From Terebella lapidaria (taxonomy: Eukaryota > Annelida > Polychaeta > Terebellida > Terebellidae): DNA of 64,000 nucleotides. Positions within the stretch are counted from its first letter, which is position 1. Each line of letters opens with the position of its first letter. The position numbers were made by a program, and so were the translations under genes. The stretch is from assembly GCA_949152475.1 (NCBI GenBank), contig OX424570.1:8606181-8670180 (forward strand), in the 5' to 3' direction. The notes under the pieces were generated by a model. The model had not been told where the DNA came from, did not search any database, and saw only the letters and a program-made list of their open reading frames with translations. This document shows, piece by piece, positions 1 through 64,000 of this stretch.

Positions 1-192
1 CGAAATTGTACACCGGATTCTCTCTGTTTTAACCGGCTGCATCGCCCCAGAGCACATCAGGTGCTTAACTTGTCCGGCTAGTGACTGAAAAATAGTGGAA
101 GTATGCTGCAATGTGGTAATAAATGTAAGTACAAGGCATTCATATTCCTTGTTGAAAATGACGGCTTTAAAAAAACTTCAGTTGAGGAGAGA

Positions 193-290
193 GAACGAAA
201 AATTGTGGATTCTTGGATTTGAATACTCGAGGCAGCCGAGAAATCTGAGAATCCACACTTTTTCGTTTCGCGGCCTCGAGTATTCAATTT
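193..290. repeat. Interleaved inverted repeats
   Basis: Two pairs of inverted arms alternate in the order A-B-A'-B'. A (about 193-213) is complementary to 249-267 with few mismatches, and B (GAATACTCGAGGC, 221-233) is exactly complementary to 273-285. The rest of 1-670 shows no gene or repeat that I recognise. It could be the head of an unclassified palindromic repeat; function unknown. Confidence 0.55.
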
Positions 291-670
291 TTTCATTTGT
301 GCTAATCGTGTGCGAATTGAGCAGTTGCAATTTGCAAGAAGTGATTTTGACGTTCAGTGCTTATTTGCATGATTCGTAACTACACCAAGAGAAATGACCG
401 TCGTTCTAATCGAAGCATGACCGTCATCAGCCGTCCGTTCTGCGGCCTCCAATTGGCTGATTAAATATTAAGTCATCCGTCGTGGCATGGACCGTCAGGT
501 AAACGTAAGATCACTAATGCGACCACGGTGACTATTGCGACCATGGTTCATGAAACGAAGGTGCCCATGATGTTGATGTAGTATTTGGGATAGCATAGTA
601 TTTCCACTATAAAGCCATAATCTTAGATGATACCGCCACACTTGATGTTTTCAGATTAAAATTAGTTTTT

Positions 671-1840
671 TTAGCTTACCGGTCCTATGGTCCGATAAGC
701 TATTGTCGTCAGGTTGCGTCCGGCGTCCGTCTGTCGGCGTCAGCGTTGTCAAACGCTGGGAAAAATCTGTTCGATGAATATTGCTGTAATTCACAAAATA
801 TGTTCTATGGGCCCATATCTCCGGACCATTTTTTTTCGTCGATTGAATCGTTTTTCCAAATTGGCGGCCATTTTTGTCGAAAAAATGGCCAATTTTGGAT
901 TTTGGCGGCCATTTTCTCAAAAACTGTTCGATCAGATTTGAGATTTTTGTTTCAAAAGATTCCCCTGATATACCTTTGTGCTGTGTATAAGTTTCGTTGC
1001 CCTTGAATCGTCGGTCTGCGTGTGGCACCCATTTTGACTTTTTCGATCGGTCCCAGATAGAACTGTCCCATGTTAAATTAGCCTATGCTTTATAATGGGG
1101 ACGAATTTCTCCTGATATCTCACTTAAAATTGGGATTAGACATAAGGAATCAATTGTGCACATATAGGAAATTATATATGCCGATTATCCTTGTGACCTT
1201 GAATTTGATCTTCGACCTAATTTGCAAGGTCACAGCACAAAACGGCTAATATCTCGCTTATTATCGACTTTACAGCTTAGGAATCATTTGTCAGCATATA
1301 GGAAATGATATACATGTACTCTGAATAGTATCGTGACCTTGAATTTGACCTTTGACCTCATTTTCAAGGTCACAGGACAAAATGGCTAATGTCTCGCTTA
1401 TTATCGACTTTACAGCTTAGGAATCAATTGTGAACATATAGGGAATGATGTATGCCGAATATTTCGATGACTTTGAACCTGACACTTGACCTCGTTTTCA
1501 AGGTCAGAGCACAAAATCGCTAATATCTTGCTTATTATCGACTTGACATTTTAGGCATCAAAATGAGGACATATAGGAAATTATATATGCCGAGTTTTCT
1601 TGTGAGCCTAAATTTGACCTTTGACCTCAATAAACTGAAACCGATACAAAAGCAAAGGATATCTTTGACAGCACTAGTCCGTTCCATTCTAGTTTCATAT
1701 AATTGTATATTAGGCTCTAACACGATCGACTTACGTAGAGCAAGATTTAGGCGTGAATGATGTGCAATTATTCTCATGACTTCATGACATTGCTTTCACC
1801 TTACATATAACTGAAACATATATCTTGGGTCCGGTAACCG
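671..1840 (+). repeat. Interspersed repeat family M, copy 1
   Basis: It opens with a module around TTACCGGTCCTATGGTCCGA and a run of GTCCGTCTGTC-type words, continues with GGCGGCCATTTT motifs, then a tandem array (1119-1640), and ends with GTCCGGTAACC at about 1829. The opening, the array and the GGTAACC end recur at other M copies in this window (6160-7360, 9150-9872, 10590-11765), so this is a dispersed family. No long ORF is present. A non-autonomous DNA element is the likeliest class; the exact ends are not certain. Confidence 0.6.
1119..1640. repeat. ~135-bp tandem repeat array (M copy 1)
   Basis: About four diverged copies of a ~135-bp unit. Each unit has an AATCAATTGTGAACATATAGG-like start, a TGACCTTGAATTTGACC segment, a TCAAGGTCA half site, then AAAATGGCTAATATCTCGC. 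Perfect TGACCTTTGACCT words (a DR1 arrangement of the AGGTCA half site) lie at 1346-1358 and 1615-1627. The same unit forms longer arrays at about 6420-7330 and 10850-11700. Confidence 0.75.
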
Positions 1841-2160
1841 CAGAGCCCTACGGCTCTATTTTTAAGTTATCAGACCTTTGGCATGATACCCTGTTGGCAT
1901 GGCGTTGTGTCCGTCGTCCGTCTGTAATATTCTTATTTCTGAAATTTGCCATCGAATCTTCCCCCCCCCCCCCCCCCAAAATCTTTGAAGTTAACAGTCG
2001 AATCTTTTTGAATTTTTGAACAAAAATACGCCCCATTTTCAATATTCGAACGTCTTCTCCTCCTGGAAGACCTTATGGAATCTTCCCAAAATCTTGTATA
2101 TTGATACGATGGGATAGTGATACGATGGGACATATACGATGGGACATCTCGAAACAAACT
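1841..2160 (+). repeat. Partial M-family fragment with poly-C tract
   Basis: The segment starts with a second M-like opening (CCGTCGTCCGTCTG near 1910) directly after copy 1, then a poly-C run near 1962-1977 and the M-typical CGAATCTTTTTGAA word. A short ATACGATGGGA repeat occurs near 2105-2150. No coding signal is seen. Confidence 0.45.
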
Positions 2161-2306
2161 TCATAATATCCTACCAAAGTCAGGTCTACATGACGCGAAA
2201 GTCGTGATTTTAACAAAATTTTTCAAAGAACCTTGTATTTTGCTTGATACACAAAGTCGTTATTTTCGTGCTTTTGGCGTTGATTGATATCTGTATTTCC
2301 AGGATT

Positions 2307-3455
2307 ATGGACACCACTGAGCGAGATCGACTCGTTGATGCATCATCTTGCGAAGATGTAGATTCCAGAGAAGACTCCTCGTCTGAGAGCCTTAATGAGA
2401 CGAAGCGGAAGCTCATGGGATTTCTTCTGGCCCTTGCTGTTGTGGGATTAACTGCCGCCGCGATCGTAGCAGTTCAATTGCTCAACGGAACCGTTCCACA
2501 ATCGGAACTTAACGGCCTGAGGTTCTGTGGGACTTTGATTGCATGTGCCATGTTCGCAATGTGCTCTCGGCGATGTGACGTCACAGTGGGCAACGAAACA
2601 CGTGGGTGGCTTTTGTTAGCAACCCTGGTCAACACACTGTCCAATTACGCCATGTATGGACAAGTTGACTTCTTACCAGTTGGAACAGCAAGTGGAGTAT
2701 ACTTATCTCTAACAGTGATACTGAACAATGTGGTGTCAATCGTTGTTCACAAATCCCTACGTAGCAATGAAATTGTGGCGTCGACTCTGTGCATCATAGG
2801 CGTATTATTAACCTCCCAGCCGAAAGCATTGTTCCACCACCTTAGACCAAGCATCTTACATGTGAACCTCACCTTCAGCACACCTTGCTTAGATAACCAA
2901 TATACGCCATATGTGGGTTTGTCCACGACTGTCAACCAATCAAATGCCTCATTTTCCTCGCCAGGTGCCGATCCAACTTCAACACACAAACCACTAACTG
3001 GATATATTTTATGTGTGGTACAAGCGGTGACGGATGTTACTCTTACTAACGTCATTCGTTACAGAATGCCTGAAGTGGACATACTGTCTATGTCATTTTG
3101 GATGGGTGTAGTGGGCGTCGTTACGTCATTCACGGTGATGAGCTTCATGGAAACTCCAGCTTTCCCACGCGCGCCATTTTGTATAGGTTTAGTCGCTGTG
3201 CACATGCTGTTTTCAGGTACAGGGTCCTTCGTGTACGCTCGGAGTGCTCAGCTGATATCGCCCGTGTGGCTTTGTCTGTTTGAACTTCTGAGGATTCCTT
3301 TGTTGTTCACCCTACAGTATACTTTATTGACGGGCCTCTATCCTGGATACGGTAACGTGACAGAAATCGTGGGAGTGGTGATTTTACTTGTGGGTAATGT
3401 CATCATTCCGGCCACTGAGCTTGTCAAATGGCGCGATAAGAGTCCATGCTCCTAA
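2307..3455 (+). CDS. Multipass membrane transporter, DMT superfamily (SLC35G/EamA-like)
   Basis: A single uninterrupted reading frame of 382 residues from ATG 2307. It has a polar acidic N-terminus (about 50 residues) and then roughly ten hydrophobic segments. Near residue 130 a PVGTASGVYLSL segment and later the VSIVVHKSL...IIGVLLTSQP stretch resemble the end of the first EamA repeat. A glycosylatable loop (NLT, NQS, NAS) separates two five-helix halves, as in drug/metabolite transporters. The family moves small metabolites across plasma or organelle membranes; the substrate cannot be read from sequence. The frame stays open upstream to 2244, but CTGTATTTCCAG just before GATTATGG looks like a splice acceptor, so I prefer 2307 with a 5' UTR intron. 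An intact intronless gene between repeats may be a retrocopy or a member of an intronless lineage. An SLC35 member outside subfamily G is possible. Confidence 0.85.
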   Translation: MDTTERDRLVDASSCEDVDSREDSSSESLNETKRKLMGFLLALAVVGLTAAAIVAVQLLNGTVPQSELNGLRFCGTLIACAMFAMCSRRCDVTVGNETRGWLLLATLVNTLSNYAMYGQVDFLPVGTASGVYLSLTVILNNVVSIVVHKSLRSNEIVASTLCIIGVLLTSQPKALFHHLRPSILHVNLTFSTPCLDNQYTPYVGLSTTVNQSNASFSSPGADPTSTHKPLTGYILCVVQAVTDVTLTNVIRYRMPEVDILSMSFWMGVVGVVTSFTVMSFMETPAFPRAPFCIGLVAVHMLFSGTGSFVYARSAQLISPVWLCLFELLRIPLLFTLQYTLLTGLYPGYGNVTEIVGVVILLVGNVIIPATELVKWRDKSPCS

Positions 3456-3675
3456 TTGGCATATATTATTAGATGTATTATGTGATATGTTTCGGTTTAC
3501 ATACTGCATACTCAGTCGCACAGGGAATACGTGCTTCTGGATGAATAAGTACCCATCGTTAGGCTATGTTGTTAAATATTATTATATTCTCTATCTTGCG
3601 TAAATGGTTCGGCTGAGAATAATTCAAAATGAATTGCACTGACTAATGTGTTATTCTCTTGTGATAATGTTTCAG

Positions 3676-3681
3676 AATAAA
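3676..3681 (+). promoter_or_regulatory. Candidate polyadenylation signal
   Basis: AATAAA lies 221 bases after the transporter stop codon, in an AT-rich 3' region without other features. The spacing suits a short 3' UTR. Confidence 0.4.
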
Positions 3682-3740
3682 AACTTCGTGTGATTTTCGT
3701 TAAGTGACAAACCTCATGACAAACCCAATCCTGATTTCTT

Positions 3741-5610
3741 GAGTTTACCAGATCTAAAGGCCGATGACATAGTGCATAGCGTTGCGCCGTTGCATACACC
3801 GTCTTCCGTCGTCGTCTACATTTCCATCTTGAGAGTTCATGGTCAAAAACTTGTGAAGTTTTAAACAACAATATTTGGGAATATTTCAAGGGAGGTGGGG
3901 GGGGGTACATTCTAATGCTTTAATTTTCATATCTTTCAAAACGGTGGTCGTTCTTTTTTTCGACAAAAAACCGCCCATTTTTTGACTATCGATTTTGCAA
4001 ATACCTTCTCCTTATGATACCACGTGATGGAACCTTCTGAAACTTTGTATGAAAACAGTATGGGATAGTGTTCACAAACTGTTTTTTTTTATGAAAAATT
4101 TGAGTTCACTTCACGATTTTTGTTGTCGTTAGTTTCCTTGACTTCGATGCTTTCATAATGGAGGAAATTCCAAAAAATGGAATCACATGTAGTCTTTTCA
4201 TTGGTGGTTTAGAATTTGACATTGGATGAACTTGACTGGTCATCACTAAGCTGACATCAAGCTTCAAATTGGCAAAGGGACTTCTGGAAACAAAACAAAT
4301 AAAAATGTATCCTAATGATGAAAGCCATATATGGTGCATTTTAGGAGCTTGACATTTTTGGAGCTAGAGCCTTATTTTTTATTGGGAACATACAGAAAGG
4401 CATATAAGCGAAATCTTTTGATGTTCTTAATTTGAATGTGGAATAATCGGTTTTTGGTTTTCTGGTTGAAAGTTATCGATAGCTGTTCCCAGAGCAGCTG
4501 TACAGTGCAAAAGTTCTAATGCGCATAAGAATTTGTCTAAATTTGATAAAATCGGATTTTAAAAATAGTTTCGCACGGAACAGTTCCCATGCAGTGATGC
4601 AACATCAACAGAAATAGCTGAAAATATCGAAAAATACACGGCCGCATCACTTGAAACACGTATATTTATGGTATATTATAGTGATGGAACCGCAAATATT
4701 CAGTTTGATTCTTCTGTGTTGCAAATAACGAGGTTATAGGGAAATTCATGACTTTGTTCATGTTGCCGCAGATGTAAACAATTCGTTCACATCACGTGTT
4801 TTCACAGGATGTTCAAACTCCACTGCAGGGTCATGCGGACGTATTTTGGGGGTTGTAATGGTGCTATATCATCTAATATATGCCGTACAATTGATTGATA
4901 ATGAATTTCGGAAACTGATTATTCCACTTTGAATCGGACACACAGTCGCTTTAGATGCTCAAAATCAAGGTTTTGTCCACCACGAAGTATAATATGTTCT
5001 TTGGATTCAAATCAATTGAAAGGCGAGTCTATATTTGTTTATGGTCATACGGATCATTTTCTGGTGATCTGGAACTTGAACTAAGTTGACATTGACCACT
5101 CAAACTCTTGGGGCTTAGGTTTAGGTTCATTGTGTACATCGTGGAAATCATAATTATACGTTATATATATATCATGCAATAACCTTGGTGTCCATCACAA
5201 AATGTGTTAGGTGATTTTCCAGTCAAACTTCTAGGAGATAAAGTTTAGGTTCTTAGTATGCGCATATGGGAATACGAATGCGAGGCATCTTTTGATAACT
5301 TGAACTTGACTCAGGATGACTTTGAGTACATCAACTCTTTATATGAGGAATATGCTTCTGTTGGTAACACAGTTCTTGAGTTGTCTTTTATATTTTCCAC
5401 GAGATAAACCCTGTCTGAGAGCTAAAGTACCTTAGAACTTCGCGGCAATCTGTACGTATTTCCGGTTAACATTCCTGACCCTCGGGATATTTCTTTCACA
5501 AAAATAAGAAGCTGTGCAACATCAGGTCTAATTTGACCACGATGTAGTTTGTTAAATATTCCCCAGATTCAGTCGATATACCACACCTTTGGGTCGGTAA
5601 CCTAAAAATA
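3741..5610. repeat. Possible diverged M-family element, otherwise unannotated
   Basis: An M-like opening (TTACCAGATCTAAAGGCCGATGACA followed by CGTCTTCCGTCGTCGTC) lies at 3745-3815. A reversed M-like end (CACCTTTGGGTCGGTAACC) lies at 5584-5604, so the pair could bound one ~1.9-kb element. The interior shows no gene, array or recognisable protein remnant. Boundaries are weak. Confidence 0.3.
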
Positions 5611-5689
5611 CATGTAAGCTTTCTGAAGAAGCAACGATATGAAACATTAAATGTTGAAAATTGGTCCTTCTGCCACACTACCCTTGTCG

Positions 5690-5875
5690 GATCATTTCCA
5701 TGCTTCTCTCTCTCTATCTCTCTCTTCAATCTGCCCTCGCTTCATTCAAACATCTGTGACACAGGCACTCATGTAATGTTACCATGACTGCATTATATAT
5801 GATTTAGGTCGGTGTTTCATCGTTGCTCTCCCAACATTTATAATTGGATCACTGCACCCAGGCGAGATGATTTAA
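5690..5875 (+). repeat. Block P of the long tandem segmental repeat (isolated copy)
   Basis: A CT-rich start (CTCTCTCTCTATCTCTCTC), then CTGTGACACAGGCACTCATG, a central ACCATGACTGCATTATATAT and AACATTTATAATTGGATCAC. The same block in the same orientation occurs at 13060-13220, 36890-37065 and 55640-55850. It is probably the tail of a further repeat unit whose remainder is not recognisable. Sequence 5876-6159 shows nothing further. Confidence 0.6.
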
Positions 5876-6159
5876 GGCAAAATTTACGAAATAAGGTGGA
5901 ACCCAGTGGAATTTATTCTTGGGAGTAGCTCATCAGAGATACATTGTTGTTATGTCTGATGTCTGTCAGAAACACATGTTCACATATGCTAGTCTGAGAA
6001 CAGAAATAACTGTAAATAACTGAACATTGTTGTACAGACCTTCTTGAATACGTTTCCATTTTACATGTAAATGCACTTGAAGTGTCATGGATAACAAATT
6101 GATTATTCATTGAGGTGCTTATCAAGAGCTTTGTGCACTTTTCGTGTAATAATCGTTTA

Positions 6160-7360
6160 GACATGCATTTTGACGGCCATTTTGACAAAAAATGGACAAT
6201 TCCGGAATTTGATGGTATTTTCATCAAAATCTCTTCAGTAACCTTTTTTTATTGATGCATAAGACTCCTTATGTACAACTGTGACGTGTACAAGTCCTGT
6301 TGCCCTTGAAACTCTCGAAGTGGGCCATTTCTTGGCCCAAACATGGCCCAACTGGGACTTTCCCATGTTAAATTCTCCCTGACACCTGACACCTCACTTA
6401 ATATTGAGATTAAGGAATAATAATCAATTGTGAACATATAGGTAATGATATTTGTTGAATATTCTCTTGACCTTGAATTTGACCGTTTACCTAATTTTCA
6501 TGGTCATATGACAAACTGGCTAACATCTTGCTTCTTATCGACTTTATAGCTTGGGAATCACTTGTGGACAGAAGAATTGTCAAAGTCAGAGCACAAAATT
6601 GCTAATATCTCGCATTTTATCTACTTTATAGCTTGAAAATAAATTGAGGACATTTAGGAAGTTACGTATGCCGAATATTTTCACGACCTTGAATTTGACC
6701 TTTGACTTCATTTTCAAGGCAAAAAATGGCTAATGCCTTGCTTATTATCAACTTTACAGCTTAATAATTAAGTGTGCACATATTATGATATATACTGACT
6801 ATTCTCAGGACCTTGATTTTTTATCTTATTTTCAAGGTCAGAGCCCAAAACGGCTAATATCTCGCATATTCTCGAGACTTTACAGCTTGAGAATCAATTG
6901 TGAACAAATAGGAAACGCTATATGCTGAAAATCGTCATGACCTTGAATTTGATCATTGACCTCATTTTTAAGGTCACAGGACAAAATGGCCAATATCACG
7001 TTTATTATCGACTTCACAAGTTGAGAATCACTTATGGACATACAGGAATGATGTATGCCGAATATTGTGACCTTTGACCTCATTTTCTTGGTCATGTGAC
7101 AGAATGGCTAATATACTGTTTATTATCGACTTTTACAATTGTGGACATACAGGAAACTATTATGCTGAATATTGTTGTGACCCCTAAATAATTACTAATA
7201 TCACTTTTATTGTTGGATTTACAGCTTAGCAATGAATTGTGGATGTATAGGAAATGATATATGCTAAATATTATCGTGACCTTGAATTCGACCAGTGACC
7301 TTCAAGGTCACGGGACAAAATGGATCATATCTATAATATCAACCAAATATTGTCTGGTAG
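6160..7360 (+). repeat. M-family copy 2 with tandem array
   Basis: It contains the M core GACGGCCATTTTGAC, the leader ending CCCATGTTAAATTCTCC, then about seven diverged ~135-bp units (6420-7330), and stops at an M-type end (GTCTGGTAGCC). One perfect TGACCTTTGACCT is at 7068-7080; other copies are mutated. The opening module is missing, so this copy looks 5'-truncated. Confidence 0.65.
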
Positions 7361-8829
7361 CCTATCCTAGCCTTTGGGCGAAAATTTGTTTTAGCATCCA
7401 AATATAGCGTTTAATAGCCATAAAATACAGCCGCCTCAGAGCGGCTGTAAACCAACATGCCTTTTTTTTTAGAAACGACTTTTTGGAACATCAAAACAAG
7501 TATGAAAATCACCGGGGGACACCATCTAACACATGTAGTTTGGCTCTAAGATAACTCACCTTACTGCATATACACACGGAATTTACCATTCTGAGTGCAG
7601 AATCGTTGTATCCAGAGTTTTTGAGACAAATGTGAAATGAAATAATTCAGTGGGTTTATAGTTTGCATACTGGAAAATGTAGCACAGTTTGTGGAGTATC
7701 TCGTGCGAATATTCATGTACGTATCGCTCGGCAATGTTTTTAGTTACCTATCACATGAGAATCAATGAACAGTTGCATTATCTGTGACATCATAAATATA
7801 TACGTGGACGTCACAACGTAGATAGTAAGTAGAGCAGCTGGTCTAAGACATACAGCTTGTTATAAGTAGATAAAATAATAATTGTGTCCTGAGCCAGCCA
7901 CCATACGCGTGTTCCACCAGAAATGCATCTTAGATCTGAGAATGTGATTGGAGTTCATTTTGGGAAATTGTGCATAGCTGGGAATATTATAGATTTCTTT
8001 AGTACACTGATCGATATCTATCAGGAATACCGAGGTTAAGGATTGATTGCATGTGATGGTCATGAACCTGGCAGTGACCAGCTGTCCATTCACTTAAAAT
8101 GTAAATATAGAGGTAACAAATTCATGAAGTTACACACTTCCAATCAACGTGAAACTTTGCCTTTCTGATTGTTAGCCATCAAGGATTACTAACCGAGACT
8201 CTGTTTCTTACTAAACAATGTTAAATTTGTTAAATTCATCGTTTTCATATGTCATTTCCCGACCTATTGCTCAGTCTACAAAATACACTCACAACAGGGC
8301 GAACGAAAGGATTATGCTGTGCAGCAAATAGCTAGTGAGGCCAGTAAAACTCACAGGTGATATGCACTCGGGCGCACCAGGTATGAAAGTTCAGCTCATT
8401 GTATTCATCTCACAGAAAGTATAGCCCTAGATATTCTCATTTTTTGACGACAACAGGGAATAAATATATGCAACAGCCAGTGCTTGTCAAGCAGAACACT
8501 CGAATCTTTGTTTTGGTGAAACGTATAATATGATTTATCTAATCATCAATTTGCACAGCTTTCGTGATATCATTTAGGAAACCATGTCTCAGTTCATCAT
8601 CCATGAGTATATGTGTGTGTGCTAGTCAAGTGTTAGGTCAGGGGATTGTATTGTTTTGGTGATTTTGTTACCTTTACTTTCACATTATAAGTCAATGGAA
8701 AAGTGCCTCAGTGCAGTCACCGGTAAGTTACGTGCAATCACACCTTAAATGGAAAATCAGATGTTTTGTTTCTTCCACGACCTACCTTGTTACCAAATCC
8801 TGATCACTTAATCCACAGCCAGAATCAGG
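7361..8829. other. No gene or repeat recognised
   Basis: AT-rich sequence with only short chance ORFs. A stretch at 7860-8000 (GTGTCCTGAGCCAGCCACC and following) distantly resembles block W of units B and C (27130 and 51930), so it may be an eroded piece of the tandem segmental repeat. Confidence 0.4.
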
Positions 8830-9149
8830 TCTAATACTGGATGAGCTCAAGTTCTGAAGTCAATATAAGTGGATGTCTGCTAAGAAAGGGATGACCTTGG
8901 ATGCACTCCGTCATGCACTGACCTCTTTCTATCAGAGAACTCCGTAAACGTCAATCACATTCCTCAAAGTTTTCGTGCTTGTTAACTGGCGCATGCTATG
9001 GCTTAACAGTAATAGTAATGATTTTTGTTTTATAGGACATAAGAATTTAATCCTACACAGGGTTGAAATGCGGATTGGATATATAGCCTCGAAATTACAT
9101 GTACTTCACTGACATATCTTGTGGCGTTGTCATCCAATGTCTACCAACA

Positions 9150-9872
9150 TTTTTAAGTTTACGATCGAATCTTTCTGAAAATTTGGGGGGAGATACTTGA
9201 GTCTCAAAGTCCTGAGATTTTAATTTCAAAACATTCCTCTCAAAGGCTAAGGAAGGTTGCCACAGAAATAAATAGTGTTACGCGACAATGTTTTCCTCCT
9301 CCTTCCATAATCAATGAATGTCAAATCCACCGTCACTACAAAAGTCACTATATGTGACTTCCCATCTGATTGTGCCAAAATTTAAGCTATTATCTTGAAG
9401 TGTTCTATGATTCAGCGAGGGGATAATTGGTCAAAAAGTATTTCAATGGCAAGAAAAAGTTTTTTATTTCTCTCTCCTGGAAATGGCTCAAAATGGAGAG
9501 TGACTTGGTTTGGGGAAAAACGTTTTTGCCCACCCTTCAAAAAATCAAAATGTATGTCACGCCCAAACCGGTGAATCAAAGGCAACAAAACTTATGCATG
9601 TCACAAAAATACATAAGCGGAATGTTTTGAAATAAGAATTTCAAAAAGTTTTTGAGAACATGGCCGTCAAAATTTAAAATTAGCTGTTTTTCGTTGAAAA
9701 GATGCCGCCGTTTTTAACAAAAAATGTGGAAATATACATCTTTCTAAACTTATCTTTGTGCCAAATTATAAATTTCAGAGATTCACCCGTTAACGTTAAA
9801 GATGAAATGTTGGCGGACGACGGACACAGTGACATGCCAGTAGATTATCGGACCATTGGTTTGGTAACCTAA
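9150..9872 (-). repeat. M-family copy 3, reversed, no array
   Basis: Read on the minus strand it starts TTAGGTTACCAAACCAATGG followed by CCGTCGTCCG, the M opening, and ends near the M word ACGATCGAATCTTTCTGAA at about 9163-9181. It lacks the tandem array. It sits inside unit 0. Confidence 0.5.
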
Positions 9873-10589
9873 AACGAATAACCAAATGTCCTTCCCCACT
9901 TATGTGTGCACTAAAAAATAGACAGGCTTTATATTGGAAAGGAAGCTATATATCAATTTCTCACTCGAGATCCACCTCTCAGTGTCGTCTGAGGTCAAGT
10001 TCAAGGTTACCATAAGAACCACCATGCCTTCCATCTCTATGCGTGAAATAAACAGTCATCGGAGCTTAAATTCTGAGAACTTGGATCGGTACCATGAGCA
10101 TGTGTCGAAAATGACAAATGGAGATGTCTGGTAAAAGAGTAATCAACGTGGGCAATGTTTTCTGGTCACTAGTATCATAAATGACTGTGCATTTTATCAA
10201 TATTGCAAAATTCGACAAAAAATGATGCATTATCTAGATTCCTACCACTTTTCTATTCTGACATTTTATGCAACTGCTCTCAGAAACTGAGAGTGCTTGT
10301 CGCATGTGATCGTGAGATCGATCATACTGAAGTATTTCTACAAGGACACTCCATCACCGACGTTTCACTTCAACTGATCGTACTTGCAGACACCCAAGAC
10401 TGGATAAATAAATCTCCGTTATGCAGAACGTGTGCTTGCATCACAAATTTATGCATATTTACAACTGAAGTGAGTGTGTGCGCGTGCCATTTAACACGCG
10501 AAGTCAGGTGGGTATTTAGTATATATACGTATGTGGTAGTAGGATGTTTTTTTCTCGACAATGCGCCCTCAAACTACACAAATTATACC

Positions 10590-11765
10590 TAAATTTGTCT
10601 ACATTTTTAACTTTAATGTATACCATCGAATCTTTCTGGAATTTTGCGCTAAAATGCCTAAAAATATTTCTAGAGGGGGTATTTTTTTCCTTATTGATGC
10701 ATATTACTCCTCATATGTACTCCTGTGACGTGTAAAAGTTTCGTTGCCCTTGAATCGCTCGAAGTCGGCCATTTTGGGCCCAAACTCGGCTCAATTGGGA
10801 CTTTCCCATGTTAAATTCTCCTATGCTTTATAATGGGACGCATTTTGCCTAATATCTCACTTAATATTGAGATTAGAGATTAGGAATCAATTGTGGACAT
10901 GTAGAAAATGATATATATTCATGACCTCGAATTTGACCTTTGACCTCATTTTCAAGGTCACAGGACAAAATCGCTAATATCTCGCTTCTCATTGACTTTA
11001 CAGCTTAGAAATCAATTATGAAGATATAGGAAATGATATATACAGATTACTCTCATGACTTTTAATTTGACCTTTGACCTAATTTTCAAGTACACAGGAC
11101 AAAATGATATCTCGCTTATTATCGACTTTACAACGTAGGAATCAATTGTGAACATATAGAAAATGATATATGCTGAATATTGCCATGACCTTGAATTGAC
11201 CTAATTTTCAAGGTCAGAGGACAAACTGGCTATTATCTTGCTTCTCTGTTGAATATATAGCTAGGGAACCAATTCTGGACATCTTGAATTTGACCTTGAC
11301 CTTATTCTCAAGGTCAGAGCACAAGATGGCTTATATCTCGCTCATGATCAACTCTACAGCTTAGGAATCCATAGTGAACATATAGAAAAATAATATATAC
11401 TGAATATTTTGGTGACCTTGAATTTGACCTTTGACCTCATTTTCAATGTCAGAGAACAAAATGGCTAATATTCCTCGCTTATTATCGACTTTACAGCTTA
11501 GGAAACAATTGCGAATATAGAGGAAATGATATATGCTGAACATTCTCATGACCTTGAAGTTGATATCTCATTTATTATCGACTTGTCGACTTTACAGCTT
11601 TGGAATCAATTGAGGACATACTAGAAATGATATGTTGAATAATCTCATGACCTTGAATTGACCATTGACTTTATTTTCAAGGTCATGAGGCAAAAGGCTA
11701 ATATCTAAACAATATTTTGTCCGGTAACCTTTCTTAGCCCTTGGGCTAATTTTCTCAATATACCT
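10590..11765 (+). repeat. M-family copy 4 with tandem array
   Basis: The M word CGAATCTTTCTGGAATTTTG (10628) leads to the conserved leader (CCCAAACTCGGCTCAATTGG) and about seven ~135-bp units to about 11700. It ends at GTCCGGTAACC (11731). Perfect TGACCTTTGACCT words lie at 10934-10946, 11068-11080 and 11425-11437. This is the best preserved array here. Confidence 0.65.
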
Positions 11766-13309
11766 ATGGTCGGATATCTATTGGTCCATATTTTCATGTT
11801 AGTAAACGGTCAAATCTTGCGACAATTTTGAAGAAAATATGTACAAATAGTCCAGTAGGGAGTTCTGCTTTCCTTATTTTTTTTTACTTTTGATAACTGT
11901 ACACAATATTTTTGGAAAATGTATATGCAATTGTCATAATGAAAACGCAAAAAACAATATGTTTTTGTTTTCACCAAATCATAATATATTTATTCGCACT
12001 CTAGATATTTTACCTTTTATGTCAAATGTTAGTCCCCTAACTATTGAATTACTAGCATAACGTCACAATATTGATCAAGTACTGTACAAACTCGATCTGG
12101 TATATGTGTGCATAGTATCTCAAATGAATCGGTTGTGAGATATTACAGTTATCTCAAATACCAATATGTATACAAATAATATGTATCTTGTCGTCATTGC
12201 AACCATACTGTGCATACAGCCGTAAGCAAAGCCGACATACAGGCTCATTTATTTGACATCAATATCCTCGATATTCACCAAACATCCAATAATAATTATA
12301 TTGCACATATCCAATATCTTCATTCATATGATGAGTTTGACATGCTCAATCTCGTAATTTCCCATGTGTCTGTCAGAAAAGAAGCCTGTGATTACTCTCA
12401 ATGTTGGTATGTATACGACTGAGTGTGGTACCATGTATGAACTGAGGAATCAACTGATTGGATGTGTACATCAGAAAATTAGATCTTCTCTGTCATCCAT
12501 CACAGAGATGTATCTGGAAATTCTACTCCGAGAATACATGTAAATATGAACAATGGTTCATAAACAATATCATGTGGACATATTTCACACATATGAACAC
12601 CATCTCGAATAATCTAGGATGCAACTGAACTGCACAATTGGAGACAATAAACTGAAGGTTTAATATCAAGATTGTATAGTGCGCATAGGGAAATGTTATA
12701 TAATGGACATATTTTCCATCTATTACCAGCGATACAACAAGATTTTGATGATGTCAATAATTATCCAACCTAAAATACAACATTTTGGAATAGAAATAAA
12801 AATCAAGCTTTCTATTCAAAGACACACTGGTGTATATTCATTTCGAAATGTCATTATATAAATGATACAGATATAGTTTATATGATATGGATATAATTAT
12901 GAATATAGATCCCAGTATTCATAAATGTATTCATGAATGTTTTTGTAACATACTTCTGAAAGTATGTTGTCCGAAGAAGTGATATCATGGAAAAAAACGT
13001 GAAAGTAACAACACGGGAAACGGTCGTTCTGCTACATTACCGTTGTTTGATTTCTTTCATGGTTCCGTCCCCTAAATCTGTCATAATCCCATCCACACAG
13101 CTGTGACATGGACACTCGTGCGTGCAGCCACAGGCTGTGTTACCATGGCTACATTTTTTATGTGCTATTCAGCTTCACCAACATATACAATTGGATAGCA
13201 TCAAGTAAGAGAATATAACAACTTTGCAGAATAATATATGACCGAGTAGAAATTACTTTGGGGTATTTCATCAGCGATGCACTGATATCTTCATATAAAT
13301 CATATACTG

Positions 13310-13600
13310 TAAATCAAAAATATTTGGCGTGACGCAAATTTCGCGGTTTTGATATCAGAACTATTTCGCAGTATGAAAATTTCGCGGTTTCTGGACCGGG
13401 GAAAAATTGTTATCGTAACGAAATCGAGCCAGCCCTCCAGCCGCAATCCAATAATAACCAAGTGCTGGCTTGTGTATACAATCTTCAATAGCTGCTATCT
13501 TCAACTCGCCAGTGTCAATTGCCCAATTCTCTCGATCACTTGATAATGTAAATCATGAATATTTGGCGTGACGCAAATTTCGCGTTGATATCAAAACTAA
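13310..13600. repeat. Two tandem MITE-like termini
   Basis: The motif GGCGTGACGCAAATTTCGCG occurs at about 13326 and 13566, each preceded by a GTAAATCA.GA/AATATT word and followed by TTGATATCA. Both copies have the same orientation about 240 bp apart. They look like end sequences of a small non-autonomous DNA element; no second, inverted end is visible. No coding signal. Confidence 0.4.
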
Positions 13601-15417
13601 ATGATATTTTCTCGGGTGCGCAGCGAACACCCACGATATCTATCCAGTATACACCCATTCCATTATTATAAACTTCGGTATTATTGCTATTATTTTGCCC
13701 CTTAGATGGCCTGAAATTCCCAGATTGCTGAAATTTCCGATTGTCAAGACAAGTCAAGGAGGGTATGTTGGTCCTTAATACTACTTATCCAACGAGATGA
13801 GCCGTGGGAAAATCTGTAATATAATTGCACATACTAATTCAATAAATTTATTAATGGGGGTTTTGCGCACTTTTCATTCAATGGCCCGTTTGGACACTCA
13901 GCATCATTCATGCCTTTTAAAAAATCTCATTACTTTAAAAATTGCAAGAACATTTACAAATGAGCTACTAAAGAACAAGGTTCGTGTAATCAAATGCCAT
14001 TAGCATCAGCAAGCAGATACAGCATACATTGTGACAACACATGTACATCGACCTATAATACCTATAACAGTTTCAGGATGCAAAAAAAAAATTGAATTCG
14101 AGAAGATGTATACAAAACAGTTATTCAAATGTCTAAGTATTCAATGATATCCTGCAGGCATGTATTTTATTTTTGAAGCAATGATTATTATTGTCTAATG
14201 AGAATGTACTTCAGTACACTTTAGCTTTTCCAAGGTTGTTTTTACTGTAATTGAAACGATCCATGAAATATTAACATTGTCGCCTACTAAAGGCGGGCAG
14301 AGTTGTATTTTAGGAATTTGTGGATTACATGTTTCCAGCTCAACGTGATTGGAATTTTCTGTTTTTCGTTGTTAATATTTGAGACTTTTTTTGTTTCTCG
14401 TATTTGACGAACAGTGTATGGTATTTGAGATGCTCCTCCGGATGATGTTGCTCCGTACATTGAACAACTTCCATCCATGCCTCGTACTTGGACAGGACTG
14501 TGCACTGAATTCCTCAATCGCGATGGAGAACGGGTGAGATTGCAATTAGGTTTTTTTTGTGCTCTTGTTTTGCCATTCTATTTTTTTTGCAAAAAAATGG
14601 AACCTAGAGTGGTTGATTGTTTCCGTACTAACATGATGAGCAGATTTGATGGCCTCTCGCGTGGGTACTCATGCATGTGTTGCTCAATACTGACTTCAAG
14701 GAACCTTCGGAGACAATATGTTATCTATGATATGAAATCCACATGGACGTCACAGTTTGTACATCAGGAATTATTAGATGTGAATTAAGCATCCTATTCG
14801 AGTTGTGATATTCCTATTTGTTGAATTTTACAGAAACCTAATTGTGGAATATGGATGGTATATCACATAATATTGTTAGGAGATAAGGACTGCATGTTTC
14901 TTATCCATTAACCCACCAAGACTTAAAATATATCCGTAATCCAGAGACTGTACATAATATATACTTATATTTCCGAAATATTTCATCCTTTCAACAAAAT
15001 TGCTCATACGCTTGTCAGCTATTTCTTAGAAATCCGATGTGCGCCAACTCCACAATAAATTCATTTTTGTACTTCGGAGTGAAATGGAAGTAGCGAAAAA
15101 TCATTTGATGAACAAAAAAGGATCTAAATGTTTTGTGTACATGTGTTGGCGACTCTTGATTATGAACGGGCTTTATTGGATACTATTCACGGCATTATTA
15201 ACTCAGATGTTTTCTGCTGTGATTGATGACCTTGGGCGCCCAATATGAACCACAGACATCTTTCTGTCATAGGATACCTTAAAAGTCAAGACGCATATCC
15301 CAGAGTTGTTCTGTTTGTTAACTGACGCATGATATGGTTTGACGGTAGGATTATTTGCGAATCACAGTACGTCTTGTCCTCTGTGATAACATTGTCAGCA
15401 ACTACTGTGAATCTCGT

Positions 15418-15441
15418 AGACTCTCTCTCTCTCTCTCTTTA
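15418..15441. repeat. CT microsatellite
   Basis: An uninterrupted CT run lies inside block U. The matching positions in the other units have shorter CT-rich stretches, so the run expanded locally. Confidence 0.8.
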
Positions 15442-16879
15442 GTTTGGGGCCAGCTGACTTCTCTCGAACGACTCGCCTGTCCACCATACATCCTCCATGA
15501 CATCGCCAGGCCACATCTTATGAAGGAAAACAATCAACTGTGCGCTTTATATGGTTTATGGTTAGAATGATCGACGAGCTATTTGTGTGGAGTGGTCACT
15601 ACAGTTGGGACCTCGAGGCTTATCAATGAAAGCCGTCTGGTGGCAATTTCAAGGTCATCAAAGATAAACCAAACATGGCTTCTTATAGGTTTATAATACA
15701 AACGTTAGTTTTGATAAGGAGTTTTCTTTCAACAAGGTTCTTTCTGTGCATGTCAGACCTATTTGGGTCTATTTCCAAGCCTTTCAAAGATACAAGATAT
15801 TCAGTTATCATGAAAGAGATGAGCAAACGTAGATGTATTCAGAGATTTTGGGAACGTAGGTTTACGTATATTCAGCATATACATGAAATGATAATGATGA
15901 CTTTCAACATGAGTTGAAATGACTGATGCAAGTCCGATAGGGGCTCAAAGTTTCATATTACCCATATAGCAATGTTACAACAATAGCAATTCAGACAGGA
16001 TGAGCTAGTATTGTAAAACATTTATGAGGATAGTTCGACACAGAATTTACCATAGACCTATATTCTTTTTTCACATAATCATATAGCATAGTATAGATTG
16101 CATATCTCTGTGAGATCGATCATACTCATGTTGTTGAATTACGACACTCCACTGCAGATGTTTCGCTCGAACTGAACGCCATTTTGCTGACAGCTAAGAC
16201 TAAACAAATATATCTTTGTTATGCAGAGCGTGTGCTTGCATCACACATTTATGCATAATAAACTACAGAAGTGTGTGCGCGCGCCTGAATACACTCCAAT
16301 GTTGGAGTCAGGTCACTTAAAGTTAGCGCATAATTTATTGGTGGGTACATATATCAAGAATATATCTTTATATATATAAAATTTATATAAAGTGAAAACG
16401 GCACTATGGCCATTATGAAACAATCGCTTTTTTTCTGTCGTGTGCGTTTCTCGTTGGTATATCTAGGAAAATATACATTCTTATGGATTTGACACAGGAA
16501 TTCTAGCTTGCCATTTTGATGCTGCATGGGATTGAGGCAAATCAATAAAATAGCCATGGGGACCATCTCAGAAAAAATACAATGGTCACAAATGAATATA
16601 TATTTTATTTCGCATTCAAGAGTTAATCAGTCCGAATCTGAACTGCTGGATTCAGATGTATGACGACCAGATCAATGGGGGTCTCGTGGATAAGTTCGTC
16701 TACCTTCGAGAAGTTTTTCTCGACCTCAATCACGTGCCGGACACAACTGGGCTTCGTAATACTATGTGTCCATCTAAATCAGCCATTTTATCCACCTCGA
16801 AAACCACCGCAGATCTCGTTTCAATTGATGCATCAACTGATTAGGAGAGTACATCAGAAAGATAATGAATATAAATTTC

Positions 16880-17100
16880 TGTCATACATCACATTGCTGT
16901 CATTCAGTGGTACATCACACTGCTGTCATTCAGTCATACGTCACATTGCTGTCATTCAGTCATACATCACACACCTATCGTTCAGTCATACATCACACAT
17001 CTGCCATTCTGTCATACATCACATTGCTGTCATTCAGTCATACATCACACAGCTGTCATTCATCAAACAGCTGTCATCCTTTCATACATCACACAGCTGT
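16880..17100. repeat. ~27-bp minisatellite expanded from block Q'
   Basis: About eight or nine copies of a unit close to CTGTCATTCAGTCATACATC plus ACACAG occur in a row. Units B, C and 0 hold one copy of the seed (CTGTCATCCATCACA-like) at the matching position (12495, 24550, 36060, 54995), so the array grew in unit A only. It creates overlapping spurious ORFs rich in His, Thr and Ser. Confidence 0.8.
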
Positions 17101-19669
17101 ATCTGGAAAACGTTATCCGGAACACATGTAAATATGAAAGGTGCATCATTATCATTTGCACGCATTTGAATATTTACAATCATGCCAATATTGAATTTGC
17201 TTAACACTTCTCCTACAGAATTATTCACTTATGCTTACAACACGTCGGTTATTTCATCTTTGTTATATGCCTTTCTATTAGTGATCAACTTATGTTATAA
17301 ATGTATACTAGGGTACAGGGAAAATTTTCAGAACACAAACTTGAATTTAGTGAACGCAACTAACTTTTTAAAGTATTATAAGTTGTTAAGGCCAATACCT
17401 GTTGATATGCTATTATCATAGTTTTTGATCTGTTCGTCCATCCGATAGGCAACGTTTTTGTCCAATATCATTTTTCTTCATCCGTCTGTTCCACAGATAT
17501 TTAGGGTTGGATGATATCTCATTGAGAATGTACCATAATCCTGCATTTATCCACCCATTGGTTCACTCAAAGACAGTGCTCAACTCAGTCTTCCTGTCAT
17601 CAATCTTCTAGGCATGTTGTTTCAAAAACATTGTGAATTATTCAGATGATGAACTGGTGTCCTGTTTGGTCTGGAGTTTTGTAATGCCCCCTGTCGTTCT
17701 CTGTCTGCCAACTTGAAAACCGTTATCTAATCGACAATCAGATGGTGCACGTTACTCAAATCATGTATTTGACATGGCTAAATAACAATTGATTGGTAGC
17801 CCAACCTTCGAGGACATTTCAAGGTCATATCTAATCCGGTTTGACACCTATGGACATCAGAATGGCCTTGATCCATTGAACCCTGATATTTATACAATAT
17901 TACGAACAGCCGCACATTTGATTTTTGCTGAATCCCACTTAGCAGCGACCACTCAACTTTGATTGGTTGTTGACCCCGTAAATGGCTCGCTTAGTTAAAG
18001 ATCATCAGTCAATGACATCTGGAATTGGCGAAACTAATGAAGACGTGTTCTGAACCATTAAAGCTTTCCAAATCGAAGTTGATGTTACAGCTCAGGTTTC
18101 CAGTGGGTGTTGTTCGATATCCATGCATCGCGTCATCTTTTCAAGCTATCCCATCAGGAAACAACATAATGTTCACAACATATGTCAGCCAAATATCACT
18201 GATTAACGCAGTTTTGATGATGACAACATAAGTGATATAATGCGTAATTTTTCAAATCAAAGATAAATGCAAGGTACTCTAAATCAAAAGTCTACTGGAT
18301 GGATTCATATTATAAACCAGTAATTTTTTAGTCTAGTAAAAATATATTAATGTTGACACGATCTAGTCATATTGGTTAAGCTATATTGCATATCACCTAC
18401 CAAAAACCGGCAAAGATGTACTGTGAAGTTTGCTAATTCGATTCAGATTATCGATCTGCTGCTGTAAGTGATGTAGACTCATTGTGGCTGACGTTTGAAT
18501 GCCTCGTGTTTGACAAACCGGGCATTGTTTTGGGATCTTTATTCCAGAAGTTGTCGCTCCGTACAGTAAACATCCTCAATTCATTACTCGTCCTTGGACA
18601 TGACTATGCACCAAGATTAAGAGTGGAGATAGAGAACGGGTGGACTACAATCCTTGTGCATTTTTTTTTCTTGTGCATTCTTTTTTGCTCATTTGTTTCC
18701 TCACATGTACAAAATAAAAAGTTGGAGTGGTGTACTGTTTGCATCCTGGCACATGGGGCTTAATCTGAAGGGCATCTTTTGCGTGCATATTTATGTATGG
18801 ATGCCGTAGAAGCCAAGACACATATCTCAGAGTTCTTCTGTTGGTCAAATGACACACGATATGGTTTCATGCCAGGATTATGACCGAATCTTGTGCTCTG
18901 TGATGACACTGTCAGTATATTGAAACTCGTAGATTCTTTCCTTTCTTGTTTTTTTATAGGCCAGGTCAGCTCACTCGTACGTCGCGCTTGTCCAATACAA
19001 CCACACCAAATCCGAAGAATTCAAGAAAAAATATTGTTCTGGTCAGATATAACTAGAGGTGTATCACTCAATGTCACTAGATATTTATCGCTCAACGCTG
19101 TCTGAGCTCAATTTCAAGGTCGACAAAGGATCATATGCTCCTAATACTAACCTACGCTATGATAACAAGTGTGCATTTGGAAGACATTTCGGACAATATA
19201 TTCCAGCTCTATGCGCGAACTGAGCAATAAGAATGTCTGGAGATCCTGAGAATATAGGTAAACAAGAAAATGCAGCAAACTGCGGAAGACGACATTAGAG
19301 CTGAATATATCTTACACAACGTTAACCTCCCCCCCCCCCCCCAAAAAAAAAAAAAAAGAAAGAAAAAACAAGCCATAATTTCATCCCCTATGTGATTCCA
19401 ATTCATTTCCGTATACTAGGATGAAAAACATGGCCTACTTCATTCATATTACTAATAAGTAACATTTATTTTAAAATCGATCAATGGAACAGATAGTACG
19501 CCTGCTAAAATGATGTGTTACCTCATTAAAATATCCTCAAAACATTGGAAACTATGAGGAATATCTGCATCTGATATCATCAGATATAGCCTAACACATG
19601 CCTTTACTGGGCAAATTAAAATACCAGTTAAGAATAAAAAGACTTCGCAATCCAGCACAGAACACCAGC

Positions 19670-20165
19670 TTAATTGTCATGTTATAAAATACGTCAAATT
19701 ACGGTGAATGTTGCCATGGCATCGCAGACGAATCGCTGTGTTTACTTCATAACGCCAAAAATGTCCACACGCAGATGCCCACATGCACGTATGCATGCAC
19801 GAATTGCTGAACAGAAATTGTGTTCCAAAAAAACGCGTGATTGTGGTAAAATTTGCTTTGCATTCTGGGAACGTCAATTTCCATCGGCTCCGCCATTTTG
19901 GGACGTTTTAAGATAATTTGAACTTTTACGTAATTTTCTGAAACCTAGCACATCGATTCATGCTCGATATATCTGTGGAATAGTCAAAGTTTCCGATCAA
20001 TTCGAAAGATTTTATGTCAAGGACGAAGAAAATCCTCATTTGAAGTAGGTATCTAATCGTTTACATGCCAAAACGTGCGTCGATAGGTTGACATGAAACC
20101 TCCATAAAAAAAAGTCAGCACATAGACATGTAGAGGGCTGGGGGCTTCGCCCCCAACGCTCTAAT
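19670..20165 (+). other. Possible Helitron-like insertion with 3' hairpin
   Basis: The segment 19670-20165 is not shared with the other repeat units. It ends with a perfect GGGGGC-TTC-GCCCCC hairpin, six bases, CTAA and then T, which fits the Helitron 3' rule (hairpin, CTRR, insertion before T). No Rep/helicase remnant is present and the 5' end cannot be fixed. Poly-C/poly-A tracts just upstream at 19328-19356 are simple sequence. Confidence 0.25.
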
Positions 20166-21116
20166 GTCAATTAAGCATACTGTATAATAAATGAAATATG
20201 GTAACCATTAATATTGATCAATTCCATCGTGCATTCGTTCTTTCCAAGACAGCAAGAGTACTCCCGCCTATTCCAATACAAGTCACATATAAAATTAACG
20301 TGTCTACAACGCTTCTTCAACATTTTTCTGCATATACTTTCGGAAACAGGGGATGTTTTTTTAGTGTCTTCGTCAGATTGATCATACTAAAGTGTTTGAA
20401 TGACAACACTCCACTGCGAACTGAAAACACCCGAAGACAACCAAGACTATGTAAACAAATCGCCCATATGCAGAACGAGTGATTGCATCACACATTTATG
20501 CATAATACTACAGAGGTGATATGAGTGTGTACCTAAACAGACTCGAACACGTATTTAGTCAACATAGTAGTGACAGTTTGTTGTTTGAGAGCACGCCCTA
20601 GGAGTAGTAACGCCCTCGACCATGTTGAATAACCCCCTGTTCCTCGGGGTTTCTCTATTTCTTAAAATTGTCTACTTCTTTTTAACATAAATTTTAAACA
20701 TACAACATTGATGAAACACCTGCGAGAACAATCCAACTATGGTTTAACTTTAATTATATGTCACATATATGCAGCTTCGTTTAACATCCCGTTTCTGTTG
20801 CTAAGCAATGGGAAACACAAACCCATTTCCGTTTCTTCTTTATTGGATTATCACAATTCTGTGATTCATAGGCAATTATATTTATGTTTTTATTCATATA
20901 TACATTACATATTTACCATTGAGTGAAAAAGCTTGGAACACCACTTGTAGCAGTTTCTGAGTGTCGCCGCCGTCTAGCCGCTGAATGTACATGATGTAGT
21001 GAGAGGTCTTTTCACGGTGCCGCATGAGTAACAGGAATAACGCATTCTCACTGATTTCCTCTCGTTCCAACCACAGTGGTCCTAATAATAAACACCTAAG
21101 ACTGGAACCTACCGTA

Positions 21117-21949
21117 TTACCCCGCATATAGGCGCATGTGCCTATAAGTGAAGGTGCGCCTAGCTTCATTTATAGGCGCATGTGCCTGTACATGAAGTTG
21201 GTTAAATTTTGCACGAGCTGGTGCGCCTATAAATGAAACTTGTTTCATGTTGTTGACCAGTGTGCGTGCAACCGAAAAATATGCAAAACCCTGAGATTGT
21301 TCGAAGTTGAGTTTTCCATGGTCACGTATTAATTAAAGCACAATCAGGGCAGTTAACATAATCACAGATACCCACAACTCCATACCATGCCTACGTTAAA
21401 GTATGTTGGACTGTATGAACGGGAAAATATAGTATTATCAGTGACTGAGCACAAAGCCGAGACTGTGATTGGCCACCCACAACGGTGATATAAACCTGTA
21501 CCCTGAATATCTAATTTGGCATGCGCCACCTAAGATACGAATTCCCGTATCCCTTGCGAGTCTCGTTTTCAGTCAGTGATAAATTCGTTACCCCATATCT
21601 GTTCATGTAATACCGAAATATATAGGTGGGATAACTAATATTATCTTGGGATTAGATCTACTTGTAGGCTTTTAGAACGGAATGTGTGTCAAAGTTTACG
21701 TTACGTAGGCCTATGTACAGTTTATATTAGGCTATATATTTCAAGTCCGCGTCAAAATCAGGAGATGTGTAGGTCTGTACCTAGCCTACGGCCTATATAA
21801 ATGCTTATAAAGCATGATTCACTTATAGGCGCATGTGCCTAGTTTCAGTTATAGGCGCATGCGCCTATAAATGAAACCAGTTAATATTTTCACAACTTCT
21901 CAAAAGGCGCTGTTTCACTTATAGGCGCATGCGCCTATATGCGGGGTAA
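21117..21949. mobile_element. 833-bp non-autonomous TIR DNA element
   Basis: The ends are TTACCCCGCATATAGGCGCA and its reverse complement, followed inward on both sides by the palindrome ATAGGCGCATGYGCCTAT and AAGTGAA. More copies of this palindrome lie at about 21170 and 21820-21865. The interior holds no gene. Taking TACCCCGC as the tip, the flanks show a possible 2-bp AT duplication. The paralogous stretch at 53050-53090 (unit C) runs through the site without the element. The superfamily cannot be assigned without a transposase. Confidence 0.75.
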
Positions 21950-22261
21950 TCACCATGTCAGAAATATATCATAATTCTAACATCATTGCTCATATCTTAG
22001 CCCTAAACATAAAAGTACACAACTCGATTTCGGGACCTCGTAGTCACACATTCCTGTAAATTTATAAATATGACATTAAACATAATACGTGCCCCTCAGT
22101 GTCATTGGAACATTCATCAATAGCCGGAAATGCACAATCTCTTCGATAAATTTATTTCACCCTCAAGTTTTTTAATCACACATTCCCTGAAATGAAAAAC
22201 AAATCCTGAGTAGGCACATTTGCCGATAAGCTTGTACACAACTCGATATTGGGACTCCGTA

Positions 22262-22380
22262 GACACACATACCATCAAATGTATTATTCAGTCTTCCTCA
22301 AAGATAAAATGACATTTATTAACGTATGTCCCTCAGTGTATTTGGAAATTCCGTGTCGCCCAAAAGCAATATCTTTCCAT
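22262..22380 (+). repeat. Conserved core of block R (unit A)
   Basis: This ~110-bp stretch, centred on GATAAAATGACATTTATTA and GTGTATTTGGAAATTCC, is nearly identical to 34538-34650 and 53404-53512, while the rest of the units is clearly more diverged. In one frame all three encode MTFI(N/T)VCPSVYLEIPC. The frame stops soon after in unit A. It could be a conserved functional element or merely the youngest conversion tract. Confidence 0.5.
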
Positions 22381-25300
22381 TTTTAGGCTATACATGGGAT
22401 TCGCCTGCGGACGGTGGGCAGAATCCAAAGGTCAACTCTTTACCTACGACTGTCTTGTGGGGAAGAAGAAAGGGTTGGCTTTTTTCCTCCGCTTTTAGAG
22501 CATTTCTTGTCGTTTGTGTAATAGTACATGGTTATGAATTTTAAACCCCTTCGTAAATATGATTTCTTTTCTTTGACTTTTTCAACGGTAACGTTACTAC
22601 CACATTGTAGTACAGGTGACAAAGTACATGACCATGAATGCTGATGTGTTCTTGGCGGGGTTATCGTATCTATGGTTCGAAAATATGTTCGGATAGTTTC
22701 GCATCCGTCTATCCCATGTAGTGGGATAATTCGAGGAAGAATAACTCAGGGAAGTGTTCTTTCGTTTATAAAATTTCGGAAACCCTGGTAAAAACACCAG
22801 CCTGATAACTTTCTATTTGGTGCCAATTGAGATAGTTATATGATAGCTGTAAGCACCTTTCGTTTGTGGATTATTTGTGAGACGGCCCCTCAGGCGATCT
22901 GCATAATCGGGCTTTCCCATTTCAAAAGTATAACCAACAGGGACTCAGATTTGGTGGCGACAAAGCCCATGTTAAATTTTTGTTCAAAATCAAATATTTT
23001 TATATTACAGTGACCCATTGATGTTAATGAACAATACACCATTAAACCCTGTTCGATCAGTGGCTTGTTCTCACTCTGCTTTTGGTCTTGTAAAATTAAA
23101 GTGCTTGCAACTGGAAGTATTACACCAAACGTTGGCGACTTTTAATTCCGAATAGACTTTAGTAAATATTGTTCACGGCGGTGTCAGCTCAGATAATTTC
23201 TCCTGATATTGATGACCTTGGATGCCCACTCTGAACAACAGACGTCTTTCCGTCATAGGATACCGTAGAAGTCAAGACGCATATCCCAGATTTCTGTTTA
23301 GTAACTGACGCACGATATGGTTTCACCGTTGGATTAAATGCAAATCACCGTACGTTTTGTCCTCTGTGATAACATTGACAGCAACTACTTTTAGTCTCTA
23401 GATTCTCTCTCCTTCTTTGGTTCTGGGCCAGCTGATCTCACTCAGTCACCAGAGCACTGTATGTAAAGATAGAAAACACGAACAACTCACTGTGAGCCAG
23501 CAGACAAATAACAGCATCTCGGAGCGTTATGGTAAAATCGATTTACAAGCGGTTTGTGTGGACTGGTACAAGCATGACTTCTTGTACTCTCATGATACAA
23601 AACTTAACTTCGACAATAAATTATCTATCAACAACGTTCATTTTGTGCATTTCAGACCTGTTTGGGACTACTTTCCGGGCTTCTCAATTGATGCAAGATA
23701 TTCTATTTCTATACAATACATGAGAAAAAATGTCATTGTAGGTGAAATGTAAGAAAACATTGGAGGTGAAGTCGGGAGAAAGTATGTAAAATAAGCATAT
23801 TTATGAAATTTATTAAATAACAAATCGGACACAATGAGTTACCACAGTGTATTTCAAGACATGTATGAGGATAGTTTGACATTGCATTTATCACAGGTTC
23901 ATTTTTTCCAAGAGACGACATTTAATTTATCATATATTAGTTTGATCTTAATCAATCATCATACCAGCAACAGACGAAAATGCACTTGCGTTCATGATTT
24001 CAATACCATAATTCATGATATAAAATAATGCTTTTCAATTTGACAATATTTATTCGAGTACACTCTGAAATAAGCATAATATAGTTGCATATCTCTTGAG
24101 ATCGATCATACTCACGTGTTTGAACTCCCTTGCAGATGTTTCGCTCGAACAATTGCTGACAGCCAAGACTAGGTACATAAATATTTTTTATGCAGGGCGT
24201 GTGCTTGCATCACACATTCATGCATATTAAACTACAGAAGTGTGTGCGTGCGCCTGAATGCACTCGAATGTGTGGAGTCAGGTTATTTAGTCGACATCTA
24301 TGGTAACAGTGATTCTTTGCTTGACAGTACGCCCTATAAATGCACATATAGCTAATTAATTCTCACACTTATATTATACCTAATACATAGATCTTACAGG
24401 TATACGACTCTCAAATGTGAGTTATGGCGTCAGGTGAACACATAGAACAGTGCTACCAACTGGCGATCGCAGATGCTCCTGGACATCCTCATTGATGCAT
24501 CCACTGATTGGAAACGTTCAGCAGAAAATTGAAAGATATATATATCTTCTGTGATATATCATACAGCTGTATCTGGAAAACGAAATCCAGGAATACTTGT
24601 AAATATGTACAGTTCATTATTATCATGGACATATGGACCAATCATATACGAGCATATGCCAAAGTTTATTTTGCTTGACCCTTCTTTCTATATAATCACT
24701 TTATGGATACAGCGCGTCGGTCATTTTGCTGTTGTTGTGTCCTTCGTTTAGTGTTCAACTTGTATCATAAATATATACTTCGGTACACAAGTTGAAATTC
24801 AGTGAATGCAAATAACATATTGAAGTATAATCCCGATGCTGATAAGGCCAATAATGATCAATATGCTATCGACATAGCTTTTCAACCGATCGTCCTTCTG
24901 ACAGGCAACGTTTTATTGCCAGCTATTGTGATGTATTTCGTTCCTATGTCGGTCCAACATATCTTTGGGTACTGATGATATCTTATAAAACGTTGACCCA
25001 GATACAGTGCTCGACTCGGATATCCTGTCTCCAATCTTCTTGGTGTGTTGCCTTGTTCCAAAAACATTGTAAATTATTCAGATGATAAACAGGGGTGTTT
25101 TGTTTGGCGAATTTCGTATGGTCCCTGTCGTTCTCTGTCTGCCAGCTTCAGAACGGTCGACAACCGAATCATTCATGTCACTCAAATTTTGTTTTTGATG
25201 CAAACCAATTAACAATTGCTCGATAACCGTCGTGGAAATTTCAATGTAATGTAAGTATCAATCTATTACCACCAACACAGTCAGATTTTGATGATGCCAA

Positions 25301-26678
25301 TAACAAACGTACTATACACCATTGTGCAATAGAAACGATGCCCGACCAAATAGCTTATCCAAAGACACACTGGCGTCATCAGGAACAGACAGTGTGTTAA
25401 ATGTATTTGTTTCTACTGTACATCTAATGGAATTAGTATACAACTGCCCAACAACCTATGAAAATAATTTGGAAATCTGAAACAAACCCCATGGAATAGA
25501 TATATGACAAGTACATAAGTACCTAATCACAAGCCAGAAGGCTACTGAGTCGATGGTATCCTCGGGGACAGATTTAACGTCCGCCAGTGGTGACACCAAC
25601 TCAGTGGTATGAATGTAAGTATCAATCTATTACCACCAATACAGTCAGATTTTGATGATGCCAACAACAAAACGTAAAATACAGCATTGTGCAATAGAAA
25701 CAAAGCCCGATCAAATGGTTTATCCATGTCTAAACTGGTTTGACGTGTATGGACATCACAATGTCTAAACTTCACAATGCCCTTATATTCATATAACTTT
25801 ACAATCAGACGCACATTTGATTCATCCTGAATGCCAATAGATTATACTGCATGGTAACCTCCCAAGCTTTGATTGGTTGTTGATCCTGTAATGGTCAAAC
25901 TGTGTGGCTCAGTCAGCCAAAGATCATCAGTCAGTTACATTATAATGCGTAAATTTGCAAATCAAAAGCGAATACAAAGCATATAATCAAAAGGCTATTG
26001 AATAGATGGTATTACCCTAGATACCTGTATTCCTAGTTTTAAACCAATAGCTTTATTGTCTAATACAATTAAATCCATTTTGTCAAGATGTAATCATATT
26101 TTTTCAAGCTATGTTTCACATCCCCTACCAATAACCAGCACACAGTTATTGTAAATTCGAATCCATTCACAAATTTCTTGCTCCGAATAAGTGAATGTTC
26201 GATGTTCGAGTGTCTCGTATGCAACGAATAAGGTTTGATCTTTGAGATACTCACTCCAGAAGACGTCAGTCTGTACAGTAAACATCTTCAATTGGAAACT
26301 CATCCTTGGATATGAATGTGCACGGAGTTCGAAGAATCGAGTCAGAGATCGGGCGAGATTGCATTCCAGAATTTTGTGTCTTTGCCCTGCTCTTTTGTTT
26401 TCATGCACGAAATGGAATCTTGAAGTGATTTATTGTTTGCATATAGGCACATGGAGCACAGTTTGAATGGCATATTGTTACCATAATCCTGCACGGATTG
26501 CTCAACATTGTCTTCAACAAGCAGTCACAAGAAAAAATGAAATGCTGCGTTCTCTGTGATAATATCAAAATGAATGTTACAGTACGCGTTTTGAGAATTG
26601 TTTCATGTGTCTGTGCCAGGGCCCATTCTGGGTTCGCCCAATTTGAAAGTCAGCATTCCTACTAGCTCGGTTAGTGGG

Positions 26679-26755
26679 GTATCCCTTTAGCTCACTTGGT
26701 AGAGTGTTAGATTACTGTTTGTCGGGTCCTGGGTTCGAATCCCCTCTCGGGCGAG
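26679..26755 (+). repeat. tRNA-like (pol III type) segment in left LTR
   Basis: TTAGCTCACTTGGTAGAG resembles an A box and GGTTCGAATCC at 26732-26742 is a perfect B box, at tRNA-like spacing. The acceptor-stem halves do not pair as a functional tRNA needs, so I call it tRNA-derived and not a tRNA gene. A second copy lies in the right LTR at 26913-26990. Confidence 0.6.
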
Positions 26756-26912
26756 TGGTTAGATCCGAACCAAGCCTGCAAGATTGGCGTCCAATGTTGG
26801 ACTTGCCCAAATCTCGAGGACGAGATTTCCGAAGAGGGGGGAGTATGTGCCAGAGCCCATCCGGGGTTCGCCCAATTTGGTAGTCAGCAAACCTACTAGC
26901 TCAGCTAGGGTG

Positions 26913-26990
26913 GTATCCCTTTAGCTCACTTGGTAGAGTGCTGGAGTACTGTTTGACGGGTCCTGGGCTCGAATCTCCTCTCGGGCAAGT
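26913..26990 (+). repeat. tRNA-like (pol III type) segment in right LTR
   Basis: The same A-box segment as the left copy, with a slightly altered B box (GGCTCGAATCT, 26966-26976). It lies inside the second ~170-bp direct repeat. Confidence 0.55.
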
Positions 26991-29909
26991 GGAATTTTCC
27001 GAACCCTGCAACATGTCTAATGACGTACCGTAATTGTTCAAATTTTTATGGTACATACCTACAAAATCTCAACTGGATTCATGGCACATGATATTACACA
27101 AAAGATACTTGATATTTCTCAATATAAGGAGATAAATTATGTCCTGAACCAGCAACCGGAAGGACAAATCTGAAATGAATTTTATTATTGAATTTTACTA
27201 TTTATTATTTTTTACACATGATGCATGTTGATTTCTGGACTTCGTTGCTAGTCGCAACTGAAAGCGAATTGGGCAATGGTTGTGACAAGTCCGCATGTAG
27301 GCCCATATACTAGCAGGACAAGAATTGTGTTTAAGGCCAACTTTGTGGACTGTATAGCATAAACTGGGCAGACATCCCACGCCCTCAGGGCAAGGTTCCA
27401 TGTAGCGATTAGAACCCAAGACTTCTTGGTTTGCAGCCCGGAATGCTACAACTTAGCTACCGTGTCTCCTTATAATACAATATAAGAACCCATTGAGGCT
27501 CCATGCATATCTCAGAATCGGTATAGCCTGGTCAGCATGTTTAATTTTTGCAGACATATCAGAAGTTATGTGAAATAAAGCCAAACGAAAGTTTCTCTGT
27601 GATTCATCGCCATAGACAAGCATATCTGGCTATAAACTATGACGTATATTTTTGCTGAACCAGTATTTCAAATTTTATTTGATATCTTAGATATGATGCA
27701 TCATGGAGTGAGACATAAGTTATTCTAGACTCTTGGCCCTGTACAAAGATTTCTCAAGTAAATTTTCCTACCAAATCATGCTTTTTTTCAATCTCAAGCA
27801 GCTTTTTGCTGAGTCAGCATTATGTTTTATATGTCATGTCAAGTTATCTCCGGTCTTTGACGTCTAGTTTGCAAAGCTTTGACCACTAAATCACTGTCCG
27901 GTATACCACCGGATAAGTTGTGAATTCAACATTAATTAACTTTATAATTCCCGACTGTGACTGCTTGGAAGACTGAAATGGAAGACCTTGTGTGCCCGAT
28001 GAGAACCACATGCCTTTCTATTAGAAGAAAGGCATGTCACAGACAAATTACCCGTGTCTTCAATACTATAATACTAAAAAATGTTTCATCTGAACACAGA
28101 GTCTGATACATTTTCAACTTAACAACATTTTGTCTGCAAATACTATCGTAAACAAAGCATATTTGTCCTGTTTCTTACTGAGATCGATTATAATAAAATG
28201 TTTAAATGTCGACACTCCGCTTCGAAATTTGACGGTACGGAGACGTATTTAGGTTCCGTAAAAAAAAGGGGTGGGAGTGCAGCTTGAATCTGCGTTGGTT
28301 TCGCTTCAAGCTCTGACCATGCTGACGATGAGTAGAAATCACCCAAGGATGGCCGAGGTGGGAAGGACCTAGGACGTACCTTGTTAGTCTTCAAGGTGTC
28401 TTCTCTGTGCTCAGACATGGAGTTCCTGACTCCCACCGCCGAAGGAAACCTAAACGAAACGCATGACGGTTTAGGATGTTCCTTCTGGCCAGCAATCATT
28501 GATCTAGCGGTTCTTGCAACATATCTGCAGGCCACTCGTTAAGGAGAACTTTAAGGAGTCCATATTTTCTGGCCATGAAAGAAAACTCGTCCTCCGCTGC
28601 CGGGGGGTCCCATGGCCGAGACCTCGTCATTGTTCATCGGACATTGGTCATTGGTCTGACCAGCGCCGAAGGACCTGGCTGTGGGTCGTCCAACTCCGAT
28701 GCCCCAGTAAGGAGCAAGGAAGAATAAATCCGGGAGATTTTGGAGCCGGTTCTACCGCTTGTTTTACTATCATGGCCAAATTTTCCTCATGCAACACGTG
28801 ACGACGTTCGGCGTCGTTTGACAGTGAGAAGCCTCTTGGAGTACTGGAGAAAGGAGGGAACTGGTCCTTGAACTTCAGACCGAAACCTCGTCTGAGCGAT
28901 GAGACGACCCAGGAGCTGGCCCCCAGCCGCTGCGACTCTTACCAAAATAATTGGAGACGTGCGCCTACTGGCTGACCTATGGTCGGTGCCATGATGGAAC
29001 CAACCTCTGGGCCACCACAGTGCCCTGGAGGAGAATTCCGCCTAGGAACGGTGGGAATACATACCTTTGGCTTTTGATTCCCCTGCTGGTTTGGGGCTGG
29101 AGGGGCGGCCTCGTCCAGGATCGCCACGTCCACGGCAGGCGCCCCACGAAAGGGCAAGCCCGAGGCACGGCCCTTGTTCTTCCCGTTAGCCCCGCCAAAC
29201 TGGGATTGCTGAGGTTGAGGCTGCTGGGAGCGCTTCGTAGCCGCAGCTACCATCTTTGCCAGCTTTTCTGTCACTTGGGCTGACATCAAAGCTGCCTCAG
29301 AGAAGGACTTTTCTGTGGACTTCTTGTCACTGACTGCCTTGGCCTGTTGTAAAGACTCTGACAAGTCGGGCAGCAAGATCGACGTAGCCGGGCCTGACTC
29401 AGGAATGACCAAAGCGAGTCTGAGCTGATTGAGCAGTTAGTCATACATGTCAAAACAGACAGACTGGAGCAGAGCATCCCACCTCCAGAGCTCTGATTGA
29501 TTGATTGAATTTATTCAGTAAAATTTCAATGTATACAAAAAATTGTAAACATTAAAAAAATACAAGGATGACACAAGAAAGTGAAAAATTCACTTATTTC
29601 CGTTGTGGTCCTTAGATGTAAACAACCGATAGCAACAATGGGGATAAATGGAGGAATGACTAAGATATTACTACTAGTAGATAATATATTAAATGTGGAT
29701 ATTTATAATACTGGTTTGTAAATAATATACATGAAAATTGACATCGGTATGTAAAGAGATAAATATTATAAGTTGACAACAGTATGTAAAGACATAAATA
29801 TAGTAAAATGACAAACATGAGTATGACTAGAGAAAATTATAATAGAAACATGGATAGATAGGGATAACTAACAAGTGTATACAGGTACAAAATGACTAGA
29901 TATGACCGG

Positions 29910-32900
29910 TTAAAATGTAATGAAAGGGTTTAATTCCCATCGATGTATATTTTGAAATAAAAATGCTCGGACACTGGATTTAAAAGACGACCTACTTGAC
30001 AATGATTGTACTTGATGGGGTATACTATTCCATAATACAGCACCAGTATAAGCAAATGAAGACTGTCCAAAAGATTTAACTGAAGGAATAACCAAAGACA
30101 GGGGGCCAGAGCGGGTATTGTGGCGGGAAGAATTTATGTGAAAGAGAGAGGTTAGATAAGTGGGGGCTGTACCGTGTATGATATTGTGGATGTGATTTAG
30201 CTTGAGTTGTTGAACACGGGCTTCCACAGGCAACATTCGGACCTGCTCAAATTCGGTGAACCCTATGTGGGTTCTGGGTGGGGCGTTTAGGATATATCGA
30301 ACCACCCTGTTCTGGGTGGTCTGCAGACGATCCTTATATTTCTTGGTAAGACCAGAATACCAAGAGGCACTCGCATAGTCGAAATGACATTGGACCAGTG
30401 ATGAGATCAGCAGCTTTTTAGTTTTGATATCCAAACGTCTGGTCTGCCTATAGAGGAATTTGATTTTGGCGTTAGTTTTGCTGATGATCTTGTTGGCTAC
30501 AGAAGACCCAGATAGGGATTGGTCTAAGTCAACGCCTAGGTATTTGACACAGGTCTTACTGGTTAGGGTTTGACCATTACAGGTGACATTCAGAGACTCA
30601 ACATTATGGAGTCTACGCTTGGAGCCGAAAAGAATTGACTCTGTCTTCCCTAGGTGTAGTGAAAGTTTATTATCCACTAACCAGTCCCTAATGGACTGAA
30701 GTTCGGAAGACAGGCGACACTGAAGGTCCAGAGTGCTTTTGCCCGAAACCATAAGGGCAGAATCGTCTGCATAGAGTAATAATTTACACTTTACTGCCGC
30801 CGGCATGTCATTGACATAGATGAGAAATAGTACGGGTCCTAGGATTGACCCTTGTGGGACGCCGCAGATCACATTAGCAGGTGCCGATAGAATGTCCCCA
30901 ATACCGACACACTGCTGCCTTCCATATAGGTAGGCTCTGAACCAGTTTATAGCAGGCTTCTCAAGGCCGATTGCCTTTAATTTTTGAATGAGGATGTCAT
31001 GGTCCACAGTGTCAAAGGCTTTTTGAAGATCGAGAAGGACCATACCTGTGAAGTTGCCTTTGTCCTGTTCATGCTTGATATGATCAATGAGATGTATCAA
31101 GCATGTATCTGTGGAGTAGGAGGGTCTGAAGCCTGACTGGTGCTCATATAAGAGCTTGTGATCTGTGAGGTATTGATTGAGTTGCTCATAAACAGCTTTC
31201 TCAAAGATCTTGCTAACGACAGATAGAATCGAGACAGGCCGGTAGTTACCCGCTTCCACCCTACTGTTCTTCTTGTGGATGGGAGTGATTTTGGCATGTT
31301 TGAATTCAGATGGAATTGAACAGGTGGACAGGGACAAATTCAGAATATGTGTAATTGGGGTTGTTATGAACAAAGCACCATCTTTAAGAAATCTGGAGGG
31401 GATGTTATCAGAACCGGTGGCTTTGTTCGAATTTAGAGATTGAAGAACCTTAAGGACATAGTCTTCTGTGAAGTTATGGAAGTTGAATGTAGATGTTACA
31501 TGATTATAATACTTTAAAACCGAGTCCAAACCAAATTTACCAGTACATGCAGGTAGTTTTTGTAGTAATGAAGAGGCAATGGTACTGAAATAGTTGTTAA
31601 ATTTTTCGGCGACCTTGGGCTTATCGAAACTCATTTCACCATTGATTTTGAGACCAACATTGTTGTTATTTTTTTATTTATTTGTTGTGCCAAGGGTTTT
31701 TAACGTTTGCCAAAGCTTTTTGGGTTGGTTTCTATTTTCGTCCAGCTTGTTCTGTAAATACTCGGCTTTAGCGCTGGTTTTCTTGCGCTGTACGAGGTTA
31801 CGTAGACAGATGTATTTGTCATACCATTCAGAGCCTTTGCCTTTTCTGAACATTTTCAAGCAGTGATTGCGGTCATGAATAAGCTGGAGTACTTCCCCCG
31901 TAATCCATGGGGCTGTGTCTTGTTTAATACAGACTTCTTTTAGAGGGGCAATTTTGTCCAAAACATTTAGAAATGTAGTTTTAAATGATAGCCATGCCTC
32001 TTCAACATTAGACAAATCAGTGACACAACACCAGTCAATCTGTTCAAGCTCAGCCAACAGAGTATTTTCACTGTAATTCTTTAAAGATCTTGGTTTAACT
32101 TTGTTGTGACAGTTATGTGTTACTTTTTTTACTTTTCTAGTACAGAATATTAACATATGGTCACTAAGTCCTAGGTTAATTACACCACTTTGGCTGATTT
32201 TTTGAGAGTCTGATACAAATATTAGATCTATAATTGATGACGACCTGTCAGTTACTCTAGTTGGAACTTCAATCAATTGAGTCATGTCAAACAAGTTAGC
32301 GAACCTAGTACATTCCTTCTTGAGATGGTTTTCATTTGGTTTGACAGAAAAGTCCGAATTAAAATCCCCTAATATAATACATTCAAGTTCTGACATATAA
32401 GTTAGACTAGAACAAAACGAGGTTAACTGTTCATAGAAGTCAGAGTAGGTTGGAGGTCTGTAACAAATACCCACGAGGACTGGCTTGGTTTTGGGCAGGT
32501 AGAGCTCAAACCATGTTGATTCCAAGTCAGGAGGCTGTTCTTCGAGGGGGTTGAAAGCGATGTCCGAGCGGATGAACGCGCACACTCCACCTCCAGACCG
32601 GTTACGATCCTTTCGAAGAACTGTGTAGCCTGGAATGCTGATTTCAGAGTCATTAACGGAGTCATCAAGCCAGGTTTCTGTGATACCGATGACAGCGGCT
32701 CTGCATTTATCCGCGATGATGCGTAGTTCGTCCACCTTGGGCACCAAGCTGCGGCAGTTTAGGTAGACAAAGTGTAGGCCCTTCGATTTGAAGCAGTCAA
32801 ACTCCGACCATGGATCCTGTGCATCAGCATCTTGAGTAATGGGGCTCGGTGGGTTGACATCAGCAAAAGGGGACTCCGGGGGATCAGCAGTACACTTGGG

Positions 32901-33389
32901 ACAGGACCAGGGGTCGTCAGTCTGTGATATGTTGTTATACGTGTTGACGTCCATGTTGATGCACTTACAGTGCACCCACAGATCACAGACATCACAGAGC
33001 ACACCACGCTGGTTAGATCGGACTGGCTTGCTACACGAACTGCAGGGATACCTGACGGGGCCAGGGTTTGGGTGTGAGTCACCGGACAACAGGATCAGGA
33101 TCACTGTCAAGTAGAGAGCAGTGTTGACTCTTCGGCTGGTTTGTTTACATCTCGAGGCGACCTTGACCTTGCGGCCAGTCAAAGCGGCGTTAGCAACGAG
33201 TTGGGCGATCGGTAGCTTTGATGACCAGGATATCACTAGTGAAGCATCGAGTCTTACTTGAAATACATAACGTAGATCGTCTATGTAATCCTGAGAGTAG
33301 AATTCCTGCTTAACTTCGTTGATCGTTGGCAGAAACGACACAAAGAGGGCACTAATCGTGAGAGCTGTCAAAATTCCAACTCCCGCCAT
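29910..33389 (-). pseudogene. LINE polyprotein: PHD finger, AP endonuclease, reverse transcriptase (one in-frame stop)
   Basis: The first 571 residues (33389-31674) hold a hydrophobic N-terminus, a 2A-like NPGP at residues 108-111, a PHD-type zinc finger (Cys at 116 and 119 through CPKC at 163-166) and an apurinic-endonuclease domain with LNCRS, TETWL, GDFNSD and SDH motifs. A single TAA at 31674-31676 interrupts the frame. The same frame then continues without shift for the RT (31634-29910): SGFRPSYSTD, LLDLQKAFDTVDH, GVPQGSILGP, the catalytic YADD and a C-terminal extension. The enzymes nick DNA and copy the element RNA at the target. Apart from this stop every motif is intact, so the copy was lost recently. 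Confidence 0.85.
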
Positions 33390-33440
33390 TTTTGCTACCG
33401 GAAGTTCATCACATTTTTGCTACCGGAAGTTCATCACATG
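33385..33440. repeat. 25-bp direct repeat at LINE 5' end
   Basis: Two exact tandem copies of a 25-bp unit that begins TTTTTGCTACCGG and ends TTCATCACA lie just upstream of the LINE start codon. The first copy overlaps the start region. Tandem 5' units are common in LINE promoters. Confidence 0.7.
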
Positions 33441-34537
33441 AACTCGCTCTGAGACCCACAAGGCATGTGAGTCCAGTGACGCCCTATCTGCCACCCTGAG
33501 ACCGATGGATGTGCCCAACGAGATGAAGGCTTGGAGAACCTGCTTACCACACCACTGCAGGGATGACCTTGCCGCCATCAAAAACCAGTCGAGGGTAGAA
33601 TCAGCCGCCAAGCCCATCCACAAGGAGTGCTGCACCTGAGCCAATAAGTCCCACAGGACAGCTACCGACTTCGGCTCGGTGAAGAACTTGGCTTGTGGCA
33701 GCTGTTTCCCTAGCTGTGTGGCCTTAGATTCAAAGTCGGAAGATGAATAGGAAACCCCACAGACGGACGAGGACGAAAACTCCCTGGTCGAATGCCATAG
33801 CGTAGCGAATGCCCGCTGTCAGCAGGAAATGATACGAATCCCTCGATGGCCTAGATCGCTTGCACTGCCCACCAATCATGTACCTAGCTTCTTTCCAGGC
33901 GGTTCCTGGTGGAAATCCGTCGGCCACTCCGCCAGGAGAAGCTTGTGGACAAATTCCCTTTTTTCTGTCCAGGAAAGAGAATCGTCGTCTGAGGGCGGAG
34001 GTGCCATAGAAGACGAGTCATCATCTTCCCTTGATCCTGTGGCGGGACTTTACTAGATTTTCTCAGGAAATGTGCCAGCAGTTGAGCGATTTCCTGTCCT
34101 GCTTCGCTGACACACAGAATCCGAAGGTTCCACCCCCAGTGCAGCATGTAGCTCCTCCATCCTCGGAGGACGAAGATCAGCAAAATAATATATAAACATA
34201 TATACATGTGCATAACTCGATATTGGGACATCGTAGCCAAACGTACCATTAAATGTATTATTCAGGCCTCTTTGGTGATAAAATGACATTTCATAACACG
34301 TGCCCCTCAGTATAATTGTACATTTCATCAATAGCCAAAAATACACATTCTCATCGAGAAACTGATTTCACCTTCAATGTTTTGAATCACACATTCTCTG
34401 AAACGAAAAAAAATATTAATACGAGAATGGATTAATTTTGTAGATGTTGTCTGCAATATATTATATTTCTGAATGGTCACATCTGCTTATAAGCTTGTAC
34501 ACAAATCAATATTGGGACTTCGTGGACAGAGTTACCA

Positions 34538-34650
34538 TCACATGTATTATTCAGGCTTTATCAGAGATAAAATGACATTTATTACCGTATGTCCCTCAGT
34601 GTATTTGGAAATTCCGTGTCGCCCAAAAGCAATATCTTTTCACTTTAAGG
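34538..34650 (+). repeat. Conserved core of block R (unit B)
   Basis: Nearly identical to the cores in units A and C over about 110 bp. A 78-codon frame runs through it (34473-34709). The part MTFITVCPSVYLEIPCRP is shared with the other units; its ends are not. Confidence 0.5.
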
Positions 34651-37058
34651 CCACAAATGCGATTTGTCTGTGCACGATGGGCAGAATTCAAAGGTCAACC
34701 CTTGCCTAGAACTGTGTTTTGTGGTAGGAAAAGGGTTCGACGATTTACTCTGATAAAATTCGAGGCAAGAATTATATATTCCGCAATGAGAGTTCAGTAT
34801 TCCTCTTCGTTTGCGTAGCTGGGGTTAAATAAATAGTACATGGTTATGAATTTGAGAGCCCTTGGTAATAAAATATGATCTCTTTTTGTTCATTTTTTCA
34901 ACGGTGGCGTTGCTACTATATCGTAGTACATGTGAAATAATACATTGTTATGAACTATGATATGGTTTTAGTTACAGTGCATATGGTCTAGGAATCTATT
35001 GGGATGGTTTTGCATCCATCTGTCCATTGTCCTTATTCGTCATAGGGTCGAGTATTTTGATATTTCTAAAATAATTCAGGAAAGGGTTATTTTTGAAATT
35101 TCAAAACCCTAATAAAAACTTAACAGGGTTAATGATTGATGACTACGTAATAAAAAGACTTGCCCGATACCTTTCTTAATTGAGGTAATTTAACTTTGAT
35201 GCATAAAAGGTATTGGTTTTTCTTTAGGTGTGAGGGTTTCGATGTTCTTGAATCGCCTGTCTGTGCACGGTGACCATTTTGATTTTCCAACCAGTTGGGC
35301 GTGAAAAATACGTTTGATTTGAAACCATTGATATTTGTTGGAAACCATACGCTGTCAATATTTTTGCAATTGAAATTGTTATTTTTTACTTTTGCAGAAC
35401 CAGTGCCTCGCAAAGTAGTCACGAATAGCAGTTATTACATGTTGATAAATATGTACGATTCTTTGTAGAAAAAAACTGAACTTTGCACTCTGGTAGCAGA
35501 ATATCGGCTCACATTGCTGATGAACATGGATATAGGCCTAAGTGTTTCGTTTGGATTGTTTGGATTGGTTTTCGTCCATATATTTCGACTATATTTGCTG
35601 GCCTTGTACATTTTGTATTGTACAAAGATCACAAGTATTACCAAATGTTGAATGACTGGTGTTAAATGATCAGGAGATCAAAGATATGTTCTTGTGCGTA
35701 TCAGTTTAATTCTTCAAAAATTATACAATCAGCCCAGCCAAGCATCGTCAAGTAGTATCCAAAGTACAGAAAGTTACATGTGAAAATAACTCATGTTTCC
35801 ATATTCCATATGATTTAGTATACATATATAATATCTATGTATTATATGTATATATTGATCAAATACTGTGTATATGACACCAGCTGTGAATATTATGACT
35901 TTGTCATCTGCTCAATCTCGTAACTTCCAATATCTCTTTCAGATAACAAGCCTGTGACCACTCGCAATGTTGGCTTGAATATGAGCGAGTGTGGCACCGT
36001 GTATACTGACTGACGAATCCACTGATTGGATGTGTACATCAGAAAATTTGATCTCTTCTGTCATCCATCACATATAACTATCTGGAAAACCTACTTCGGG
36101 GAAACACATAAGTATGCAGGAAACATTATGAACATGAACATATAGAGTATATCGGCATGACATACAGAAAGTATTGCCAATGTTCACAACTTCAACTTGG
36201 TTTTCCTCTCTCCTATTGTCTGTGTTTGTTTATGCTTGTTTGTGCTTGATATAAGATTTATCTGACTTGTGGTATGAGGCACAGGAACGATATCGGGGTT
36301 TCGAGAAAAATTATTCCGGAGCGTTAGACACATTAGTGCATCGACATTCATTCTTGACATGATATTTCTGAAGCTCATGTTGTTTCCCATGGCTCGTTGA
36401 ACAAAATGTAGACCTTGTGTATATCTGTTTTGTTCGACAAGAGAACTGACTCATTCTTTTCTGAACAACTTGTATCTCGTGTATTACAACATGAGATACA
36501 AGAGTTCCCTATCATCAAACATTGCACTTTCTTATCTATTCTGTAAGTTGTTGGGCATTTGTGCATATGTGTGGAAAAGCTAGTGTTCCATCTGATATTC
36601 AACGGAAGCAGCCATAATTGACATGTTGTGTTCTCATGAAGAATGTGGTTTCGGGATTTCGCTATGTCGTAGTTTGTTACTTCTTTGAAGTGTCATTTTC
36701 ATGGTCATTTACAAAAATACTCGAAAGTATTGCTCTATTAACATCACCAGAAAGTCCAAGGTATGGATCTTCTTTTCTATTCATAAATGAAGTTAATCTT
36801 TGTAAATACCTTGTCCAAGGACGCAACATCATAAAAAAGAAACAATGGGACCAAAATCACAGCAACTAGTCATTCCACCACATCACCTTCTGGGTCATTT
36901 CCATGCTTCTTTCTCTCTCCAATCTGTCATAAAACCATCAACACCCCGGTGACACGAAGACCCTTATAAATCTCAGGCCGAATCACCATGGTTATTTATT
37001 TGTAATTCAGGTTGTTGTCCCGGCTTCGCTAACATTTATAACTGGTCTACTGCACAAC

Positions 37059-37065
37059 CACATGA
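37059..37065. repeat. Candidate target site duplication, left
   Basis: CACATGA immediately precedes the left TIR and is repeated immediately after the right TIR at 49094-49100. Block P in other units has only one such GATGATATAA-type word at this place, so the second copy probably arose at insertion. A 2-bp TA duplication with tips GGGAGTTC/GAACTCCC is the alternative. Confidence 0.55.
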
Positions 37066-37105
37066 TAGGGAGTTCAAGTCACGTGACGTAATTACGTGAA
37101 AATAC
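37066..37105 (+). repeat. Left terminal inverted repeat and subterminal palindromes
   Basis: The tip TAGGGAGTTCAAGTCA is followed by CACGTG and by the perfect palindrome ACGTAATTACGT. Such palindromes are plausible transposase or THAP binding sites; that role is inference. Confidence 0.8.
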
Positions 37106-37384
37106 CGATTTTGTTTTTTGTCAAGCAAACACACTGTGTTCAAACTGTAATTACTTCAGTATTTATCAACATATTCAAATAATAAAATTATCGTTGAAAT
37201 CAGTATTGTTTTCTCTTTCTTCTGGTGTTTAATTTGTGTGAATAGCTCAAACTGTTACTGTGCAAGGAATGTGTGAACTTCAAAGTACGGGGTCGAAGTC
37301 GTGACGTTTTGCGCTCGCTGGAATAAGCCTTTTCGAGCTTCGAAGTGCGCATGCGCGTGATAGACAGGAAATGTACACACGGGA

Positions 37385-37427
37385 GCAAAACAAACGCACA
37401 TGTTATTTTGACAGTCACTTGACATTC
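37385..37427 (+). promoter_or_regulatory. Shared promoter motif upstream of transposase
   Basis: GCAAAACAAACGCAC (37385-37399) followed by TTGACATTC (37419-37427) lies 63-105 bases upstream of the transposase ATG. The same 15-mer and 9-mer, in the same order and orientation relative to the gene, stand 5-40 bases upstream of the YqaJ gene ATG. A common activator is inferred. Confidence 0.65.
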
Positions 37428-37489
37428 GCTGTTTACAGTTGAGAGGTGTGATTATTTATCCGTATTGTGGCATCAGAAGTTCTATTGAC

Positions 37490-39067
37490 ATGAGAAATTG
37501 TGCTGTTGCTGGCTGTTCTACAAGTTCGTACACCATAGCGAGATGGCAACAACGAAAATGCAGAATTCATGGCTGCAATTTTGGTTCAGGGGCGTGTACA
37601 TGCCGACCACCAGTGAGATTGTTCCCTTTCCCCACTGAGAAGTCTGACCCCGAAGGCCGTAAGAAGTGGATAAAGTTGGTGAATCGTAAGGTTGAGGGCA
37701 AGGGTGCTTCTCGTGTTCAAAATTGGATACCACCAAGCCATGCAAGGGTCTGTAGTCTGCACTTTGAAGATGGACAGCCTTCTCCAGAGCACCCTTATCC
37801 AACCCTCAACATGGGCTACACCCTGGAGAACTGTACCTCGAGAAAACCGCCGAAACCAAGAACTCTGCCTGAAAAGATGGAAGTGGATGTTGCATCACCA
37901 GACACCGAGGAACTAACACCACCCTGCCCTGGAGATCATGATGGATACAGTGTTTCTTGCAAGTGTACGGAAGGCTGCACCTGCCCAGGATGTACAGAAC
38001 AACTCAAGGAAGTGTTGAAACTGACACATGAGAATCAACTACTAACAGAACAGCTAGAAGAAGCACTATCACAGATGAAAATTCAAAGCCAGGACAGGGC
38101 CGGGAAGTGTGAAACCAGAGTATCACGATTCATTAGGAATGACCGATCCACTCGTATCCACACCGGGCTTCCGTTGAAACAGGCATTCTGCGATCTGCTG
38201 TCCTATGCTCATCCTTATGTCCAGGGCATGCGATATTGGAAAGGTGTCAAAACTGCCAGCAAAACATCAACAAAAGTTCCAAGACATTTTCGTAAAACAC
38301 CAAGAAAGTTTGGACCGCAACGAAAACTGTCTGAGAAGAATGAGCTTCTGTTGACCCTGATGAAGCTGCGACAGGGACTGAGCTTTCAGGTGTTGGCAGA
38401 CATTTTCGCCGTATCTGTCAGTACATGTAGCACAGTGTTCAACACATGGATCAAGGTGCTGGCGATGTTGCTGCGACCTCTCATCTTCTGGCCTGAGAAG
38501 GATATCAATCAGGAGATGATACCAGAACAACTTCGGGCACAATTTCCTAGACTGCGATGCACAATCGACTGCACGGAGGTGTACATCGGCAGACCACGTC
38601 ATCTGGAGCTGCAAGCGCAAACCTGGAGTGATTACAAACACCATAACACTATCAAGTTTCTGGTCGGGATTGCGCCCAATGGCCATATCAGCTTCGTGTC
38701 TCGTGCTTACGGAGGGCGAGCGTCTGACAGGCAGATAACCAGGGAGTCTGGATTTTTGGATCTAGTGGAGCCATACGACATGATTATGGCTGATCGCGGC
38801 TTCCCAATCCAGGAGGATCTCCTCTTACGGCGTGCCTCCTTGTACATCCCCCCTCCCAGCTCCGGACTGGAACAGCAAGGACGAGCAGATGTCCAGAAGA
38901 CGAAGCTCATTGCCAATGGCCGTATACACGTCGAGCGTGCCATTGGACGGGTCAAGTGGTTCAACATCCTGAGCTCCACCTTGCCTATCAACATGGTGCC
39001 TCTAGTGGATGACATCATCACTGTGTGTGCTGGACTGTGCAACCTTCTGCCCCCATTAGTTGTCTAA
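37490..39067 (+). CDS. THAP-domain IS5-like (DDE_Tnp_4) transposase
   Basis: A single exon of 525 residues. The start at 37490 puts the THAP zinc finger at the very N-terminus (MRNCAVAGC), where THAP domains normally sit; the frame is open further up to 37439 but without ATG. The THAP domain spans about 1-112 (C4, C9, W60, C88, H91) with a Cys-rich insertion at 24-38. A second Cys cluster (157-168) and a short Leu/Glu coiled coil (169-200) follow. A helix-turn-helix of the HTH_Tnp_4 type (about 279-335) precedes the RNase H-like nuclease with D360 (TIDCTE), D435 (MADRGF) and E482 (HVERAIGR). All catalytic residues are present and there are no breaks. It should bind the TIRs and cut and rejoin DNA in the nucleus. 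It is transcribed toward the YqaJ gene. Confidence 0.9.
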   Translation: MRNCAVAGCSTSSYTIARWQQRKCRIHGCNFGSGACTCRPPVRLFPFPTEKSDPEGRKKWIKLVNRKVEGKGASRVQNWIPPSHARVCSLHFEDGQPSPEHPYPTLNMGYTLENCTSRKPPKPRTLPEKMEVDVASPDTEELTPPCPGDHDGYSVSCKCTEGCTCPGCTEQLKEVLKLTHENQLLTEQLEEALSQMKIQSQDRAGKCETRVSRFIRNDRSTRIHTGLPLKQAFCDLLSYAHPYVQGMRYWKGVKTASKTSTKVPRHFRKTPRKFGPQRKLSEKNELLLTLMKLRQGLSFQVLADIFAVSVSTCSTVFNTWIKVLAMLLRPLIFWPEKDINQEMIPEQLRAQFPRLRCTIDCTEVYIGRPRHLELQAQTWSDYKHHNTIKFLVGIAPNGHISFVSRAYGGRASDRQITRESGFLDLVEPYDMIMADRGFPIQEDLLLRRASLYIPPPSSGLEQQGRADVQKTKLIANGRIHVERAIGRVKWFNILSSTLPINMVPLVDDIITVCAGLCNLLPPLVV

Positions 39068-39972
39068 ATGGGATCAATGATCCATCAAGAATGACATTTC
39101 ATGATAAATTTGTCTATGGTTTCATGCAAATTAGCACGTGACGCATTGTATCTCGGTTTTGGTTTGGCAGTATGTAAAAAAAATCGTGAAATTTATCAGA
39201 CAAAATTGCCATTAATGTATCATTCAGATGAAAATTATGTACACATATTTCATTAACCCATTGAAATGAATACATTTGTGTGGTTTGGTTTTTCTATTCT
39301 CGAGTCTGGATCAGGCACACTTCATTCATGAGGATTCTCAAACTGCACCTTTGATTGTACATGTAGCTTTGAAACCAGTGCATTTTAGATTCGCATTTTA
39401 CAGGCAGTGTATGTACATAAAAATGTAGCTTCTCCAACTATCATTGGACGCTGATTCAACAATTCACAAATTTGCAATGATAAATGTTGGTACAGCTTTT
39501 GTGTGACTGATTCACAAATTTGTGATGATAAATGTTTGTACAGTTTTTGTGTGAGTGGAATATATAAAAGCATGCTGATATTCATGGTATTCCAATTTAT
39601 TGAACATCATTGATCAGCTGTTCGATCAGACATACACATTACACTAACTTTTCACTCAATCATTGACTGTAATTGATGACTGGAACAACACTATGAGATT
39701 TAGCCCAAGCAATGTATGTCTAATCTACATCAGTGGTGAGCAGTAGCTGGTGGCCATCACTAGTACCTAGGTTGGAGAGCCACTGCTGGGCTCTACGAGA
39801 ATAACGAGGTCATTGAATATTCTACCAGTAGTCAAGATGGGGAATCTTTACACAAGTTCAAAGCATGAAAAATACACAGTGCAAACAATTAAAAGTACCC
39901 ACAATATTTGACTATACTAGTATTTTGCTTGTAATATTCTGAATACTCTGTGCCGAGTATTTACAATACAAT
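39068..39972. other. Convergent intergenic spacer of the transposon
   Basis: This is the 3' region shared by the transposase (+) and YqaJ gene (-). It is AT-rich, with a small internal duplication around TTCACAAATTTG.GATGATAAATG (39462-39485 and 39510-39533). No gene is seen. Confidence 0.6.
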
Positions 39973-42900
39973 TTAGTTCTTGCAATTACAACAAAACCAT
40001 TCATCGGCAGTGTCAATAAAACCAACGCATTTCCAATGGAACCACAACAAACATCTTTCACACTGAACACTGTTATCAGATTGGTCACTGATGTTGTCCT
40101 CACATGGCAGATTACAATGTCCACAAGAATACAATGGCATCAGTAGTTTATGGTACTTTCTCTTTCTCTGACGGCGCTTAGACGTGGACTGTAACGTGAT
40201 GTGCAGGTCCTCAAGACGGGGAAGAGAAGCTGACAGATTGTTTGAGGTTTCAGAAAGTAGTGACGAACCAGCAGGCAGCAGTGGCATGGACGGACTGGCG
40301 AGTGGTGGCACAGACGGACTGGTGAGTGGTGGCACAGACGGACTGGTGAGTGGTGGCACAGACGGACTGGTGAGTGGTGGCACAGATGAACCGGGCAGCT
40401 GATTTTCCTTTCCACTGTTCTGGCACAGTTCAGGAACAATATGCTGCTCAAAGAAGTACTTTGCAGCTGCCAGCTCTTCGTCGTAACGGTCCTGGTCGAA
40501 TGGGACTCTGACTTGTCGTTGTCCGTGTTTGGTGAATGTGAACATATCACACCACCTGCGACCTGTGATACCCATTTGGAACTGAACCTGACTGTAATAG
40601 CGATGACTTTTTTTCAGCGAGTCACCACAAGTTTCGTTGTTTGTTAAGCATGTAAGGTAGTCAAGTTCAACAGTTTTGGGGTCTTTGTGTGCGATGCTCA
40701 GGGGACACTTGATTTCCAGCAGTCCATCTTGACAACAGCCACAGCTCACAAGGCCATCTGGACTGGCTCCAACATATGGATGGAGTTTGTGAACAAAAAG
40801 CCCACACTGTGTCACTGACAAAGCACTGTGTTTTTTTCGCATCTCCATCACATAGCTTTTCCTCGCCTCAGGTTCCATCTCACGTCCATACTTCAGAGCT
40901 GGGATGTCTTCAGCCGGTACCTTGTAGCCCAACACACGCTGAACAAGTGCGGAGGTATCTCGACTCCTGGCACTGTTTCCCTGCAGTGTCCTGACCTTTG
41001 TCATCACATCATGGACCAGAGAAGCAGTGATACGCCCTCTCCTTTGATCAAACCAACTCGAGTTGTCACTTTGGGTTCTGGTCGCTTGTTCGATCACTTG
41101 CGCTTCCGCGTCAGACAGAAGTGGTAGCTGACGAAGAAAGACACCTGGATCTGAGACATTCAGGGCCATCGACACAAGACTGGGGGGGAGTGATGGTGAT
41201 GTTGTCACAACTTCCTCTCCGGTGACGTTGATGTCGTCGTCTGGTGAGAAGTTCACTGACCCACTCAGCGATGTGTACTGAAAACAGCTGGCGTCCTTAC
41301 AGCTCGCATACATGGCATTTGTTGCATCCTGAACAGTTGGGGCACGCAGTGCCCTATGCCGTCTGGTTGGGATGAACAGCTGTCTTGCCAGGGGATTGAT
41401 GGTCTTCTTGTCTGTGAAAACAACAGAGGACCATATTACAATACAGACAATACTAGCAGAAAATCTGTGACCACATCCACATTAAACACATGTTTGATAC
41501 TATTAAAGCTATTTACTTTCAGTAGGTCAAGGGTAAGGTGGCTTAACAGAAATTGTTCATATCAAGGTTTAGACATGTCAATATGAGGTTATAGTTATAT
41601 ACACCATATATATTTGTCACGAATATTTGTCTTTGAAAAAATCAACGTCTTGGTAGACTGGTAGTAAATTTTACCAAAGCAATCAGAACAAATATCAATG
41701 AGATATGTACATGACATAGGTTAAGGCAGCACAAAAGACCAAGACTACAGAAGACAATACTATTGTTTTATTTGGCAGCCATAGTGGGTCATAATGGGCA
41801 TGCGAAAGCTACAAGAAAGTAGAAGTAACAAAATACAAATATAGCTGGGTTCAAACCTGATGTCTGTTTGTGAAAAATCATGAAATTCAAGACACATTTT
41901 TGATTTTACTACAGGAAAACAACCTTGCTTGCTGAAGTGCGGTTTTCTCCAGTCAAGCTGGTGAAGTGGCTTGATTTCAACGGCCTTCTCTTTTGCTCCA
42001 TATCGGTTCCATACACATGGGAGTGATGTGCACGCTTGATTGGTCCATCCCATCCTCCAAGCATGGTCGATTTTGAAGAGGACCGCAGCAACATGATTGC
42101 ATGTTGAGCCCAACCTAGGGAAAACAAATAGAGTGCAACTAACTTGATGAATCTTTCTGCAGACAAAAATATTTCCTGTGGTCAAATGAACTAGTATCAC
42201 ATGCCTATGATTATGATGATACTGTACATGTACGGTATAATTCGTATCACTTCCAAGAAATATATTTACATGTACTCCTGTACACGACTATGTTAGGCAA
42301 AGGTATAGATCTTTTACAAAAAACTAGCTATCTAAATACTTCACAACAGGAAACTACATATTTTAATTTTTGCAAGGAATCCGTTCACACGTACCCTGCA
42401 AAACATGTGCAATATGCACTTTTCACCGTGCCGGACTTCTTCTCAATGGCAACCCAGATGTTGTGAGGACTGTTGCCAAGACGCTCAGATGGTGTTGATT
42501 TGGCCTTGATGAAACAAATAGGTGAACTTGGCTTGATGTCATGGTAGAACAGCTCCTTCAGCCATTTACTATCGAAGTATGAATACGCCTTTCCTTCTTT
42601 GTAGTCCTTCAGAAGTCGCTGTGTTAGATCAGCCCCCTGTAGCCAGCATAAAATATGAAATATATAGTACTACATTTCGATAAAGATTGCTTTTAATAAA
42701 TATGTCTATATTGTATTTGTTATAATACATGTCAGTAGATTATGGTAGAGATAAGCCACTAGAGTCTGAGATGCACCTAAACATACTTGATCCACTGAAC
42801 AAGTGCATGCACAGTTCATCCAGTGAATCAATTAGCTATGTGTTAAGACCTATTACTCACCTGAAAATTGGTCAACAGATACTGGGCGATATCCATGTGC

Positions 42901-43208
42901 ATGGTCGCTGGCCATTTTCGCATCCCATCTTTTTCACCCACCCAGCCTGTTTCCAAAAGGAAAGGATCGGGTAATGTAGTCCCACCGTCATTGCCAAGTA
43001 CCAACAAACTGGCATACTGTTTTGATTTTTCAAGGTCAATCTCTGATTTAGACTTGACGAGTGGTTTGTTCTCTACTGATGCAGCGAACGCGAGTGCACA
43101 CAACTCAGCTTTGTTTCCTGAGGTTTTCAAGCCCCTACACCGTAAGTAGTCTCTCAATTGTGGCAATTTCCACCGCTGAAAATCAGCTAAAGCGAGAGCT
43201 TTCTCCAT
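39973..43208 (-). CDS. SAP-SWIM-YqaJ nuclease-PHD protein of the transposon (4 exons)
   Basis: Four exons on the minus strand: 43208-42861, 42636-42395, 42114-41924 and 41411-39973. All introns are GT-AG and the phases join cleanly into 739 residues. A SAP-like DNA-binding helix pair is at about 1-45. A SWIM zinc finger, split by intron 2, is at C192-x-C194...C202-x-H204. A YqaJ/lambda-exonuclease-type nuclease (about 379-590) has WFDQRRGRITAS, SPDG (D479) and LEIKC (E493, K495). A Pro/Ser repeat (603-636) and a PHD finger (690-737) follow. YqaJ enzymes are metal-dependent nucleases of the PD-(D/E)XK type, so the protein likely processes DNA ends during transposition, with PHD reading histone tails. 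That role is inference; this gene pairing is known from ISL2EU elements. It is divergent from the coiled-coil gene, with 267 bp between. Confidence 0.88.
40280..40390 (-). repeat. 27-bp in-frame tandem repeat inside the YqaJ gene
   Basis: About four copies encode SVPPLTSPS-like units (residues 603-636). All copies keep the frame. The repeat forms a flexible Pro/Ser linker between nuclease and PHD finger and is likely length-variable between copies of the element. Confidence 0.8.
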
Positions 43209-43475
43209 GCCTGGAATGTCAACACACTACACGTGCGTTTGTTTTGCTTCCGTCAATCCCACAATTCCAAGCGCGCACGGAACCGCGATAAAGCTTATTG
43301 GGCACGTTTTTTGCGGCCGCTGGTGTTTACACACATTGTATCGATCGTTTTCTCGACGGGAAAAACTGTCAGAAATCACTAAAAAGAGACATGATCAGAC
43401 TCGGAAACACCTCGAGAATATTCGGGAATTTCCGCGATATCTCTATGACAACCACGAGCGACGCTATCTTGGAAA
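43209..43475. promoter_or_regulatory. Bidirectional promoter between YqaJ and coiled-coil genes
   Basis: Only 267 bases separate the two start codons. The YqaJ side carries the inverted shared motif (GAATGTCAA at 43214-43222 and GTGCGTTTGTTTTGC at 43233-43247). The middle has GC-rich words (GCGCGCACGG, GCGGCCGC). No TATA box is evident on either side. Confidence 0.6.
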
Positions 43476-46400
43476 ATGGCTGAAAATCTGCAAAATAACA
43501 CCCAAAAAGGTAAGAAATCAAACTTGCGGAACACCAGTAGGAAAGTATAAATGCTAGTCATCATAATGGTACAGTTATTTAGCTAGTAGAGCCAAATTCA
43601 CCACTAGAAAAAAACGAAAACGAAAGTAGTGTAATTTCAGACGCTTGCAAGCTGAGGACGTTTTGTCAAAACGCCATATTATCGCCCACACAGGCCGACT
43701 AGGAAAATGCCACTCGGGCTGATGCTTTCAATTTCAAGTGATAGTGTTGTGAATTTGATTCTAATATATCTAGTCTACTGTGACATTTTAGCGAAATTAA
43801 AGCTTTGTGGGACTATTTATCTCCGAATCTGGCTAGTGATGATAGTAGTGCTTTGCCTGATCCGACATTGTTGTATTTGTGTGGGGGAATAGTGGGGAAG
43901 GGGGGTAAATCTTGCTGGCCTGCGCCTAGGGGGGGAGAGTGCTGCCCAATTTTTTTGTTGTGTTGATTCTTGATTCAGGATTCTGATGCAAATATTGACA
44001 CGCAAAAAATGTATTGATGATTAATTTGTCTGAAATGATTTTCTTTCTTATCTCACAGGGTCAGAGCCATTACTGACTGTCGGAGGTTTGGTCACAGTCC
44101 GAAAAACAGTTGCCACTAATTTGGAATGTGCCGAACAGATAAAAAAACTTCATCTTCAATTCCAGGAATGTGACTCTGAAAGACTTCGAAAAAAAAATCA
44201 CGATGTTATTTCTGTTGTGGACAAACTAAAAAGTCAAAAGAAACATGCTCAGTTACAGCGAAAACTGTCAGCAGTTTTTCACCCACCTGTTTGTACAGCC
44301 ACATTAAGGAACACTAACGAAAACATAACTCCAGAAACAAAGCAAGCAGTGAAGCGAAACAGGAATGAAGAACAATTTAGTGACATAGATCAGATTTTAG
44401 ATCTACAGAAGGAGGTTGATATTCTCGAGGCCAAGTACAAAATTTCAAACAATGTGCTACAAGAAATGGAGAAGGACTGCAGAGCATGGCATGAAAAATA
44501 CGAAAAGCAACGTACACAAAACAAGGAGATTGCTGAAAAGTTGGCTACAATGAAATCAAAGCTGTCACAATATTGCCCAAGAAATGTGAATAAACGAATC
44601 AAAAGACTTCAGGACAATGTCAGAGTGCTCCGAGCTGAACTGAAAAATTCGAAGCACAGGATTGTTAACCACCAAGGAATAATCAACAAAAAAGCTGAGG
44701 ATATCACAAGTCTTCGCAGGGAAAAACTCCATTTGTTGAAACAAAAATCCTACTTGAAAAAGTGTCTCCAGAAAGCAATAACCAAGGAATCAGACTCTGT
44801 TGAAAAAAACAATGCATTGATTTTGAGGTATGAAGAGGAAATCAGGCGATACAAAAAACAAATCCGGGACCTTGAGCAACTGAACAGTTTAATGGAAGGT
44901 GATATAGTGCAGACATTTCATGACGGGAAATACACAAATGAAGTTAGACAAACAATCATGACGTTGCTGACCGATTGCAATGTCAGCATGAACAAAGTTA
45001 ACAGTGTGATCCGTACTGTTCTGCAGAACTTGGTGGGCAAAATACCACAGTCTTTGCCCAGTAAAGGAGTGTTGAGCAGACTTATGGTAGAGGCAAAGAT
45101 GGTTGCCAACCAACAGCTGGCGAATACTCTTCTCTCGGGAGTTGACCCAACCAGCATGGTCGGCAATTGCCTGCACCAAGACGCAACCTCGAAATTCCAT
45201 TCACACTATCAAGGGTTTCAAGCAAGTTTGTCATCCGGTAAGTATATTCAGATCATGAATAAGTGGTTTATTATTTTGCAATATGGTCGGTAGCTTGTTT
45301 GGTCAATATTTTGTATATTGAGTGGAATATATTCGATACAACTTTTATATCAAAATATATGTTACTAGTTATTTTATTTCACCAGGTGAAACGGTAACCC
45401 TTGGACTGTCAGAAATGCCGAGCGGCAAAACAGATGCGTTACTGCAGGTAAACATGGATTAAAATTATATGATAAATGGTACAAGAATTGCAACTTTGGT
45501 AATCATCGGTACATAATATGTGTAGTAATAATAAATAGTTTGTATAATAACAACTTTCCTGTAAAATGTATAACAATAAAATATACATGTTTAAATTATC
45601 AACAAATTGCACAACAAGACATCTAAACCCAATGATAATCACACTATTATGTGTGAAAGTATATGTATAACAACATCATGTATAATGATCACAGACATTA
45701 TACACGTAAATTGGAGGTAATAATATCACATGTATGGGGAAATAGTAAACCTCTCTCTCATATTCCTAATATACCTTTCTATCACAGATATCATTTACCA
45801 ATATCATGTAAATCATCATGTTTATAATATATATCTATATGTACAATACAGGACTTCAAAGACACCATCGATGAAATCGCAGACAGCGTTTCTGGGTCAT
45901 CTGAAGAGAAGCAACAGCACGCTGCTAAGCTTCTGTCGTCGTTCACAGCCACTATGTCAGACCAGGGACCCACATGCGCAACATTCAACGATGCCCTCAC
46001 TCAACTTAGAAGTTCCGTTCTACCTACATCAGTTGAAAACTGGAGTAACCTGGATTCTGGTGTTCAGCAAAAGCTTTCTGAAATGTGTAATTTTTTCTGT
46101 AAGTTGCATCTTGTTGGAAACATGGCACCCGAGGCGGACAAGTGTCTGAAGCTCTTCGAAAGTGAAGCTGCAGTCGGTCGGAATCCCCATTCGTTCAAAT
46201 CATCTGAAAGTGGTGCAGCCCGCCTTACCCGAACGAGCTGCAAAGCTTTCACAAAACGTGGCAGTGATAAAGCTGGTGTTGCCAGTGCCTGGGAAGCGTA
46301 CCTGCGGGAAAAAGGAATCAAAAACAAGTTGGTCACGTATATTGGCAATCGATTGAATATTTTGTTCTACAATGCAGGAGCAGTGTACTACCACCGTGAT

Positions 46401-47813
46401 CATATCACTGACTTCCTGGATCGCTGGCTCGAGCCTAATGAACTGCTACAGTCAGTACATTTTGATGTTGAACAAAAAGTGTATGTGGCTGGTCTGCGTG
46501 CTTTAGGCATTATTGACAAGAAAATTACTGGACCCTTTTGGCGACTGTGTGAACGCTCTGGAGACATATTGTCGATGAATCACCACCTGTTGAACATGCG
46601 TGACAGTTTGGAGAAGTGGGCTCAGGATTCAACCCCGTTATTGGAGGAATCATGTCTCTTCTCTGAGGACCTTGAAACACGAGATGAGATATACAAGTCT
46701 TTGTATCAAGAATCTGATGATGTGATGTTGAACTGCTACACACAAATGGCCTTGGAACTTGTTCTAAATGGATTACTTATTCTGTTGGAGAGACAAGCCA
46801 AAGATCAACTTCCAGGAGGCAAATATTGGACCCCAAATGAAGACCAGAAGTTGAAAGCCACCAATGTTCCCAAACACAACATCATTTCTGAAAGGGATAT
46901 GGGCTCACTTGACTTATTAATTCGCATGAAACCACATGCATCTACATTGTGCATTGAGGCACACATTATGTGGCTAAATAACAAAACAAGCCAGTGGCTC
47001 ACAATGCGAAAGGATCAGGATACCATACTCGACCAAGCAAGGAGAAATGCTGTCAGTCTTAAGAAATTATATGCGGATAAGCTACGGTCTTTGAAGATTG
47101 CCAAACTGGAAGCCTTGAAAGCAAAACAGAAGAAGAAAGAGGAAAAACAGAAGAAAGCCTATGATCAAAATGTGGACCTAACAAACAAAGTGGCCGACCT
47201 CGGAGGTGTGTGGACTTCTGATGATGATATAACACGCAAAATAACAGCGCTCACTCCAAAAGAAGCCATGGAAGCTATCTCAACACAACTCAGATTTCAC
47301 CGATTTGTTCTCCATTCTGCCGGCCCACGTGAACTTTTCAATAAGAGTAAAGGCGGCAAGGCGTATTCACTCGATGAACTTACCGATAATATACGGGAAG
47401 TGCTTCAACTCAACCCAGTATCTTCAACAGCACGCACGAACACAAATGCTCTGCAGATGCGGAGTTTAGATGACATTCGCACACATGTTCAAGACAAAAA
47501 AGCAGCACTCACAAAGACACTTGTGGAGTCGAGACGTAAACGAGTCATCAAAAGACAACAGGAGGACATGGACAAGTATGTGAATGAACCAGACCTGTTA
47601 GTGGGAAAAACCATCAACCACTTATGTTCTGATCCAGAATCGAACAGCTCCTCTTGGTACAAGGCTACAGTATTGAGAATTGCAGACAAAGCTGTAAAAT
47701 CACCAAAGCATACTGAATATATTGTTGTGTATGAAGAAGATCCCACTGACGAGTGGTCAATGCCTCTCCTTATTGATTTATCTAAAGGAGACTTGTATTT
47801 GCTTGATACCTGA
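43476..47813 (+). CDS. Large coiled-coil protein of the transposon, unknown function (4 exons)
   Basis: Exons 43476-43509, 44059-45237, 45386-45447 and 45852-47813 join with GT-AG introns and matching phases into 1078 residues. The short first exon starts MAENLQNNTQK. Residues about 120-290 are Lys/Glu-rich heptads, a long coiled coil. A globular region (about 425-800) follows, with YIGNRLNILFYNAG, a GLRALGIIDKKITGPFW stretch, and SERDMGSLDLL then NNKTSQWL. A Lys-rich helix (KAKQKKKEEKQKKAY) lies near 865. The last ~70 residues (GKTINHL to DLSKGDLYLL) look like a small Tudor-like beta barrel. I recognise no enzyme motif. Similar domain layouts are common as uncharacterised invertebrate multi-copy genes, to my recollection. 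The position inside the TIRs makes it element-borne. It may be a structural partner of the transposase or YqaJ protein; that is inference. Confidence 0.85.
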
Positions 47814-49077
47814 AAATTTCATTTGTTGGTATTTACGTGATTGAAATGATTTTATGTGATATGTACCTGCAAATGTTTCTGTAAATGCGATATGACCATG
47901 CACATGTTATCACGATGATCATTTCATATGCTAGTTATTTATTTTATTTATTATTTATTTGTTTGTTTATACACATACATGTGGCAGTCATTTGTTATAG
48001 CACCCTGTTTTATCATGTTAATTATACCCAGTTGTATTTTGTCAAATTTGCGATTCGTACCCATTACGATTATGTATAAATAGGATGTATGAAGCTTGAG
48101 TTGAAAATGCTATACATGTTAGGTGAGGCTGCTTGTACTGTGCTCTCATTGTGTACAACTTTTCAATAACTACAACAACAATTAATTTAATGTGCAACAA
48201 ATCATATTTAATTCTATCCTGTAAAATACAGTATGGTACCCGTTCCGCATTGTTGCTACCGCTTGTCAGTTTTTGATTTCTCGTGTATGCGTTTGTGTGA
48301 CGGAGTGTCATTTCAATCCACATTTTTGGCGGCCATCTTGGATTTTGAGACAATATGTTCTATTTTGACACATTGGCACATCAATATTTCATATTTATTA
48401 TGTATTATCTCTCACAATTACTTCATTATCATTGATTCTAGCAAGTTACATGTGTTTAAGTGCGAACATGTTCCATCATTGAATATACTATTCTGTATGT
48501 TATGATCGGTCGGCCATCTTGGATTTTGGCGGCCATTTTGTATTTTTCACACTAACAAAATGATGATATACAGTATTTTACATTAAATAATTAGGTATGG
48601 ATTGTTGTTTTATCTGAATTATCTTATTGGTAAAAAAATTAGCTGCCTTGTTGTACTTTGAATGACGTCATGTTATCGCGTCAAATTTGGTGTTTTTGGA
48701 TATGTTTGATTTGTCGGCCATCTTGGATTTTGGCAGCCATTTTGAAATTTTAAATCATGACATTTTCCCCCATATGTTATTACAAATAGTTCCATAAACA
48801 ATTAGTTGAAAGAATTATGCAAATCGGTTATGTTTGAGGGAAGATATGGTTGTTTTTCTATTATTTATTGCCTATATGTTGAAAAAATGGTGCCGCTACA
48901 ACAGTGTTATATATATTGTGTAATATTCCCGTTAATCCACTTGAGGTTCGCACATTCAAATGCTCATAACTCCAGTTGCATTCATCCGATTTTCATGAAA
49001 TAAAAAGTTTATTGAACCAGAAGACTATATCTATCTGTTTATATACATTAGATAGTTATATTGAAGTAATTAAAAAA
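47814..49077 (+). repeat. 3' subterminal region with repeated GGCCATCTTGGATTTT motif
   Basis: The motif occurs at 48331-48346, 48512-48527 and 48716-48731, about 180-205 bp apart, two of them with a following GGCRGCCATTTTG. It may serve as subterminal binding sites. An AATAAA at 48999-49004 may end the coiled-coil transcript. Only short chance ORFs occur. Confidence 0.6.
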
Positions 49078-49093
49078 TGACATGAACTCCCTA
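49078..49093 (-). repeat. Right terminal inverted repeat
   Basis: TGACATGAACTCCCTA is the inverse of the left tip with one mismatch. It is followed directly by CACATGA (49094-49100), the second copy of the candidate target duplication. Confidence 0.8.
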
Positions 49094-52000
49094 CACATGA
49101 TATGATGGAAGTCCACGATATAACATGGAATCAAGTTACTTGGAAGTCACTCACAGTGTGAGTGTTAGGATTATCCCATGTGAATAAAGCACTTTGTTCG
49201 AGTTGTGATAGTCCCTAAGTGTTAAAGTTTACCGAATCTCAACCTAGATGTTGAAAAAGGTGACTGGTTTAACACACAATATATATTTGTTTTGAATGAC
49301 AATAGATGCTCGTATCCTAAACCGGAAACCCTACAAAGCATACATGTATGCTTATATTTTTCAATAATACCATCCGTTCAATAAACTTTCGGCCCAAGTA
49401 TCATATCATGCGCCTTCCTCTATATTCAGTAAGGATTTAAAAGGTGCGAGACGGATTAAATGGTATGTTTTCAGTGGACGAGTAGTATTAAGGAGCAGTG
49501 TATGGTACTTGGGCCAAAGTGTCTTACATGCTTGTCAACTATTTTTGAGGAATCAGATGTGTGCCATTTCCACAATTAAATATTTCGTTGTACTTGGGAT
49601 TGAGATGGAAGTGGTGAAAATTATAGAGTTTGATCTTAATATACATATGGTATAAAAATGTAATATCTCATTTTACTGACCAATTTTATGGTGACCTCCG
49701 ACAATGATTAGTAGAATAGAATTACATCAGGGCATGCAGGAATACTGGGAATATAATGAAATATCCTTATGTTTCTTAAATTATATTCCTTGCGCGGCAT
49801 TCCTAGTTACCTAAGCCTTGTACACTAGACCACTACCAGTGGATATGCTCAACTTCTGAATTCAAATATTAGTAGATACTATTCCTGGCTATGTCTGCTC
49901 AGCTGACTTCTCCTGAAATTGATGACCTTGGGTGCCCACTGTGAACCACACACGTTTCTCTGTCATAGGATACCGTAGAAGTCAAGACGCATATCCCAGA
50001 GTTTTGCTTGTTAACTGATCCATGATATGGCTTCACGGTCGGATTAAATGCAAATCACCATACGTCTTGCCCTCTGTGATAACATTGTCTGCAACTACTG
50101 TGAGTCTCGTAGATTATCTCTTCTTGTTTGGTTTTGGGCGAGCTGATATCACTCATACGTTTCTGGCCTGTCCAACATAATCCCGCAGAACATCACAAGC
50201 ACATGTAAGGTCGTGTCTTCTTTGTTTCCCGTTAGCGGGCGGGTGAAAATAGCAATTATTTTGAGAAAACAACACAAGCTTCTTGGTCCTTTTTCCCACA
50301 CAAAAAAACACAGTTTTCCCCCTAAAACACTGAACATTGATAATGATCGTGAATGGTTTCAGTTTTGCTGTTTCCCCCCCCCCCCTTTGTTATGTATCTA
50401 TGAAGTACTCAATAGCTTAGCAAATGATCAAATACCTTTTATTTCACATTTTTGGCATGAGGTACTTTGTGCATAAAGATGTTATTCTGATAATGAACGT
50501 CTGTGTTTTTCCCCGTGTTTATTTGTTTTTCCTGGTTGGCTGGTACTTTGCGAAAATAAAGTTGACAGGAAACAAAGAAAAACAATAACATGGCCTAAAG
50601 ATAGCAAACAGGAACAGTACACTGTGAGCCAACAGAAAAGGAAACATGATCTCAGAGCGTTATGGTAAAAATGATTTACAAACGGTATGTGTGGACTCGT
50701 CAGATGTGACCTTGAAGTTCATACTCGACGCTGTCTAAGGTCATTTTCGCCAAACGAGACTGTTTGCAGGTGCGTTAAACTTTGTTATTGGTCCTATTTT
50801 AAGCACCTATTGCTCCTCCTGACGGCAATAGATTTCAGCAGCGACCACTCAATCTTTGATTGGTTGGTGATCCCGTGAAGGTCAAACTGTGGCTCGCTCT
50901 GTCCAAGGTCATTAGTCGGTGACATCTGGAATTGACGAAACTAATGAAGACATGTTTTGAACGGTTACAGCTCGTCAAATTAAAGTTGATGGTGCTCAAT
51001 TTCCATGTATTGCATCATGTTTTCAAGCTATTTTACAAGGAACAACATATGTTTTCACAACCTATGTCAATCTAGTAGCAATGATAAAAGGCAAGTTTGA
51101 TGTTGCCAATATAAATGAAATAACGCATAAATGTTCAAATTAAAGGTGAATACAAAGTACTCAATCAAAAAATAGCTGATAATAGCCTAGATACGTGTAC
51201 TCCTATTTATGAATCAGAGTTTTCTTGTGTAGAACAATTACATGTATATCCATTTTGATATGATCTGATCATATTTGCAAGCTATATTTGACATCGCCTA
51301 CCAATAACCAGCACAATTGTGTTGTGGAATTTGTAGATTCGAATCTGTTCATAAATTTCTTGTTCCGAGTCAGTAATTTCATCGTAATATTTCTTGTTCA
51401 TAGCTGATGTTCGAGTGTCTCATGTTTGACGAACCGGTTGTGATGTAGATGTTCACTCCAAAAGATGTCATTCAGTACAGTAAACATCTTCAATTGATAA
51501 CTCGTCCTTGGAGATGAATGTGCACTTAGTGCAAATAATCGAGTCAGAGAACGGGCGAGATTGCAACTTGAAACGTGTTCCTTTGTTCTGCTCTTTTGTT
51601 TTAGAGCACAAATGAAATTCCCAAGTGATTTTATTGTTTTCATACTGGCACATGGAGCACAGTTCAAATGGTATATCGTGTGCAGATTTCTGCATGGATT
51701 GCTCAACAATGAAGTTAACAAGCAGTCACGAGGACATCAATCAATTTCACATTCACATGAATTTCACATTATGTTTTTTGAAAATTGCTTCCTGTGTCAG
51801 GTGGCAATGTCTGCATGATCTGCATAATTGTTCGCATTTTTGTAGTAAATGTGTGCAAAATCTCAGTATGGTTTGTGACACATCAATTTAAACATATAGG
51901 ACACAGTCAAGATATTGTTTCAATAAAAGGAGATAGAGTTTGTTCTGAACAAGCCACCGGAAGAACAAATCTAAATTTACATAATACATGTATTAATCAT

Positions 52001-55000
52001 TAATATTTTTTACACATCATGTTTTTTTTTTATTTCCGGGCTTCGTTTCTGGTCTGTGGAGCATCCCTCGATTAGCTAAGCTATTGGGTAATCCAATTCA
52101 AATAAACACGCTTAAGCTAAACTGGGCAGAAATACCACGTGGGACTAGGATTTGAAGGATAGCATGAAAAGTGCCCTCAAAGCAAGTTACCATGTTGAGA
52201 TTCGAACCCGGGACTTTTTGGCTTCTAGCCCAGCATGCTAAAAACTGAGCTGTTGTGGCTAATTATAATACAATGTAAGAACCCCTTTCATCATGTTGAT
52301 ATCAGAGTCCATCCGACAAACGTTTTGACATGGCAATTTTGATGAGTTATCCTTCAGGCTCCATGCATATCTGGGATGTACTTTGTCAGCATGTTTAATT
52401 TTTGCAGAAATGGTGTGAAACGAAGCCAATCGAAAGTTACTTTGTGATTCATCCTCGTAGACAAGCAAGCTGCCTATGAACTGTGATCTATTTTTTTGTT
52501 GAATCAGTATTTTAAATATTATTTATTATTTTATTATTATATCTCAGATGTGGTGCATCATAGTCTAAGACAAAATTTATTTTCGGACTCTCAGCCCTGT
52601 ACAAACATGTCTTAAGGACATTTTTCTACCAAGTCGGGTTTTTTTTTTTAATCTCATTTGGCTTTCTGCTGAGTTAGCATTGGGTTTTCTTATAATTCAT
52701 ACCGAAATGTTATGTCTTTTTGAGGGTTTTACGTGTAGTTGACAATAGCTAAATCACAGTCAGGTATACCGCCGAGAAAACTCGAGTTCTGAATTCCATA
52801 TTCGTACATACTACGATTCCCGTTTGTGTCTGCTTGGAATACCTGAATCGGATGACCTTGTGAGCCCGACGTGAACCACAGACCTCGTTCTGTCAGAAGA
52901 TCAAAGAAATCAAGTGATAGAATCAAGGAAAATATCTCAGAATTGTCCTGTGGATTGGATGACGCATGATATGGATTCACTAGGATAGATAACACTGTAT
53001 TGTACACCTTGTCCCCTGTGGTGACATAATGGTCCTGATAATGAAAACCCAAGAATGGAACCTTTTCTCATTGTCATGAATATATATTAACCCTAAATCC
53101 TAACACCATTGCTGACATCTTAGGTTAACACAAAAATGTACACAATTCGATATTGGGACCCGTAATATTATTCGGGCTTCCTCATAGATATTTATTGATG
53201 TATGTCCTTCAATGTATCTAGAAATTTCATCAGCAGTATGGAATGCACATTTTCATCTGAGGAACTGATCAAGTTTTCAAGTCACATATTCCCTAAGAAT
53301 GAAAAAATATTAATACTAGAATGGATTAATAATGAGAGGTCAGATTTGCTGGTAAGCTTGTACACAAATTGACATTGGGATTCCGTAGACCCACATACCA
53401 TCCAATGTATTATTCAGTTTTCCTCAGAGATAAAATGACATTTATTAACGTATGTCCCTCAGTGTATTTGGAAATTCCATGTCGCCCAAAAGCAATATCC
53501 TTTCACTTTCAGGCAATAAATGCGATTTGTCTGCGGACGATGGGCAGAATTCAAAGGTCACCGCTCTGCCTAGAACTGTGTTTTGGGTAGGAAAAAAAAT
53601 TGCGATTTACTCTGATAGCATTCGAAGCAAGAAGTATATATTCCACATTTAGAGTGCAGTATTCCTCGTATTATTACAAATATTACATGGTTATGAATCT
53701 GAGATCCCTTAGTAAAATATTTCTTTTCTTTCACCTTTCAATGGGGGTATTGCGAATACATCGAAGTACAGTTGAAATTGTAAATGGTTGTGAACATGGT
53801 TATGTATTTTTTTGGAGAGGTGGGGAGGGGGGCGTGAGGTTACCGTCGCTATGTTCACCCGAAGTACCTTGTACTGCTCCATAATACTACTCGTTCATTG
53901 AAAACATATAATTCAGTATGTCTCGCACTTTTTCAATCTTTACTGAATACAAAGGAACAAGCAGCACAAATAATTTGGGCAGTGTGTTCCAGAAATCTTT
54001 TGGAATAGTTTCCAATCTCCCATAATTTCTTAAAATTTCACAGTCGAATCTTAGGATAATTTTGAAAGAAAACCTCAAATTATTCAGGAGAGTGCGAGAG
54101 TGCTCTTTTGTTTTTGTCTTTCCAAAGCGTGAAGTTCTGAAAACACTGTTAAAAACTTTGATAATTTTGCAGGAAACCTACCAGCCTGTTTACTCTTATT
54201 AACATTGATGGATAAGACTCCTTACATCTACGTTTTTGATGAGTTTTGATGTTCTATAATCACCTGTTTGTGCGTTTTGGGCATTAGGATTTCCCAATCA
54301 ATGGACGTAAAAAAGAATTGATCTGAAATCAAGTTGATATTTGTTCGAAGTTATATGCATTAATTGCTTTTTTTAAATATTTTGCCAGCATATCAGCCTA
54401 TTTCGCTGATGTACATGGACATAAATGTTTCATATGTATTGTACTAATATTGATATTCCATATACTATGAGTGTAATCGCTGGATTTCGTACAATTTGTA
54501 TATTATTAAGCGACTGCAGCACACACAGCACATCTGAAAAGAGACAAGCATTACCAAATGTTGTATGACTGGTGTCGGATGACCAGGATATTGAACAATA
54601 TTTTCTTGTGCATATCGGTATAATTGTTTAAAAAAATATCCAATCATCCAGCCATTTTAGCAAATTTATCTTGAAATGTAATGCTAAGTACATGCATGAC
54701 ACTAAAAGATACATTTCAAAATAATCCATTTTCTCCATATTCCAAACGATATAATGCACTTATACAATATCTACATGTATATATAAATATTGATTAGAAA
54801 CCATGTTTATGACGCTAGCAGGGAAAAATTATAACTTTACCATCTGTCCAATCTCGTAATTTCCCATGCGTCTGTCAGACAAGGAGCCTGTGATTGCTCT
54901 CAATGTCGGTATGTATACGATCGAGTGTGGTACCGTGTTTAACCTAAGCAATCGACTGATAACAAGGGTACATCAGAACATTACATCTCTTCTGTCATCC

Positions 55001-55870
55001 ATCATTCGAATGAATCCGGAAATCCTCTTCCGGGGACACTCATAAGTATGCACGATATATTTATAAGCATGAGCCCATAGAGTATATGGACACGACCTTG
55101 AGCAGAATGACTTATGCCATGTTTGCTCAAGCCACTCCAACTTGGTCTTCCTGTATTAAATCGTTTGTGTTTTTCTGTACTCGTTGCGTTGTTCAGAAAA
55201 CATTGTGAATTATTCAGATGATAAACGGTAATATTTTTTTTCGTGGCCGGGGGGTTTGTATGCCCTCTCTGTGGTAGTTCGAAAACTGTTAATTAGTCGA
55301 CAACTGAATTCAATCGGTTGATTGATGGTCGTTGCTGATAAAAAAGAGATATCTTGTGAACATTTGGACTAGTGAGTAAAGCAAGGTGCGAAGACAGGTT
55401 GTGATTCGTCATGTCTGAATAATTGTTTCCCATTCGAGATTCCATTTCTGTTTGCCACATTATGTGATCATAGAAGTGTACAACAGCACTGCTATAATAG
55501 TATCAACAGAAGATCCGGAATATGGATCATGCAATGTGTTTACAGACTGAACTGAACTCTGTATATAAATTGTCTAAACGAACAACATCACAAAAAAATA
55601 ACTTCTTCCGAACACACGGGAAATAACCATTCTGCCACAATCCTTGTGTGATCATTTTCATGCTTATCTCTCTTCAATCCGCCATAACCCCGTCCAAACA
55701 CCTGTGACACAGACATTCATATATCCCCTTGCTCTTTCCCACCATGACTACATTATATATTGATGTGTTATTTAGGTCTTTGTCTGGGCTTTGCCAACAT
55801 TTATAATTGGATCACTGCACCCAGGCGAGATGATATAACAAAGTTCATGAGATGTTTTTGAACCCAGCAT
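49094..55870 (+). repeat. Tandem segmental repeat, unit C (with preceding T block)
   Basis: Blocks T (49180-49390), U (49900-50170), a stretch like 17900-18050 (50800-50945), S (51290-51710), W (51930-52700), U' (52815-53050), X (53090-53240), R (53350-53600), Q (54840-55060) and P (55640-55850) follow the order of units A and B. Blocks V and Q' are missing, which points to an internal deletion. It carries no large insertion and is the best empty-site reference. A poly-C tract lies at about 50376-50386. No conserved ORF. Confidence 0.65.
53404..53512 (+). repeat. Conserved core of block R (unit C)
   Basis: Matches the cores in units A and B with few differences. The surrounding frame (53369-53590) shares MTFINVCPSVYLEIPC and a later MGRIQRS with unit B. 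Confidence 0.5.
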
Positions 55871-56329
55871 AATTTTGATGTTGTCTGCGTTGTCTGATGT
55901 TTGTCAAAAACATACGCTATGTTCATACGCTAGTTAAAGGGTGAACCTCGGAAGTGTTACCGATATTTATATCCAGTATACATACCTTAGTGAAAACATC
56001 TCCGTTATAGTTGCACAAAAATTGTCACCCATAACATCATGAAGGTGATTACTTTACTTGTTAGTGAGACGTAGGACTTTTCGTTCGATGGTAATTTAGA
56101 TCCTATTGATTAGAGTGGATCATGATTTTTTTTTATTACCAGAGAAAGATTATTCGGAATGTCGTCAGCACTTGTATCACTGCTTGAATAACGAACAACA
56201 ACTTCATATTTTGTTATAAAATATTTCTAAATGGCAATAGTAATGGTAAAAATATCATTGGTCTTTTTTCCTCGTTGCTGTTTTTTCGCACTGTTTAAAT
56301 ATGTAAGGTTGGCCAGAAGGCGACAACAC

Positions 56330-56861
56330 TATGACTGACAGCTGCCTGTCATCTGTCAGCGACGTCTGGACGTCAGTCGTTTGTCTGCAGGAGGCCGGGG
56401 TCTATAACCCCATCTACATGTAGCTCTAGTTGGGACCCTAGAGAATGTAACGAGTCACAGCTGCATCCCATCGCCTCTCTCTCGCCTCCCTCCCTTGGTC
56501 ACTCAGAGAAAGACGGAGAGAGGGAGAGGAAGCTCACACCTTACCAAGCCACAGCCCTCAGCACACACGAGACCGCTTCCACCCCATCACCCGCCCCGGG
56601 TCCGCACACAGAACCCCCATTCACCTGCACACACCTGCTCCTCTGCAGCCCGGACCGTTCCATCCAGCCCCCTTCACTTTACTCAGACTCCTTCCTCTTC
56701 CTCGTCGCAAGCGCTGCATCGTTCATTCCAGCTTCGCCGCTCGGACTATACGGCTGTGTCATATGTATTAGTAGCGGATCTCTGTGGCCACTGGTATCAC
56801 CATGGTCCTGCGGTAGACCACGCGTGTTGCTAGGGGAAACCTGGCCGGTCACGTTGCTAGG
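56330..56861 (+). promoter_or_regulatory. GC-rich promoter/5' UTR of a host gene
   Basis: Base composition changes sharply to C-rich and CpG-containing sequence, unlike the AT-rich surroundings, and the segmental repeat blocks stop before it. A TATAA word lies at 56403-56407. A C-rich pseudo-ORF here (56495-56833, Pro/Ser/His-rich) has no domain and is better explained as leader sequence. The segment 55871-56329 shows nothing recognisable. Confidence 0.5.
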
Positions 56862-56922
56862 ATGGATACGGGAACGTGGCTTTGGTTGTGCTTGGGTGTG
56901 TTCCTAGGCTTGACAATTCAAG
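56862..56922 (+). CDS. First coding exon of a secreted or membrane host protein (signal peptide)
   Basis: ATG at 56862 opens 20 codons plus one base, followed by the donor AG/GTAGGC. The product begins MDTGTWLWLCLGVF and is a textbook signal peptide core of Trp/Leu/Val/Phe. The intron is phase 1 right after the signal peptide, a frequent arrangement in genes of secreted and receptor proteins. The protein family cannot be told from this exon; the rest of the gene lies downstream and probably beyond the window. Confidence 0.55.
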
Positions 56923-57505
56923 GTAGGCTAGAAGCTTTGACATGTTTTCTTCATTCATGAAGTGGGACAGCTACCTCAGTAACATCTATATTGAGTGGTT
57001 TTCTGGTTATTATGAGGAAAAAGGGGCCGGTATCAGCACATAGGAGCGCACGAACATGAATATAATATTGAAACATCATTAAGCATGTTTCCTTTTTAGA
57101 ACACTATGTGTAAAAATGTGTTTCAAAATATAGGGTCAAATTCTAGGTTGGGGACGTTCAGTGAATTTAAAATGTAGGGTTGACACTTTTCAAACAGTCC
57201 CACATTGTGAGCCAAGGAAGCTACATCGACAGTCAGAGCTCTGATTTAAAATTCTTATCTGTAGAACCAATACAATATTATTGAAATACTAGTGATACAT
57301 GTGGTTTAGGGATTCATAAAGAGAATAAAAAAACAGAAAAATATTTATTAGGAGTATTGTGCCATTAGAATTCGCTTTCTGTGTGTTTGTTCACTGTTGG
57401 TAGACACAAATGCCAATAATACTAAATTCAATATTAGATATTGAATTAATAACACTAATAATCATCCATGATTAATCAATCATTAACACTAATATGGATC
57501 CACAG

Positions 57506-57637
57506 GCATTGGACAGGATCAAGTGCACATTTTAAATCAATCTAGAATTTCTGAAATTGTCGAAAGTATCTGTCGAAATAATTATATTACGAGATCGTGG
57601 AAAGAGCTATTCTCACGTAGTGCATTCATCGACTATG
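57506..57637 (+). CDS. Probable second coding exon of the same host gene
   Basis: An acceptor (GGATCCACAG at 57496-57505) and a donor (ATG/GTAAAT at 57638) bound 132 bases that are open in the frame set by exon 1. It is a symmetric phase-1 exon of 44 codons. The product GIGQDQVHILNQSRISEIVE and onward, with one Cys and polar helices, fits a mature N-terminus after signal cleavage near Gly-Gln. I do not recognise the family. Sequence after the donor is repetitive and matches 59850 and 63440, which lack this exon. Confidence 0.45.
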
Positions 57638-60600
57638 GTAAATATTTTATAAAGGCTACCAGAGATAAATGGGCCGAGCTGGCACCAGAGTGCAGACGGA
57701 AATTCCCTCAGACAACATCACTGGCACTTAATTCTTCATGAAAAAACCTAATTCAATGTCGCGCTCATAGTTGCAGAGGGGGTAATTCTAGTCAAGTCAT
57801 AATTTCTGCATACATTTGATACTATGTTTTTCATGACAATGAACTTTTCTAGCCCTAATCAATTTATGAGCTGACACAAAGTACATTCCAATCCAATATA
57901 TTTAATTGGACGCTAATTGCATCGTGAGTTCATTCACAAATTACTAGTGTTTTACAATTCAGTATGCCGAGATACATGTATGAGGTGGAATAGAAAAAAC
58001 ACATACTTTTAGAATTTGGTTTAAAAAAAATATTATATATACTACATACTAGTATATATGTATATCCTGTTGTTCTGATTCCCCAACGAATTAACTCCCT
58101 TTCAAGAACCACATTCTGTTGGTTCTATTTTAGTCATAAGCCCTGTCACTTGAAGCCGTCCCTTTCCACTATACAAGAATCGTAGATTGGGACGGTCCAT
58201 TTGTCTTGGCCCAGCTGATAACGAATGACTTACACAGCCCATGGGAGGTTTCTAGACTGACCTTGTAAGGTCAGTAATGACAGTTCTCGGCGCGTTTATT
58301 GGTTGGATGGTCGGATACAACATCACAGTGAGCAACCAGCCAGTCAAACAATAGGATACTCATTGTTTGCCATGAAAATATTTAAATGAAATATGCCATC
58401 GCAGATGTCAAACATAAAAGCCTCGAATAAAACGCATGATACTTACAACTTTGTTTCATTTATGTAATGCATTGGATCTACTATGAGAGCAGTTCAAATG
58501 TTGCAACTCTTCTCTCTCACACGGGACATATTGTTGAACAGAATGAATGAGATTGGGAGTACGTGTGTCTAATATTGCCTGCATCATACCGTCCATTCAT
58601 ATCAATGTCTCCATGCCATCCCGTCTTCCAGTGTATTGTTAAGGTAAATGCCACCATCATAGATACCCGGCGCCTTCTTGTGTTATTCCTGAGACGAATC
58701 ATCTAGGCACAATGCCCTTCATCTGGTAGTTGCTGTGGAAACCGCTGATATGTCATAATGTGTGAGAACATGTTTATAACCAGCTTCATCGTTTGCAGTT
58801 TTGGATAGGCGATTATAAAAGTGCATCAGTCATTATGTTTGCACTAAACTTGTTGGATATTGAAGAAACCGTTTATAATCCAGTGGGTTGGGGGCAAGTG
58901 TGCTGGAAAGATGTAGTGAGGCGAATGAAAGGATCTCATATGGTGTTTGGGAAATGTCAAAGATGGAAATTTTTTAAACATTATAGTCCGTTCATATCAC
59001 CGTGAAAAGGGTTTTGCTCCGGATGTGTTCTATTCTGTGATGTCATAAGCATTAATTGCCATATTTTTGAAAACGCAGAAATATGTTTCACCTCGAAAAT
59101 GATGTTACTCGTTATGTTTTTGAATTATTGTGGGGGTAATTGTCCGACTTCAGTTGGAACTTTTGATAACCTCTGAAAACAAAACAGCTTCAGAAATATG
59201 CTTATAGTTCTGCATCAGTATTCACATGATGGATTATGCTCATTCGCATAATATGTTCCATTTGTGCTTAGTGTCATTCAATATTCTATAGACATATCAC
59301 AGTTGGAGTCGAGTCCGACAAATAATAATATGATAATAATGATAACATTACATAATACAACTATAATTGTCTGATCTTGATCAACATTATATCACTGTCT
59401 CGAACTTTCCACTCACTCATTTCAGATGCGAAATAAATTCCTGATATTTACAAAGACCCACATCAGGGCACATATTTGATATGTACATACTGTTGACACT
59501 GTTAAAGGTTAAACATTGAATAAAATATGATAGTTCATTCAACATTCAAAAATTTGACACTAAAGTCTTTTCCCCACCGAATTGTCGAGGTGTTAAGTCA
59601 TTGCGAATGAAAAACAATGGTATTACTAAGTATGTAGCAGGTCTTGCCAAAACTGATCAATCTAGGAAGTATATTCCCGTTTATGTAGGAATTATATTTG
59701 TTCAATTGTCAGTCGTCATCAAATACATTGGGTTTAACATTCACTGATTGAGGCAAAAGTTGAAATAACGTCCATGTCTACAACTGTCTCACTTCGATGC
59801 CCAGCTCATGATGAGAGCTGTTCTGGTGCAGTATATTCAGCCACTCTTGTAAATATTTTATTAAGGCTACGCAAGATAAATGGATCAAGCTGGCATAAAT
59901 GTGCAGCCGGAAATTCCCTCAGACGACATCACTCGGAACAATAATTCTCCATGAATAATCTCGTTAAATGTTCTATTCAAGTACTAAGTTCAGATAAAAA
60001 AAATATTTTGTTACCAATCTCCAACAGAACTAGTCCTATCAAATTTATGAGCTGACATCAAACTACTTTTATGCCAATAATTTCAATTGGCTGAAATCAC
60101 AAGAATATATCTTTATAACACAATTACCGTAATATTAGAATATCTTGTCATGTTGAATCCAAAACCGCTATCATTCAGTTGACTTCAGTAAATTGAATTT
60201 CAGTCGAGAAACCTTATTTGGTTCAATTCTATTCCATTAGGAAGCCACAATACATCACCGGTACCCTATTTGTTTCTCCGCATTGGGAACCAGCCATCAC
60301 CAAAAGGGAATCATATATCAGGGACTGGTGGGCTCCAACAGTCCATTTGTCTTGGCTCAGCTAATGCTGAGCATTTCACAGCCCCATGGGCGGTTTCTAG
60401 ACTGTCCTTCATCCTGTGATGATGGAGCTCCGGGCCGATTGATCAGCTGGATCTTCTGATACAACATCCCATTGACCGATCAGCGAGTCGAACAATAGCA
60501 TACTGATGTCCCATTCTTGGACATGAAGATACTTCAGTGAAATACAAAATCGCATATTTAAGTAAAACATGTAAGCATGTTATAAAACACGTGCTACTTA

Positions 60601-63600
60601 CAAGTATAATCCATTTACGTAATGCATTGGATATATTGTACTGTTGTATATTACGAGGGGAGTCAAATCTAGTTACTCCGTACCTATTCCATAATTTACA
60701 TAACATATTATTGAATCCATAGTAGGAGAAGAGTGTACATTTCTCTAACAATGTCAGCATCATACCGTCCATTTATAATAATGTTTCCCCCGGAGACCAT
60801 TATCCCGGTCGGTCGCTCGATGTATTGCTATTGTAAATGCCACCACCAAGGATGCCCAATGTCTTCTAGTGACAACCGTGAGAGGAATCATCTACGTGTG
60901 TGCGCAAATTCCCTTCTTCATGTTGTGGACTGCTATATAACATGTATAAACTGATGTTATGTTGTAGCGCATCATAACAAATCGCAGCGAGTCGCTCAGC
61001 GAAGTTCGCATTGTCGTTAGGATTTTTGAAAAGGTGGCCAATAATTTTGGACAGTCATCGAACTTCAATTGGACAGTTCACATTGCCGTCCTTGAAAAGT
61101 TGGAAAACCCTCCAATACCATTTACTACATTTCGTAATTTTTCAGCACGATTTTCCTGTTTTGTGTTTTTGTGTATAAATAAGAACACAAATATTTCATC
61201 ATCATACTTATATATTTCTGGTAATATAAAGCACAATAACGGGATGGGTTTGGGATTGGGGATTCTGAAATGAGATGGCGTATCACTCGGAACCATAAAA
61301 ATACGAACTAATTGATGTGGAATCAATACCCAGTAATAAGTATTCCGAACGAACCAAACATGGTCCGTTATCCAATCTCATAGTCCGGGGACAGAAAGTC
61401 ATATCAGGCATACGAAGTGAGAGAATACAAAAATCAGGCATACAAAATTCATCACGAATGTGAAAAAAACGGTAACTGTTAGACGAACAATTATATATAT
61501 CAATATAATGTAATTCATGTTGCATTATCTCAAATTCATATACACATGAACACACTTGCTAAAAGGATATACTGGTATCATATACCTTTCAGCTAATTAT
61601 TTGTGTTATAGTACCAAGATAGATACCAACATCTTATGCTAGCTACAATAAAAAATTGTCTGCTAGATTTATGGTCATCTGCCAGCTGTTTCTGGTGATA
61701 GCTGACATCTCTGGAGAGTAATGAACCCGATAGGATAGCGTGAGGCTAGTGGGTTTGTTGCAAGTGTGCTCGGGAGATGTTTTGGGAAGTGAGGCGAATG
61801 AAGGGATCTCATGTGTTGTTAGGGAAACGTCAAAGGTGTATCTCCTGAATAATTTTACTCCATTAATATAATATAAAAGTTCATATCACCGTGAAAATTT
61901 GCTATTCTCTGGATGCAATATATTCTGTGGAGATGGTAAAAAAATATATAATTTCCACATTATTCTGTGAACAACGAAATGGGGGACACGGTGATTTTGT
62001 CCCCACAACATTATGTTACTTGGTATGTTTAGAAACATTAGAAAAGTCTAGAAACATTATTATGTTTCCCTCCGATGTCCACCAGATATATTACGTCTGC
62101 CCCTATGTTCCCTATGCTCAGTATATCTGATCCTACATCATGTCATCCAATATTCTGATAGGTATATCACGTCTGGTGTCCAATAGAGAATTAGTCTTTT
62201 AACTATTTATTTGTGTTGGAATAAAATATCGTCTGATGAATTTATGGTCATCTGCCAGCTGTTTCTGGTGATAGCTGACATCTCTGGAGAGTAATGAACC
62301 CGATAGTATAGCTTGAGGGTAGTGGGTTTGTTGCAAGTGTGCTGGGGAGATGTTTTGGGAAGTGAGGCGAATGATGTGATCTCATGTGGTGTTAGGGAAA
62401 TGTCAAAGGTGTTTCTCTTGAATAATATTACTCCATTAATATAATATAAAAGCGCATATCACCGTGAAAATATGCTATTCTCTGGATGCATTATATTCTG
62501 TGGAGGTGGTCAAAAATATTAAATAATATTCATATAGTGCTGTGAACAATGATATGGGGGACATGGTGTTTTTGTCCCCACGAATTTCTCTTACTTGGTA
62601 TGTTTAGAAACAGAAAGTCTAGAAACATTATTATGTTTCCCTCCTATGTCCACAAAATATATTACGTCTGCCCCTATGCTCCCTATGCTCAGTATATCTG
62701 ATCCTACATCATGTCATCCAATATTCTGCAGGTATATCACATCTGGTGTCCAATAGAGAATTAGTCTGGTTCGTTTTTTCCTCATTAAGAATTACCATAG
62801 CTACTACATGATACCTCCAGGACACTCCACCAGAACAATTTATATTCTCCATGATATGGCAAGGGATTAACACTACCAGGTTTCATTATAATATCGTTCC
62901 ATTTCAGCAAATAGAGTTAACTGAGTTTGAAACATATTTCCTATTTCACAGTGCAAATAATGAACCAGTGTTGAGATGTATGATTGGGGTACCTTGATTT
63001 CCTTGATGCACAGGAGTTTGAAGCATGATTTTATGTTTGTCATCTCAGAACCAAAACAAGTGTCTTATTTCATTCACATGCATGAAATATTGCTATGGAG
63101 AAATATTCGCATCTTGACTTGCACTGGTCGTGTACAGTGTATATCGTTTTGAAATTGTTACGGGTTGAAGATTGAAATGAATGGCTAAGACTAATATAAA
63201 AAATAACGGGGTTTTTTTGTCACACATTCATAGGACCATATATCACCAAGTATGGAAATCAATGACGTTGACTAGGTTGAGGTAGGTTTTCGACAATGAA
63301 AACGATTGAAGTGGGAATTATATATATATGTTGTTCATTTGCAGTGGTCCTAGAGTACATCGCTTGAGCATCACTGGTTGATATAAAAGGATTGGAATGA
63401 ATGTTATGTCTACGATTGTCTCACTTCGATGCTTCGCATGTATCCACTCTAATAAAAACTACACGAGATAAATGGATCAAAACGACTGTACTGTTTAGCA
63501 GGAAACTCCCTCGGAGACCATCACAGGGCACAGTAATAATGCCTTATGAATACGATCGTAAAATGTTCCATTCAGGTAATAATTTCTGCAAAACAGCAAC

Positions 63601-64000
63601 TATATTTTATCAACAAGTTCCACCAAATAAATTCCTATCGAATTGGTGAGATAGCACCACCCTATTATTATTATTTAGATATTTTTCATGGTTACATTTA
63701 CTAAAACAAACGCCTATAGTTCTAGAGATATTATATTACCAAAATATGAGAATTTACAGTTAACTAGCAGTCATTCACCTTCCACAAATCTAATCGCCCA
63801 AGAAACTCTACCATTTTATTCCATCCCATTCAAAACGGCATAACACCACGTCACTCTGTCCATTTCCCTCATTTCTTTACACATTCATGGTACGTTCATC
63901 AGAGGGGATCATATATCAGGGCTGGTGGGCTCCAACGATCCAGTTTTGTGGCGGAGGTGATACTGGCCGATTAGCACCATTCCTTGAGTGGTTTCTAGAC
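57638..64000 (+). repeat. Intron built of diverged tandem duplications
   Basis: A segment starting GTAAATATTTTATAAAGGC with AGAGATAAATGG and AAATTCCCTCAGACAACATC (57638-58390) recurs at 59850-60560 and, partly, at 63430-64000. Shared words include GTCCATTTGTCTTGGC, CCCATGGGAGG and GGTTTCTAGACTG. A second segment at 58720-59020 (AAGTGTGCTGGAAAGATG, CATATCACCGTGAAAA) recurs at 61690-61920 and 62250-62490. ORFs here are short and not conserved. No further exon is recognised. Confidence 0.55.
61620..62766 (+). repeat. ~573-bp tandem duplication
   Basis: Two copies, roughly 61620-62193 and 62194-62766, are highly similar from ATGGTCATCTGCCAGCTG (61671 and 62244) to CCAATAGAGAATTAGTCT. It is far less diverged than the larger intron repeats, so it is recent. 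Confidence 0.75.

Follow-up and report, generated by a model that had tools for sequence, protein, structure and literature searches.

The window analysed here, a stretch of 64,000 nucleotides from the polychaete Terebella lapidaria (contig OX424570.1), carries at positions 37066-49093 a 12-kb segment with three open genes between inverted tips. The tips (37066-37081 and 49078-49093) are 94% complementary over 16 nt, and in a crude random control only 1 of 2,000,000 pairs of window positions reached at least 15/16. CACATGA lies on both sides of the segment (37059-37065 and 49094-49100), confirming the inverted ends and the 7-bp flanking repeat described in the initial annotation. The first gene, on the forward strand at 37490-39067, is a single-exon transposase of 525 aa whose reading frame is intact, as had been claimed, and which matches the Pfam families DDE_Tnp_4 (E 5.1e-46), HTH_Tnp_4 (2e-17) and THAP (9.6e-7); its catalytic residues were assigned by motif to D360, D435 and E482. 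The second, on the reverse strand at 39973-43208, would encode a YqaJ protein of 739 aa in four predicted exons (43208-42861, 42636-42395, 42114-41924 and 41411-39973), with SAP and YqaJ domains (the latter at E 8.4e-20), a weak PHD match below the Pfam cut-off and a SWIM-like part recognised by eye. Within this gene, 24-bp tandem repeats at 40281-40400 code for repeated PPLTSPSV units. The third, hereafter gene 3, lies on the forward strand at 43476-47813 and is a candidate DDE transposase of 1,078 aa, with predicted exons at 43476-43509, 44059-45237, 45386-45447 and 45852-47813 bordered by GT/AG. As first reported, the YqaJ gene and gene 3 each remain open through their four hand-predicted exons, with six predicted introns in total.

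This segment had been read as one complete ISL2EU-type transposon, yet its nearest relatives in the 761.6-Mb host assembly show that it consists of two nested transposons, an ISL2EU inside an outer transposon that carries gene 3. The 73 bp at the start of the segment have three matches in the assembly (the window, C12 and C11), all at 100%, and its last 200 bp have five (the same three, plus two on C11 at 89%). When the C11 and C12 copies are aligned to the window, two main blocks match, 37066-37324 and 43297-49093. Both copies keep gene 3 and the outer tips (TAGGGAGTTC…GAACTCCCTA, as in the window), and the 5,972 bp at 37325-43296 are missing from both. Indeed, each of the other copies with both outer tips (2/2) lacks exactly 37325-43296 plus one AT, and the lengths of these shorter copies, 6,004 and 6,053 bp, compare with a total of 6,054 bp for the outer parts in the window. 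Given sister copies without 37325-43296, we reject a single 12-kb element; the search first suggested, for further copies sharing both tips and all three genes, found the tips without the ISL2EU genes.

The outer transposon thus comprises a left end at 37066-37324 (forward strand, tip TAGGGAGTTCAAGTCA), whose 259 bp are identical to those of the C11 and C12 copies, and a right part at 43299-49093 (forward strand, ending GAACTCCCTA), with subterminal direct repeats of core GGCCATCTTGGATTTTGGCNGCCAT near its right end (48325-48751, forward strand). Without the insert it measures 6,054 bp, and gene 3 is its only recognised gene. The inner ISL2EU occupies 37325-43296, has the ends AAGCCTTTTCG and CGATAAAGCTT, is bordered by AT target duplications at 37323-37324 and 43297-43298 (in the form A|AT|T), and sits about 177 bp upstream of the predicted start codon of gene 3. 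We propose that a cut-and-paste transposon of about 6.05 kb, gene 3 being its sole recognised gene, would have inserted with a 7-bp duplication, and that the 5,972-bp ISL2EU would have entered this transposon at an AATT site lying 259 bp from its left end. The simplest order of events has the ISL2EU arriving second in the outer element, although the ISL2EU may instead have inserted elsewhere, with the pair moving afterwards. The explanation as a whole, a nest whose outer partner is a cut-and-paste element with 7-bp duplications moved most likely by gene 3, we consider highly probable, and this judgement refers to the entire statement; taken by itself, the nesting is all but certain. What the sequences show directly is that nesting, the ends and the duplication length of each transposon, their other copies and the recurrence of the gene-3 motifs.

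The initial annotation also took a paralogous block of the window to represent the site without the element. The paralogue (55485-56151) does lack the element, but at about 58% identity in a gapped alignment it is too diverged to fix the site to the base.

Apart from tips that start with AA, the inner block is a conventional, two-gene ISL2EU. Han 2015 (PMC4482050) recognises ISL2EU elements by two ORFs, one THAP/HTH/DDE and one YqaJ, and by duplication of AT in A|AT|T; the inner element likewise combines a THAP, HTH and DDE_Tnp_4 transposase with a YqaJ second ORF and an AT in an A|AT|T-like target, as in ISL2EU of the PHIS superfamily. It differs in being longer (5,972 bp, where autonomous ISL2EU average about 4,840 bp) and in its tips, which begin with AA where GG is usual (Han 2015). 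Its YqaJ protein additionally bears the SAP and weak PHD-like parts. Its edges read AT|AAGCC and AAGCTT|AT, the terminal inverted match is imperfect (13/17 bp, by eye), and subterminal inverted repeats at 37379-37403 (forward) and 43229-43253 (reverse) pair over 25 nt at 92%. Beyond the window itself, searches with the two ends returned three places (C1 has one and C2 two), the second end matching two further places over 54 bp at 83%. All four copies have the AT duplication followed by T (4/4), and A precedes it in 3/4. At E 1e-3, no outer-element sequence was found around either end of the three other copies (six loci, each extending 1.5 kb beyond the query). ISL2EU copies elsewhere end at different tips, with no outer sequence in the flanks searched, an outcome that had itself been named as refuting a single 12-kb element. 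The original identification holds in so far as the window contains an intact ISL2EU, but this one measures 5,972 bp rather than 12 kb, has two genes, and does not end at the 37066 and 49093 tips. Gene 3, previously regarded as its cargo, belongs to the outer, host transposon, and both the unusual size and the ‘cargo gene’ are explained away by the nesting. The ISL2EU presumably encodes its own means of movement, the DDE transposase, which the YqaJ protein would assist. A false record of a giant three-gene ISL2EU is corrected before it enters annotation, and in its place stand two recently moved transposons whose ends are known exactly, and for which there are sister copies as well as sites with and without the insertion.

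The ends and duplications of the outer element recur in a second family, found via gene 3, most of whose last exon shows 43% amino-acid identity between the two families. Two copies of this second family, on C1 and C2, are 99.9% alike over about 6.2 kb, have the tips TAGGGATTTT and AAATCCCTA, and are flanked by the duplications ACGCTAT and ATTATAT. Those of the first family are CACATGA (window), CCGAGAG (C12) and ACTAGAG (C11), and a 7-bp duplication accordingly accompanies 5/5 outer insertions resolved at both ends in the two families; this count leaves out a C15 copy, the two copies at C11:36475053 and C11:36479035, and the family-3 copies, which are not resolved at both ends. For the C15 copy, which belongs to family 2, the left end was found and the right end was not, and no duplication was counted. 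In the third family, a right tip GAACACCCTA occurs in the C1 copy only, the C2 copy differing there. Families 1 and 2 have TAGGG tips at both ends, and one family-3 copy has such a tip on the right. The window's tips, flanking duplication and three open genes would also suit a single 12-kb ISL2EU-type transposon whose shorter relatives are internal deletions, but we give this reading almost no credence; the empty and filled sites already refute it. Both shorter copies would have to have lost precisely an AT-flanked segment that has copies of its own at three other sites, each with AT duplications at its borders and without outer sequence in the searched flanks. ISL2EU elements duplicate AT and not 7 bp (Han 2015). 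Tips and 7-bp duplications of the same kind also delimit the second gene-3 family, and none of the at least 92 ISL2EU transposase matches listed (82 of 582 candidates scored) falls in its two copies.

The pair of copies at C11:36475053 and C11:36479035 are diverged gene-3 elements lying about 4 kb apart, with similar right flanks and several frames containing stops; they are 89% identical to the window at the right tip, and probably represent a local duplication.

Near-identical copies lend good support to recent movement of both families, in keeping with the recent activity first proposed from the window. Over about 6 kb, the outer copy on C11 has 10 substitutions relative to the window and that on C12 has 14, or about 0.2%, with 7 and 52 gap columns, respectively, counted apart, and this low divergence implies that movement was recent. 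Among these three close copies, gene 3 is open only in the window; when the window's exon borders are applied, translation stops prematurely after residue 295 in the C11 copy and after residue 75 in that on C12. The ISL2EU transposase is 100% identical over its 525 aa in 3/4 copies and is split into two pieces in the fourth. The ISL2EU copies are 99.6-100% identical in the end-locus stretches compared and 98.7-99.0% over longer stretches including gaps, the comparison covering parts outside the middle of the copies.

The protein encoded by gene 3 most likely serves as the outer element's own DDE transposase, a reading that draws on its motifs, its relatives and its position. Its motifs are D386, D462, C508xxH511 and E772 (assigned by motif), giving the spacing D-76-D-310-E. 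The motif order D, D, C/DxxH, E is common to the DDE transposases of hAT, P, MuDR, Kolobok, Dada and IS256 (PMC3706591, PMC7780238). Relatives of gene 3 abound in the assembly: with each exon counted separately and the window's copy included, the last exon has at least 66 matches (68 of 87 candidates scored) and exon 2 has 16. Among these relatives D386 appears as DATSK, DGTSK or DETSK, D462 as MSDQ or SDR, the CxxH as FFCKLH, and E772 as SERD and variants thereof. The D, D, CxxH and E are kept in most diverged relatives whose pieces reach them; the first D is absent from L059, the second from the second-family pieces L016 and L023, the CxxH from L076 and the E from L056, and all of these exceptions fall at frame or exon borders of unspliced pieces. 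Two more distant relatives, L061 and L060 (C16:511975 and C17:3247180), have open frames with changed motifs (ITDRCPA at the second D, CHLHP), and perhaps represent a separate subfamily or host genes.

Gene 3 has no match to any Pfam transposase family at E<=1, and the outer element is thus a defined, likely DDE transposon that the Pfam library used does not recognise. Beyond its core, the N-terminus looks coiled-coil-like by eye (the Pfam TPR/MLP1 match being below the cut-off) and may multimerise the protein. Among PDB sequences, Spindlin-4 (E 0.017) and Spindlin-3 (0.033) match the final 74 aa, and the Pfam family Agenet matches the final 136 aa below its cut-off (0.015); Agenet was not seen by Pfam in the matching part of the second family. 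The last exon as a whole has four PDB sequence matches at E 0.98-1.1, one of them Spindlin-3. A Tudor-like (Spindlin/Agenet-like) tail is consequently plausible as judged from sequence, and may read chromatin at the target. If a histone-reader domain is indeed fused to a transposase, chromatin-guided choice of targets becomes testable.

A profile of the gene-3 core returned no matches among PDB sequences. The fold was modelled on the core of L055, a relative selected for having it in a single open frame. The AlphaFold model, of mediocre quality (pLDDT 71.4), has three strands around and after the first D, followed by long helices, and a second model from a deeper alignment of 36 rows brought no improvement (pLDDT 71.1); neither places a strand at the second D. 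With Foldseek, the transposase of ISCth4 (IS256) took ranks 1-3 and 7 for the first model (probability 0.69-0.91, E 0.14-0.54); for the second it took ranks 2-3, at probabilities of 0.57 and 0.33, preceded by an unrelated chaperonin chain. These models hint at an IS256-like fold, and the outer element resembles IS256/MULE (ISCth4) in this weak top fold match of one L055 core model and in a CxxH within a helical insertion. It differs in that no sequence similarity to gene 3 was detected, the fold matches are not significant, and ISCth4 makes 8-bp duplications (PMC7780238). On our preferred explanation, the outer element would most likely be mobilised by gene 3, acting as a DDE transposase of the RNase H-like kind that carries a helical insertion domain and a CxxH motif. 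Catalysis by gene 3, its splicing, the roles of the accessory domains and the order of events are the inferred steps of that explanation.

As regards its superfamily, the outer element is nearest to hAT by pattern (tip, CxxH and SER), its family being left open. Tips of hAT elements begin with YARNG, a rule which the TAGGG tips fit, and the latter resemble those of Ac. The CxxH motif and the SER context of the catalytic E are likewise shared, and in hhalign the E motif SERDMGSLD stands in register with hAT SERMFSLAG. However, the hhalign comparisons with hAT proteins of the same genome reach E 0.05-0.07 at a probability of about 1%, over 42-55 columns confined to the region of the E motif, and are not significant. 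Neither the gene-3 ORFs nor 19 family pieces match PF05699 at E<=1, and none of the 149 PF05699 places listed in the genome (150 of 273 candidates scored) lies at a gene-3 copy when compared by eye. Gene 3 further differs from hAT transposases in having neither the dimerisation domain nor a BED-type zinc finger in the Pfam results, and in carrying a coiled-coil-like N-terminus and a C-terminal Tudor-like domain. Its duplications are of 7 bp against the usual 8 bp (5-7 bp in named subgroups), yet fungal hAT7 families make 7-bp duplications (PMC12730594), and duplication length alone therefore does not exclude hAT. Placement in hAT, where the outer element would form a deep animal branch distinguished by its altered C-terminus and 7-bp duplications, would refine rather than replace our explanation, and we regard it as a serious candidate at somewhat less than even chances.

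Our literature search, which did not include Repbase, found no described element with 7-bp duplications and TAGGG tips that could be matched to gene 3. It is conceivable, if rather speculative, that gene-3 elements form an undescribed superfamily-level group of animal DDE transposons, defined by 7-bp duplications, TAGGG tips, a CxxH transposase, a coiled-coil N-terminus, a Spindlin-like Tudor tail that would steer insertion to marked chromatin, and subterminal repeats common to other repeated elements in the genome. In any case the ISL2EU is ordinary, and the outer gene-3 element, unclassified and probably DDE, is the novel part of the nest.

A Dada-type element that has lost strict targeting of small RNA genes appears unlikely. 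PMC3706591 gives 6-7-bp duplications and introns as Dada traits, both of which the outer element shares along with a DDE transposase of the C/DxxH class. Many, though not all, Dada families insert in small RNA genes. The spacing in Dada-U6_DR is 68 and 176, against D-76-D-310-E in gene 3. Moreover, gene 3 has CxxH rather than DxxH, and its cysteine positions agree with neither the CCCC N-terminal nor the CCHC C-terminal zinc finger of Dada; a single cysteine follows residue 792, leaving no C-terminal CCHC finger. Rfam found no small RNA gene in the window, and Rfam and ARAGORN found none in the left-end loci and 1.5 kb of left flank of the four other resolved insertions. Galileo, of the P superfamily, makes 7-bp duplications like those of the outer element; its tips differ, and the gene-3 ORFs, unlike the P superfamily, have no THAP match at E<=1 in Pfam. 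Both Dada and P are disfavoured as placements, each failing on tested features.

Also unlikely, in our view, is a captured or accessory status for gene 3, with the outer element mobilised in trans by an unrelated transposase. The want of a recognised transposase domain in gene 3 would fit this reading, and trans-mobilisation is plausible for the sister copies, which are broken yet nearly identical; against it, no other gene is recognised in the outer element, the 43%-identical relative of gene 3 sits between ends of the same type, and the D/D/CxxH/E motifs recur in most relatives.

The 25-bp motif GGCCATCTTGGATTTTGGCNGCCAT (window 48512-48744) has 94 exact matches in the assembly (45 forward and 49 reverse), whereas its reversed control has none. 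It occurs in inverted arrangement across about 3-7 kb in at least 15 clusters counted by eye, often as pairs about 350 bp apart, as if placed at both ends of another repeated element, and it holds a YY1-like core. Elsewhere in the window, 61647-62767 contains a near-tandem duplication of roughly 550 bp at 90% identity.
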